A stretch of DNA of 44,168 bases from an uncultured Cocleimonas sp. (GTDB taxonomy: Bacteria; Pseudomonadota; Gammaproteobacteria; Thiotrichales; Thiotrichaceae), in contig NZ_CANLZW010000039.1 in NCBI RefSeq assembly GCF_947495625.1, positions 1 through 44,168 on the forward strand. Direction: 5' to 3'. Each line of letters begins with the position of its first letter. Within the stretch, counting starts at the first letter, position 1. Position numbers and translations under genes: made by a program. The notes under the pieces were generated by a model, which saw only the letters and a list, made by a program, of their open reading frames with translations, did no database searches and was not told where the DNA came from. Positions 1 to 44,168 of this stretch are shown here, piece by piece.

Positions 1-72
1 CTAAGAGGGCTAGTCTTCATACGCCCTTCTAGGGCGAACACAAAACCACGTTCTTAGAACGTGGATTTTTAC
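1..72 (+). mobile_element. End of an IS200/IS605-type (TnpB-associated) element, omega-RNA-like hairpins
   Basis: Two hairpins lie in tandem: CGCCCT/AGGGCG at 22-36 (3-base loop), then after GAAC and a short A-rich spacer the near-perfect palindrome CCACGTTCTTAGAACGTGG at 46-64. This order resembles the right end of TnpB-bearing IS200/IS605 elements, where the last hairpin closes the omega RNA and the guide follows it. No transposase or tnpB coding sequence is inside the window. The boundary near 72 is estimated by comparison with the inverted copy at 44106-44168. The window probably starts inside the element, as expected where an assembly contig breaks at a repeated IS. Family assignment is inference from hairpin layout. 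Confidence 0.5.
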
Positions 73-133
73 TTTAAGTTTACGCACCCTCAATTTAAAT
101 ATAGAAAAAGCAAATATCAAAATACTGCGAGCA

Positions 134-166
134 TAAAAAAAGGCTAATTAAATTAGCCTTTTTTAT
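134..166 (-). terminator. Intrinsic terminator of the His-rich peptide gene, bidirectional form
   Basis: An A-tract, a GC-containing stem AAGGCTAATT/AATTAGCCTT and a T-tract form a near-perfect hairpin just past the stop of the minus-strand gene ending at 183. The A-tract and T-tract on opposite sides let it work in both directions. Confidence 0.8.
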
Positions 167-182
167 ATATTTATATGAAAAC

Positions 183-425
183 TTACTTCATATGCAGGGC
201 TTTTTTAACTTCAGCCATTGTATGAGTATGCGATGTGTCCCCACCATTCTTATGTGTGTGAGTAATAAAAGTGCCGTTAGGTAATTGATGCTGATGTTCA
301 ACCCCAGCTGGAGCCATTACTGCGGGAGCAGCGCCTTCAATTTGTTGTTGAGATGCTTGAGCAACAGAGATACCTGTAACTAGAAATGCAAAACTTGTAA
401 CAGCTAATACTTTATTCAAAGTCAT
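183..425 (-). CDS. Small secreted His-rich protein, unknown function
   Basis: This 80-residue protein begins with a classical signal peptide (about residues 1-24, hydrophobic core then AQA-S cleavage site). The mature part is only about 56 residues and carries several HxH pairs (HQH, HTH, HTH) in about 30 residues. Such spacing suggests binding of copper, zinc or nickel in the periplasm, but no family is recognised and the metal role is inference. It stands alone, ends in a strong hairpin terminator, and its neighbour in the same direction is a radical SAM gene more than 250 bases upstream. The stretch 426-678 upstream holds no gene that I can see. Confidence 0.65.
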   Translation of the reverse strand: MTLNKVLAVTSFAFLVTGISVAQASQQQIEGAAPAVMAPAGVEHQHQLPNGTFITHTHKNGGDTSHTHTMAEVKKALHMK

Positions 426-678
426 ATTTTAATCCTCTTTAGTTTTTATAAGATGGGTTAGTTCAGAGTTTAAATAAGGCGAAAAGTTCAATGATAGGCT
501 AGATTTTAAGCTTCGATTTAAACGCAAGAACAGTATGAGAATAGCTTATGTGATAATACATTGCACAAATAAAAAGAGGCTATTAATAATTAGTTATAAA
601 AATATTTACTAGCAAAATTTCTATTGGTTTTTCTACTGGTTCTTCTGACAATTCATCTATCTATAAAAGTCACTTAGT

Positions 679-2223
679 TTAACTCGCATGATTCATCTGA
701 CGTTTATTTGCTTTGCCTTGTTTGTTGTTCTTTCTCGCATTTAGTATCAATTCCAAGGATCCTTTCTGTTTAGTGCGTTGATGATCTTTTTCTAAATACT
801 CACGCATCTGTTCTTCAGGGATAGCTAGTTCATCGCTTACAACTTCATACAGTAATTTATATAAACGGGGTAAGGCGATTTTCCAGGTGCTGCCTTCGGT
901 ATTGTGTAAAGCATCTGATAATTGCATAAAGCGTTTAAATGCTGATGAGTTCTCGTTAGGATCTTCAATACCCAGAATAAGGGGAAGTGTGTGTTTAAAC
1001 CTGCCGGAGTTGGCGATCATATCCCAGTAACGCGCAAATCGTTTTACCCGCTGCATCTCAGTGAAGGAAATATCTTTGGTGGTTAATATTGTATAGGGAG
1101 GAGTGTCGCTATAGACCAATTGATAATCTTCATTGTGACGATTAAGAGGAGCACCGCGCAATCGCTTTAAAATTCCAAGCTGAATTTCCTGTGGATTCAA
1201 TGCCACTAACTGATCAAAACTTTTGCCAAAATTATCCAGAGTGTCACTGGGTAAGCCAAAAATTAGATCGGCATGGATATGAGCGCCAGTATGTTCTCGT
1301 AACCACAGTAGATTCTCTTTGGTTTTATTATTGTCCTGTTTGCGACTAATTAATCCCTGAATTTCAGGGTCGAATGTCTGTACCCCAATTTCAAATTGCA
1401 GTGAATCTTTGGGGAAGCGCATCAATGCTTGCTTGAGTTTTTCTGGCAGATTATCCGGAATCACTTCAAAGTGCAGGTATAGATTGTCAGTCATACGTTC
1501 AAGAAAGAATTCTAGAATGGCTACGCTGGTACTGACTTTGAGATTAAAGGTACGATCGATGAACTTGAAGTTACGCGCACCACGTTGATAAAGTTTATCC
1601 ATTTCCTCTAGAAATGCGCCTAACTCAAATGGCTTCGAGGTCTTATCCAGAGATGATAGGCAAAACTCACATTTAAATGGGCAACCTCGTGATGCTTCGA
1701 CGTAGATCAAACGGTTGCTTATGTCCTCATCACTGTAGAATTCGTAAGGAGATGCTATTTTATCCAGTGTTTCAGCAACGCCTTCAATCACTTTGTTCAA
1801 TGGTTTCTGACCATTTAGAATCTGTTCGCAGAGTACGCGAAAACTGATTTCACCTGGACCTTTAATAATGTAATCAGCGAGATCTACGCATTCTGGTTTA
1901 TCCGGCAAATGACTGACTTCCGGGCCGCCTATGACAATGATCACTTCTGGAGCCACCTGCTTTAAAATTGCAACGGTTTCACCGATCTCAGTGACATTCC
2001 AGATATAAACACTAAAGCCAATTATTTTCGGTTTGGATTCAAGTAATTTTTCAACAACATCGATAGGGCGCTCATGGATGGTGAATTCTTTAAGAATTGT
2101 TTGAGATTTTAACTCTCCAAGATTAGCGTACAGATAACGTAATCCAAATGCTGAGTGTATATAACGCGCATTTAAGGTACATAAAATAATCTGGGGTGAA
2201 GTTGTTTTCATAAAAGTTGTCAT
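679..2223 (-). CDS. B12-binding domain radical SAM protein (DUF4080-like)
   Basis: The N-terminal third is a cobalamin-binding-type Rossmann domain (IIGFSVYIWN, IVIGGPEVS). It is followed by a radical SAM core with the cluster motif CPFKCEFC (CxxxCxxC) after ASRG, and a C-terminal DUF4080-like region. Proteins of this layout reductively cleave S-adenosylmethionine on a 4Fe-4S cluster and use B12; most have no assigned substrate. I place the start at the ATG of MTTFMKTT (2223) because the 17 residues upstream are Cys-rich and unlike the family, though no strong ribosome binding site decides it. The basic C-terminal tail (KKNNKQGKANKR) is unusual. It has no operon partner. Confidence 0.8.
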   Translation of the reverse strand: MTTFMKTTSPQIILCTLNARYIHSAFGLRYLYANLGELKSQTILKEFTIHERPIDVVEKLLESKPKIIGFSVYIWNVTEIGETVAILKQVAPEVIIVIGGPEVSHLPDKPECVDLADYIIKGPGEISFRVLCEQILNGQKPLNKVIEGVAETLDKIASPYEFYSDEDISNRLIYVEASRGCPFKCEFCLSSLDKTSKPFELGAFLEEMDKLYQRGARNFKFIDRTFNLKVSTSVAILEFFLERMTDNLYLHFEVIPDNLPEKLKQALMRFPKDSLQFEIGVQTFDPEIQGLISRKQDNNKTKENLLWLREHTGAHIHADLIFGLPSDTLDNFGKSFDQLVALNPQEIQLGILKRLRGAPLNRHNEDYQLVYSDTPPYTILTTKDISFTEMQRVKRFARYWDMIANSGRFKHTLPLILGIEDPNENSSAFKRFMQLSDALHNTEGSTWKIALPRLYKLLYEVVSDELAIPEEQMREYLEKDHQRTKQKGSLELILNARKNNKQGKANKRQMNHAS

Positions 2224-2501
2224 TGCAAATCTATTCTGAAGTATTGCACAGCACCATAAGCAGTGCGACTGCAATATCAGTCAATATAAATAAATTAAGG
2301 TTTGTTTTAATTGAGAATTAGTAAATTATGATCATTATCCATTGAGGAGTCATGTGGCGACATAATGATGCGAAAAGAGTTGTCTAGCACTCGCTATTAG
2401 AGTGTGTTCGGGAATTTTGAGTTTTGTTTAGAGTTACTTATTAAAGGTTTTGAGTTTTAAATAAGACTAAGATAAAACCAATTATTATAACAAGTATAAA
2501 G

Positions 2502-2576
2502 CTAAGCAAAAATCATGATACCTATCACTATCAGAGTGAGAACGATCATTTCTTTTATTTCTTTCAGGTTTTTCAT
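2502..2576 (-). CDS. Possible 24-residue single-pass membrane peptide
   Basis: An ATG-started ORF encodes MKNLKEIKEM followed by a hydrophobic run (IVLTLIVIGIMIF) and a stop. The short charged N-terminus plus one membrane helix is typical of small membrane proteins that annotation pipelines miss. The ribosome binding site is weak (A-rich, no clear AGGAG). It lies in an otherwise empty 600-base gap. No homologue is recognised, so this is a candidate only. Confidence 0.3.
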   Translation of the reverse strand: MKNLKEIKEMIVLTLIVIGIMIFA

Positions 2577-2797
2577 ACTGTTTACTTTTTAAGTGTTATT
2601 TTAATTTTTAGTGGTTAAAAAGTTAATCAATGTTCATGTAAATACATTTAGTTGATGCTTAGATTTTAACATAAATGATTACTATTTAAATTACCCATTA
2701 TCTGAAATATGACAGCTATATATAGCTGGGAATCTTGATTAAAACGTTACTCAAATTAATCAAAAGAGATAACACAAATTAAAGAATAGAAACAGAT

Positions 2798-2830
2798 ATG
2801 CTTCATTCGCAATGTTTACAAATGAAGCAT
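2798..2830 (-). terminator. Hairpin downstream of trxC
   Basis: Arms ATGCTTCATT and AATGAAGCAT (10 bp) with a 13-base loop lie 18 bases past the trxC stop. No clear T-tract follows on the minus strand, so it may stabilise the transcript end rather than terminate. Confidence 0.4.
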
Positions 2831-2847
2831 GAATTTAATCCTAGAAT

Positions 2848-3282
2848 TTAAGAATTCGCCTTCACCCAGTCCATTATTTGTTGCGTATTCATTGCACCAG
2901 CCTGTCTGGCTACTGATTGCCCATTCTTGAAAATTAGAATGCTGGGAATACTTCGAATATCAAACTTGCTAGCCGTTTGTTGTGCAAGCTCCGTGTTTAC
3001 TTTAGCAAAAATAACATTGGGCGACATTTTGGCAGCCGCTTCAGCAAAGTCTGGTCCCATCATTTTACATGGCCCACACCATTGCGCCCAAAAATCTACC
3101 ACTACGGGGAGATCGCTTTTTGCGATGACTTTGGCAAAGTTGTGATCTCTTAGCTCTAACGGTTTACCCGTGAAAATAGGCTCTTTGCATTTTCCGCATT
3201 TGGGGTTATCACTTAAACGGCTATCAGGAATTCGATTGACTGCGCCACATGCTGGGCAGACACATTGTTTGGTATCAGTCAT
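2848..3282 (-). CDS. trxC: Thioredoxin 2 (zinc-finger thioredoxin)
   Basis: A reduced-disulfide carrier of about 144 residues acting in the cytoplasm. The N-terminus holds a zinc ribbon with two CxxC pairs (CPAC and CGKC), which separates TrxC from TrxA. The thioredoxin fold follows with the redox site WCGPC and the cis-proline region SIPSI. I start at MTDTKQ (3282) because AGAGG lies at good spacing just upstream; a longer reading adds 13 residues that do not fit the family. It is divergent from the FAD oxidase gene, and a hairpin repeat occupies the gap between them. In Escherichia coli trxC is OxyR-regulated; no such site was recognised here. Confidence 0.95.
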   Translation of the reverse strand: MTDTKQCVCPACGAVNRIPDSRLSDNPKCGKCKEPIFTGKPLELRDHNFAKVIAKSDLPVVVDFWAQWCGPCKMMGPDFAEAAAKMSPNVIFAKVNTELAQQTASKFDIRSIPSILIFKNGQSVARQAGAMNTQQIMDWVKANS

Positions 3283-3363
3283 TTTTTGACCTCTTGAAAA
3301 TAGTGTATTAGTTAGATACACAGTGGTGTTAATTCTGTCGAATTCAAGGATGAAAAAGTGTTT

Positions 3364-3426
3364 AGCTCTGCATAAATTCTATTTACATTTTTAAACGACA
3401 AAAATGTAATCTCATTCAAAGTAGGG
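3364..3426 (+). repeat. Hairpin repeat element, copy A
   Basis: A roughly 62-bp element starting AGCTCTGCATAAATTCTATT, containing a stem TTACATTTTT/AAAAATGTAA (3383-3392 and 3400-3409) with a 7-base loop, and ending TCATTCAAAGTAGG. It matches the reverse complement of 37313-37374 over nearly its whole length, and its first 20 bases match 44084-44106. It lies in the divergent promoter region of trxC and the FAD oxidase gene. Confidence 0.8.
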
Positions 3427-3436
3427 GGAGTGTGAC
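3418..3436 (+). repeat. G-tract repeat, variant copy (AAAGTAGGGGGAGTGTGAC)
   Basis: Variant of the dispersed G-tract word with an AG insertion before GTGAC. It forms the right end of hairpin repeat copy A, so the two repeat families overlap here. Confidence 0.6.
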
Positions 3437-3512
3437 ATCTATTATTATTAATATGATTGTGATTTAAGCTATAGTTTACGCATCTTTCAATTATATAAAA
3501 AAGACAGTGAAA

Positions 3513-4904
3513 ATGACTCTCGAAACTGAAACTCTGGAAAAATTATTTGCAGAACTTACTGACCTAATGGGAACACGATTTTCAACCAATCTAAGCAGTC
3601 GTGAAGTACATGGCAAAGATGAGTCCTACCATATTCCCAAGCTACCCGATGCGGTGGTTATGGTTCATAGCACCGAAGAAGTCTCGGCAATCGTAAAACT
3701 TTGTGCCAAATACCAATGCCCGGTTATTCCCTTCGGCGCAGGTACTTCTTTAGAAGGACAAGTTATCCCTGAAAGTGGGGGGGTGTCATTAGACTTCACT
3801 GAAATGAATAAAATACTGCGATTAAGCGTAGAAGATCTTGATGTCTCACTTCAGCCGGGCGTCACACGAAGACAGCTGGATACCCACCTGCGAACATCTG
3901 GATTATTTTTTCCTGTTGATCCCGGTGCAGATGCCACTTTTGGTGGAATGGCGGCTACCAGAGCATCGGGAACCAATGCTGTTCGTTACGGCACCATGCG
4001 AGAAAATGTATTGGGTTTAACCGTGGTCATGGCAGATGGCGAAATCATAAAAACCGGTGGTCGAGCACGAAAGTCATCCGCTGGTTATGATCTAACAAAA
4101 CTAATGATCGGCTCAGAAGGTACACTAGGCATCATCACCGAACTCACCGTACGTTTATATGGAAGACCAGAAGCGATGGCTGCTGCCGTATGTGATTTCG
4201 AGTCACTCGAAGGTGCGGTAAATACGGTAATCCAAACGGTACAAATGGGTATACCTATCGCAAGAATAGAGTTTCTGGATGAAGTCCAAATCGATGCAAT
4301 CAACAAATATTCACATCTAGATTACCCATTAAAACCTACCTTGTTTTTAGAATTTCATGGCACCGAGAAAGGCGTGGTAGAGCAGGCAGAAATGGTTGCT
4401 GAATTAGCCGAAGAAAATGGAGGTAATGAATTCAAATGGAGCGATAAAGAAGAAGATAAAAACAAACTCTGGCGAGCGCGACATGATGCGGCATACGCTT
4501 GTAAAGCACTGCGCCCTGGTGCCGGAATGTGGGCAACGGATGTCTGTGTGCCTGTTTCGCGGCTTGCAGAATGTATTTTAGAAACCCGAAAAGACATCGA
4601 TGAAACGGGGTTATTATCTCCTATTGTGGGTCACGTGGGCGACGGTAATTTTCATACCGTGATGTTAGTTGATACCGATAATGAAGATGAAATGAAAACA
4701 GCGATTGCCTTTAATGAACGACTTCTGGAAAGGTCATTATCCATGGGTGGGACGATTACAGGAGAACATGGCATCGGTACCGGAAAAATGGAATTTTTAC
4801 TCAAAGAACACGGTGCAGCTGTGAATGTGATGAAAACCATCAAACAGTCATTAGATCCCTTAAATATACTGAATCCTGGAAAAGTGGTGGCAATAAACAT
4901 CTAA
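3513..4904 (+). CDS. FAD-linked oxidase, D-lactate dehydrogenase / GlcD type
   Basis: About 463 residues, the usual length for the family. The PCMH-type FAD-binding domain shows FGAGTSLEGQ (residues about 70-80), then DPGADATFGGMAATRASG, YGTMREN and GSEGTLGIITE. The C-terminal cap has HVGDGNFH and the ending GEHGIGTGK ... DPLNILNPGKV of D-2-hydroxyacid dehydrogenases. It probably oxidises D-lactate, glycolate or a related 2-hydroxy acid and passes electrons to quinone or cytochrome; the substrate cannot be fixed. A GTG two codons upstream (3507) is an alternative start; neither has a strong ribosome binding site. A 16-base match to the G-tract repeat lies inside the conserved SGGVSLD coding motif (3772-3787). 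Confidence 0.9.
   Translation: MTLETETLEKLFAELTDLMGTRFSTNLSSREVHGKDESYHIPKLPDAVVMVHSTEEVSAIVKLCAKYQCPVIPFGAGTSLEGQVIPESGGVSLDFTEMNKILRLSVEDLDVSLQPGVTRRQLDTHLRTSGLFFPVDPGADATFGGMAATRASGTNAVRYGTMRENVLGLTVVMADGEIIKTGGRARKSSAGYDLTKLMIGSEGTLGIITELTVRLYGRPEAMAAAVCDFESLEGAVNTVIQTVQMGIPIARIEFLDEVQIDAINKYSHLDYPLKPTLFLEFHGTEKGVVEQAEMVAELAEENGGNEFKWSDKEEDKNKLWRARHDAAYACKALRPGAGMWATDVCVPVSRLAECILETRKDIDETGLLSPIVGHVGDGNFHTVMLVDTDNEDEMKTAIAFNERLLERSLSMGGTITGEHGIGTGKMEFLLKEHGAAVNVMKTIKQSLDPLNILNPGKVVAINI
3772..3787 (+). repeat. G-tract repeat, coding copy (AAAGTGGGGGGGTGTC)
   Basis: Copy inside the FAD oxidase gene, read as E-S-G-G-V-S (residues about 87-92). The protein motif is native to the family, so this match may have arisen by codon choice and not by insertion. 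It carries the G variant (GTGGGGGGG) seen in all coding copies. Confidence 0.5.
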
Positions 4905-4943
4905 TTACCAAAAAGGAATAGCGTAGCTGTAAAAAGTCGCTTA

Positions 4944-4961
4944 AAAGTAGGGGGGTGACTT
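4944..4961 (+). repeat. G-tract repeat (AAAGTAGGGGGGTGACTT)
   Basis: Perfect intergenic copy between the FAD oxidase and the 83-residue protein. About 30 further bases upstream (GCGTAGC ... TCGCTTA) resemble the stretch before the copy at 18282, so the repeat unit is longer than the core. Confidence 0.85.
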
Positions 4962-5005
4962 ACAAATACATAATCTAAGACATTTTTTTATATCATTGAA
5001 CAGCC

Positions 5006-5257
5006 ATGCTAATTGATAAAATTAAACAGTTCCCACTAGGTTACTCAGAAGTCTATTACCAAAATAAAAAATATGGTGTTAGTCGTAGTGAGTTTAATCA
5101 GGGTAAAAGTATCAAGCTTTATGCTAAGGAATTGGCTGGGGACGATTTTATCAGTTTAAATATATATTCAACATCTACTGCCGAAATACTCAAACCCTGC
5201 GAGATGCCAGAACATAAAGTGATCGACTTTATCAATAATTTTAGACCAATCATCTAA
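5006..5257 (+). CDS. Conserved small protein of unknown function
   Basis: An 83-residue soluble protein with the recognisable pattern YGVSRSEFNQGKSIKLYAKE, then GDDFISLNIY and a C-terminal LKPCEMPEHKVIDFI. I recall similar short proteins in other proteobacteria, sometimes labelled peptide methionine sulfoxide reductase. I see no MsrA or MsrB catalytic motif (no GCFW), so that label is not supported. A single Cys (in KPCEMPE) is the only obvious reactive residue. It is monocistronic, with a G-tract repeat 45 bases upstream of the start. Confidence 0.7.
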   Translation: MLIDKIKQFPLGYSEVYYQNKKYGVSRSEFNQGKSIKLYAKELAGDDFISLNIYSTSTAEILKPCEMPEHKVIDFINNFRPII

Positions 5258-5486
5258 CATCAGCTGTTATGTTATCTACCAAGCTGTTAGGGAGTGACAA
5301 AAGTTAACAAAAGAGTAGATATTAGTTGTCACTTTATATCGCACTTATTTTCTTCGTGTAAATATCTTATGAAAAACAGTAACTTGAAATGCCTAAAAAC
5401 TTGGCATGTAATTTGCTATGTATCAATTAATAATAAAAATAAAATGCAAAACTAAAATAATCAAAATTTATAAAGAGAGAATAAAT

Positions 5487-5960
5487 ATGAGCGCAGTAAG
5501 AAAAATAGATTTTTTATATGAAAGTGCTGAACAGGTGGAATTAGCATTTTATAAAGCGTTTGGGCAAGGTGATTTTTTATTGATGGAGTCACTTTTTGCA
5601 GATTCAGGCGTGAGTTGTACTCATCCTGGTAATTCAACGATTATAGGTCGTAAGAACGTTGTCGATAATTGGGAATTTATATTAGAAGGTATCCCTGAAA
5701 CAATCATTAATAGACAGTTATTGAGCGTGACAAAAGCCCCAGGGGTTGAAGTTCATTTGGTGCTAGAAAGTTTTGTCGCAGATGAGCTAACAGGTGAAAT
5801 GTCTGAAGTCTTTTCAACGAATGTTTATGTGCTTCAAGAGAATGGATGGCGTTTACAAATGCAACATGCCTCTTTACCTAAGCAAACTTCTTATAGTCCA
5901 GAGTTTTTCTATAACGAAAATAATGTGATGAGTTTGCAAATGAGTAATTCGTTGAATTAA
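5487..5960 (+). CDS. SnoaL-like / NTF2-fold protein (DUF4440 type)
   Basis: About 157 residues. The pattern AFYKAFGQGDFLLMESLFAD, then CTHPG and the phrase GRKNVVDNWEFIL is typical of the NTF2-like cone fold shared by SnoaL cyclases, ketosteroid isomerase and DUF4440 proteins. The late strands FSTNVYVLQENGWRLQMQHAS also fit. The fold has a hydrophobic pocket but the ligand or reaction is unknown. I start at MSAVRK (5487), which has AAGAGAGA at good spacing; the frame is open 23 codons further upstream but that part is Lys/Ile-rich and unlike the fold. It has no operon partner. Confidence 0.75.
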   Translation: MSAVRKIDFLYESAEQVELAFYKAFGQGDFLLMESLFADSGVSCTHPGNSTIIGRKNVVDNWEFILEGIPETIINRQLLSVTKAPGVEVHLVLESFVADELTGEMSEVFSTNVYVLQENGWRLQMQHASLPKQTSYSPEFFYNENNVMSLQMSNSLN

Positions 5961-6168
5961 TTTAAAATAGCTAAAAGACGAAATACCTTTGTTATAAGGT
6001 TTTATCTAAATAACTTAAAATTAGCCAATTACTCTTGATGATAACAATAGAGTTAAGAGTGATATGAAATTAATGTGTCTTTGACCTGTTAAGTAATAGG
6101 TATGTGCTCTGTATATACCTTTTGTATAAACAAGTTGTAGGAACAAGCAGAATACACCGTGTAAAATT

Positions 6169-6750
6169 TTAGTTATTCAGAGAAAACAGAATTTGTTGTA
6201 ACACAATATCTGCACTTTTAGCATCTGGATTTGTTTTCGCTAGTACACGCAAACCCCAAATACTGACCATCAAAAACTTAGCTAAATCTTCAGGGTTTCT
6301 ATTTTCTGAGATTTCACCCATTTCCTGAGCCTGTTGAAGTGCTTTGACGAGCTCATCCTCAACTGCTTGTAATTGGGTATTTGCTTTAGATTGTACTTCT
6401 TTATTGTGGGAAGACATTTCAAGCATGGTGTTGACGATTAAACAGCCGCGTTTATCAGTGCTTTTACATTTATCGACGATACTATTCAGGAAAGATTCTA
6501 TTGCTGCCAAAGGTGAATCAGACTCGTCCAAATAGTGTTTTAACTGGGCAACAGAGCGCTGTCCGTAAAACTCAAGCGTCTCTAAAAATAAACCTTCTTT
6601 GGATTTAAAAGCAGAGTAGATACTTCCGGGGTTTAATTTAGTCGATTCTACTAAATTAGGGATACTCGTCATCGAATAACCATTTTGCCAAAATGTATTC
6701 ATTGCTTTTTCAAGCACATCGTTACGATCAAATTCGATTGTCCTAGCCAT
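6169..6750 (-). CDS. TetR/AcrR family transcriptional regulator
   Basis: The N-terminal helix-turn-helix domain (residues about 5-50: FDRNDVLEKAMNTFWQNGYSMTSIPNLV and GSIYSAFKSKEGLF) is a standard TetR DNA-binding domain. The rest is the helical ligand-binding and dimer domain, with RGCLIVNTMLE as in the NemR/YxaF-like subgroup. Length (193) is usual. An AAAGGAAG ribosome binding site supports the start. It is divergent from the peroxiredoxin gene; two TTGAATG-type palindromes in the gap (6888-6903 and 6922-6937) are likely its operators, so it probably represses itself and the peroxiredoxin until a reactive electrophile or oxidant binds. The inducer is inference. Confidence 0.9.
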   Translation of the reverse strand: MARTIEFDRNDVLEKAMNTFWQNGYSMTSIPNLVESTKLNPGSIYSAFKSKEGLFLETLEFYGQRSVAQLKHYLDESDSPLAAIESFLNSIVDKCKSTDKRGCLIVNTMLEMSSHNKEVQSKANTQLQAVEDELVKALQQAQEMGEISENRNPEDLAKFLMVSIWGLRVLAKTNPDAKSADIVLQQILFSLNN

Positions 6751-6887
6751 TTCTTCCTTTGTATTCTTTGCTTAATTGTTTATCAATTTCTACTGAAAAC
6801 TTATTTTCTAAATATCGACATTATTGTGATGACAATTCGTTAATAAAACAAATCTTATAGCAAATAAAAATCTTATCAAGATATTAC

Positions 6888-6903
6888 TTGAATGATCATT
6901 CAA
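6888..6903. promoter_or_regulatory. Probable TetR operator 1
   Basis: TTGAATGATCATTCAA is a perfect 16-bp palindrome in the divergent promoter region, with the size and form of TetR-family operators. Confidence 0.7.
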
Positions 6904-6921
6904 TTTAATCTAATCTAATTA

Positions 6922-6937
6922 TTGAATGACCTTTCAA
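6922..6937. promoter_or_regulatory. Probable TetR operator 2
   Basis: TTGAATGACCTTTCAA repeats the outer arms of operator 1 with an imperfect centre. The two palindromes are 34 bases apart start to start, and this one lies just before the AGGAG of the peroxiredoxin gene, so it may overlap the transcript start. Confidence 0.65.
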
Positions 6938-6955
6938 TTATAGGAGAAATTATCC

Positions 6956-7606
6956 ATGAGTACACTAAAAGAAGAAATTGATGCTTACGAAGTAGTAAAA
7001 GCAGAGAAAGTACCCGCGCCAACATTAGCAACAATGAATGATGCAACAACAGATTTAATCGCTACAGGTATCGAAAATAAAGCACTTAAAACTGGTGATA
7101 AAATCCCTCAGTTCAGTTTGCCTAATCAAAACAATCAAGCCAGCTCAATTGCAGATCGTTTAGATGCATCTATGTTGGTAATCACGTTTTACCGCGGTGG
7201 CTGGTGTCCTTATTGTAATTTAGAGTTAAATGCTTTTCAGCAAATGATTCCTGAATTCGAATCGGCGGGCGCTAAGTTAATAGCGATTTCTCCAGAAGTG
7301 CCAGATCATTCATTCACTACGCAAGAGAAGCACGATTTATCTTTTGATATCCTTTATGACAAAGGCAATGAAATATCTAAAGAATTCGGTCTAGTGTTCA
7401 CTTTGCCCATGGAGATTCGTTCAATCTACGACACATTCGGTATTGATGTTGTTGGCCATAACGGTGACGAATCGTTTGAAATGCCAATGCCTGCGACCTA
7501 CGTTGTTAATCAATCAGGCGAGATCGTGTATCATTTTGTAGATCCGGATTACACCAAGCGCTCAGAGCCTGCTGATGTATTAGCTGCGGTAAAAGCGAAC
7601 AGCTAA
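6956..7606 (+). CDS. Peroxiredoxin-like protein (AhpC/TSA family, CxxC type)
   Basis: 216 residues. A helical N-terminus of about 60 residues precedes a thioredoxin-fold domain: GDKIPQFSLPNQNN, then the redox site FYRGGWCPYCNLEL, with a CxxC in place of the usual PxxxTxxC peroxiredoxin site. This belongs to the peroxiredoxin-like group often found with a TetR regulator. It likely reduces peroxides or acts as a disulfide reductase in the cytoplasm; no signal peptide is seen. A strong AGGAG lies before the ATG. Regulation by the divergent TetR gene is suggested by the two operators in the gap. Confidence 0.88.
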   Translation: MSTLKEEIDAYEVVKAEKVPAPTLATMNDATTDLIATGIENKALKTGDKIPQFSLPNQNNQASSIADRLDASMLVITFYRGGWCPYCNLELNAFQQMIPEFESAGAKLIAISPEVPDHSFTTQEKHDLSFDILYDKGNEISKEFGLVFTLPMEIRSIYDTFGIDVVGHNGDESFEMPMPATYVVNQSGEIVYHFVDPDYTKRSEPADVLAAVKANS

Positions 7607-7625
7607 GGGTAGGACTAAATAGATG

Positions 7626-7689
7626 GCTGATATCAAGGTAGTTTAATTAGTTTAATTAGTTTAGTTAGATTAATTAGCTTGATATCAGC
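7626..7689. terminator. Long hairpin between convergent genes
   Basis: Arms GCTGATATCAAG (7626-7637) and CTTGATATCAGC (7678-7689) are a perfect 12-bp inverted repeat enclosing short tandem units of TTTAATTAG. It lies between the peroxiredoxin stop and the stop of the convergent flavoprotein gene, so it may end both transcripts. It lacks a T-tract, so simple intrinsic termination is not certain. Confidence 0.55.
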
Positions 7690-7743
7690 ATTATGAAATA
7701 AGAAATAGGGGATGGAATAGGTAAGAATAGTTTCACTAAAACA

Positions 7744-8364
7744 CTAAGTATTAACTTCTAATCGCTTCAGCTCTTTTTTTAAAGCCTCGTTCTCTTCCCG
7801 TAACTTTTTAAATTCATGATGAGTAAATGCTTTTACTTTCTCAATATTAATTAATTGAGGAATGTACTTAGGGCAGTTCCAGTCCAGTGCAGTGACTTCA
7901 ATCGTTGCGACTCTATCTACTTTTCCCTGACCTTCGGTTTTTAACTGTTCACACAGCAAAGGATCTGAATCTTTAACGTGTTGCATTTTGATATGGCCAA
8001 GTATTTTCAATCGCGACTTGTTTTCATAATCCATCAAAAACAAAGCGACCTTATCATTATTGGCTGCGTGGCCCATCGTAATGAATTGTCGATTGCCACT
8101 GTAATCTGCGAACCCGAGAAGATTGTCACCAATGACTTTTAAAAAGCCTTTTGGCCCACCGCGATGTTGAACATAGGGCCAACCCGTAGATGAAACAGAT
8201 GCTATATAAAAACTTTCTCTTGCAGAAATAAAGCTGGCGTCCGATTCATCCAGAGAATCCTTGGTTCGGCCAGGGTAAACCTTGGCGTATGTATCTCCGA
8301 TTCCATCCTCATCCTGGAGTTCGCGCACTTCATTTATGAAGAGTATCTCAGCGTAATTATCCAT
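7744..8364 (-). CDS. Pyridoxamine 5-phosphate oxidase-like flavoprotein
   Basis: 206 residues of the PNPOx-like split-barrel family that binds FMN or a related flavin. Visible are SFYIASVSSTGWPYVQHRGG, FLKVIGDNLLGFADY and GNRQFITMGH, the usual core of the predicted flavin-nucleotide-binding group. The last 25 residues (KKLREENEALKKELKRLE) form a short coiled coil, suggesting extra oligomerisation. The true substrate is unknown; these enzymes are not PdxH itself. It is convergent with the peroxiredoxin gene and stands alone. Confidence 0.85.
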   Translation of the reverse strand: MDNYAEILFINEVRELQDEDGIGDTYAKVYPGRTKDSLDESDASFISARESFYIASVSSTGWPYVQHRGGPKGFLKVIGDNLLGFADYSGNRQFITMGHAANNDKVALFLMDYENKSRLKILGHIKMQHVKDSDPLLCEQLKTEGQGKVDRVATIEVTALDWNCPKYIPQLINIEKVKAFTHHEFKKLREENEALKKELKRLEVNT

Positions 8365-8589
8365 AATTGTGTAGTAGGTAGTGTTTCAAAAATAGCAATA
8401 TCGAATTGATTGCTTTTATTATTATAGTTTATAAGCTAATAACTTTAACACAAAACAAAATTATGATTTGAATTAATTTGCGCTGATTCTATATAGATTC
8501 AGAGACACATCCTTTTCGCAAAACGACTAGTAGTTTCAAAATCATTTTAAAGCTGAGGTTGCAGGGGAAAACATTAGAAAAATGGGCTT

Positions 8590-8607
8590 AAAGTAGGGGG
8601 GTGACTT
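8590..8607 (+). repeat. G-tract repeat (AAAGTAGGGGGGTGACTT)
   Basis: Perfect copy preceded by AAAAATGGGCTT. Its GACTTT end is the start of a 13-bp hairpin arm (see 8603-8640). Confidence 0.85.
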
Positions 8608-8640
8608 TATCTAATTATCTAATGATGATTAGATAAAGTC
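8603..8640 (+). repeat. Hairpin growing out of the G-tract repeat
   Basis: Arms GACTTTATCTAAT (8603-8615) and ATTAGATAAAGTC (8628-8640) are a perfect 13-bp inverted repeat with a 12-base loop. The left arm uses the last bases of the repeat core. Confidence 0.7.
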
Positions 8641-8795
8641 ATATGACATTTGCAGCACGTTTCAAACGATAAAAAAATTCAGTCATAGCTTGTTTTTTTT
8701 ATTGGTTATCAATAATAATTTCTGCAAAAGCGTATCAATAACAGGCATATTTATTGCATACTATATTTTATTAATCCACTCTGACGTACACCAGT

Positions 8796-10721
8796 ATGAA
8801 ACACAGTAGTTTTACAGGAAAACCTGAATACGCAAGCTTTGATGAGTTAGACAGATTCCTCAGTGAAGGCATTGAAAATCAGCAAAGTAAAGATCATCTG
8901 AACAAAGCACTTCAATTTGTTTATGACGTTCAGGACGAAAATGATCACCGACCGTCATCCTTGGATATAGCGTACACACTGAAAAAACTTGGCGTAGATC
9001 CACAAACCCTGATTGCGGCTTTACTGAGTGACCCGAGACTGCGCGAAAAGCTCGATCCCTTATATCTGGAAGAGCAATTTGATGAGCGAACTGCAAAGCT
9101 GGCGAATCACGTCAACTGGCTAAATACCTTCAAAGAAGCTGATCTGTCGGTAGACTATATTCCCGAGCAGGCCGAAGCATTGCGTCGTTTATTATTGGCG
9201 ACAGTTAACGATGTGCGCGCGGTATTAATCAGACTGGTATTTCGTCTACAACGCCTGCGTAAGCTCTATGAGGAAGACCCAGCAACACAGTATGCGGTTG
9301 CCAAGGAAACGCTGGATATTTTTACGCCATTGGCGAATCGACTGGGTATCGGCGAAATAAAATGGGAGATGGAAGACCTCGCATTTCGCTATTTAGAACC
9401 CGATCAATACATGGCAATTGCCAATTCGATGGATGTCAATCGCGCCAAAAGAGAAACCATCATCAATAACTTTGTTAATCAATTACAGGGTTTGCTGGCA
9501 AAGAATAATATCAAAGCTCAAGCGTATGGTCGCGCCAAGCATTTGTATAGCATCTGGAAGAAAATGCGCCGTAAAAATCAGGAATGTCACGAACTGGCTG
9601 ACCTGCTGGCAGTACGTGTTATCGTTGAAGATATTACGCAATGCTATCAGGTGTTAGGTATTGTGCATGGCTTATGGAAGCACTTGCCACAAGAATTTGA
9701 TGACTACATCGCCAACACTAAAGATAACGGATACCAGTCGATTCATACTGCGATTTTTGGCCCAGAACAGCAAATCATCGAAGTTCAGATTCGCACCAAA
9801 GATATGCAAGAATTTGCCGAACACGGTGTTGCCGCACATTGGCGCTACAAAGAAGGCAGTAACCAGGATCAGGCGATGGAAAAAACCATCGAAGCCTTGC
9901 GCGATATGTTGGAAAATCCTATTGATGACGACGCCTTGCTAGAAGAATTAAAACCCACGTTCTTTAATGATCGAGTCTATGTACTGACACCCAAAGGCAA
10001 TGTCATCGATTTACCGCAAAGAGCCACAGCGCTGGATTTTGCTTATTTCGTGCATACAGAAATAGGCAATCACTGCATTGGTGCCAAAGTCAACGGACAG
10101 CGAGTACCGTTGAGTTATCCATTAAAATCCGGCGAACGCGTTGAGATTTTAACTGATCCTGATTCGACACCTAAACTCAATTGGCTGAACCATAATAAGC
10201 GTTACGTAACCACCGGCAGAGCAAGCGCTAACATTCGTAGCTGGCTCAAAAACCATTACAAAGACACCGAATTCACCCAGTTAATTTCTAATGATAATCT
10301 CACCGGCCTCGGTAATCGCGAGGTGTTAACTGCCCCCTGTTGCCATCCACAGATAGGTGACCGAATAACAGGCGTTTACCAGCTAGATAGCACCATACAG
10401 GTGCATCGTGCAACATGCCCGAATGCCTCAAAAAGTGAACATGGACTACCGATTCTAGAACTCGAATGGGGCGAAAGAACCGACAAAATAAGACATACCA
10501 TCCACATCGAAGCATTTGATCGACAAGGATTGTTGCAGGACATTACTACTTTGCTCAATCAGTCTCAGGTCAATGTACTCAAAGCCAACACAGAAACGGA
10601 TAACGCCGATCAATCGGTAACCATGGAGCTTTTGTTAGAGCTAGAACCAGAAGATGATTTGAAGTATCTGCTGAAACGCATGGAATATATTCCGAATGTG
10701 TTTAAGGCAAATTTAGCTTAA
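8796..10721 (+). CDS. relA: (p)ppGpp synthetase RelA, shortened form
   Basis: Makes the alarmone (p)ppGpp from ATP and GTP or GDP when uncharged tRNA stalls ribosomes. The N-terminal hydrolase-like domain lacks the HD metal site (LSDPRLREKLDPLY), as in RelA. The synthetase domain shows YGRAKHLYSIWKKM (about residue 244), EFDDYIA (the EXDD motif of monofunctional RelA), GYQSIHT and EVQIRTKDM. A TGS domain (about 394-457), the Cys-rich CCHPQIGD (about 512) and a C-terminal ACT domain (about 567-641) follow. At 641 residues it is about 100 shorter than the E. coli enzyme. The loss falls between TGS and the CC motif, where the helical domain should be. No clear ribosome binding site is seen. Confidence 0.92.
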   Translation: MKHSSFTGKPEYASFDELDRFLSEGIENQQSKDHLNKALQFVYDVQDENDHRPSSLDIAYTLKKLGVDPQTLIAALLSDPRLREKLDPLYLEEQFDERTAKLANHVNWLNTFKEADLSVDYIPEQAEALRRLLLATVNDVRAVLIRLVFRLQRLRKLYEEDPATQYAVAKETLDIFTPLANRLGIGEIKWEMEDLAFRYLEPDQYMAIANSMDVNRAKRETIINNFVNQLQGLLAKNNIKAQAYGRAKHLYSIWKKMRRKNQECHELADLLAVRVIVEDITQCYQVLGIVHGLWKHLPQEFDDYIANTKDNGYQSIHTAIFGPEQQIIEVQIRTKDMQEFAEHGVAAHWRYKEGSNQDQAMEKTIEALRDMLENPIDDDALLEELKPTFFNDRVYVLTPKGNVIDLPQRATALDFAYFVHTEIGNHCIGAKVNGQRVPLSYPLKSGERVEILTDPDSTPKLNWLNHNKRYVTTGRASANIRSWLKNHYKDTEFTQLISNDNLTGLGNREVLTAPCCHPQIGDRITGVYQLDSTIQVHRATCPNASKSEHGLPILELEWGERTDKIRHTIHIEAFDRQGLLQDITTLLNQSQVNVLKANTETDNADQSVTMELLLELEPEDDLKYLLKRMEYIPNVFKANLA

Positions 10722-10765
10722 TGAGGTTTATTCTGAAGTGAGCCTAGATTGCTTAATTATCTATC

Positions 10766-11269
10766 TCAAAGTATATCCTCGATAAACCAGGCGGAAAATT
10801 CATGACGGCCATTAACGCCAGATTTTTTATAGATCGAAGACGCTTGTTGTCGAACTGTTTTTTCCTTGGTTTCTCTGATGATTGCGATTTCTTTTAGGCT
10901 AAGTCCTTTTAACAGCAACCAACCCACTTCAGTTTCACTATTCGTCAGCATCCATTCCGAAAATTGTTGAGTAATCACATTGCCTAATTTTTTACGTGCA
11001 TCAATCACATATTTTTGAGCTTTGGAATTTGTTTTGTTTGACGCTTGCAGGTCTTGGCGCAGGGAGATAATTTCTGATTTTTGCTGCTTCAAACTTATCA
11101 TTAGAAGTGCAATAGCAATCACAGAGGAAATAACCACAACAGCTTCTTTAATAATATGTTTGGTGTCAGCGCCATAGGACACATCAGCAATAAAATCAGC
11201 ACCACTGGCGAGCACAACCACGGTAAAAATAACGATTAGTAGAATTTCTTTATTATAGTTTTTAAACAC
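10766..11269 (-). CDS. Membrane-anchored LuxR-type helix-turn-helix regulator
   Basis: 167 residues. Two membrane helices (about 8-26 and 40-60) are followed by a coiled coil (KQQKSEIISLRQDLQAS). The C-terminal LuxR/GerE-type domain reads VGWLLLKGLSLKEIAIIR ... KTVRQQASSIYKKSG. The topology puts the DNA-binding domain in the cytoplasm with almost no periplasmic sensor, so it may sense the membrane or a partner protein. Divergent transcription from the cytochrome b561 gene, and a palindrome in the gap (11307-11330), suggest that this gene is its target. That link is inference. Confidence 0.78.
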   Translation of the reverse strand: MFKNYNKEILLIVIFTVVVLASGADFIADVSYGADTKHIIKEAVVVISSVIAIALLMISLKQQKSEIISLRQDLQASNKTNSKAQKYVIDARKKLGNVITQQFSEWMLTNSETEVGWLLLKGLSLKEIAIIRETKEKTVRQQASSIYKKSGVNGRHEFSAWFIEDIL

Positions 11270-11306
11270 CGCAATAGCCTCGAACTTGAGTGAGTGATAA
11301 CGAACA

Positions 11307-11330
11307 TATGCCCGATAACATTATCGCATA
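11307..11330. promoter_or_regulatory. Candidate operator between LuxR-type gene and cytochrome b561
   Basis: Imperfect palindrome TATG-CCC-GATAA-CA-TTATC-G-CATA in the 135-base divergent gap; the core CGATAACATTATCG is symmetric. It is placed where the membrane regulator could control both genes. Confidence 0.4.
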
Positions 11331-11404
11331 GGACATAGGTCCGATGACATGGTTTGGCAAAAGACGATAATCCTCTCTCACATAAAATTAAAGAGGAATT
11401 TTAA

Positions 11405-12034
11405 ATGAACACTGAAATTCGCGTCTGGGATATTTTAGTCAGGCTATTTCACTGGAGTTTGGTAGTGATTTTCTTTATCAGCTATTTCACCGGTGATGAA
11501 GAAGACTTGATACATATTTATACGGGCTATGTGGTATTAGGACTGATTGTCTTTCGCCTATTGTGGGGAATTATAGGAAGCAAGCATGCGCGCTTTAGCG
11601 ATTTTCTGTATTCGCCGACAAGCGTTATCAAATACCTAAAAGGGTTAATGAGAGGAAAACCACAGCATTATGTTGGGCATAACCCAGCCGCCGGGTGGAT
11701 GGTGATTGCATTACTCCTCAGCTTATTTGTAACCACCATTAGTGGATTAAAAGTTTATGCCGTAGAAGAAGGAAAAGGACCGCTTGCGAGTGTTACGACC
11801 GAGTTTTCAATCATCAGCACTGCAAATGCTGACGATGATGATAGATATAACAATGATGATAATGAAAAAGGCGGAGATAAAAACAGTGATGAATTTTGGG
11901 AAGAGCTACACGAGGCATCTGCCAATTTCACATTTCTACTCATCTTCTTGCACGTAGCCGGGGTCATTGTTGCAAGCAAGCTGCATAAAGAGAATCTTAT
12001 AAAAGCAATGATAACGGGAAAGAAAAAAGTGTAA
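11405..12034 (+). CDS. Cytochrome b561-type membrane protein
   Basis: 209 residues with four membrane helices and haem-ligand histidines (RLFHWSLVV near residue 16, IHIYTGYVVLG, and LIFLHVAGVIVA in the last helix). This is the bacterial cytochrome b561 / hydrogenase cytochrome b fold that passes electrons between quinol and a periplasmic partner. An acidic loop (DDDDRYNNDDNEKGGDKN) between helices 3 and 4 is unusually long and may contact a cationic cytochrome c or metal. A good AGAGGAA ribosome binding site supports the start. No cytochrome c gene is adjacent; a diheme cytochrome c lies 20 kb away at 32642. Confidence 0.85.
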   Translation: MNTEIRVWDILVRLFHWSLVVIFFISYFTGDEEDLIHIYTGYVVLGLIVFRLLWGIIGSKHARFSDFLYSPTSVIKYLKGLMRGKPQHYVGHNPAAGWMVIALLLSLFVTTISGLKVYAVEEGKGPLASVTTEFSIISTANADDDDRYNNDDNEKGGDKNSDEFWEELHEASANFTFLLIFLHVAGVIVASKLHKENLIKAMITGKKKV

Positions 12035-12078
12035 CTCTATACAAAGTAGGTTGATAATCATTCTCTTACTATTATTTA

Positions 12079-12106
12079 CTGATTTCCTCTACTTAGAGGA
12101 AATCAG
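12079..12106. terminator. Strong hairpin after cytochrome b561
   Basis: Arms CTGATTTCCTCT and AGAGGAAATCAG (12 bp perfect) with loop ACTT. The pairing can extend outward through TTTAC/GTAAA with a small bulge. There is no T-tract, so it may be an mRNA-end hairpin or an operator for the downstream metal transporter. Confidence 0.55.
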
Positions 12107-12211
12107 AGTAAAATTGCAAAAAAGCTATCGGGATTTCCTATGAGTTTCTTAAGAGGGATAGCGTCCATGCTTAATGGCGGTAAGCTGTGATTATTATCAA
12201 CGGTAAATACT

Positions 12212-12901
12212 ATGAATCATAAATACACACACAGATCACAACGTATTGGATGGTTACGTGCAGCCGTTCTTGGGGCGAATGATGGAATAGTGTCCACGGC
12301 GAGTCTTATTATTGGTATCGCAGCAGCAAGTACTGCGCATGAAGGCGTTCTTCTAGCAGGTGCTGCGGGTTTAGTCGCGGGCGCTATGTCCATGGCAGCT
12401 GGTGAATACGTATCTGTAAGTTCTCAGGCGGACACAGAAAACGCTGATCTTGAACTTGAAAAAAAATCATTAGAAGAAAATTATGATTTTGAAAAGAATG
12501 AACTAACAGCAATATATGAAGGAAGAGGGGTTGAGCCTCAATTAGCTAGAAAAGTAGCAGATCAGCTGATGGATTTTGATGCACTTGGCGCACATGCAAG
12601 AGATGAAATAGGTATTTCAGAGATTGTTGCTGCGCAGCCCATTCAAGCGGCGATTTCTTCGGCAGCGTCGTTTACAGTAGGTGCAGCACTTCCTTTAGGG
12701 GTTGCATGGATTGCACCTAGCAATTCTATTATTCCGCTTGTTGCGGTTTCTTCTCTGGTTTTTCTTGCCTTCCTTGGGAGTATTGCGGCGCGTGCAGGTG
12801 GTGCTTCATTAATTATCGGGGCTATTAGAGTGACATTTTGGGGAGCGCTTGCGATGGCTATAACGGCTGGCGTTGGTAGTTTGTTTGGAGTGGCAGTTTA
12901 G
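12212..12901 (+). CDS. VIT1/CCC1 family Fe2+/Mn2+ transporter
   Basis: 229 residues, five membrane helices. The opening WLRAAVLGANDGIVSTASLIIG and AGAMSMAAGEYVSVSSQ are the diagnostic motifs of the vacuolar-iron-transporter family, followed by the acidic cytoplasmic metal-binding helices (residues about 78-130, rich in Glu and Asp: LELEKKSLEENYDFEKNE). Bacterial members export or buffer iron and manganese. No Fur box was found directly upstream; a large hairpin lies about 100 bases before the start. Confidence 0.9.
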   Translation: MNHKYTHRSQRIGWLRAAVLGANDGIVSTASLIIGIAAASTAHEGVLLAGAAGLVAGAMSMAAGEYVSVSSQADTENADLELEKKSLEENYDFEKNELTAIYEGRGVEPQLARKVADQLMDFDALGAHARDEIGISEIVAAQPIQAAISSAASFTVGAALPLGVAWIAPSNSIIPLVAVSSLVFLAFLGSIAARAGGASLIIGAIRVTFWGALAMAITAGVGSLFGVAV

Positions 12902-13040
12902 TTGGATGTTTTTTTCATTAAATACACTGGAGAAGTTTTTCGTAGCTTAGGGACAATTTCATTTCTTCTAACTTTTAGTTATTGGCTACGAGTTCATTTT
13001 TTTGAACAGACAAAAAACGAACCAAAAAAATCTGCCCATA

Positions 13041-13159
13041 AAAGCACCCTGCGGGTTCACTGCGTTTCTCAGAAATAATGGGAATGAAGGGAACTCGCTC
13101 GTCCCTCACTCAAACAACCTTCATCCTGATCCATTATTTCCTGCGATACTCGTTGCTTT
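13041..13159. repeat. Large imperfect inverted repeat, MITE- or REP-like
   Basis: The left arm AGAAATAATGGGAATGAAGG (13071-13090) pairs with 13118-13142, which reads CCTTCATCC then CCATTATTTCCT. Outer arms AAAGCA (13041-13046) and TGCTTT (13154-13159) add to it. The middle (GGAACTCGCTCGTCCCTCAC) is GC-richer than its surroundings. Confidence 0.55.
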
Positions 13160-13208
13160 TGAAAGGGGGGGTAGGAAACAGTAGGTGCGGTAAAAACGTG
13201 TTTAAAAG

Positions 13209-13240
13209 TCGATTTATTACGCCGTTAGGGCGAATAAATC
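13209..13240. repeat. Hairpin CGATTTATT ... AATAAATCG
   Basis: A perfect 9-bp outer stem with an inner CGCC/GGCG stem, within the same non-coding block. Confidence 0.55.
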
Positions 13241-13323
13241 GTCTCGAAAGATCAAGAATTGATCCAAGAGGTGGTTGCAGCAAAGGGTGCTGTTTATTAG
13301 ATGGTCTGTTTAAAAAGTGAGTT

Positions 13324-13340
13324 AAAGTAGGGGGGTGACC
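13324..13340 (+). repeat. G-tract repeat (AAAGTAGGGGGGTGACC)
   Basis: Copy 9 bases from the stop of the minus-strand MOSC gene. TAGGGGGGT pairs with ACCCTCCTA just downstream (one mismatch), so here the G-tract itself is in a hairpin. Confidence 0.85.
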
Positions 13341-13348
13341 TAACCCTC

Positions 13349-13825
13349 CTAAATCGCACTAACTTCATCACCCATCCGAATTATCCCCGATTGAATAACT
13401 CTCGCATTAATCCCACCATGTCCGCGTACTGCGTTATAACCGCCGGGGCCAAATGTTTCTTCCATAAACGAACAAGGATGACAGAGTCCTGTGTATTCGA
13501 GTATCACTTCGCCGATCTGGAATTGTTTGTCTTTGAGTGCCAGTAGATTGATGCCGCTGATGCAGATATTACGGCGTAATAGAGGGGGGTCTACGGATTC
13601 TAAACCGAGTGTTGAGGCGATTACGGGTAGGTGTTCTGTCTGGATTAGGGTGACTTGTCGATTGCCTGATCTGCCAGCGTAACGATCACCTGTTAAGCCA
13701 TATTGTGTTTTGGCTTCGACGGCATCGACTATTAGCATTTCTGCGCGTCGTTCGGGGCGTACGCCTATCCATGTGACTTTGCCTTTTTGCGGGAGTGTTT
13801 TGAAGAGTATCTCGAGTGTTTTCAT
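13349..13825 (-). CDS. MOSC domain protein (molybdenum cofactor sulfurase C-terminal type)
   Basis: 158 residues making up a lone MOSC domain: VTWIGVRPERRAEM, YGLTGDRYAGRSGNRQVTLIQ, RRNICISGINL and the Cys-bearing LCHPCSFMEE, then RGHGGINARVI. Stand-alone MOSC proteins are thought to handle sulfur or molybdopterin-linked N-hydroxyl reduction; the conserved Cys is the expected reactive residue. No molybdenum genes are nearby. Its stop is next to a G-tract repeat, which may serve as part of the transcript end. Confidence 0.88.
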   Translation of the reverse strand: MKTLEILFKTLPQKGKVTWIGVRPERRAEMLIVDAVEAKTQYGLTGDRYAGRSGNRQVTLIQTEHLPVIASTLGLESVDPPLLRRNICISGINLLALKDKQFQIGEVILEYTGLCHPCSFMEETFGPGGYNAVRGHGGINARVIQSGIIRMGDEVSAI

Positions 13826-14060
13826 TTTAATAGTTTCTTAAAAAATTATGAAAAAAAAATATAGGTTAATTAGATTAGTCTTTTCATGGGGGTATCATAT
13901 GAATAAGGAAAACGGCTTTTATAATAATTTATTCTAGAAATATATGGTTATTTCATGATTAATAAAAGAAGGATAATTGTTCAATAAAATATATGTTAGT
14001 GTATGATTAATTTTATTAATTGATGTGGCAATATATGATGGAAATTAGGAAAGTAAAATA

Positions 14061-14381
14061 ATGCTAGGAAGAAAAAAAATAAATGAAGTTTTCACACCAA
14101 GAAATTCTAATGTAAATACAAATATGTATATACCTAGAGCTGTTTTAGAGCAGACATTATATCGATCAGTTTCTGGGAGTATGCATTCTTTTTTATTTGG
14201 AGCTAGTGGAAACGGAAAGTCTTGGTTGTACAAGAAAGTATTATCTGAAAAAAAATTGAATTATGTAGTTGCTAATTGTGCAAATGCTTCTAGAAAAAAA
14301 TCAATAACAAAAGAAATTGTATCTGTGTGTAAGAAGGCTGGAAGTAGCACAAAAGTTGAGCAGTCAGAAAAAATAAAGTAG
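14061..14381 (+). CDS. AAA-type ATPase, N-terminal part before a frameshift
   Basis: 106 residues encoding the P-loop half of an ATPase: SFLFGASGNGKSWLYKKVL has Walker A (GxxGxGKS). An AGGAAAG ribosome binding site precedes the ATG. The frame stops at 14381, but the same protein continues in the -1 frame (from about 14372), starting VGFNAIGKAEREYQ. The switch point is the run GAAAAAATAAAG (14367-14378). One extra A would restore a single protein of about 415 residues. The gene is much more AT-rich than its neighbours, suggesting horizontal acquisition. The break could be a real mutation, a sequencing error in an A-run, or programmed slippage. Confidence 0.7.
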   Translation: MLGRKKINEVFTPRNSNVNTNMYIPRAVLEQTLYRSVSGSMHSFLFGASGNGKSWLYKKVLSEKKLNYVVANCANASRKKSITKEIVSVCKKAGSSTKVEQSEKIK

Positions 14382-14452
14382 GTTTTAATGCTATAGGAAA
14401 AGCTGAACGAGAATATCAAAGTAATTATGAAATTCATCAGGATGATGAATTA

Positions 14453-15310
14453 TTGTCAGCGTTTAAAGCTTTAGCAAAAAACTCCTTGAAATCGAAATCA
14501 ATAATTGTATTGGATAATGTTGAAACCATATTCGAAGATCAAGATCTGATGAACGAACTGTCAGATATACTTATTCTTCTTGATGATGCTATTTATGCTA
14601 ATTTTAATGTAAAATTTTTGATTGTCGGTGTTCCATATGAGGTTTTTAAATATTTTAGCTCAGCAAAGAATACAACTTCTGTTGGGAATAGAATTGAAGA
14701 ATTACCTAGGGTTTCAGGCTTAGGTCCTTTACAGGTACTTGATTTAGTAGAACGTGGCTTTTCAAAATATCTTAAAATCAGACTAACAAAAGATCAAATT
14801 AAGGAAATCAGCAATTATACATATAATGTTACATTTGGTGTTCCTCAACGAGTGCATGAATATTGTGAAAGTTTGGCTTATGAAATTAAAGATAATAAAT
14901 GGGAATACAGTTTCCATCTTCATGAAAAAGCTGAAACATTTTGGTTACTTAAGGGTTTAAGAGAGTCCTATGCTGTAATAGATGGTCATCTAAATTCAAA
15001 TGAGACCTCTGAAGGTAGGCGCAATCAAGTAATATATGCTATAGGAAAGTCTGAGAATGATAAAATTACGACAGAGGAAATCAGTAAAATAGTAAGTAAG
15101 GAATTTCCTTTAAGTAGTCCTAGTAGTAATTCTGGAATTGGCCAAGTCCTTGCACACTTAACAAAAGGTGATACACCACTTTTATATAAAATGAATCATT
15201 CTAAATCTTATATAGTTGGTGATGCTAGATACATTATGTGTATAAGAATCATGCTTAAAAAAGATGATATGACAGAGGTTGTTATGAAAAAAGGATTTAA
15301 ACTTAATTAA
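14453..15310 (+). CDS. AAA-type ATPase, C-terminal part after a frameshift
   Basis: This frame is open from 14360; 14453 is merely the first TTG and is unlikely to be a natural start. It holds Walker B (KSIIVLDNVETI), a sensor-like strand (NVKFLIVGVP), a lid (FGVPQRVHEYCESLAYEI) and a C-terminal region of about 100 residues that could be a winged helix (TTEEISKIVSKEFPLSSPS). The layout is Orc1/Cdc6- or STAND-like, a class used in replication, transposition and phage defence. No partner gene (nuclease, protease, transposase) is adjacent, so no role is claimed. It sits as an AT-rich island between the MOSC and EamA genes. Confidence 0.65.
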   Translation: MSAFKALAKNSLKSKSIIVLDNVETIFEDQDLMNELSDILILLDDAIYANFNVKFLIVGVPYEVFKYFSSAKNTTSVGNRIEELPRVSGLGPLQVLDLVERGFSKYLKIRLTKDQIKEISNYTYNVTFGVPQRVHEYCESLAYEIKDNKWEYSFHLHEKAETFWLLKGLRESYAVIDGHLNSNETSEGRRNQVIYAIGKSENDKITTEEISKIVSKEFPLSSPSSNSGIGQVLAHLTKGDTPLLYKMNHSKSYIVGDARYIMCIRIMLKKDDMTEVVMKKGFKLN

Positions 15311-15319
15311 ACACATAAC

Positions 15320-15346
15320 AAAAAAATGCCCAAAGTATGGGGGATA
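15320..15346 (+). repeat. Decayed G-tract repeat
   Basis: A-tract, TGCCC, then AAAGTATGGGGGATAT. The leading part matches the upstream part of the coding copy at 26863-26880, so it is probably an eroded member. It lies between the ATPase and EamA stops. Confidence 0.45.
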
Positions 15347-15377
15347 TTAGATCTACAGAAATATCATTTAAATCAAT

Positions 15378-16223
15378 CTAAGTCGATAATTTCAATAAGA
15401 TCGCCCCAATCACAGTCATACTAACTACCACGACTTTGAGCCAGTTAAATTCTTCTTTCAGGAATAATACGCCGATGATTAAGGCGAAGCTGATGCTGGT
15501 TTCGCGCAGGGCGGTGACCAAGGCGACGGGTGCCTGAGTAAATGCCCAGACGACAATTGCGTAGGCGAAGAAGGTGGCATTGCCGCCGATAAAAAAGGCG
15601 GCTTTCGCTTCTTTGGGGATGCGTTTGATGAGGCCGGGTGATTGGCGTTCGGCAAGTATCGGGAAGATTAGCCCGTAACTGAGTGCGATGATGGCGTAAT
15701 AGCTGAATGCATTGTTGGCGAGTTTGGCACCTAAGGCGTCGATGATGGAATATCCGGCGATACAACAGCCCGTGATTAGCGCTAATTTAGCGGCTTGTAA
15801 GTTGCGTTTGCCATTCGATTGTTTGCCAATTGCGGTGACTAGAATCCCCAGCACTATCATGGCTATGGCAAGTACTTGTAATATGCTGAACTGCTCTCCT
15901 AAAAAGAACACTGAAAACATCGCGACAATTAATGGGCCTGAGCCTCGCGCAATGGGATAGACCTGAGTCAGATCGCCAGTTTCATAGGCGAACAGTAAGA
16001 TGAAGTGATAGGCGATTTGCACTGCGATGCTGGCGAGGATATAGCCCCAACTTTCTATCGCCGGAAAAGGAAAGATGATTAGCACAATGAGTGCAATGGG
16101 TATGCTACCCATAACCACAGCTGTCATGTTTAGGCGTTTGTCATTCCCACCTTTTACAATGGCATTCCACACTGCATGGAGTAACGCTGCTAGGATTACA
16201 GCTAAAAATACCGTAGTTGTCAT
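15378..16223 (-). CDS. EamA/DMT family transporter
   Basis: 281 residues with about ten membrane helices in two EamA repeats (first repeat from HAVWNAIVKGG, second from GCCIAGYSIIDALGAKLA). The conserved GDLTQVYPIARGSGPL and FFLGEQFSILQ phrases mark the drug/metabolite superfamily. It probably exports amino acids or metabolites; the substrate is unknown. The start is preceded by two tandem 14-base units that create two five-codon mini-ORFs, each linked by an ATGA overlap to the next start, so the true start is the third ATG of the series. Confidence 0.88.
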   Translation of the reverse strand: MTTTVFLAVILAALLHAVWNAIVKGGNDKRLNMTAVVMGSIPIALIVLIIFPFPAIESWGYILASIAVQIAYHFILLFAYETGDLTQVYPIARGSGPLIVAMFSVFFLGEQFSILQVLAIAMIVLGILVTAIGKQSNGKRNLQAAKLALITGCCIAGYSIIDALGAKLANNAFSYYAIIALSYGLIFPILAERQSPGLIKRIPKEAKAAFFIGGNATFFAYAIVVWAFTQAPVALVTALRETSISFALIIGVLFLKEEFNWLKVVVVSMTVIGAILLKLST

Positions 16224-16251
16224 GATGAGGCTGTCATGATGAGACTGTCAT
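16219..16251 (-). repeat. Tandem 14-bp duplication of the start region
   Basis: GTCATGATGAGGCT and GTCATGATGAGACT lie head to tail, then GTCAT. On the minus strand this gives ATG-ACA-GTC-TCA-TCA-TGA, then ATG-ACA-GCC-TCA-TCA-TGA, then the EamA ATG, each TGA overlapping the next ATG. Confidence 0.75.
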
Positions 16252-16340
16252 TTCGAGATTCTACTGTTTGTTATTACTTTATTAGTCTAGTTGGTTTATC
16301 TCGTTTTATTGTATCAATTTTGCTTTACCGACTTGTAACT

Positions 16341-17912
16341 TCATTGCCTTAAGAAATCCCACGCTTTATCCGATGATACTTTTCTCCAGAAAGCAGAGTA
16401 CTTTTTATGTTGTTCTGAGGTGTATAATGCAGATATTTTCCAAATGATTAACCAGTAAATAACTGAAATGATTATCGAAATACTAAACGTTTCCCATGAT
16501 TTTTCAAAAGTAGCAAAGCCAGTAGCCCAATAAAGAGCCATTCCAATAAAGAAGATATAGGATGATCTTTGGTGAATATAAGCTTTCATTTTTTCGAAAA
16601 ATGACGGCGTTTGTTTTTTCGCTTGAAATTCTTTTAACGCTTTGGAAACCTGTGCTTCTAGCGCTTCAATATCCGTCTGCAAAAATTGTACACAATATTT
16701 TTTGCTACTATCGCTGATTGTTTCTTTATCCGCACATATTGGTTTGGTGGTTATAATTTCAAAGTCTATGGGAATATTGCTGGGCGCATAACCTTCTGCA
16801 CGAGTGGCGATTCTTTCAAAAACACTGATGTGAAGTCGGGGTTTGCTCGATGTACTTGAGTATTCATCCCACAGCTTATCTATCTTGCGCAGTTTATAGG
16901 CATAATATGCAGCTAGACCCGAACGCGAATCATACATTTTATCGTTCACGTCTTTGTTTTCGGTAAATTGATCGATGTCTTCTGCAACGAATCTTAGTCC
17001 TGCTTGTTTAGCATGTAACATCATCCACTCAAGCGTATTCCATGCGATTCCTTGCCGTGGGTAACCCCCTCCTATATTGGCATGAACGCCAGAAAACCAT
17101 ACTTGTTTGATACGCTCGTGATCATTATTTTCAGGAACTTCCCGCCACAGTACGGGTTCAAACGTTCGTCGTTTATCATCAATAGAAAGTACATGGCAGG
17201 CTTTTTCAACTTTTTCATTTAGGGCGTTGTCATGTTCACGAAATGAAATGTAGAAAAATTTGTCGAGAACTTTAGCCAGTGTATCACTGGGAATTGCGTA
17301 AGCGTCTACCGTATCCCATACGCCCATAAATCGTATTTTGATATCCAGATGGATGTCTTTGGGCAGGTCTTCGACGGGATTAATTTTAGTGCTTATGGTT
17401 CGAAAGGACTTTCTGGTTTTATTCGCTAAATTGGGTTTGCTTTCAGCTTCTTCTATTTGATCATCTTTGGTTTGCTTGAGAAGTTCTTGAAATAATCGAT
17501 ACACATTTTCCACATCATTGGCCAAATCTGTATCGGACTTATTGTCATAACGCTTTCTATCGAGAATTCCACACGCCAAGATCATTCCTGCAAGAAGTCT
17601 TACTGTGTAGGCACCACGGCTAAAACCAAATAAGTAGATTTGGTCACCGGGTTCGTAGTTATTAATCAGAAAAGTATAAAGTTCTTTGATGGTGCGTTTG
17701 AGTCCATAGCCAAAAGCACCTCCAATTATTTTCAGTATTTTCTTATCCTGGGTGCCAACCCCATCATGATAAAAGGCGACTTGACGCTTGTTGTTTTCAA
17801 CTGTTAAATGGCTTTGCCTATCAATTGCAGTGTGTAATCGCCAGACATTGGTACCATGCCCAACGCCTCCAGCACTTCCGGTTCCATCTGTAGATAAAAT
17901 AATATTTTTCAT
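16341..17912 (-). CDS. DUF2235 lipase-like protein with C-terminal membrane helices
   Basis: 523 residues. The N-terminal DUF2235 alpha/beta-hydrolase domain opens IILSTDGTGS and has the nucleophile elbow GFSRGAYTVRLLAG (GxSxG, serine near residue 97), MGVWDTVDAY (acid) and WFSGVHANIGGGYP (histidine). DUF2235 includes Tle1-type phospholipase effectors of type VI secretion. Here a C-terminal region adds two membrane helices (SSYIFFIGMALYWATGF and ISIIISVIYWLIIW), so this copy is more likely membrane-bound than secreted. No VgrG, immunity or secretion genes are nearby. It is monocistronic; the native substrate is unknown. Confidence 0.82.
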   Translation of the reverse strand: MKNIILSTDGTGSAGGVGHGTNVWRLHTAIDRQSHLTVENNKRQVAFYHDGVGTQDKKILKIIGGAFGYGLKRTIKELYTFLINNYEPGDQIYLFGFSRGAYTVRLLAGMILACGILDRKRYDNKSDTDLANDVENVYRLFQELLKQTKDDQIEEAESKPNLANKTRKSFRTISTKINPVEDLPKDIHLDIKIRFMGVWDTVDAYAIPSDTLAKVLDKFFYISFREHDNALNEKVEKACHVLSIDDKRRTFEPVLWREVPENNDHERIKQVWFSGVHANIGGGYPRQGIAWNTLEWMMLHAKQAGLRFVAEDIDQFTENKDVNDKMYDSRSGLAAYYAYKLRKIDKLWDEYSSTSSKPRLHISVFERIATRAEGYAPSNIPIDFEIITTKPICADKETISDSSKKYCVQFLQTDIEALEAQVSKALKEFQAKKQTPSFFEKMKAYIHQRSSYIFFIGMALYWATGFATFEKSWETFSISIIISVIYWLIIWKISALYTSEQHKKYSAFWRKVSSDKAWDFLRQ

Positions 17913-18305
17913 TGGTATTTTTATTAGAAACCAATCATCTAACCTTGTATCAATTTCTAATCATTTACTCCCATGACGAACTTTGAATTTTAAGATAAAT
18001 AGTGAGTTGTGGACAAAATGTATACTCAAAATATAGGTCAAACTATGGATTGTTTGTAAATTATTTAGACAGCATAGTTATTCCCGTTGTTATGCTTATC
18101 GATATTCTTATTTATAATGTCTTTCGAAACAGAGAGTTATATCGATTCTAAAATATGCCTAGTTATGCATAAGTTCCTTTAGTCATTTTAAACTACAAAA
18201 TGAGCCGAGATTTATCGAGACAAAAGCATTGCTGTTTAATGCTTACCCGTAGGGAAGGCGCAGCCGCATAAAAATCACTTAAAAGTAGGGGGGTGACCTT
18301 ATTGA
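17913..18305. other. Intergenic stretch upstream of the DUF2235 gene
   Basis: About 390 AT-rich bases with the DUF2235 promoter side and the sbcB 3-prime end. The only structure I see is the extended G-tract repeat at 18251-18298. No RNA gene is recognised. Confidence 0.5.
18282..18298 (+). repeat. G-tract repeat (AAAGTAGGGGGGTGACC)
   Basis: Copy 8 bases past the sbcB stop. Upstream bases GGCGCAGCCGC and AAAAATCACTTA resemble those before the 4944 copy. With the copy at 19766 it flanks sbcB in direct orientation. Confidence 0.85.
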
Positions 18306-19751
18306 TTAAACAAACCCCTGAACCCATTCTACCAATTTATTTAGTGCTATCTGTTCGCGTTCGGGCAATTCTTCATGTGCTAATTCTTCCAGTCTGGCTT
18401 GCAACTGTTCTGCCGTTAATTGGCATCCATATTCTCCGTCGATAATTCTTGCTTGGCAGAATGCTTGCCATTGCTTTTGTTCTTTTTCATCGAGTGTTTC
18501 TGGCCAGTTTCTGGCCCGATATCTGGGGTAGAGTGTTTGCAATCGGCTCGATTTGAATTCGGGTGTCCAGTTGCTGAGTTTTTCGGGTGATGAGGTTAGT
18601 ACCTGATTACACAGTTTGCGATCGTCATTGCTGATAAAGCCACCGTAGAGTGCAGAGTCGGCGTCTGATTCTGTCTGCTCACGTTTGCGGCTGTACATTT
18701 CTTCCAAACGTCGGATGAGTGTCTCATCTGCAATCAACTGTTGTTTGTGTGCTTCGATTTGATCCCAGTCGATTTCCCATCGTTCAGCTAGCTCGGGCGT
18801 GAGTGTATTCGTCGGTGAAACTGCAGGTGACTTATTGATGTGAATACCTTTTAACGCGATATGCTGATGATTTTCATCGCGTTCGGCTCTTGGCTTGTAA
18901 AGGTTTTCGATGATCTCATCGACGCTCATCGCTAGCATCGCGCTGGGGTCTTGGCGCAGGTCGTAACAGATAATTTCGTTTTTATTTACAGGATGCACAA
19001 TCAACGGCACGATCGGTGAGAGACAGCCTTGAGTGGCGGGGAACATGCCGCTAACGTGCAACATAGTTTTACGTTGCGCTATTTCGACCGTGGTATTGAG
19101 TAAGGGCGCGACATTGTTTTTGATGCGTAGATCAAAAAAGTAATCGTATAAACGCGGTTGTTTGGTTTTGATTAATCGTGCGATATCGATAGTGGCTTTC
19201 ACGTCGACTAAGGCATCATGCGCGCCAGCTTGTTCGATATCGTTGGCGGCGGTTAAGTGTTCTAGACGAAAACTGGGTACGCCTTCTTCGCCTTCGCGAT
19301 CTGGCCAGTTGATGCCTTCAGGTCGCAGTGCATAAGTCATTCGCACTAAATCTAAAATATCCCAGCGGTTATTGCCGTTTTGCCATTCGCGTGCGTAGGG
19401 GTCGATAAAGTTGCGGTAGAAACCAAAGCGCGTGACTTCATCATCAAAACGAATGCTGTTATAGCCAGCGCCACAAGTGCCTGGTTGGGAGAATATCTCG
19501 TTAATTCGACCAAAAAACTCGGCTTCTATATAGCCTTTTTCAAACGCTAATTGCGGTGCAATGCCTGTGACACGAACAGCATCAGGGTGTGGCAGAAAAT
19601 CATGTGTAGGTTTGCAGTAAAACATCACTGGCTCACCGACAACTTCCAGATCTAAATTGGTGCGGATACCCGCAAACTGCGAAGCGCGATCACGTCGTGG
19701 ATCAACACCCCAGGTTTCATAATCGTGCCAGAAGATGGTTTGTTCAGTCAT
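18306..19751 (-). CDS. sbcB: Exonuclease I (3-prime to 5-prime ssDNA exonuclease)
   Basis: 481 residues, the usual length. The DEDDh nuclease domain begins IFWHDYETWGVDPRRDRASQ (catalytic Asp10 and Glu12) and continues CGAGYNSIRFDDEV and GAHDALVDVKATI. The middle SH3-like and C-terminal helical domains of SbcB follow. It degrades single-stranded DNA in recombination and mismatch repair and binds SSB. G-tract repeats flank the gene on both sides in the same orientation; the upstream one ends about 15 bases before the ATG, so the ribosome binding site (TATAGG) abuts the repeat. Confidence 0.95.
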   Translation of the reverse strand: MTEQTIFWHDYETWGVDPRRDRASQFAGIRTNLDLEVVGEPVMFYCKPTHDFLPHPDAVRVTGIAPQLAFEKGYIEAEFFGRINEIFSQPGTCGAGYNSIRFDDEVTRFGFYRNFIDPYAREWQNGNNRWDILDLVRMTYALRPEGINWPDREGEEGVPSFRLEHLTAANDIEQAGAHDALVDVKATIDIARLIKTKQPRLYDYFFDLRIKNNVAPLLNTTVEIAQRKTMLHVSGMFPATQGCLSPIVPLIVHPVNKNEIICYDLRQDPSAMLAMSVDEIIENLYKPRAERDENHQHIALKGIHINKSPAVSPTNTLTPELAERWEIDWDQIEAHKQQLIADETLIRRLEEMYSRKREQTESDADSALYGGFISNDDRKLCNQVLTSSPEKLSNWTPEFKSSRLQTLYPRYRARNWPETLDEKEQKQWQAFCQARIIDGEYGCQLTAEQLQARLEELAHEELPEREQIALNKLVEWVQGFV

Positions 19752-19765
19752 TTAAAAAAAGCCTA

Positions 19766-19783
19766 TAAGTAGGGGGGTGACTT
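19766..19783 (+). repeat. G-tract repeat (TAAGTAGGGGGGTGACTT)
   Basis: Copy immediately upstream of sbcB, preceded by an A7 tract and GCCTA. Its GACTTT end enters the hairpin at 19779-19809. Confidence 0.85.
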
Positions 19784-19809
19784 TCTTAGACTCACCAAGA
19801 GTCAAGAAA
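19779..19809 (+). repeat. Hairpin growing out of the G-tract repeat
   Basis: Outer stem GACTTTCTT/AAGAAAGTC, one bulged A, inner stem GACTC/GAGTC and loop ACCAA. It has the same plan as at 8603-8640 but unrelated arm sequence, in the sbcB leader. Confidence 0.7.
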
Positions 19810-19958
19810 GTCCATCGTAGATTCCATAAGGAATCGTCGATGCACAATGGTTGAGTTACATCTTTTTTCTTTATATATGTCAATAATATAACTCCCAATA
19901 TTATCAGCTGTTGCGGATAGAGTGTATTATTAGTGCTCATCTTAAAGGTAGTTTTACT

Positions 19959-20372
19959 ATGTTGTGGTTAAAAGCGTTTCATATTTTATTTGTAATGTCC
20001 TGGATGGCGGGAATATTTTATCTGCCACGCATCTTTGTGCATTTTGTCGAAGGTAAAGAGGCAGGGCAGGATGTCGATAGATTAGCAATTATGGCGCGCA
20101 AGCTGTATGGCTTTATGACGATTATGATGGTGATTACTTTAATCACGGGAACATGGCTATGGCTGGCTTACGGTTTTGCGGGTGGCTGGTTGCACGTAAA
20201 GTTATTATTTGTCGGTTTGATGATGGCGTATCACTTTTGGTGTCGCTTGCGCATGAAAGAAATGCAGCAAGGGCATCTTGATCACAGTGGCGTTTTCTAT
20301 CGCTGGATGAATGAGTTACCGTTGATTCTGACGATTGTGATTTTAATTATGGTGGTGGTTAAGCCGTTTTAG
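19959..20372 (+). CDS. hemJ: Protoporphyrinogen oxidase HemJ-like membrane protein
   Basis: About 137 residues, four membrane helices. The start MLWLKAFHILFVMSWMAG with the conserved His, FYLPRIFVHFVE and the later GWLHVKLLFV and AYHFWCR match the HemJ/CopD-like family, which oxidises protoporphyrinogen IX in haem synthesis in bacteria lacking HemG and HemY. I start at 19959, where AAGGTAG gives good spacing; the longer frame has no ribosome binding site. A strong intrinsic terminator follows at 20402. Confidence 0.8.
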   Translation: MLWLKAFHILFVMSWMAGIFYLPRIFVHFVEGKEAGQDVDRLAIMARKLYGFMTIMMVITLITGTWLWLAYGFAGGWLHVKLLFVGLMMAYHFWCRLRMKEMQQGHLDHSGVFYRWMNELPLILTIVILIMVVVKPF

Positions 20373-20401
20373 AAAACACACTAAGAATAAATGTTAAGCA
20401 T

Positions 20402-20433
20402 AAAAAAGCCAGATCATTTGATCTGGCTTTTTT
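20402..20433 (+). terminator. Intrinsic terminator after hemJ
   Basis: Perfect stem AAAAAAGCCAGATC/GATCTGGCTTTTTT with a 4-base loop; works in both directions. Confidence 0.9.
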
Positions 20434-20501
20434 GATTAATCAGCACTTAAAACTGCCAATAAAAATAGAGCGAATTAACTTAATATTCAAAAAAAACACT
20501 A

Positions 20502-20518
20502 AAAGTAGGGGGTGACTT
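20502..20518 (+). repeat. G-tract repeat, 5-G form (AAAGTAGGGGGTGACTT)
   Basis: Intergenic copy with five instead of six G after GTA, preceded by an A-tract, between hemJ and the acyltransferase. Confidence 0.8.
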
Positions 20519-20648
20519 AGACGATTGGAATGAAAGGTAAATTTTGGTTTATCAATGGTTTTTATTTACAAAAAGTTACACATTTAATGAATTCTTTTTT
20601 CATAGTTGTGCACTAAAATTCACCGATTAAAACTAGAGTTTATGATGC

Positions 20649-22625
20649 GTGAAAACTAATTCTTTATCCTACCGACCTGAAATAGATGGCCTTAGAGCCT
20701 TTGCGGTAATTCCTGTTATTTTGTTTCATTTTGGTCTTAACTGGATACCTGGTGGATATATTGGCGTAGATGTATTTTTCGTTATATCTGGCTTTCTAAT
20801 TACCACTATTTTATTGAAAGACTACGACCAAGGCGTTTTTAGTTTTAGCGATTTCTGGTTACGCAGAATTAGACGAATACTGCCGGTATTGGTGGTTATT
20901 GTTTTAGTGACCTTAATCGCGAGCCAATTTCTTCTTTACGCGCCAGATATATATTATCTCGGCAAACAGGGTATTGCCTCCTTATTGTCTTTTGCCAATA
21001 TAAGCCAATGGATGACTGCGGGTAATTACTGGGGTTATGCGGCTGAGAATTCGCCGCTTTTACACACCTGGTCTCTTTCTGTTGAAGAACAGTTTTATCT
21101 GGTTTTTCCGTTATTCATTTTTATCGCGCTAAAGTATTTTAGAAACTGGCTAGCGCCATTGATTTTGCTACTTTGTGTATTAAGCGCATTGTTGTTTATT
21201 TATGGAAGTAAGAATCATCCAGATGCGACTTTCTATCTATTGCCAACCAGAGCCTGGGAGCTAGGTGTTGGCGCATTTTTGGCGATATCTGTCTACAAAC
21301 ATCCAACGTTTTTTAACAGTAAAAAAACGTCTACCCTGCAGCTGTTTTCGATATTGGGATTGGCAGTCGTTGCGCTTTCTTATTTTCTAATTGATGGGAA
21401 TGATGGCATCTCACCTTTCTTGATTCTTCCGGTGATTGGCGCTGGCTTAATTATTGTTTTTTCGAGTAACAGCAATACTTACGTTAATAAAATATTATCC
21501 ATTCCTGCAATCGTTTATATCGGTAAAATTTCTTACTCTTTGTATTTGTGGCATTGGCCTGTACTGGTTTTATCCAAGAATTTAAGTTTAAAAACACAAA
21601 TCGAATATCCAGTCTATTTATTGCTTGGATTGATTATAATTCTGTCGATTATCTCTTATCATCTCATAGAAAAACCCACCCGAAAAAATCAGAAAACTGT
21701 GCCGGTAGTGCTGACTGTTTTGATGCTTGGAGTGATCTATTCATACACATTGACCAAGTCAGATTACTCAGAAGATATTTCTATGTATAGCGAAACGCAA
21801 TGGGATGGCGAGCTATACAGTAGTAGTCCGGTTAGAGATACCAAGGATTTCACGCTAAGGAAGATGCAGGGAATTAAGGTATCAGATAATAAAGACAGAA
21901 ACTGGCAAGCGTATAAAGAGGGTGGAGTAGCTAAGCTGTATGGAAAAGCAACACCTGAAATCGTGGTACTGGGTGATTCGCATGCATTGATGTGGTCGAG
22001 CACGCTGGATGGCATCGCTAAGCAGTTGCATAAATCAATTGGTTTTTATGCAGCTGATGGTACGCCGACATTTTTTGATATCCCCGTGAAGGCAGGTCAT
22101 CAAACAACGTTTTTTAGCGCTGATGAAAAACGTGAATACGATGAAGCGAGATTAAAATACTTAACACTATGGAAGCCTGAAATTGTTGTAATAGTGCAAA
22201 GTTGGTCAGGTCTGGATAACGTAGAAAGCACCAAAGATTTAATCTCATTCTTAGGGGATTTAGGTTCCAAAGTGTTTTTGATTGAGCAACCCCCTTTACT
22301 GTTTTATGGCGATAAAAATGCGACACAGTTTCTGTCTCATTATGGGTTGAAACCGCAGAAAGGCGAAAAGCAATTTGTACCTTACGTTAATTCTGCGGAT
22401 TATCAGTTTGGGAGAAAGTCGGTTCGCGATATTGTAGAAAAATGCAACTATTGCGAATTAATTGAGATCGCCGATATATACATGAAAGATGATAAGGGCT
22501 GGGTGCTGGATGGTTCGGATGTGTTATATATCGATGAAGATCATTTGAGTAATGCAGGAACTGCAAAAGCCAAACAAAGAATTATGAAGGCGTTAGACTC
22601 ACGGATAAGTACTCTAGGCAAGTAA
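20649..22625 (+). CDS. OafA/YrhL-type acyltransferase with C-terminal SGNH domain
   Basis: 658 residues. The N-terminal acyltransferase-3 domain (about ten membrane helices) opens YRPEIDGLRAFAVIPVILFH, with GGYIGVDVFFVISGFLIT and RRIRRILP. The periplasmic C-terminal part is an SGNH hydrolase-like domain (VVLGDSHALMW and DEDHLSNAGT, with Ser and the Asp-His pair). Together they move acetyl groups across the membrane onto a surface polysaccharide such as O-antigen or capsule. The start is a GTG; two ATGs just upstream open a five-codon mini-ORF that overlaps it in another frame. A capsule-type operon lies 3-7 kb downstream. Confidence 0.92.
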   Translation: MKTNSLSYRPEIDGLRAFAVIPVILFHFGLNWIPGGYIGVDVFFVISGFLITTILLKDYDQGVFSFSDFWLRRIRRILPVLVVIVLVTLIASQFLLYAPDIYYLGKQGIASLLSFANISQWMTAGNYWGYAAENSPLLHTWSLSVEEQFYLVFPLFIFIALKYFRNWLAPLILLLCVLSALLFIYGSKNHPDATFYLLPTRAWELGVGAFLAISVYKHPTFFNSKKTSTLQLFSILGLAVVALSYFLIDGNDGISPFLILPVIGAGLIIVFSSNSNTYVNKILSIPAIVYIGKISYSLYLWHWPVLVLSKNLSLKTQIEYPVYLLLGLIIILSIISYHLIEKPTRKNQKTVPVVLTVLMLGVIYSYTLTKSDYSEDISMYSETQWDGELYSSSPVRDTKDFTLRKMQGIKVSDNKDRNWQAYKEGGVAKLYGKATPEIVVLGDSHALMWSSTLDGIAKQLHKSIGFYAADGTPTFFDIPVKAGHQTTFFSADEKREYDEARLKYLTLWKPEIVVIVQSWSGLDNVESTKDLISFLGDLGSKVFLIEQPPLLFYGDKNATQFLSHYGLKPQKGEKQFVPYVNSADYQFGRKSVRDIVEKCNYCELIEIADIYMKDDKGWVLDGSDVLYIDEDHLSNAGTAKAKQRIMKALDSRISTLGK

Positions 22626-22734
22626 ACATTAAAAGTTTTTCAAGAGAAGAATAGACACAAAAATATCAGAGTTGATATTAATTTTGGTACTACTAAAGTA
22701 GCCATAGGCTAGTCGATAGATAAAAGCGATGAAT

Positions 22735-22773
22735 AAAAAAGGGGAGTGACTTGTAAAGGTCACCCCCCTACTT
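22735..22773 (-). terminator. fbpA terminator built from an inverted pair of G-tract repeats
   Basis: On the minus strand GGGGGGTGAC and GTCACTCCCC form a stem followed by a T6 tract (22735-22740), a good intrinsic terminator for the Fe-binding protein gene. It is also the only intergenic place where the dispersed G-tract word occurs as an inverted pair. Confidence 0.7.
22758..22773 (-). repeat. G-tract repeat, minus orientation
   Basis: Reads AAGTAGGGGGGTGACC on the minus strand, preceded by an A-tract and GCCTGC. It is one of only two copies in this orientation. Confidence 0.85.
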
Positions 22774-22817
22774 GCAGGCAGTTTTTTTAAGTAATGATTT
22801 ATTACTCGCTTAAATAC

Positions 22818-23840
22818 TTATTTCCAGCCCGCTTTATCCATTACCTTTACAGCATCAGCATTAAGCTCACCTAACTTAGAAAGATTCAATGAGTCAGCTT
22901 TAAACTTGCCCCATGAAGAGAGTGTTTCACTCCAGTCTGCGTCAGTAAGAACAGGGTATTCATAATTCACTTCTGCATACCATTTCTGTGAATCTTTAGT
23001 GGTTAAAAACTCCATCAGCTTTTGCGCATTGGCTTTGTTTTTAGCCGATTTAGTCATCGCGATTCCACTGACATTTACGTGAGCGCCACGGTCTGCCTGA
23101 TTTGGCCAATAGATGGCGACAGCATTTGCTGCTTGCTGTTGTTTGTCGTCTTTGCCGTGTAGCATTTTTCCGTAGTAATAAGTGTTTGCTATCGCGATAT
23201 CACATTCGCCCGCAGCAGCTGCTTTAATCTGATCACGGTCACCGCCTTTTGGCTTGCGGCCTAAATTGGCAACAAGTTTATCTGCCCATGCCTGGGTTTT
23301 CTCTTCGCCAATATTGGCAATCATTGAAGCAACCAGAGATTGGTTGTAGATATTTTCAGAACTTCTGATACAAATACGATCCTTCCACTTATCATCAGCC
23401 AATGCTTCATAAGTTGAAAGCTCTTCTGGTTTTACTTTGCTCTTAACGTAGAAAATAGGGCGTGCGCGTAATGATAAGCCATACCAGAAACCCTCCGGAT
23501 CACGATATTCTGAAGGCACAGCTTTATTTAGCGCCTCTGAAGCAGTTGACTGTAAAACCCCGGCTTCTTTCGCTTTATGTAATCGACCTGCATCTGTGGT
23601 GATAAAAAGATCAGCTGGACTATTCGCGCCTTCTGTTTCCAGACGTTTCAGTAATGGTCCCGCTTTTGCAGTTACCAGATTAACTTTGACGCCTGTTTCT
23701 TTGGTGAAATTATCCAGTAAAGGCTTGATGAGATTTTCTTTTCTTGCGGAATAGAGGTTCACTTCATCAGCCGCAAAACTGATTGTTGGCGCTGCCAAAG
23801 TGCAGGCAAGAAGTGAAACGACACTAACGATTTTTTTCAT
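22818..23840 (-). CDS. fbpA: Periplasmic Fe(III)-binding protein of an iron ABC transporter (FbpA/FutA type)
   Basis: 340 residues with a signal peptide (about 1-23, SFA-A cleavage). The mature protein starts DEVNLYSARKE and shows ADLFITTDAGRL, RICIRSSENIYNQSLV and the tyrosine cluster ANTYYYGKM that binds iron in FbpA/FutA proteins. It captures ferric iron for a permease and ATPase that are not in the window, so this is an orphan binding protein. Two Fur-box-like sites lie upstream (23890-23946) and fur itself is the next gene upstream on the same strand, so iron repression is expected. It ends in an unusual terminator made of G-tract repeats. Confidence 0.92.
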   Translation of the reverse strand: MKKIVSVVSLLACTLAAPTISFAADEVNLYSARKENLIKPLLDNFTKETGVKVNLVTAKAGPLLKRLETEGANSPADLFITTDAGRLHKAKEAGVLQSTASEALNKAVPSEYRDPEGFWYGLSLRARPIFYVKSKVKPEELSTYEALADDKWKDRICIRSSENIYNQSLVASMIANIGEEKTQAWADKLVANLGRKPKGGDRDQIKAAAAGECDIAIANTYYYGKMLHGKDDKQQQAANAVAIYWPNQADRGAHVNVSGIAMTKSAKNKANAQKLMEFLTTKDSQKWYAEVNYEYPVLTDADWSETLSSWGKFKADSLNLSKLGELNADAVKVMDKAGWK

Positions 23841-23884
23841 GTGAATGCTCCAAAAACATAAAGTAACTAATTATGGGAGCGGAT

Positions 23885-23915
23885 GTTATTGCAAATAAGA
23901 ATGATTTGCAATAAC
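23885..23915 (-). promoter_or_regulatory. Probable second Fur box within a perfect hairpin
   Basis: Arms GTTATTGCAAAT (23885-23896) and ATTTGCAATAAC (23904-23915) are a perfect 12-bp inverted repeat. The centre AATAAGAATGATT matches the reverse complement of Fur box 1 at about 15 of 19 positions. It lies in the fbpA leader, so it could act as operator or as an RNA hairpin. Confidence 0.55.
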
Positions 23916-23927
23916 ACTTGTGATTTT

Positions 23928-23946
23928 AATGAGAATTATTCTTATT
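23928..23946 (-). promoter_or_regulatory. Fur box upstream of fbpA
   Basis: AATGAGAATTATTCTTATT has the TGAGAAT-T-ATTCTTA near-palindrome of the Fur consensus (TGATAAT-n-ATTATCA). It lies between fur and fbpA. Confidence 0.75.
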
Positions 23947-23986
23947 GAATATGTTTTTTAGATTAATGTAACAACGAGATTGAGTG

Positions 23987-24385
23987 TTATTCTGGCTCTG
24001 CGTATAGGATCAAGGAGTGATCTAATAGTTTATAGCCGTGTTTTTTAGCGATTTCAATCTGGCGCTGTTCGATGATTTCATCATGAAATTCGATGATTTT
24101 ACCGTTTTTCATATCCACGATATGGTCGTGGTGCTCTCCCTGATCAAGCTCAAAAACGGCTTGTCCACCTTCAAAATTATGGCGCATCACTAAACCAGCT
24201 GCTTCAAATTGAGTAAGAACCCGATAGATTGTTGCTAAACCAATTTTAGAATCTTCATCACGAAGTATTTGATATAAATCCTCTGCGCTAAAGTGTTTCT
24301 CTTTAGAGGTTTCTAATATTTTTAAAATTTGTACGCGCGGCTGGGTAATCTTTAAGCCAGCTTCTTTAATATCAATTTTGTTCAT
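23987..24385 (-). CDS. fur: Ferric uptake regulator Fur
   Basis: 132 residues. The winged-helix domain shows LKITQPRVQILKILE and IGLATIYRVLTQFEAAGLV. The metal-binding and dimer part has GEHHDHIVDMKNGKIIEFHDEIIE, with the HHDH regulatory site. The structural-zinc CxxC found in E. coli Fur is absent (VDMKNG in its place), as in several other gammaproteobacterial Fur proteins, and the C-terminal tail is about 15 residues shorter. It represses iron uptake genes when loaded with Fe2+, presumably including the downstream fbpA through the two boxes between them. Confidence 0.95.
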   Translation of the reverse strand: MNKIDIKEAGLKITQPRVQILKILETSKEKHFSAEDLYQILRDEDSKIGLATIYRVLTQFEAAGLVMRHNFEGGQAVFELDQGEHHDHIVDMKNGKIIEFHDEIIEQRQIEIAKKHGYKLLDHSLILYAEPE

Positions 24386-24546
24386 AATTAGTTTATGTGA
24401 TTTGAGTGGTTTTTATTAGTTTACTAAAATTGATCGTTATCTTAGATCAACCACTAGTTTAGATCATTTTAGTGCAGACTTATAGTTGATATAAATGAAA
24501 CTGAAAGCAGGACTAATATCTCAACTTTAATGAAGCTAGTTTTCTG

Positions 24547-25929
24547 CTATTCAAATTCCATCTGTCTAAAAATCCTTCCGGCATTTTGTAAAGCCAATTC
24601 ATTGAAGGTATCGAGATGTGAAAAGCGCGACTGATCAATATTATAGGCATCCTGTTCTGAGCCATCATCATCCAGGATTTTTTCAACTTCGCTACGCATA
24701 TAGACAAGGTAGTCTTTGGTGTATTTGGTGACTTCCGAAATATTAGTAGGGGAGCCATGACCGGGAATAATAATGTCAGCATTGAGTGCTTCAATTTTAT
24801 CCCAGGTTTCAATCCACCCTGCAGTATCGGTGTGCTCGAAAATTGGCATTAACCGCTGATGAAAAGCCATATCGCCAGAGATGAGTACTTTCTGATCTGG
24901 AATCCACAAGGAGATATCGCCGGGACTATGACCGGGGCCAAGGTGTAGAATTTCGAAAGTTTCTCCGCCTAATTCGATGACTAATTTATCTTCAAAGGTT
25001 TTGTCGGGTAGCGAAAACACCGTCCATTGTGCTTTATCGCGTCGGCCTGTTTGCATGCGTTCGATGGTAGCCTGACCATGACTTTTCATTTCTTCGACAG
25101 CGTCTACGTGCGCAATGATTTCTGCACCTTGCTGTTTCCAGTAGTTACTTCCCAGCATCGCATGACCTTGTGCATTTTCTAAAATGACGTACTTGATAGG
25201 TTTGTCAGTCAGTTTTTTAATTTCGTGATGCAAGGCTTTGGCAAGTAAGTAGTTATCGCCAGCGTTAAAGACAATGACACCCTTACTGGTGATAATAAAT
25301 GACAGGTTATTATTGTGGCCCGAGTTAGCATAAGTGCCCGGAGCAGTCGCGCCAATGGCAGAATAAATATTATCAGTGACTTTTTCTGGCAAGCTGAAGA
25401 GTAGGGATTCAGGTGCTTTATCGATGGGTTTGATCGGCTTACCTAATTCTTTCCATTTATTGTAACCATCCGCGTAATTCTTCACATTGGTATAGCCCAT
25501 TTCCATTAAGGTTTTAGCGGCTAATGGGCTGCGTTGATTAGTACCACAATAGACAACGATTGGCGTGTCTTTGGTTTTAACGTGTGAACCGATATCGAAT
25601 TCTAACCAGCCGCGAGTGATATTTACGGTTTCATCCGCATCGATATAACCACCAATAAAGTCGATTTCATTCGCCGAGCGCACATCGACCATTTCTATTT
25701 TAGGATTTTCTTTTAATAGTTTTTCTAAGGTTGCAGTATCGATATTAGTGATACTCTTATTGGCTGCTGCGATAGCTAATGTGCCTGGGTTTTCGGTGGT
25801 ATCAGAATTGGCGGCATAGCCTGAAGTAACGGATAAGGTACTGATTAATAATGAGCTAATAATTAGATTAAGTGTTTGTATTTTTGTATTTGTGTATTTA
25901 ATTTTTCTAAATATAAAAATCTCTCTCAT
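24547..25929 (-). CDS. Secreted rhodanese plus metallo-beta-lactamase-fold fusion with altered zinc motif
   Basis: 460 residues. A hydrophobic signal segment (about 20-40) is followed by a rhodanese domain (IEMVDVRSANEIDFIGGY, active-site loop YCGTNQRSPLA with Cys) and a metallo-beta-lactamase-fold domain. The usual HxHxDH metal motif is replaced by ENAQGHAMLGSN, keeping one His. Later metal ligands remain: GPGHSPGDISLW, LISGDMAFH and IPGHGSP. Related fusions handle persulfide or sulfur compounds in the periplasm. With one metal site damaged it may bind a single zinc, a different metal, or be non-catalytic. It stands alone between fur and the surface-polymer operon. The reaction is not known. 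Confidence 0.82.
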   Translation of the reverse strand: MREIFIFRKIKYTNTKIQTLNLIISSLLISTLSVTSGYAANSDTTENPGTLAIAAANKSITNIDTATLEKLLKENPKIEMVDVRSANEIDFIGGYIDADETVNITRGWLEFDIGSHVKTKDTPIVVYCGTNQRSPLAAKTLMEMGYTNVKNYADGYNKWKELGKPIKPIDKAPESLLFSLPEKVTDNIYSAIGATAPGTYANSGHNNNLSFIITSKGVIVFNAGDNYLLAKALHHEIKKLTDKPIKYVILENAQGHAMLGSNYWKQQGAEIIAHVDAVEEMKSHGQATIERMQTGRRDKAQWTVFSLPDKTFEDKLVIELGGETFEILHLGPGHSPGDISLWIPDQKVLISGDMAFHQRLMPIFEHTDTAGWIETWDKIEALNADIIIPGHGSPTNISEVTKYTKDYLVYMRSEVEKILDDDGSEQDAYNIDQSRFSHLDTFNELALQNAGRIFRQMEFE

Positions 25930-25966
25930 TCTTTATCTGCCTTTAATTATTGTTTCTGTTTCTCAG

Positions 25967-27568
25967 TTAATTACCCGTCAGATTACCGGTTAAAGTAAGC
26001 AGTGTTTTAGCTAACGTATCAGCTGATATCATCTGATCTTTATGGGTGTTTATAGAATCTGAGCTTCTGGTCTTTGAATTCTGCCAAATAAAATAATCAG
26101 ATTCCTCCTCGTCATAATCAAGCTGCTGATAGATATTCGGCATGCTCGGTATGTGGTCCCCATAAAAGCATAATGCGTGTGGATTTTCAAATTTCGAATA
26201 AGCGTTTGTTAAATCTGCGATCATCTTATCTGCATTTTGTAGATGCCTAAGATAGACCGTTAAATCGTTAGCGGCTGTTAACGGTTTGTAATCAAAATAG
26301 CTGTGTTGCTCTTCTGCGGTGGTTTTTTCTAAATGCAAAGGGCCATGATTTTCCATGGTTATTGCAAAGATAAATAAGGGTTGATCAGGCTTGTTGCTTT
26401 CGTGATTTTGCGTGATTTCCAATATTTTATTGGTTACAGACTGGTCGGAAATATAAGGCCCAAAGGTGTTGTTGGTATCGAAGTCTTTAATATCGATGAA
26501 CTCATCAAAACCCATTTGTGGGAAAATTCTGTCTCTGCCAAAAAATGATTCAGGGTGCGGATGAATACATACACAGCGATAGCCTTGCGCGCTAAGATAA
26601 GAGGCAATCGAACTGATCGGCATTTTGTGTAAATATTGATAAGGGTAATAACGATAAAGTCCCAAGTCTTGATATTTCAATCCACTTAAAAATGCAAACT
26701 CGGTACGCATGGTGTTTGCGCCCCAGGCAGGGACTTTGAGTTTTCCGAACTGGGTTGATTGTTGATTACAACTATCGAAGTTTTTAAGGACATCTGGTTT
26801 GATCGAATCATGCAGTCGTCGCGCATCAAAAAAAGATTCGCTCTGGATTACGGTAATATTAGAAAAAATGCCCTCAAAGTGGGGGGGTGACTTTTCATTA
26901 TCTAATTTATCTATATTTCCAATTGGAGACTTAAAAGGAGACTCCGCCAAGGTAGATTGGATCGACTTTTGATGCGCGGGTGTGCGAGCCTGAATAGCGT
27001 AGACAAAAATCGAATTGAGTAAGCCTAAACGCTCAATATCCTGATCTGGTTCCTGAGTGAGTGTGAAGCGTAAAGCTAAATTTCGGGCGCTAAAAACAAA
27101 CAATACGATCGCTAAAATACTGATTAGAATCCGTTGTGCAGTAAACGCCATCGCTGGTTCCAGGCTGAGAACAGTAATGATCAAAGCAATGATAATAATG
27201 GGTGCAGCAATAACAGGTAACAGCCCTAGAAAAGGGAAATACAAACGAGGGTGCTTAAACGCCTGTGAAAACATCGCGATGTCCGAGAACACCAAAGGTT
27301 CTCGTAAGGCTTTGTATTTTGCGTTACTAACACCGCTAAGAATGATTAAGAATATGGAAACTGCTAAAGCCGAAAAAATAGGACGTTGCACAATAAGTGT
27401 AACGGCTAAAAAAAGTATCGATACTAATAAGGCTTGCAGCAAACCATTACTGAAACTAACGTTAGGTGTTTTCGGTTTTACCCAGCGCTCTGGTAGAAAT
27501 GAAAAAGCGATGGTTAACAACAGCGCTAAAGCAAGCGTCGGAAAATACGAGGGCAATAAATCCTGCAT
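25967..27568 (-). CDS. LTA synthase-like sulfatase / phosphoglycerol transferase family membrane protein
   Basis: About 533 residues. Around five N-terminal membrane helices precede a sulfatase-fold domain: ITVIQSESFFDARRL (metal Glu), GANTMRTEFAFLSG (nucleophile Thr), CFYGDHIPSM (metal Asp-His) and TMENHGPLHLE. This is the pattern of lipoteichoic-acid synthase and related phosphoglycerol or phosphoethanolamine transferases acting outside the cytoplasmic membrane. I start at 27568, where TGATG couples it to the SDR stop; the frame extends 25 codons upstream inside the SDR gene. A G-tract repeat is read in frame as KSPPHF (residues about 226-231), between the membrane part and the catalytic domain. 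Confidence 0.87.
   Translation of the reverse strand: MQDLLPSYFPTLALALLLTIAFSFLPERWVKPKTPNVSFSNGLLQALLVSILFLAVTLIVQRPIFSALAVSIFLIILSGVSNAKYKALREPLVFSDIAMFSQAFKHPRLYFPFLGLLPVIAAPIIIIALIITVLSLEPAMAFTAQRILISILAIVLFVFSARNLALRFTLTQEPDQDIERLGLLNSIFVYAIQARTPAHQKSIQSTLAESPFKSPIGNIDKLDNEKSPPHFEGIFSNITVIQSESFFDARRLHDSIKPDVLKNFDSCNQQSTQFGKLKVPAWGANTMRTEFAFLSGLKYQDLGLYRYYPYQYLHKMPISSIASYLSAQGYRCVCIHPHPESFFGRDRIFPQMGFDEFIDIKDFDTNNTFGPYISDQSVTNKILEITQNHESNKPDQPLFIFAITMENHGPLHLEKTTAEEQHSYFDYKPLTAANDLTVYLRHLQNADKMIADLTNAYSKFENPHALCFYGDHIPSMPNIYQQLDYDEEESDYFIWQNSKTRSSDSINTHKDQMISADTLAKTLLTLTGNLTGN
26876..26893 (+). repeat. G-tract repeat, coding copy (AAAGTGGGGGGGTGACTT)
   Basis: Copy inside the sulfatase gene, antisense to it. 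The upstream context (A6 tract, TGCCCTC) also matches the intergenic consensus, so this is a true family member and not a chance G-run. It encodes KSPPHF in the linker before the catalytic domain. Confidence 0.85.
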
Positions 27569-28341
27569 CAGCGTTTTCCGGCACCGAATAATAGATTCAT
27601 AAACCAGTCTGCAATTCGCGCCGGCATCACACTTAAAAACCACGTACCCAAATTAAGCGGGAATGGGAAGGTGATGCTTGGTTTTTGTTTTTCGATACCA
27701 TTAACGATGATATTCGCGGCTTTTTCTGGCGTCAGCATAAACGGTCTATCAGAGATAAACTGGTCGCTTAAGTCTGATTTTACAAAGCCTGGGTAAACCA
27801 TCGATACTTTTATACCATCGTGTTTTAACCAGCCACGAATTGCTTCACCATAACCTTTTAGTCCCGCTTTACTGGCGCAATAACTAGGTGTGATGGGCAT
27901 GCCATAGAAGGCTGCAAGCGAACTGATGATCGCGATGTGCCCTTGTTTGCGAGCCTGCATGCGTGAAATCAATGGGTTAATCGTAGCCAGCACGCCATTG
28001 AGGTTGGTGTCGACGACTTGGGTAATTTCGTCCCAGGTTTCAGCTTCCCCTTTTCTGCCCACGCAATTGGTAATACCTGCATTACAGATAATCAGGTCGA
28101 TTGGGTGTTGCGTGTCGATTTCTGTGATCAAGTCCTGAAGCTTTTGGTATTCGGTCACATCAATCGAATGTGTCATCACTTCTGCAGATTTGTTGCTACA
28201 GAGCGCGTTGATCGCATCCAGTTTCTGTTGGTTTCTGGCGAGTAAAATAAGCCTGTTGTTGGGATTCGCCATACGTAAAGCGATAGCTGAACCTATGCCA
28301 CTACTTGCTCCAGTGATAACAATATTTTTCTTGTTATTCAT
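27568..28341 (-). CDS. Short-chain dehydrogenase/reductase
   Basis: 257 residues of the classical SDR fold: NAD(P)-binding TGASSGIGSAIA near the start, ICNAGI, catalytic ISSLAAFYG and SYCASKAG (Tyr and Lys), and a hydrophobic C-terminus (WFLSVMPARIADWFMNLLF) that probably touches the membrane. The substrate is unknown. It lies 4 bases after the KpsS-like gene and overlaps the next gene by TGATG, so the three form one translationally coupled operon, likely for a surface glycopolymer. Confidence 0.88.
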   Translation of the reverse strand: MNNKKNIVITGASSGIGSAIALRMANPNNRLILLARNQQKLDAINALCSNKSAEVMTHSIDVTEYQKLQDLITEIDTQHPIDLIICNAGITNCVGRKGEAETWDEITQVVDTNLNGVLATINPLISRMQARKQGHIAIISSLAAFYGMPITPSYCASKAGLKGYGEAIRGWLKHDGIKVSMVYPGFVKSDLSDQFISDRPFMLTPEKAANIIVNGIEKQKPSITFPFPLNLGTWFLSVMPARIADWFMNLLFGAGKR

Positions 28342-28345
28342 CTAA

Positions 28346-29710
28346 TTAGCCTGAATTTCTTACTAGTTGATCAGGATCCAATTTAGTATCTGTTGCAGTA
28401 GGTTTTTCAAAAGTAGATTCTGCAGATGATGATCCTGATGAAAGTTTAGACGTATTTTCAGCTAATTTATTTACCGCCGAATCGACTGCCATTCGTATGC
28501 CTTTCAGATTGTAAAAACTACCATTGATTTGAGTTTGCTGAATGTAGGTTTGTTTAAATGCCTGGAATAATTCAGCATTTGGTTTCTCAGCATTAGACCA
28601 GAAATCATCTAATTTTCCCTGAAAAGTTAAGCTCGGTATATCATAAATGGCCGACCCCAATGCAATAACAGGGCAACCAAGGGCTAACGCAGATGTGCCA
28701 ACGGTGCTGTTTACTAAAATAGTGCCTTGGGCAGCGTTGAGTAAAGTATTCAGGTTACCCGCTTCAAGGTAAATAACACGTTCACTGTTAACTTGATATT
28801 GAGTGCAAAGTTTATCAATGATTTTAGGGTAATTGATAAACCAAGGATCTAATGGATGCAGTTTGATAACGAGTTTTGCATCATTAGTAGCGTTTGTGGC
28901 AAAAGATTCGATCGTCGTTTGAATCACATGTTCCAGACTCGTAAAGTCAGAATGCAATCTTATCTGTGAATCAGCTTCGAGCTGTAATGGCAAAAGGTAA
29001 AAAGGAGAATGACTCGCAATTAACGCTTTAATTTGTTGATTAGATTGACGTTTGTAATAAAGCGATACCATCGGCATGCGCCTGATAAATCCCCAATACT
29101 CTTGTAATGGGCTATCCGGTCTGTGTGTTTCGTATTTTGGAAACATCGGTTTGAGTAATGTTTTCGCGAGGTGATAACGAATATCGTGCCATGCCCTTAT
29201 AGCTAAATTCCCGCCTGTATCTTTGCTCTCATCTTGCCAGTCTGGTTGACGTTTAGCGAGTTCAAGAAACCACTCAGGTTCGTTTTCTGAATGTTCATAT
29301 ATTTTAGAGTAGGCGTTGACGCCATTACCATCAAGCGTTACCCAATTTGGTCTGAAGTAACCTTCTTCGAATACGTGAACTTCGATGCCTTGTTGTTTTG
29401 CTAACTCTATTGCCGGAACATGAACCGGACGCGTATCACCAAATAAGGCAATATCTGTAATGTTATGTTCTTTGAAAATAGCGAGATAGAACTCAGGGAG
29501 TTCATTCAACGATTTTTGGAAATTGATGTGATTGAGTGCGGTTGAAAAGAAACGTCCAGAAAGTAAATCACCCCCGCAAAAATTAATTTTGAGTGATTGA
29601 TGGCCTGCCTTTATTAACGCCTTTTCAAGCTCAGCAAAAAATGGACTTGCTACCCCTTGTAGGAGAAGAAAGGATTTTTTCTGAGCGTGTGGCGATACTT
29701 GAAATGGCAC
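28346..29710 (-). CDS. KpsS-like capsular polysaccharide biosynthesis protein
   Basis: 454 residues. Recognisable are GVASPFFAELEKALIKAGH near the start, FGDTRPVH, FEEGYFRPNWVTLDGNGVN and KLHPLDPWFINYP, then NSTVGTSALALGCPVIALG. This is the pattern of the KpsS/LipB family that adds 3-deoxy-manno-octulosonate linkers to the lipid anchor of group 2 capsules. The C-terminal 40 residues are Ser/Thr-rich and probably disordered. The start is a GTG at 29710 with no clear ribosome binding site. It leads the KpsS-like, SDR, sulfatase operon; other capsule export genes are not in the window. Confidence 0.85.
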   Translation of the reverse strand: MPFQVSPHAQKKSFLLLQGVASPFFAELEKALIKAGHQSLKINFCGGDLLSGRFFSTALNHINFQKSLNELPEFYLAIFKEHNITDIALFGDTRPVHVPAIELAKQQGIEVHVFEEGYFRPNWVTLDGNGVNAYSKIYEHSENEPEWFLELAKRQPDWQDESKDTGGNLAIRAWHDIRYHLAKTLLKPMFPKYETHRPDSPLQEYWGFIRRMPMVSLYYKRQSNQQIKALIASHSPFYLLPLQLEADSQIRLHSDFTSLEHVIQTTIESFATNATNDAKLVIKLHPLDPWFINYPKIIDKLCTQYQVNSERVIYLEAGNLNTLLNAAQGTILVNSTVGTSALALGCPVIALGSAIYDIPSLTFQGKLDDFWSNAEKPNAELFQAFKQTYIQQTQINGSFYNLKGIRMAVDSAVNKLAENTSKLSSGSSSAESTFEKPTATDTKLDPDQLVRNSG

Positions 29711-29733
29711 GGGAGTTATAAAGTCAGTAAAAC

Positions 29734-30117
29734 TTATTCGCGCCCAATCAACTCAATTTGGTAACCATCAGGGTCTTCCAAAAATGCGATAATAGTTTTA
29801 CCGGCATTCATTGGGCCAGCATCACGAATCACTTTTCCACCTGACTGCTTCATTTTTTCACAGGCTTCGTAAACATCATCGACACCAATGGCAATATGGC
29901 CGTATGCGTTACCCAGATCATAGCTTTCAACGCCCCAGTTATGGGTTAGTTCTAATACCGTGTTATTTGCTTCGTCACCGTAACCCACAAAAGCCAGGGT
30001 GAATTCTCCTTCTGGGTAATCTTGACGACGTAATTCCTGCATGCCTAAAACGTCTGTGTAAAAAGCGATGGATTTTTCTAAGTTACCCACGCGTAGCATG
30101 GTGTGTAGCATTCTCAT
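29734..30117 (-). CDS. gloA: Lactoylglutathione lyase (glyoxalase I)
   Basis: 127 residues in two beta-alpha-beta-beta-beta modules. It starts [20 protein letters not shown] and has [20 protein letters not shown] and [13 protein letters not shown], with the metal ligands His5, Glu near 56, His near 74 and Glu near 122. It turns the methylglyoxal-glutathione adduct into S-lactoylglutathione. It lies between queE and the capsule-type operon on the same strand; the 23-base gap to the GTG of the KpsS-like gene could allow read-through. Confidence 0.95.
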
Positions 30118-30149
30118 TTTTAAAAGTCCTGTTATTTATTACTATTCAA

Positions 30150-30962
30150 TTACTCTACATTTAACCAAACGTGTAATTGTGGAAGTACCCGAACGTCAGT
30201 CCAGTTTAACGATTGTACTGCATCAATCAACCAAAGCATTTTTTGTTTTTGGTCGTATGGAGAATTTTCAGCAGTTGATCGGTTATCAACATTGATATCG
30301 GCATTATTATTACAAGGCTGCACATAGCAAGGCAATTGTGGATATTGCTCTGCAATCTCCTTTGCCCAGAGTAAATCATCCTGATCTGCCACGACAAATT
30401 TGAGTGAAACATCGGGATGCGTCTGGCTATTTATAATCTCAAGCGTTTCACAAGCGTCCAAACAACGTTGCAGGCCCTTATGTTTGAAGCGCATTCCAGA
30501 AGAGGGTGGTTTTGGGCTAAACGTCAATTGATCGAGTAAGGCAAACCAGGGTTTTGCAATGCTGCCCTGCGTTTCCATGGAAAACTTATAGCCTTTTGCC
30601 TGACCCAGTTTAATCAGTGGTTCTAGATTTTGCATCGCCGGATTTCCGCCAGATAGCGTAATCCACATGGCTTGTTTATTACTGAGCGATTCTATTTTGT
30701 TGAAAACAGATTCGGCATCCATGTTTTTCCAGTCATTATCAAATTCGGGCAAAACGGCGTAACCAGTATCGCACCAGCTGCAACGGTAATCACAACCCGC
30801 GGTTCTGACAAAAATCGTTTGAGTACCAATCAACGCACCTTCGCCCTGAATCGTGGGGCCAAAGATTTCCGAAATACTGATTAAGTCAGTAGCATCATTA
30901 CTCACAGATTCTGTAGAAAAAGTGCCTGAAAGTGGGGGGGTGACTATAGATGGAATGCTCAT
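30150..30962 (-). CDS. queE: 7-carboxy-7-deazaguanine synthase
   Basis: About 270 residues, a small radical SAM enzyme that rearranges carboxytetrahydropterin to carboxydeazaguanine on the way to queuosine. After a 30-residue extension come ISISEIFGPTIQGEGALIG, the cluster motif CDYRCSWC and LSGGNPAMQ. I start at the ATG that overlaps the queD stop by ATGA (30962). The extension is absent from most relatives that I recall and contains a G-tract repeat read as IVTPPLS (residues about 6-12). It is the last gene of the queC-queD-queE operon. Confidence 0.94.
   Translation of the reverse strand: MSIPSIVTPPLSGTFSTESVSNDATDLISISEIFGPTIQGEGALIGTQTIFVRTAGCDYRCSWCDTGYAVLPEFDNDWKNMDAESVFNKIESLSNKQAMWITLSGGNPAMQNLEPLIKLGQAKGYKFSMETQGSIAKPWFALLDQLTFSPKPPSSGMRFKHKGLQRCLDACETLEIINSQTHPDVSLKFVVADQDDLLWAKEIAEQYPQLPCYVQPCNNNADINVDNRSTAENSPYDQKQKMLWLIDAVQSLNWTDVRVLPQLHVWLNVE
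30929..30945 (+). repeat. G-tract repeat, coding copy (AAAGTGGGGGGGTGACT)
   Basis: Copy in the N-terminal extension of queE, antisense to the gene, preceded by AAAAAGTGCCTG as in intergenic copies. It encodes TPPLS. Confidence 0.85.
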
Positions 30963-31315
30963 GGTCTGTATTCGGCCCATGTTTTAGGCGTTTCACTGAC
31001 GCGTACCGCACTTACTTCTGGCCATTGTTTTTTTGACCAATCGAATAAGAAATAAGCCAGATTTTCGGCTGTTGTATCATCGTGACCAAACACTTCATTG
31101 AGATGACGATGATCAAGCGTGTCGTCGATATATTGCTTTAAGGCATCGAGATCATTGTAATCTCGCACAAATCCAGTCGAATTAAGCGTCGCTGATCTCA
31201 ACTCGATTTCGACAATATAGTTGTGTCCATGCAGTCGGTGACAGGGATGATCGCCAGGTAAGTTAAGTAGCTGGTGCGAGGCGCTAAAAGTAAATTGTTT
31301 GCTTATTGTATACAT
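30959..31315 (-). CDS. queD: 6-carboxy-5,6,7,8-tetrahydropterin synthase
   Basis: 118 residues of the PTPS fold. Zinc ligands are in FSASHQL and CHRLHGHNY; the catalytic Cys is in DHPCHRLHG, and DHRHLNE and the late Glu (RVSETP) complete the site. It turns dihydroneopterin triphosphate into carboxytetrahydropterin, the second step of queuosine precursor synthesis. It lies 9 bases after queC and overlaps queE by four bases. Confidence 0.96.
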   Translation of the reverse strand: MYTISKQFTFSASHQLLNLPGDHPCHRLHGHNYIVEIELRSATLNSTGFVRDYNDLDALKQYIDDTLDHRHLNEVFGHDDTTAENLAYFLFDWSKKQWPEVSAVRVSETPKTWAEYRP

Positions 31316-31324
31316 GATAATTAA

Positions 31325-32011
31325 CTAGTTTGACGTAACTGATTGCCAGTAATCTGCATCGACATATTCGGTTGGGTCTTCAATATTCGCCAGGTGAAAT
31401 GCTTCACGGCGTTCAACACAGGTGCCACAACGACCACAGTGCTTTTCTTGTCCTTTGTAACAGGACCAGGTATCAATCACAGGTACGCTATATTTTGCTG
31501 AGTCGCGGGCGATTTCAGTTTTATCCAGATGCAAATAAGGTGTGTATAGCTCAATCTCCGACATACCGTCTAAAGCCATTTTTTGCATCGCTGCAAACGA
31601 CTCAATAAAATCTGGACGACAATCCGGGTAGATAAAATGATCACCGCCATGCACAGCCATAGCTACCGTATCCGCTTTTTGCGAAGACGCCAAACCAAAG
31701 GCAATCGTCATCATAATTGCGTTTCTATTAGGCACGACGGTGGCTTTCATGCTTTCTTCAGCATAATGTCCATCGGGAACGTCGATGTCATCGGTAAGGG
31801 CAGAGGTAAGCTGTTTGCCGACCTGACTTAAATCGATAATGGTGTGTTTTACGCCTAACTGTTTGGCGCAATGTGCGGCAAAGTCGAGTTCTTTGCGATG
31901 GCGTTGTCCGTAATCGAACGACAAGAGTGATGATAGCGTGCCTTCGCTGGCTACTTTGTAGGATAAAGTAACAGAATCGAGACCGCCCGAACAAACTACT
32001 AGGGCTTTCAT
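31325..32011 (-). CDS. queC: 7-cyano-7-deazaguanine (preQ0) synthase
   Basis: 228 residues. The PP-loop SGGLDSVTLSYK binds ATP, and CYKGQEKHCGRCGTCVERR near the C-terminus carries the four zinc-binding cysteines. It makes preQ0 from carboxydeazaguanine and ammonia. AGAAGG gives a good ribosome binding site. It is the first gene of the operon; folE, queF, tgt and queA are not in the window. Two small hairpins in the leader (32024-32039 and 32069-32086) are noted separately. Confidence 0.96.
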   Translation of the reverse strand: MKALVVCSGGLDSVTLSYKVASEGTLSSLLSFDYGQRHRKELDFAAHCAKQLGVKHTIIDLSQVGKQLTSALTDDIDVPDGHYAEESMKATVVPNRNAIMMTIAFGLASSQKADTVAMAVHGGDHFIYPDCRPDFIESFAAMQKMALDGMSEIELYTPYLHLDKTEIARDSAKYSVPVIDTWSCYKGQEKHCGRCGTCVERREAFHLANIEDPTEYVDADYWQSVTSN

Positions 32012-32023
32012 ATTTCCTTCTAT

Positions 32024-32086
32024 GGGAGATAATTCTCCCCGTGTTTTTTACCTGGTGCGTCGACAGGGGTAAATCGGTTGATTTAC
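32024..32086 (-). promoter_or_regulatory. queC leader with two hairpins
   Basis: GGGAGA/TCTCCC with a 4-base loop lies just before the ribosome binding site, and GTAAATC/GATTTAC with a 4-base loop lies about 30 bases further upstream. A preQ1-responsive leader would make sense here, but I do not recognise a preQ1-I or preQ1-II riboswitch core, so this is only a structured leader. Confidence 0.3.
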
Positions 32087-32249
32087 AAGCGCGGTATTAT
32101 AACCAAAGGTTTTTTAAAATGCGATTGTTGTTTGATGGGAGAATTTGATAAAACCTGACGACACACTGAGGTGTCAAACTGATGGTAACTAGAGAGTGAG
32201 TTCTGTTTCTAATATAATGCTTTGTAAATATTCATAATTTGAGGAAACC

Positions 32250-32519
32250 ATGTTTGTTACATATTTAAAAGCAGCGCTGATGATTCTAATCCCGGGAATG
32301 ATAGTCGCGTGGTTATCCTATGACTTTTATCACACCATCGTAAACGGTGTGACCTACAAACTAAGAGTGAACGGAACCCTGGATTTCAGTGAATACCCGT
32401 TTATTTTTATTTTTACGGTAGTTTTGAAATTAGTGTTTTATGTTTTTATGCTGTCTTTTATTCGAGATGGATTTCGCATTTTCAATGGTAAAGGTAAGGT
32501 GGCTAAGGTTAAGGAATGA
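32250..32519 (+). CDS. Small two-helix membrane protein, unknown
   Basis: 89 residues with membrane helices at about 7-28 and 49-72, a short polar loop (YKLRVNGTLDFSEYP) between, and a basic tail (KGKVAKVKE). A GAGG ribosome binding site supports the start. I do not recognise the family. It is divergent from queC and followed by a G-tract repeat. Confidence 0.7.
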   Translation: MFVTYLKAALMILIPGMIVAWLSYDFYHTIVNGVTYKLRVNGTLDFSEYPFIFIFTVVLKLVFYVFMLSFIRDGFRIFNGKGKVAKVKE

Positions 32520-32555
32520 GTTTGTAGTGTTATTAAAGCTTAAAAAAACGCCCAT

Positions 32556-32570
32556 AAGTAGGGGGGTGTC
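32556..32570 (+). repeat. G-tract repeat, TGTC form (AAGTAGGGGGGTGTC)
   Basis: Intergenic copy preceded by A7 and CGCCCAT, after the 89-residue membrane protein. GTGTC replaces GTGAC. Confidence 0.8.
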
Positions 32571-32641
32571 AATTTTCACTTTGTATTAAACACTAATGAA
32601 TCGTCTTGATGGGCAGTCTGTTTATTGGTTCATTGATGAGC

Positions 32642-33280
32642 CTAGTTAGCAGGACTAATATAAAATTCAATCAGTGCCTTTTTGTCTTCATCAGATAATT
32701 TTCTAAAGCGTTTTTTCATGCGTCTAGGCATATAGCGCTCACCTTCGCTAAGCACTTTAAATTGGCTTTGAAGATAGTTTTTCCATTGACCTCGTAGTAT
32801 TGATGCGTCTTCGATATTGTTGGTGCCTTCATCAACATGACAGTTTTCACAGAGATCCATGTGGATTTCTTTTCCTTTTTTCGCAAGGTCCTGATCAAAT
32901 GCTTGTGATGCAGGTTTTGATTTCTGTTTGACTAAAAAAAATGCAATGGCTTCAATTTCGTTTGTCTTCAGTGCTTTGGTTATCTCATTCATGTCTGTTT
33001 CTGTTTTATCACCAGTTGCCGCGCTGTCTTTTAGCTTAATTGGCTTCGATTTTCTATCGCCTGATTTAAACTGATCCATAATGTCGAAAGTCAAAATTGC
33101 TGAAGTCCCTGCAATATTGGGAATTTCTTTGTCTTTGCTGTTGCCATCTTGTTGATGACATTCGCTACACTTTTCTTGAAAAAGCTTTTTACCAATATCC
33201 TCAGTCGTATCAGTCGAAAAAGCTAGTGTGCTTATGCTAAGCATAAATATCAGAAGGTGAAATATTAGGGTAGTACGCAT
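32642..33280 (-). CDS. Periplasmic diheme cytochrome c
   Basis: 212 residues with a signal peptide (about 1-22) and two haem c sites, CSECH (about 38) and CENCH (about 145), each in its own cytochrome c domain (c4-like). Later Met residues (YMPRRMKKRF) may be axial ligands. It is likely a soluble electron carrier to an oxidase or from a dehydrogenase. It ends near a G-tract repeat and follows the MFS gene by 47 bases on the same strand, so they may be cotranscribed. Confidence 0.87.
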   Translation of the reverse strand: MRTTLIFHLLIFMLSISTLAFSTDTTEDIGKKLFQEKCSECHQQDGNSKDKEIPNIAGTSAILTFDIMDQFKSGDRKSKPIKLKDSAATGDKTETDMNEITKALKTNEIEAIAFFLVKQKSKPASQAFDQDLAKKGKEIHMDLCENCHVDEGTNNIEDASILRGQWKNYLQSQFKVLSEGERYMPRRMKKRFRKLSDEDKKALIEFYISPAN

Positions 33281-33327
33281 AAGAATAGTTGGAAGTTAAT
33301 AGATAAAAGTTAAGTAAAAAAGAGCGA

Positions 33328-34518
33328 TTACGTCTCTAAGGCATTATGAGGAATACGTCCCATAATGGTCTCATTTCCAGCTTCTGGATTGCTGGGTACA
33401 TTAAAGGCTAAGAGTAAGGATATTCCCGCAAAAACCGCTCCTACATAAAATACTAAAGAAGGCGAGCTCAACCATAAAGCGCCAAAAATGACAGGGATTA
33501 CAACCGCCGCAATGTGATTAATGGTGAAAGAAACACCAGCTGTTGAAGCAATGTCAGTAGGGTTAGCAATTTTCTGGAAATAGGTTTTTTGCGCAATAGC
33601 CATGGCGAAGAATAAGTGATCTAAAATATACAGACCTACCGCAATATTCGAATTTTCTACCACAGCGTAGCCACAGAACACAGCGATCAAACCAATATAT
33701 TCGAATATTAATGAATTCCTCTCGCCGATTTTAGCGATGAGTCTGCCGATTCTAGGCGCCATAAAAATATTAAAAGCGGAGTTTATAAGGAACAGTATGG
33801 AAATTTCTCCGACACTAAATCCAAACTTTTCTACCATCAAAAATCCTGCAAATACCACGAAGATTTGACGGCGAGCACCACTCATAAATTGCAAGGCGTA
33901 ATACAGCCAGTAGCGTTTTCGTAGAATGAGTTTTTTACTTTGATAGACTTTCTGCGGGAAGTCATCGAAATGATTCCAGCTATAAAAGGCGATAAATAAA
34001 GAAACGCCGCCCCCGACAATGTATATCCATTTGTAATCAAAATGGAAGAATTCGAATAATAACCACACCAGAGAAAATGCCAAAATCGATGCGGCAGCTT
34101 TTGCTGCGATCATTTTGCCCAAAAATTCAGGTGCATCTTTCTTGCTCACCCATTGCAGGGTAAGCGAGTTTTGAATGGTTTCCAGATAGTGGAAGCCCAT
34201 CGACATTAAAATTGTGGTGAGATAAAAGCCAATAGCAGAGGGAAAGAAGCCGGTGAGTAGTGTTCCCAACCCTAGTAAAACCATCGAAACATAAGCCATT
34301 CGCTGTTCGCGAATAAGCAGTAGAACGTAGATAATCGTAAAAGCAAGAAAGCCGGGGATTTCGCGAAGGCTTTGTAAAATACCAATTTCCACACCGGTAA
34401 ATGCAGCACGTTCAATCGCAAAATTATTCAACAGATTTTGCCAGACAGCAAAACTCATCGCTGTACCTGCAGCGATAAGAAGCAGTAATAACTCAGGAGA
34501 GTTCTTAGTGATTTTCAT
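33328..34518 (-). CDS. MFS transporter
   Basis: 396 residues with about 12 membrane helices in two bundles (first starting LLLLLIAAGTAMSFAVW, second near QFMSGARRQIFVVFAGF). The short cytoplasmic loop after helix 6 is basic (QSKKLILRKRYW). It resembles drug or metabolite efflux permeases but I cannot assign a substrate. A small regulator is not adjacent. It precedes the diheme cytochrome gene on the same strand. Confidence 0.85.
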   Translation of the reverse strand: MKITKNSPELLLLLIAAGTAMSFAVWQNLLNNFAIERAAFTGVEIGILQSLREIPGFLAFTIIYVLLLIREQRMAYVSMVLLGLGTLLTGFFPSAIGFYLTTILMSMGFHYLETIQNSLTLQWVSKKDAPEFLGKMIAAKAAASILAFSLVWLLFEFFHFDYKWIYIVGGGVSLFIAFYSWNHFDDFPQKVYQSKKLILRKRYWLYYALQFMSGARRQIFVVFAGFLMVEKFGFSVGEISILFLINSAFNIFMAPRIGRLIAKIGERNSLIFEYIGLIAVFCGYAVVENSNIAVGLYILDHLFFAMAIAQKTYFQKIANPTDIASTAGVSFTINHIAAVVIPVIFGALWLSSPSLVFYVGAVFAGISLLLAFNVPSNPEAGNETIMGRIPHNALET

Positions 34519-34616
34519 GTCTACGTCTTCAACTCTTGTGTCGTTAATTTGCCCCTGGTGTTTGTCAGTTAAAGAAGATAAGTGCCGAATCCCAGGGGTG
34601 AATTAAGCAGTGAAAA

Positions 34617-35189
34617 CTAGTTGGTAAACTGAACCCATGGATACTTTTTGTCGTCTTTCACATGCGACCAGAATAAAACACCAGAATTTCTCCAAGGATC
34701 TAAAATGATTCCATCAGCAACGCCTTTATTTTTAGCCGTCACAACCAATGTACTGTGTTCTCTCCAATAGTTACGTCTAAATGCAACAGCATGGTAGAAC
34801 TGCAAAGACTTCATGGGCTTATTGATTTGTTTACCCATGTCGTGAGTCCATTGGTAACATAATCCACGAGGACGCTTACCATAATTTACCAGTACATTGT
34901 GGTATAGAGGGGGGCTCATAAGTTGGTATCGATTGGCTAAAACTTTTGGGTAAAGAACAGCTTCTCTAGCAACAAACTGGGCTTCACTTTCAACAATATT
35001 TGGTCCTAAAGTCATAATTGCTTGTTTCAGCTCTTGAATTTTTTTGTTGTCATATTCATCAATGGCACTAACAATAGTCCTTCCCTGTTTGTTTACATGC
35101 ACACCTTGGTATTGGATTGATGAACAGGCACTCAAAAGAAGTAAGCTAGTCAGTATCAATGAAAGTTTTAGTGTAAAAAGATTCTTCAT
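34617..35189 (-). CDS. Lipoprotein with Cys-His-Asp pattern, paralogue B
   Basis: About 190 residues. It starts MKNLFTLKLSL with a lipoprotein signal ending LLSACSS (lipobox Cys); an ATG 15 bases upstream is an alternative start. The mature part has AQFVAREAVLYPKVLANRYQL, then RPRGLCYQWTHDM, REHSTLVVTAKNKG and IILDPWRNSG. The order Cys-W, His, Asp-P-W is that of transglutaminase or papain-like folds, so it may be a peptidase or transglutaminase at the outer membrane; this is inference. It lies directly after its tandem paralogue, sharing about half of its conserved blocks. Confidence 0.75.
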   Translation of the reverse strand: MKNLFTLKLSLILTSLLLLSACSSIQYQGVHVNKQGRTIVSAIDEYDNKKIQELKQAIMTLGPNIVESEAQFVAREAVLYPKVLANRYQLMSPPLYHNVLVNYGKRPRGLCYQWTHDMGKQINKPMKSLQFYHAVAFRRNYWREHSTLVVTAKNKGVADGIILDPWRNSGVLFWSHVKDDKKYPWVQFTN

Positions 35190-35204
35190 GGCAGGTAGTA
35201 ACAT

Positions 35205-35837
35205 TTAATTTGTTTCATTATCGTCATTAGTTGGTACGGCGCTAATAACTCTTCTTGTATATTTTTTCCAGTCATATTCAGGATCATCACGTGTTTGGAG
35301 AACTAGGAGATCTCCAGAATTTCTCCATGCATCTAGGATATATGCATTTTCGATCCCTTTTCCTTTGGCTGCCACTGTTAAAACATTGTGTTCATAATTT
35401 CTGCCTTGATTAGCGACAGCACGTTGCAATGTTAAGGTTTTAAAGGTTCTTCCCTCAACAATATGATCAGTCATGTCGCGTGCCCAGTGATAACATAATC
35501 CACGGTCTCTTTTACCTGCATTCACTAGTACATTGTGAGAGTTAGCAGGAGCAATTAACCTGTATTTATTTGCTAAGTGTCGAGGATACAGAACAGCTTC
35601 TCTAGCCACGAAGCTAGCTTCTTCAGGGTCAATATTTGGCCCTAATCCCATAATTGTTTCAGTCACTATTTGTATTTTAAACTCAGTGGTTGAGTCAATT
35701 GCTGAAATCTTTGTTCTACGATTTTCAGCATCAAAGCTAACTTCGTCATAACGAATATCTTTAACGATCGGACTCATAGAGCATGCAGACAGAAGCATGG
35801 TAGATATGAGGAATAGGGCTGATAGTATACGTTTCAT
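35205..35837 (-). CDS. Lipoprotein with Cys-His-Asp pattern, paralogue A
   Basis: 210 residues with a lipoprotein signal (LISTMLLSACSM). Blocks shared with the next gene are SFVAREAVLYPRHLANKYRL, HNVLVNAGKRDRGLCYHW, YEHNVLTVAAKGKG and YILDAWRNSGD. Cys, His and Asp keep the same order and spacing in both copies, which supports a catalytic triad. The gene ends at 35205, touching the next start, so the pair is a duplicated two-gene unit downstream of ubiG. Function unknown. Confidence 0.78.
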   Translation of the reverse strand: MKRILSALFLISTMLLSACSMSPIVKDIRYDEVSFDAENRRTKISAIDSTTEFKIQIVTETIMGLGPNIDPEEASFVAREAVLYPRHLANKYRLIAPANSHNVLVNAGKRDRGLCYHWARDMTDHIVEGRTFKTLTLQRAVANQGRNYEHNVLTVAAKGKGIENAYILDAWRNSGDLLVLQTRDDPEYDWKKYTRRVISAVPTNDDNETN

Positions 35838-35861
35838 AATGAGTAATAACTTATTTAAAAT

Positions 35862-36644
35862 TTAGTTTTTAGGTTTGGTAAAATGCATCAAATAGTTCAC
35901 GCTAACGTCACTATTTAACTTATAACTTTGAAGCAATGGGTTATACGTCATACCCTTTATGTTTTCAAGTTGCAGGCCAGACTTTCTAGCCCATGCCTCA
36001 AGCTCTGAAGGTTGTATGAATTTAGCATACTCATGAGTACCTTTTGGGAGCATATTCAATACGTATTCTGCGCCTAAAATTGCAAATGCAAATGACTTCG
36101 GATTTCGGTTAATCGTAGAAAAGAAAACACTTCCTCCCGGTTTAACCAAATCTGCACAGGCTTGGATTATCGATCCTGGGTCTGGTACGTGTTCAAGCAT
36201 TTCCATACAGCTTACGACATCAAATTGCCCCGTCTGTTCCTTAGCAAGTTCTTCTACAGGGATTTTTTGGTATTTAATATTCTCAATCCCTGTTTCTAAA
36301 GCATGTAACTCAGCCACAGAAAGCGGGGCCTGGCCCATATCTATTCCCAGAGTGTCAGCTCCACGAAGTGCCATGCTTTCAGACAGTATTCCTCCGCCAC
36401 AACCCACATCAATAACTTTTTTGTCTTTTATACCGCCTGAATGTTGCTCAATATAATTTAATCTTAGTGGGTTAATATCATGCAAAGGTTTGAATTCACT
36501 GTCTCTATCCCACCAGCGGTGTGCCAAATCCTCGAACTTTTTTATTTCGTTAGGATCAACATTCACAGACTTGCTTGAGGGTTGGGTGGCATTAGAATTA
36601 TTTAGTTCATTTTTTTTCGCTGTAGCTTGCATGGCAATACACAT
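35862..36644 (-). CDS. ubiG: Ubiquinone biosynthesis O-methyltransferase
   Basis: 260 residues. The SAM-dependent class I fold shows [20 protein letters not shown], the SAM loop [28 protein letters not shown] and [20 protein letters not shown], which identify UbiG. It carries out both O-methylations in ubiquinone synthesis. The first 25 residues are Asn/Ser-rich and longer than in E. coli; a second ATG four codons in is equally possible. The lipoprotein pair follows it on the same strand after 24 bases. Confidence 0.95.
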
Positions 36645-36728
36645 GATTTGAATAGTTAATTTACGTTATTATATCGAAAATGGATTCACAACTGCGAAAT
36701 AAATATCGAGGTTTTATCAAGGTCTGCA

Positions 36729-37301
36729 ATGTTTAAATATTTCTTTGGAATAGTTGCCGTACAAATTGCAACAGTTGCGCTGGTATTACTCGCTCCTGAA
36801 TTAGAAGGAATAGGGTGGTTGCGATTGCTGATTCCGTTATTAGTGGTCGGTTTTTTTACCGCCTTTTGGTTTAACTCAATCGCATCACATAAAAGTAAAG
36901 ATGAAGTTTTTGAGGCGAAAGCTCAGCATGCTCGTGAAAGAGAAAAAATTCAGCTGAACGCTGAGCGCGCTAAAACCAAGTTGGTGCAAAAAACGCAGCA
37001 GCAAATTGCCAAAGAAGCCAAAATCACCCACAGCAAAGCCAACTTTAAAGTAGGGGCAGCATTTGCCGGTACCATAGGCGCAGGTGCTTTGATGCTATTA
37101 ACGGAATTACTGACCATGGGCTTATTAACAATTAGCACGGCTGGTGGTGCACTGGGCGGCTATGTAATGCGGGCCAGAAAAGAAACTAAATTATTAAAAC
37201 AGATCAACCAGAATAATGACAATCAAGCAGGCAATAACATACTGAAAAAACCCGTAAAAACCATACCCAAACCAAAAGTTAAATCAACGCCAAAAAAGTA
37301 A
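36729..37301 (+). CDS. Membrane protein with coiled coil, unknown
   Basis: 190 residues: two N-terminal helices (about 3-22 and 31-49), a charged coiled coil (about 56-100, REREKIQLNAERAKTKLVQK), a Gly/Ala-rich hydrophobic hairpin (about 108-146) and a Lys/Pro-rich tail (KPVKTIPKPKVKSTPKK). The AAGG ribosome binding site is well placed. I do not recognise the family. It is divergent from ubiG. A 10-base match to the G-tract word at 37047 is probably accidental. Confidence 0.72.
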   Translation: MFKYFFGIVAVQIATVALVLLAPELEGIGWLRLLIPLLVVGFFTAFWFNSIASHKSKDEVFEAKAQHAREREKIQLNAERAKTKLVQKTQQQIAKEAKITHSKANFKVGAAFAGTIGAGALMLLTELLTMGLLTISTAGGALGGYVMRARKETKLLKQINQNNDNQAGNNILKKPVKTIPKPKVKSTPKK

Positions 37302-37312
37302 TTAGCCATACT

Positions 37313-37374
37313 CCTACTTTGAATGATATTACGTTTTTGTTTTTTAAAAACGTAAATAGAATTTATGCAGAGCT
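37313..37374 (-). repeat. Hairpin repeat element, copy B
   Basis: Reverse complement of copy A (3364-3426), with stem TTACGTTTTT/AAAAACGTAA (37329-37338 and 37346-37355). Relative to copy A one A-T pair has become G-C on both arms at once, so the stem is conserved. It lies between convergent genes and may end transcripts. Confidence 0.8.
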
Positions 37375-37416
37375 GAAGGCTTTTTTTTAAGTGGCTTTTA
37401 ACAAATTAACCAGATA

Positions 37417-38001
37417 TCACTTCAGGTTTTGTAATTGCTTGTCATGAATCTTGCTTAAAACGAGTATGCAGACAATCGCTCCTATCAGTGCTAAAAACAT
37501 ATCTGATTGAGTATCCCACTCATAACCTTGCGTACCTAAAAAGGCGACTGCATCATCACCACTTGCAACAGCAACCCACCACTCTATCAGTTCATAAAAT
37601 GCGCTAAATGCCAAGGTGACTGAAATGATAAACGTATTTAACCAGGCTTTACCGTTAACGGCATTTTTACGAATCAATATTTCTCTGGCGAGTAGAGCGG
37701 GTACAAAACCCTGGAATAAATGACCTACTTTGTCGTAATTGTTTCGTTCGGCACCAAATAGACCATCAAACAATGGAACTTCAGCATAGGTGTAATGTCC
37801 ACCTATCATCAACACAATACAATGTAGCAAAATGAAAAAATACAGTATGGATGTTAAGTGAAAAGTCTTGAAGGTATACAGCAATAAGCCCGCGCCAATG
37901 ATGGCTGGCGACACTTCCAGAAACCAGGTGAGTGTATCTTTGGGGTTAATTCCCGACCAGATTAAAACCACTAAAAATATTAAACCCCATGCGTACTTCA
38001 T
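37417..38001 (-). CDS. DUF2238 / YjdF-like membrane protein
   Basis: About 194 residues with five or six membrane helices. HYTYAEVPLFD, YDKVGHLFQGFVPALLARE and ELIEWWVA with GYEWDTQSDM are the conserved phrases of the YjdF/DUF2238 family, whose function is unknown. I start at MKYAWGL (38001), with AAGGATAAAGAG upstream, rather than at the open frame start inside the MFS gene. It follows the MFS gene by 19 bases on the same strand, suggesting one transcript. Confidence 0.85.
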   Translation of the reverse strand: MKYAWGLIFLVVLIWSGINPKDTLTWFLEVSPAIIGAGLLLYTFKTFHLTSILYFFILLHCIVLMIGGHYTYAEVPLFDGLFGAERNNYDKVGHLFQGFVPALLAREILIRKNAVNGKAWLNTFIISVTLAFSAFYELIEWWVAVASGDDAVAFLGTQGYEWDTQSDMFLALIGAIVCILVLSKIHDKQLQNLK

Positions 38002-38020
38002 ACTCTTTATCCTTAACGTC

Positions 38021-39193
38021 TTAATGTTTTTTTCTGATTTGCAGTATAACAATTAACACCATGCCGATACCCATAACAACAGATGCAAAAATCAACGGCA
38101 TCGAATAATTTCCTGTTGTTTCTGCAATCATTCCTGCCATGGCAGGTGCAACTACTTGCGCGATACCATAACTCAAGGTTAATTTTCCCATGGGTTTAGC
38201 AGGTTTGGTAGGGTAAAACTTGCCAACCATGGTCAGCAGTAAACTCACGATGCCCACGAAGGTTAATCCAAAGAAAAAACCGCTGAGTAAAACACCCGAT
38301 AAGCTATGACTAAAAACCGGAATAATAATACCAACAATATTAATGCCATAAGCCCAGAACAATGCCTTTAACTCGCCGACTTTTCGGGCAATTCGATCCC
38401 ATAAAATAGCGGCTGGTGCCGCCGCGATACCAGTGACTAGCCAGACTAGCGAACCTTTGCCTGCCAATTCAGGCTGATGATCGACAATGGCGACCAGAAA
38501 TGTAGCGCTGATAACATAACCGATACCGGCACAGAAATAAGCCACGTACAAAATCAACATCCAGCTTTTTTCTGGTGGCGTGTCCAATAGCGTTCCGCCA
38601 GTTGTGGTCTGATGATGATTCACCGGCTTTGGCAACCAGCGCCATGCGGGAATAGCAATAACTACTGCAATCGCTGAATAGACATACCACTGTTGCGCCC
38701 AATCAAGCTTGTTTAGCATCATCATCGAGAGTATCGCGGTAAGGCTTATGCCAAGTCCGATGCCAGCGAAATGTATGCCCAGTTCGGGCTTGTGTCCGTG
38801 GCGGATCATCCAGTTAAGAATCAATCCGGTTCCCACTAATAAACATGCCGCACTGCTCAAACCACCAATAAAACGCATGATTGACCAGACGATGTAATTG
38901 TCGGTAACTCCCATACCTACAGTAGAAAGGACTGCGACAATCAGCCCCACTCGATAAAGTACGTCTTTGAGTTTGAGGTCACTGATTGAGGCAGCGATAA
39001 TCGCCCCCAGCATATAACCCAGATAGTTAATGGTGGCGAGCCAGCCACCGCTGGCATCATTCAAATATGTCTCATTAATCATCACCGGCAATAAGGGCGT
39101 GTATGAAAAACGCGAAATACCCATCGCTAAAATAAGGCTAAATAGCCCCGCAAACATCACTTTTAACGGATGATCTGTTTTACTATTTGGCAT
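38021..39193 (-). CDS. YbfB/YjiJ-family MFS transporter
   Basis: 390 residues with 12 membrane helices. The opening GLFSLILAMGISRFSYTPLL and the phrase IHFAGIGLGISLTAIL mark the YbfB/YjiJ branch of the major facilitator superfamily. The substrate is unknown. It lies between the alpha/beta hydrolase gene and the YjdF-like gene on the same strand. Its first residues (KTDHPLK) resemble those of the upstream hydrolase (KTDHPFK), which may be coincidence. Confidence 0.87.
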   Translation of the reverse strand: MPNSKTDHPLKVMFAGLFSLILAMGISRFSYTPLLPVMINETYLNDASGGWLATINYLGYMLGAIIAASISDLKLKDVLYRVGLIVAVLSTVGMGVTDNYIVWSIMRFIGGLSSAACLLVGTGLILNWMIRHGHKPELGIHFAGIGLGISLTAILSMMMLNKLDWAQQWYVYSAIAVVIAIPAWRWLPKPVNHHQTTTGGTLLDTPPEKSWMLILYVAYFCAGIGYVISATFLVAIVDHQPELAGKGSLVWLVTGIAAAPAAILWDRIARKVGELKALFWAYGINIVGIIIPVFSHSLSGVLLSGFFFGLTFVGIVSLLLTMVGKFYPTKPAKPMGKLTLSYGIAQVVAPAMAGMIAETTGNYSMPLIFASVVMGIGMVLIVILQIRKKH

Positions 39194-39250
39194 ATAAGAA
39201 AGGGGATTCCTGTCGCGGGTTTGGTTTTTTGCAGATCTTTTAACGAATAA

Positions 39251-40147
39251 TTACTGCGTAATAAAATCTACAGTCGTGTCGATGACTTCTTTGTTGAGTA
39301 AAATTTTACGATGACCAAAACCAGACGTGATGAGCTTTTTTGCCTGTGGTTGACTTTTGTGCAGTGGTAACACTTCTTCTATTGGAACTTCGTGATCTTG
39401 ATCGTCATGGATCAATAGTAGTTCACTGTCGCAACTTTTGATGGTTTCTAGCGGAGAAATTTCATTCCAGTCCCATCCGACGTGATATTCATGGGCAAAC
39501 TTTTTTAATGCGACTTGTTGCATGGCATCCAGAGTAGATTGCCTTAAAGAGAAAAGATCGCCAAAGATTTCGAGGATAAATTCGACGCCAGAGAAGGTAC
39601 TTATCAACACCACTTTGGGTGTTTTAACACCAAACTTATCTATCGACAATAGTGTGGTTCCAGTGCCAAAAGAGTGAGCAATGATAGCCTCTACCGGACC
39701 TTCCTGCTTAATTACTTCAGCAATTATCGACGCGCCATCCAGCATGTTTGAGTGTTTGCCCGTTGAGTCACCATGTCCCGGGATCTCGAAGCCAACAACG
39801 CGATAACCTGCTGCAACCAAGGGTTCGATAAATCCCATTAGCTGAGAACTTCTACCACCCCAGCCATGCGCTAGCAGAATTGTTGGGCCTTCTCCCCAGC
39901 TACGCACAGAAATCTGTCGGTCTTTGATGTTTATGAAATGCAATTTGGCACTTTCACGAATGGCTTTCTCACGTCGAGGAATAATGACTTTAGGTGGCGT
40001 CATAAAGAGCCGTAAGGCTAATTTTCCGGCCAGAGTGGGGGAAATAGCACCAACTATTTTGAATACATAAGTGGTCAAACTAAAAAATGCCTTCATGGAG
40101 AAGGGCATATTTGAGCTTTTAAAAGGGTGATCCGTCTTCTTGGTCAT
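39251..40147 (-). CDS. Alpha/beta hydrolase
   Basis: 298 residues. After about 60 N-terminal residues with a hydrophobic stretch comes the hydrolase fold: ILLAHGWGGRSSQ (oxyanion loop), VGFEIPGHGDSTG, the nucleophile elbow IIAHSFGTG, LLIHDDQDHEVPIEE (acid) and FGHRKIL (His). The elbow has Ala in place of the first Gly of GxSxG. It is probably an esterase or lipase-like enzyme; the substrate is unknown. It is on the same strand as the MFS and YjdF-like genes, 57 bases upstream. Confidence 0.86.
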   Translation of the reverse strand: MTKKTDHPFKSSNMPFSMKAFFSLTTYVFKIVGAISPTLAGKLALRLFMTPPKVIIPRREKAIRESAKLHFINIKDRQISVRSWGEGPTILLAHGWGGRSSQLMGFIEPLVAAGYRVVGFEIPGHGDSTGKHSNMLDGASIIAEVIKQEGPVEAIIAHSFGTGTTLLSIDKFGVKTPKVVLISTFSGVEFILEIFGDLFSLRQSTLDAMQQVALKKFAHEYHVGWDWNEISPLETIKSCDSELLLIHDDQDHEVPIEEVLPLHKSQPQAKKLITSGFGHRKILLNKEVIDTTVDFITQ

Positions 40148-40365
40148 GCGCAGCTTCTTCTTTTTTAATTATTTGAGAGTATTTAGAGGTAAAATTTTGA
40201 GGGTATTTAAGGGGAGCTAATAATAGACTCAAATCATTATATGTAAACTAAATACTAAACTGATTTAGTATCTAACTGCTATATATCATTAAAAGACACT
40301 GTATTACCACTACGGCACTAGCTTTCAAGCCCGATAGCGTTCTATTTAGAGGGAAGATAGATCAA

Positions 40366-40908
40366 TCAATCAAGACTTCTCATGCTATTAATTTTTAAAA
40401 TAGATTCTTTGACTATTTCACTGATGCTCTTTTCTATGGAAACTGTGAATGCTATTTCATCATCCTCAGGTATTTCAAGGGTGTCTAGTTGACCATCGAG
40501 TAGACTGGAGGGCATGTAATGGTTTGCTCGGGAATTCATCCTTTTTAACAGTGTTTCTCGGCTTCCATGCAGATAGATATAGAGTATGGGAACGCCAGAT
40601 GACGTTGACAGGCGTTCACGATAAGCACGTGTCAACGCAGAACAACTTAATATTACACCACTATTATCGTTGTTTTTTATGCGGATCGCTTCACCTAAGG
40701 CATCAAGCCAAGGCCAGCGATCTTCATCGGTTAAGCCGATTCCGTTAGACATTTTTTCTATATTTGAAGCAGGGTGGAAATCATCTCCTTCAAAAAAAGG
40801 TAATTGCAGCTGGGATGCTATTTTTTTAGCGATGGTGGATTTTCCACAGCCACAAACTCCCATAGCTACAACGACTGGTTTGTTATTAAAAAAATGCGCT
40901 GATTCCAT
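40366..40908 (-). CDS. gntK: Gluconokinase
   Basis: About 180 residues. The P-loop VAMGVCGCGKSTIAKK, FFEGDDFHPASNIEKMSNG and GLTDEDRWPWLDALGEAI are diagnostic of GntK, which phosphorylates gluconate to 6-phosphogluconate. The start is uncertain: MESAHFF (40908) fits the usual length, while ATGs at 40929 and 40956 would add up to 16 residues; none has a strong ribosome binding site. No gluconate permease, dehydratase or regulator is nearby. Confidence 0.92.
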   Translation of the reverse strand: MESAHFFNNKPVVVAMGVCGCGKSTIAKKIASQLQLPFFEGDDFHPASNIEKMSNGIGLTDEDRWPWLDALGEAIRIKNNDNSGVILSCSALTRAYRERLSTSSGVPILYIYLHGSRETLLKRMNSRANHYMPSSLLDGQLDTLEIPEDDEIAFTVSIEKSISEIVKESILKINSMRSLD

Positions 40909-41019
40909 AGTTAAAATACCAAAGCTCATAAAAAAGCAGTTAATCTTATACATCAAATAGATATTTAAGTATCTGATAGAATATTCTTCTGTTTTTCTTA
41001 AATGGCTATTTAACGCTTC

Positions 41020-42918
41020 ATGAAGACTATTTTATACATCATATTATTTGTATTATTTTCTGCCGCTGTGATTATCGGAGGGGATTATTTTTATGATGTA
41101 TATAATTCTCCAGTTCATTCACCAGTCAAATCGCTAGATAATGTTAATAATAACCAAATTAGCGATAATACTGAGCAACATGCAGATCAAAAACAGTTAA
41201 ACAATCAGCCAAAAATTCCTCATGAACTAGCCACAGATAAAGCAACTACAAGCTCGGTAAACAGCAAAACCAAATTAACCAAATTAACAACAATGACACC
41301 CCCCCACTTTAAGCAAGGTTTTGATTGGTCTTTACCAAGCTATGCGGGGGAAGAGAGATATTCGGGTTTAACAACAGAATTAGATAGTGGAATGAAAACC
41401 GTTAAGAATAGGTTTTTAAAACTCTTGTGGAATGAAGCGAATCCACAAAAAGGCGTATTTGATTTCTCTGGATTTGAGAGGGATTTAAAACGTATCGCTC
41501 CACAACGAGCGTTAGTTAGAATAGAGGTTAATTCTTCCTGCGAAGCTCCTGATTGGGCATTAAAAAACTTAAGACAAACATCCGAAAAGTCACTCATTTA
41601 TTGGGATGAAGCTTATACAAACGCCTTACGTCCTTTTATTCAAGCATTTGCCCGGCGTTATGCATCAAACCCTCAAGTGATCGGTGTTCAGCTTGGCTTA
41701 GCTGATGGGGAGTTTGGTAAAGCAGAGGATTCCTGTGATGATTATGGCAATAAAAATGGCTGGGGTGAATTCTGGATGTCACCCAATGAACGTAATGAGG
41801 CAGAACAGAGCTTCGGTTTCAATCCAGAGGTATTCGAACAAGCAACGCTTGCGAATATTGATATCTATGCTAAGGCATTTGGCAAACATAAAAATAAGCT
41901 AGGCTTTACTAATCTAGGCACGCTTTTCACATATGGCTATGGAGCTGAACCCTATAATCAAAAACTTAAGAAAATCGCCAAATATGTTTTGGATTTGGGT
42001 TTGGGAAACCGTGATGGCGCTATTGAACGCTGGTTGACTTACACCGACAAAATTTATGGCAATGTATTTACCTCAATGCCTGATGGAAGTTGTCGTTTAG
42101 ATTTTAATGAGCAGTTTGCGAGTAAAATTAAAGGTCGATATTGGGGAACTGAAAATGAATTTTATGGAAAAAATGATTATGTGATTGCAGAGGTTGGTCC
42201 TTATGAAAATAACCCATATCGCTTTTTAATCACTTCTTTGCGTGTATTACAAATGCGAAGAAACTTCATGAGTATCAGTAATATGAGTAAAGTTTATGAT
42301 GGAGATTATAAAACTCAGGATTTCATAAAGTATTTAACATTAACCTTGGGTAAACAATTAGAAAACACACCCGATGCATTTGTATTATTGGGTGAACGCT
42401 ATATTGCCAATTCTCGTTTAAAGGATCACAGCGAAGTGGATTGCGTGAACAATAATAAGGATGCAGTGACAGTAAGATCTTTTGGTCGTTGGTTGGAAGA
42501 AAGCCCACAAAACACGCGTATTGAAAACAAACCTGCTATCAAGGTGATAATGCCCAAATCTGAAAACTATTGGTTTCAGGGCTACTATCTCCCCGATGGT
42601 ATCGATTATGAATACTTTGCCCGGGAAGCCAAAGAGTTCAGCTTTGATGTCAATGACGAATTGGCAAAAATGCGATGTCCGGATGGTTGTGATGTTGAAG
42701 TAAAAGCAATTTTTAAAGACACCGCAAAAACAACATTGAGTGTTGAAGTGGCAGAAGGCGAGAGTCAAAGTCTTGAGACTTTGGGTGATAATAAAATTAA
42801 AACGGCAACCTTCACACTGAACTCGCGTTTCAGCAAAATAAAGCAGGGCTCTGATCTAGTGCTTAGGAGTGGGCAACAAGCAATCCCGCTAATTATGTTA
42901 CGTATGAATCTGCTTTAG
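41020..42918 (+). CDS. Membrane-anchored glycoside hydrolase-like protein
   Basis: 632 residues. One N-terminal membrane helix (about 4-22) is followed by a low-complexity linker to about residue 92 rich in Asn, Gln, Lys and Thr, then a TIM-barrel-like region (FKQGFDWSLPSYAGEE, LLWNEANPQKGVFDFSGFER, RALVRIEVNSSC, PQVIGVQLGLADGEFG). The phrase WNEANPQKGVFDF is typical of GH42-like beta-galactosidase and related barrels. Candidate acids include Glu in DGEFG and in IAEVGPYE. The C-terminal 100 residues look like a beta-sandwich. The active site faces the periplasm. A G-tract repeat is read as TPPHF (93-97), exactly at the linker-domain junction. The substrate is unknown. Confidence 0.7.
   Translation: MKTILYIILFVLFSAAVIIGGDYFYDVYNSPVHSPVKSLDNVNNNQISDNTEQHADQKQLNNQPKIPHELATDKATTSSVNSKTKLTKLTTMTPPHFKQGFDWSLPSYAGEERYSGLTTELDSGMKTVKNRFLKLLWNEANPQKGVFDFSGFERDLKRIAPQRALVRIEVNSSCEAPDWALKNLRQTSEKSLIYWDEAYTNALRPFIQAFARRYASNPQVIGVQLGLADGEFGKAEDSCDDYGNKNGWGEFWMSPNERNEAEQSFGFNPEVFEQATLANIDIYAKAFGKHKNKLGFTNLGTLFTYGYGAEPYNQKLKKIAKYVLDLGLGNRDGAIERWLTYTDKIYGNVFTSMPDGSCRLDFNEQFASKIKGRYWGTENEFYGKNDYVIAEVGPYENNPYRFLITSLRVLQMRRNFMSISNMSKVYDGDYKTQDFIKYLTLTLGKQLENTPDAFVLLGERYIANSRLKDHSEVDCVNNNKDAVTVRSFGRWLEESPQNTRIENKPAIKVIMPKSENYWFQGYYLPDGIDYEYFAREAKEFSFDVNDELAKMRCPDGCDVEVKAIFKDTAKTTLSVEVAEGESQSLETLGDNKIKTATFTLNSRFSKIKQGSDLVLRSGQQAIPLIMLRMNLL
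41296..41310 (-). repeat. G-tract repeat, coding copy, minus orientation
   Basis: Minus strand AAAGTGGGGGGGTGT, preceded by AAAACCTTGCTT as in other copies. It encodes TPPHF at the end of the linker of the glycosidase-like protein. Confidence 0.8.
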
Positions 42919-43006
42919 TTGTAATTAGAGTAGAATTAAGTTTTCATTATAACTGACAAGAATAACTTACTATATCTGACTAAAAATTGATGGAAACTCA
43001 CTGATT

Positions 43007-43423
43007 ATGCTCATTATTTCACCAGCTGTATCCATTCCCGATGATGAAATCGAAATCTCAGCAATTCGTGGGCAAGGCTCGGGTGGGCAAAACGTCAATA
43101 AAGTTTCATCCGCGATTCATTTACGATTTGATATAGCCGACTCCTCACTTCCTGAGTTCTACAAAGAACGCTTGCTGGCGTTGAGTGACAACCGCATCAG
43201 CAAAGATGGTGTCATCATTATCAAAGCACAAACTCACCGTACTCAGGAGAAGAACCGCAAAGATGCGTTAGAGCGACTTCAGTTACTGATTAAAAGTGTC
43301 TCCTTAGTGCGTAAAGCGCGCATGCCAACTAAGCCCAGTAGAAACTCACAAATTAAGCGTGTGGATAAAAAAATTCAACGGGGGAAAACGAAAACCTTGC
43401 GTAAGAAAGTGGATAGAGACTAA
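43007..43423 (+). CDS. arfB: Alternative ribosome-rescue factor / peptidyl-tRNA hydrolase ArfB
   Basis: 138 residues. The catalytic loop IRGQGSGGQNVNKVSSAI carries the GGQ motif that enters the peptidyl-transferase centre, and the basic C-terminal tail (KARMPTKPSRNSQIKRVDKK onward) fits the mRNA channel. ArfB (YaeJ) frees ribosomes stalled without a stop codon. Length and tail match the family. It is followed by a G-tract repeat. Confidence 0.95.
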   Translation: MLIISPAVSIPDDEIEISAIRGQGSGGQNVNKVSSAIHLRFDIADSSLPEFYKERLLALSDNRISKDGVIIIKAQTHRTQEKNRKDALERLQLLIKSVSLVRKARMPTKPSRNSQIKRVDKKIQRGKTKTLRKKVDRD

Positions 43424-43450
43424 TAGATTCAGTTGATAAAAAAAAGCCTT

Positions 43451-43468
43451 AAAGTAGGGGGGTGACTT
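43451..43468 (+). repeat. G-tract repeat (AAAGTAGGGGGGTGACTT)
   Basis: Perfect copy with a full upstream context (A8, GCCTT), 27 bases past the arfB stop. The best example of the extended unit, 43437-43468. Confidence 0.88.
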
Positions 43469-43573
43469 TCGTTTTCTGAAAAGAATTATTTATCTGCTAA
43501 ATAACTTTATTCACTAATTAATAAATTCTATACTCCTTTCCTATAAAATTTTTTATATGCAAGGGAGTTAAGA

Positions 43574-44011
43574 ATGACAATAAGTAAAATGGGGTTAATC
43601 ATAGCAACTGCAGTACTGATATCTGCGTGCTCAGGCGGATCAGATAGCGGTTCTACGGCTTCTGGTAGTAAACCAGAAAAGAAAATGGCGGCTAAGCCAG
43701 CAAAGCCAGCCGCTACGAATCCTCGTGGTAGCAAAATCACAGGAACAATCAGACCGGGTAGTAAGTTCTCAAAAATTAATCTGGGCATGAGTATGGCTCG
43801 CGTTAATTCGACAATTGGCGGACCAAATGACCTAAAGCGACACGAAACTGGTAAGCGTTGGATTCCTTTCTACTATGGTAGTGACGTGCAGCGTATGCAG
43901 GCCTTATACGATGGCGAAGGTTGCTTAACCTATAATGGTGGAAACGTATTTGGCGGCGGTGGTAATAAGCTGATCGGAATCAATGTTGATCCATCAGGTG
44001 CTTGTTACTAA
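43574..44011 (+). CDS. BamE/SmpA-like lipoprotein, unknown
   Basis: 145 residues. The lipoprotein signal ends LISACSG (lipobox Cys near 19), followed by a Ser/Gly/Lys/Ala/Pro-rich linker (about 22-55) and a small domain with FSKINLGMSMARVNSTIGGP. That phrase has the pattern of BamE-like folds (signature G-M-x3-V-x3-G-P). It might bind peptidoglycan or an outer-membrane partner; it is not BamE itself by length and lacks its neighbours. AGGGAG at good spacing supports the start. A strong terminator follows. Confidence 0.75.
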   Translation: MTISKMGLIIATAVLISACSGGSDSGSTASGSKPEKKMAAKPAKPAATNPRGSKITGTIRPGSKFSKINLGMSMARVNSTIGGPNDLKRHETGKRWIPFYYGSDVQRMQALYDGEGCLTYNGGNVFGGGGNKLIGINVDPSGACY

Positions 44012-44029
44012 CCACAAGAATAAACAAAC

Positions 44030-44064
44030 AAAAAGCCCGTGAGTGAAATCATGGGCTTTTTTTT
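44030..44064 (+). terminator. Intrinsic terminator after the BamE-like lipoprotein
   Basis: Stem AAAAAGCCC.TGA/TCA.GGGCTTTTT with a short loop and a T8 tract. Confidence 0.88.
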
Positions 44065-44083
44065 GTTCTAAAAATAGTGCCCT

Positions 44084-44106
44084 AGCTCTGTATAAATTCT
44101 ATTACA
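44084..44106 (+). repeat. Hairpin repeat element, copy C, truncated
   Basis: AGCTCTGTATAAATTCTATT then ACA matches the first 20 or so bases of copies A and B, then breaks where the IS end begins. Confidence 0.7.
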
Positions 44107-44168
44107 CATAAGAACCACGTCCTTAGGACGTGGAAGAGGTTCAAGGCTCTAGCCTCAAGAACCTACTC
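44106..44168 (-). mobile_element. IS200/IS605-type end, inverted copy of the left edge
   Basis: Read on the minus strand: a hairpin AGGCT/AGCCT (44144-44155), GAACCTCTT, then the palindrome CCACGTCCTAAGGACGTGG (44115-44133) and TTCTTA. The order and spacing match the element end at 1-72 in opposite orientation. The flank joins directly to a truncated hairpin repeat, which places the element boundary near 44106-44110. No coding part of the element is present. Confidence 0.5.

Follow-up and report, generated by a model that had tools for sequence, protein, structure and literature searches.

A split AAA+ ATPase gene between two host genes of an uncultured Cocleimonas sp., probably a young pseudogene of a lone ORC/Cdc6-like family

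The window, by which we mean the whole stretch of 44,168 nucleotides that was analysed, carries between a MOSC-domain gene and an EamA-family transporter gene a segment that has no counterpart in a second genome of the same genus (G003). The segment holds one gene, for an AAA+ ATPase, which is read in two frames. The features of this locus are as follows.

13349-13825, minus strand: MOSC-domain protein, the left host flank (PF03473, 6.2e-16); it adjoins EamA in L010
13829-15364, no strand: DNA without counterpart in G003; the foreign part probably ends near 15319
14061-15310, plus strand: AAA+ ATPase gene, 416 codons when read across one -1 frame break
14061-14381, plus strand: 5′ open frame of 106 aa with Walker A (ORF list, Pfam AAA_22, PADLOC PDC-S59)
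14368-14373, plus strand: A6 run, the site of the frame change; it aligns to the disordered linker (pLDDT < 50, residues 99-125) of the L012 model
14372-15310, plus strand: 3′ open frame of 312 aa with Walker B and the C-terminal region
15313-15319, plus strand: ACATAAC, 2 nt past the stop; resembles the R″ box with which the attC sites in the host's own integron begin; may be chance
15319-15345, minus strand: copy of a host repeat, with a hairpin and T-run seen by eye; probable EamA terminator
15378-16223, minus strand: EamA-family transporter, the right host flank (PF00892, 7.8e-19)

The 5′ frame runs from an ATG at 14061 to a TAG at 14379-14381 and contains the Walker A motif GASGNGKS (14199-14222). 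The -1 frame opens just before 14372, ends with a TAA at 15308-15310 and contains the Walker B motif IIVLDN (about 14501-14518). The first-pass annotation had described this arrangement, joined at the A6 run, as one protein of about 415 residues, and both points hold: reading through GAAAAAATAAAG (14367-14378) gives 416 residues, and since intact proteins of other species align with these along the full length, the best, that of Thalassomonas sp. RHCl1 (L012), with 59% identity, the single-gene reading is not due to chance. Outside the break in the A-run the gene is free of lesions. The first listed start of the 3′ frame is a TTG at 14453, about 70 nt beyond the stop of the 5′ frame, and its use would not bring back Walker A. 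The 5′ half matches Pfam AAA_22 at E 4e-4, which is under that model's cut-off, and PADLOC PDC-S59 at E 5.8e-10, and the 3′ half (from 14453) matched zero Pfam, NCBIfam or PADLOC models at E up to 1, its sole matches being two PHROGs at E 0.1-0.3. The distinct composition pointed out earlier is also real, with a gene GC of 30.6% against about 40% in the surroundings (0.29 for the island) and a third-codon-position GC of 0.19 in each half against 0.28-0.55 in five neighbours.

In G003 the EamA gene directly neighbours the MOSC gene at a distance of 76 bp, and the alignment with that genome ends at 13828 and restarts at 15365, so that 1,536 bp here stand against 59 bp there. Compared with this one same-genus genome, the ATPase gene is a solo insert, about 1.5 kb long, between the two host genes. 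The segment at 15319-15345 is probably the EamA terminator and host DNA (a pattern scan for terminators listed none there), and the foreign part would therefore end within about 10 bases of the ATPase stop. We found no convincing transposon ends around the insert, and Rfam gave no match at the gathering threshold in 12800-16600. A dispersed repeat of about 30 bp, consisting of an A-run, GCCC, about 8 nt, a G-run and TG, occurs in the window at 15319-15345 and at about 13310-13340. The A-run with GCCC has 31 matches in 467 kb (both strands), of which 14 also have the G-run, and the element resembles a terminator-type repeat that belongs to the host genus. Adjoining EamA on its other side is a gene for a DUF2235/Tle1-like hydrolase (16341-17912, minus strand; PF09994, 2.8e-72).

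The ATPase gene occurs once in the window's own genome. It was found in none of the 38 other relatives' genomes searched, the own genome being the sole match of 39, and a sample of 274 genomes of the class, searched with the C-terminal part, again gave the own genome and none of the 273 others. A motif-based search yielded a set of 46 relatives, 41 on genome contigs, three on viral contigs and two on plasmids. The viral contigs gave no relative when the C-terminal part alone was the query and the three when the alignment was used; phage records gave none. Most relatives come from Gamma-, Beta- and Alphaproteobacteria, and further ones from two cyanobacterial MAGs and a Hydrogenedentota MAG, the last cut by a contig end; the copies in Cohnella and Vallitalea are broken or partial. 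The Thalassomonas protein is the sister of the window protein (SH-aLRT 100) in the family tree, which was built by a quick method and has long branches (L005, L038, L045). When homologues were compared for an intact frame, as had been proposed, 37 of the 46 loci had a single unbroken frame of at least 375 aa (L026, counted among them, ends about 40 residues early). One locus, L032, is cut by a contig end and the remaining eight are broken or fragmentary. Intact copies thus exist, and gene loss is frequent in the family. Seven relatives have breaks elsewhere than the window copy, given here in window codons and listed together with the fragment L049.

L031: break at about codons 141-146
L046: break at about codons 131-138, with the C-terminal piece about 1.4 kb further on
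L044: break, a stop, at codons 197-225
L047: break at codons 222-239
L048: break at codons 277-279
L050: break from about codons 111-129 on (first stop; place unsure)
L052: a remnant; L049: a fragment

The first-pass annotation had allowed for programmed frameshifting or polymerase slippage beside simple decay, and it is the latter that our comparison favours. The zero frame at the break is GAA AAA ATA AAG, in which the Lys codon AAA within A6 could re-pair one base back, and both halves are open, so -1 ribosomal frameshifting or transcript slippage could in principle yield from one gene both a short protein with Walker A and the complete ATPase. Canonical -1 slippery sites follow the heptamer rule X XXY YYZ; at the A-run no such heptamer lies in frame, the next codon being ATA. 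The RNA downstream has an ordinary fold (z -0.68; 45 of 200 shuffled sequences were equally stable in a test of pseudoknot-free folds), an A6 or longer run lies near the aligned codon in only 3 of the 37 intact relatives, and no relative is clearly broken at codon 104 of the window (the place in L050 being unsure). Programmed frameshifting was rejected on these grounds, namely the lack of conservation of the site, of a canonical heptamer and of an unusual downstream fold, and we regard it as highly improbable.

One observation on the other side concerns the places of the breaks. Codon 104 of the window aligns into residues 99-125 of the L012 model, the sole segment with pLDDT under 50, so that the break lies inside a disordered linker that joins the Walker A and Walker B parts. 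Of the eight located breaks four, the window's own among them, lie within codons 104-146, either in this linker or a little beyond it. Counting relatives only, the figure is three of seven (L031, L046 and L050, at about codons 111-146). This cluster is not predicted by pure-chance decay and is the one hint of a special region; a tolerant, AT-rich linker may be the explanation. Because the breaks differ in place, and because L046 is additionally split, a shared recoding site is not the best reading.

Two other explanations of the break were considered. The first is that it is a sequencing or assembly error and that the genome contains an intact functional gene, as would fit a homopolymer, the usual place for such errors, in a gene whose remainder is without lesions. 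The break, however, affects one of the shortest among the gene's seven A-runs of six or more, the A8, A8 and A7 runs being unbroken. Assembly quality was checked by comparing 576 open frames of at least 150 aa from 0.8 Mb of G003 with 0.47 Mb of the window genome (window included). Two further host genes that were flagged proved to be end effects against the ORF table, and none of 69 host orthologues (72 kb, in which 139 homopolymers reach a length of six or above) had a frame break, for which reason we give a real lesion the better odds and consider a sequencing error unlikely. The second is reversible phase variation, in which slippage in the A-run toggles the gene between cells. A homopolymer inside a costly, possibly defence-related gene would suit such a switch, but an A6 run is short for slippage-based phase variation, longer runs are present elsewhere in the gene, and the run is missing in most relatives, which led us to reject this candidate; it is marginally less probable still than programmed frameshifting. 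Simple decay is thus a better reading than programmed frameshifting, and assembly error is less likely than decay. The window copy is probably a young pseudogene that has presumably lost its function, and the frame break itself would be ordinary, most likely the mark of a young loss, with no new kind of decoding behind it.

The AlphaFold2 model of the intact relative L012 (mean pLDDT 86.2, pTM 0.82) predicts an ORC1/Cdc6-like AAA+ core followed by a C-terminal winged-helix-like region. Its best solved matches are 2qen (Z 18.9), 2fna (17.3) and archaeal Cdc6/Orc1 (17-18). In the alignment of 36 members (A2) the Walker A motif G-x-S-G-x-G-K-[ST] and the Walker B motif hhhh[DE]N-x-E are conserved, and AAA_22 was found in all 36; with both motifs on an AAA+ fold, the family is one of AAA+ ATPases. 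The nSTAND1 model matches 27 of the 36 members at E 0.01 or better, with a best E of 3.9e-6, and the one member shown scores 16.6 bits against a cut-off of 27.1. A profile search of PDB sequences gave weak matches, mostly to the Walker A region, including ORC5 at E 0.17. The earlier description of the protein as an ORC/STAND-like AAA ATPase with a flavour of defence or mobile elements agrees in outline with our results.

The family shares the AAA+ core and the C-terminal winged-helix-like region with ORC1/Cdc6 and with the archaeal STAND-type ATPases (2qen PABY2304, 2fna SSO1545, 1fnn Cdc6). The top archaeal chains align at VIA-align Z 17-19 over 315-345 residues, with 13-17% identity and an rmsd of 7-11 A, and because of these last two values the domain orientation would differ from that of the archaeal ATPases. 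Against both groups the family is further set apart by its Walker B, hhhhDN-x-E, and by being a lone bacterial gene. The AAA+ cores of TnsC and MuB also superpose (Z 15-16.5, rmsd 3.2-4.4 A over 230-259 residues), but the family has an extra C-terminal region and is without recurrent transposase genes alongside.

The nearest model among predicted defence families is PDC-S59, whose profile of 428 positions is similar in length to the family and shares with it the N-terminal part with Walker A. All 36 members of the alignment match it, with a best E of 2e-13. The read-through window protein covers only positions 3-115 of the 428 (E 5e-11), however, and the Thalassomonas protein 4-111; since the match is confined to the first quarter of the profile, the family would be a sister of PDC-S59 and not a member. 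PDC models are described as predictions by guilt-by-embedding that are not validated (PMC10855318). A literature search on PDC-S59 found no paper.

How such a gene might travel alone is suggested by several of the relatives. The copies in Thauera (L013) and Alcanivorax (L014) are 86% identical, with the homology bounded at -64/-65 and +8/+11, and no further common DNA was found between these two or among three Pseudomonas copies in the stretches compared. The Alcanivorax locus has an integron integrase about 640 bp upstream of the gene. In a gene cassette, the R″ box that follows the gene is complementary to the cassette's own 5′ end. At five of 46 loci (L012, L014, L017, L018 and L020) a heptamer 2-3 nt past the stop matches exactly, as reverse complement, a heptamer GTTAGAT or GTTAGTT that lies 32-64 nt before the start; complementarity of 7/7 occurs in shuffles at these loci with a frequency of 0.010-0.030 per locus. 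L013, L014, L017, L018 and L020 have an attC-like fold that starts at the final base of the stop or up to 3 nt beyond it. Both signs are thus found together in L014, L017, L018 and L020, the ends alone in L012 and the fold alone in L013, and these six copies, which include the nearest relative of the window gene, look like integron gene cassettes.

A strict attC consensus scan reached its threshold in 0 of 44 copies, and the assignment as cassettes therefore rests on position and complementary ends. A loose, fold-based attC scan, whose rule was set only after the strict scan had failed, was passed by 8 of 46 copies, the window copy being one of the 46 and giving no match, against 2.7 expected from shuffles, and by 13 of 303 control genes; L030, L037 and L055 pass it with a fold that starts further from the stop and were not counted as cassettes. 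An integron integrase scores above the cut-off in 11 of the 39 genomes or records searched, and in the DNA around family genes a close match to the Alcanivorax integrase was found at the Alcanivorax locus itself only. The copies of three Pseudomonas species (L023, L024 and L025) have 85-88% DNA identity in differing surroundings, with common edges near -75/-80 and no more than 9 nt from the stop codon, and no attC-like fold.

A different setting recurs in Alphaproteobacteria. At nine loci identified by neighbour clustering, and at L045 by a DNA match, lepA, as labelled from reading of the protein sequence, is followed at once or after a short distance by the gene or its remnant, and the gap is about 0 to 594 bp in nine measured loci. 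The lepA loci are L033, L035, L038, L040, L042, L045, L047, L048, L050 and L052, of which four (L047, L048, L050, L052) are decayed. Since the Ruegeria copy L042 lies inside a clade found elsewhere, at least two changes fall on starred branches of the tree, and on the quick tree a recurrent lepA-downstream site with at least two origins can be proposed provisionally. Four other copies (L016, L019, L022 and L054) are near a umuC-like gene, and Pfam IMS was found in 3 of the 133 neighbours scanned. These 133 were taken from 145 frames of at least 130 aa within three of the gene (L032, L049 and L052 left out) after eight lepA copies, one lepA-antisense frame (L045) and three very long frames had been dropped.

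The neighbours were also scanned for defence genes, in line with the suggestion that the gene be looked for in defence islands. Some neighbours at other loci, a minority, match restriction systems, dGTPase or other PADLOC models; these are one or two members each of the 133, counted among 25 of 100 matching families and given with no background rate.

The host of the window copy has an integron of its own. In the window genome an intact integron integrase lies at C28:2341-3273 (421 bits against a cut-off of 265), attC repeats occur on contigs C28 and C10 beside nine ORFs of 24-34% GC, a composition close to that of the window gene, and an integrase over the cut-off was found in 7 of 11 other same-genus genomes. 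The integron is split over two contig ends, C28:1300-3279 and C10:1500-4750 (L064, L069), and its AT-rich ORFs carry closely similar attC sites. The R″-like heptamer past the stop of the window gene has a 6/7 match to a site 114 nt upstream (shuffle P 0.245) and lies at the edge of the host repeat; a comparable AT-rich stretch leads into one of the copies of that repeat. A likeness of 13 bases between the 3′ edge of the window copy and the start of one host attC is not claimed, as the host repeat makes chance possible. The window copy is set apart from an integron cassette by its lack of an attC and its place outside any array: no attC-like fold was found in the 170 nt past the stop, and in the strict scan, where it was the only copy with a candidate (score 15, threshold 18), the candidate ends inside the EamA gene. 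Cassettes are known to insert at attG sites as well, outside integrons (Loot 2024, as cited in PMC12444791). That the window copy came out of the host's integron is in our estimate about as probable as that it did not.

We therefore consider it probable, taking the explanation as a whole, that a foreign one-gene ATPase was inserted between two host genes, that intact members of its family are likely sensors and that this copy is a pseudogene. The unit of spread in this family would be the single gene, which takes the form of an integron cassette in six species, lies next to lepA in Alphaproteobacteria and is also carried by virus contigs and plasmids. ATPases of the ORC/Cdc6, TnsC and MuB types are known for ATP-controlled assembly on DNA or partners. 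An intact member would most likely be a one-protein, nucleotide-switched sensor whose ATP-driven assembly on DNA or on a partner may lead to an anti-phage or anti-plasmid response. In the window copy, the break in the disordered linker parts Walker A from Walker B and would leave no complete ATPase.

An anti-phage function of the intact family is plausible, with a likelihood that we put slightly short of even. The defence reading is suggested by the distant likeness to PDC-S59, the patchy spread as a single gene, the frequent loss and the carriage by integrons. Integrons are reported to hold phage-defence cassettes, at least 16 of 179 cassettes in V. cholerae and 9 of 57 tested in V. parahaemolyticus, in PMC12409362, which cites Darracq 2025, Kieffer 2025 and Getz 2025 for such cassettes. 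Like these, copies of the family have one gene, short flanks and an attC-like site at the stop or matching ends. Against defence stand the lack of a known effector domain and the fact that a transposition-helper role fits the fold equally well. Our literature search found no experiment or paper on defence by the ATPase family, and none on an AAA ATPase with a gene cassette, attC or integron.

The transposition-helper possibility takes its fullest form in the proposal that the intact family is a target-site or replication ATPase of the TnsC/MuB/ORC kind, a solo gene that aids mobile elements and has its partner elsewhere. It would accommodate the presence of TnsC and MuB among the close folds, of members on virus contigs and plasmids, and of repeated sites beside lepA. 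However, no recurrent transposase or replication gene lies alongside: a DDE transposase domain was found in 3 of 133 neighbours, and no cluster of flanking genes common to three or more loci is plainly of either kind. The mobility of six loci is, moreover, already explained by cassette carriage, and we regard this proposal as rather unlikely. Our tentative proposal, which we hold to be possible more than probable, returns to the defence reading: a so far undescribed, lone ORC/Cdc6-like AAA+ family would act as a self-contained anti-phage protein, portable as a single gene (in Gamma- and Betaproteobacteria as an integron cassette, in Alphaproteobacteria at a recurrent site just past lepA, and on virus contigs) and often lost by frame breaks as costly. 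If intact members do protect against phages, a replication-initiator-like ATPase would join the small one-gene defences that integrons carry. The family is in any case more interesting intact, in other species, than as this probably dead copy, and with intact relatives present in cultured strains, phage protection is directly testable.

Two loci among the relatives have neighbours that we record separately. On virus contig L053 a family member is accompanied 3 kb away by a related ATPase (5056-6342 and 9679-11004), and the gene at 9679-11004 is probably a strong PDC-S59 match (E 5e-78). On the Tritonibacter plasmid p2 (L005) a dGTPase-like gene, probably a match to the PADLOC dGTPase model, lies just upstream of the family member (3952-5232 and 5545-6792), and phage-like genes were seen by eye near the two.
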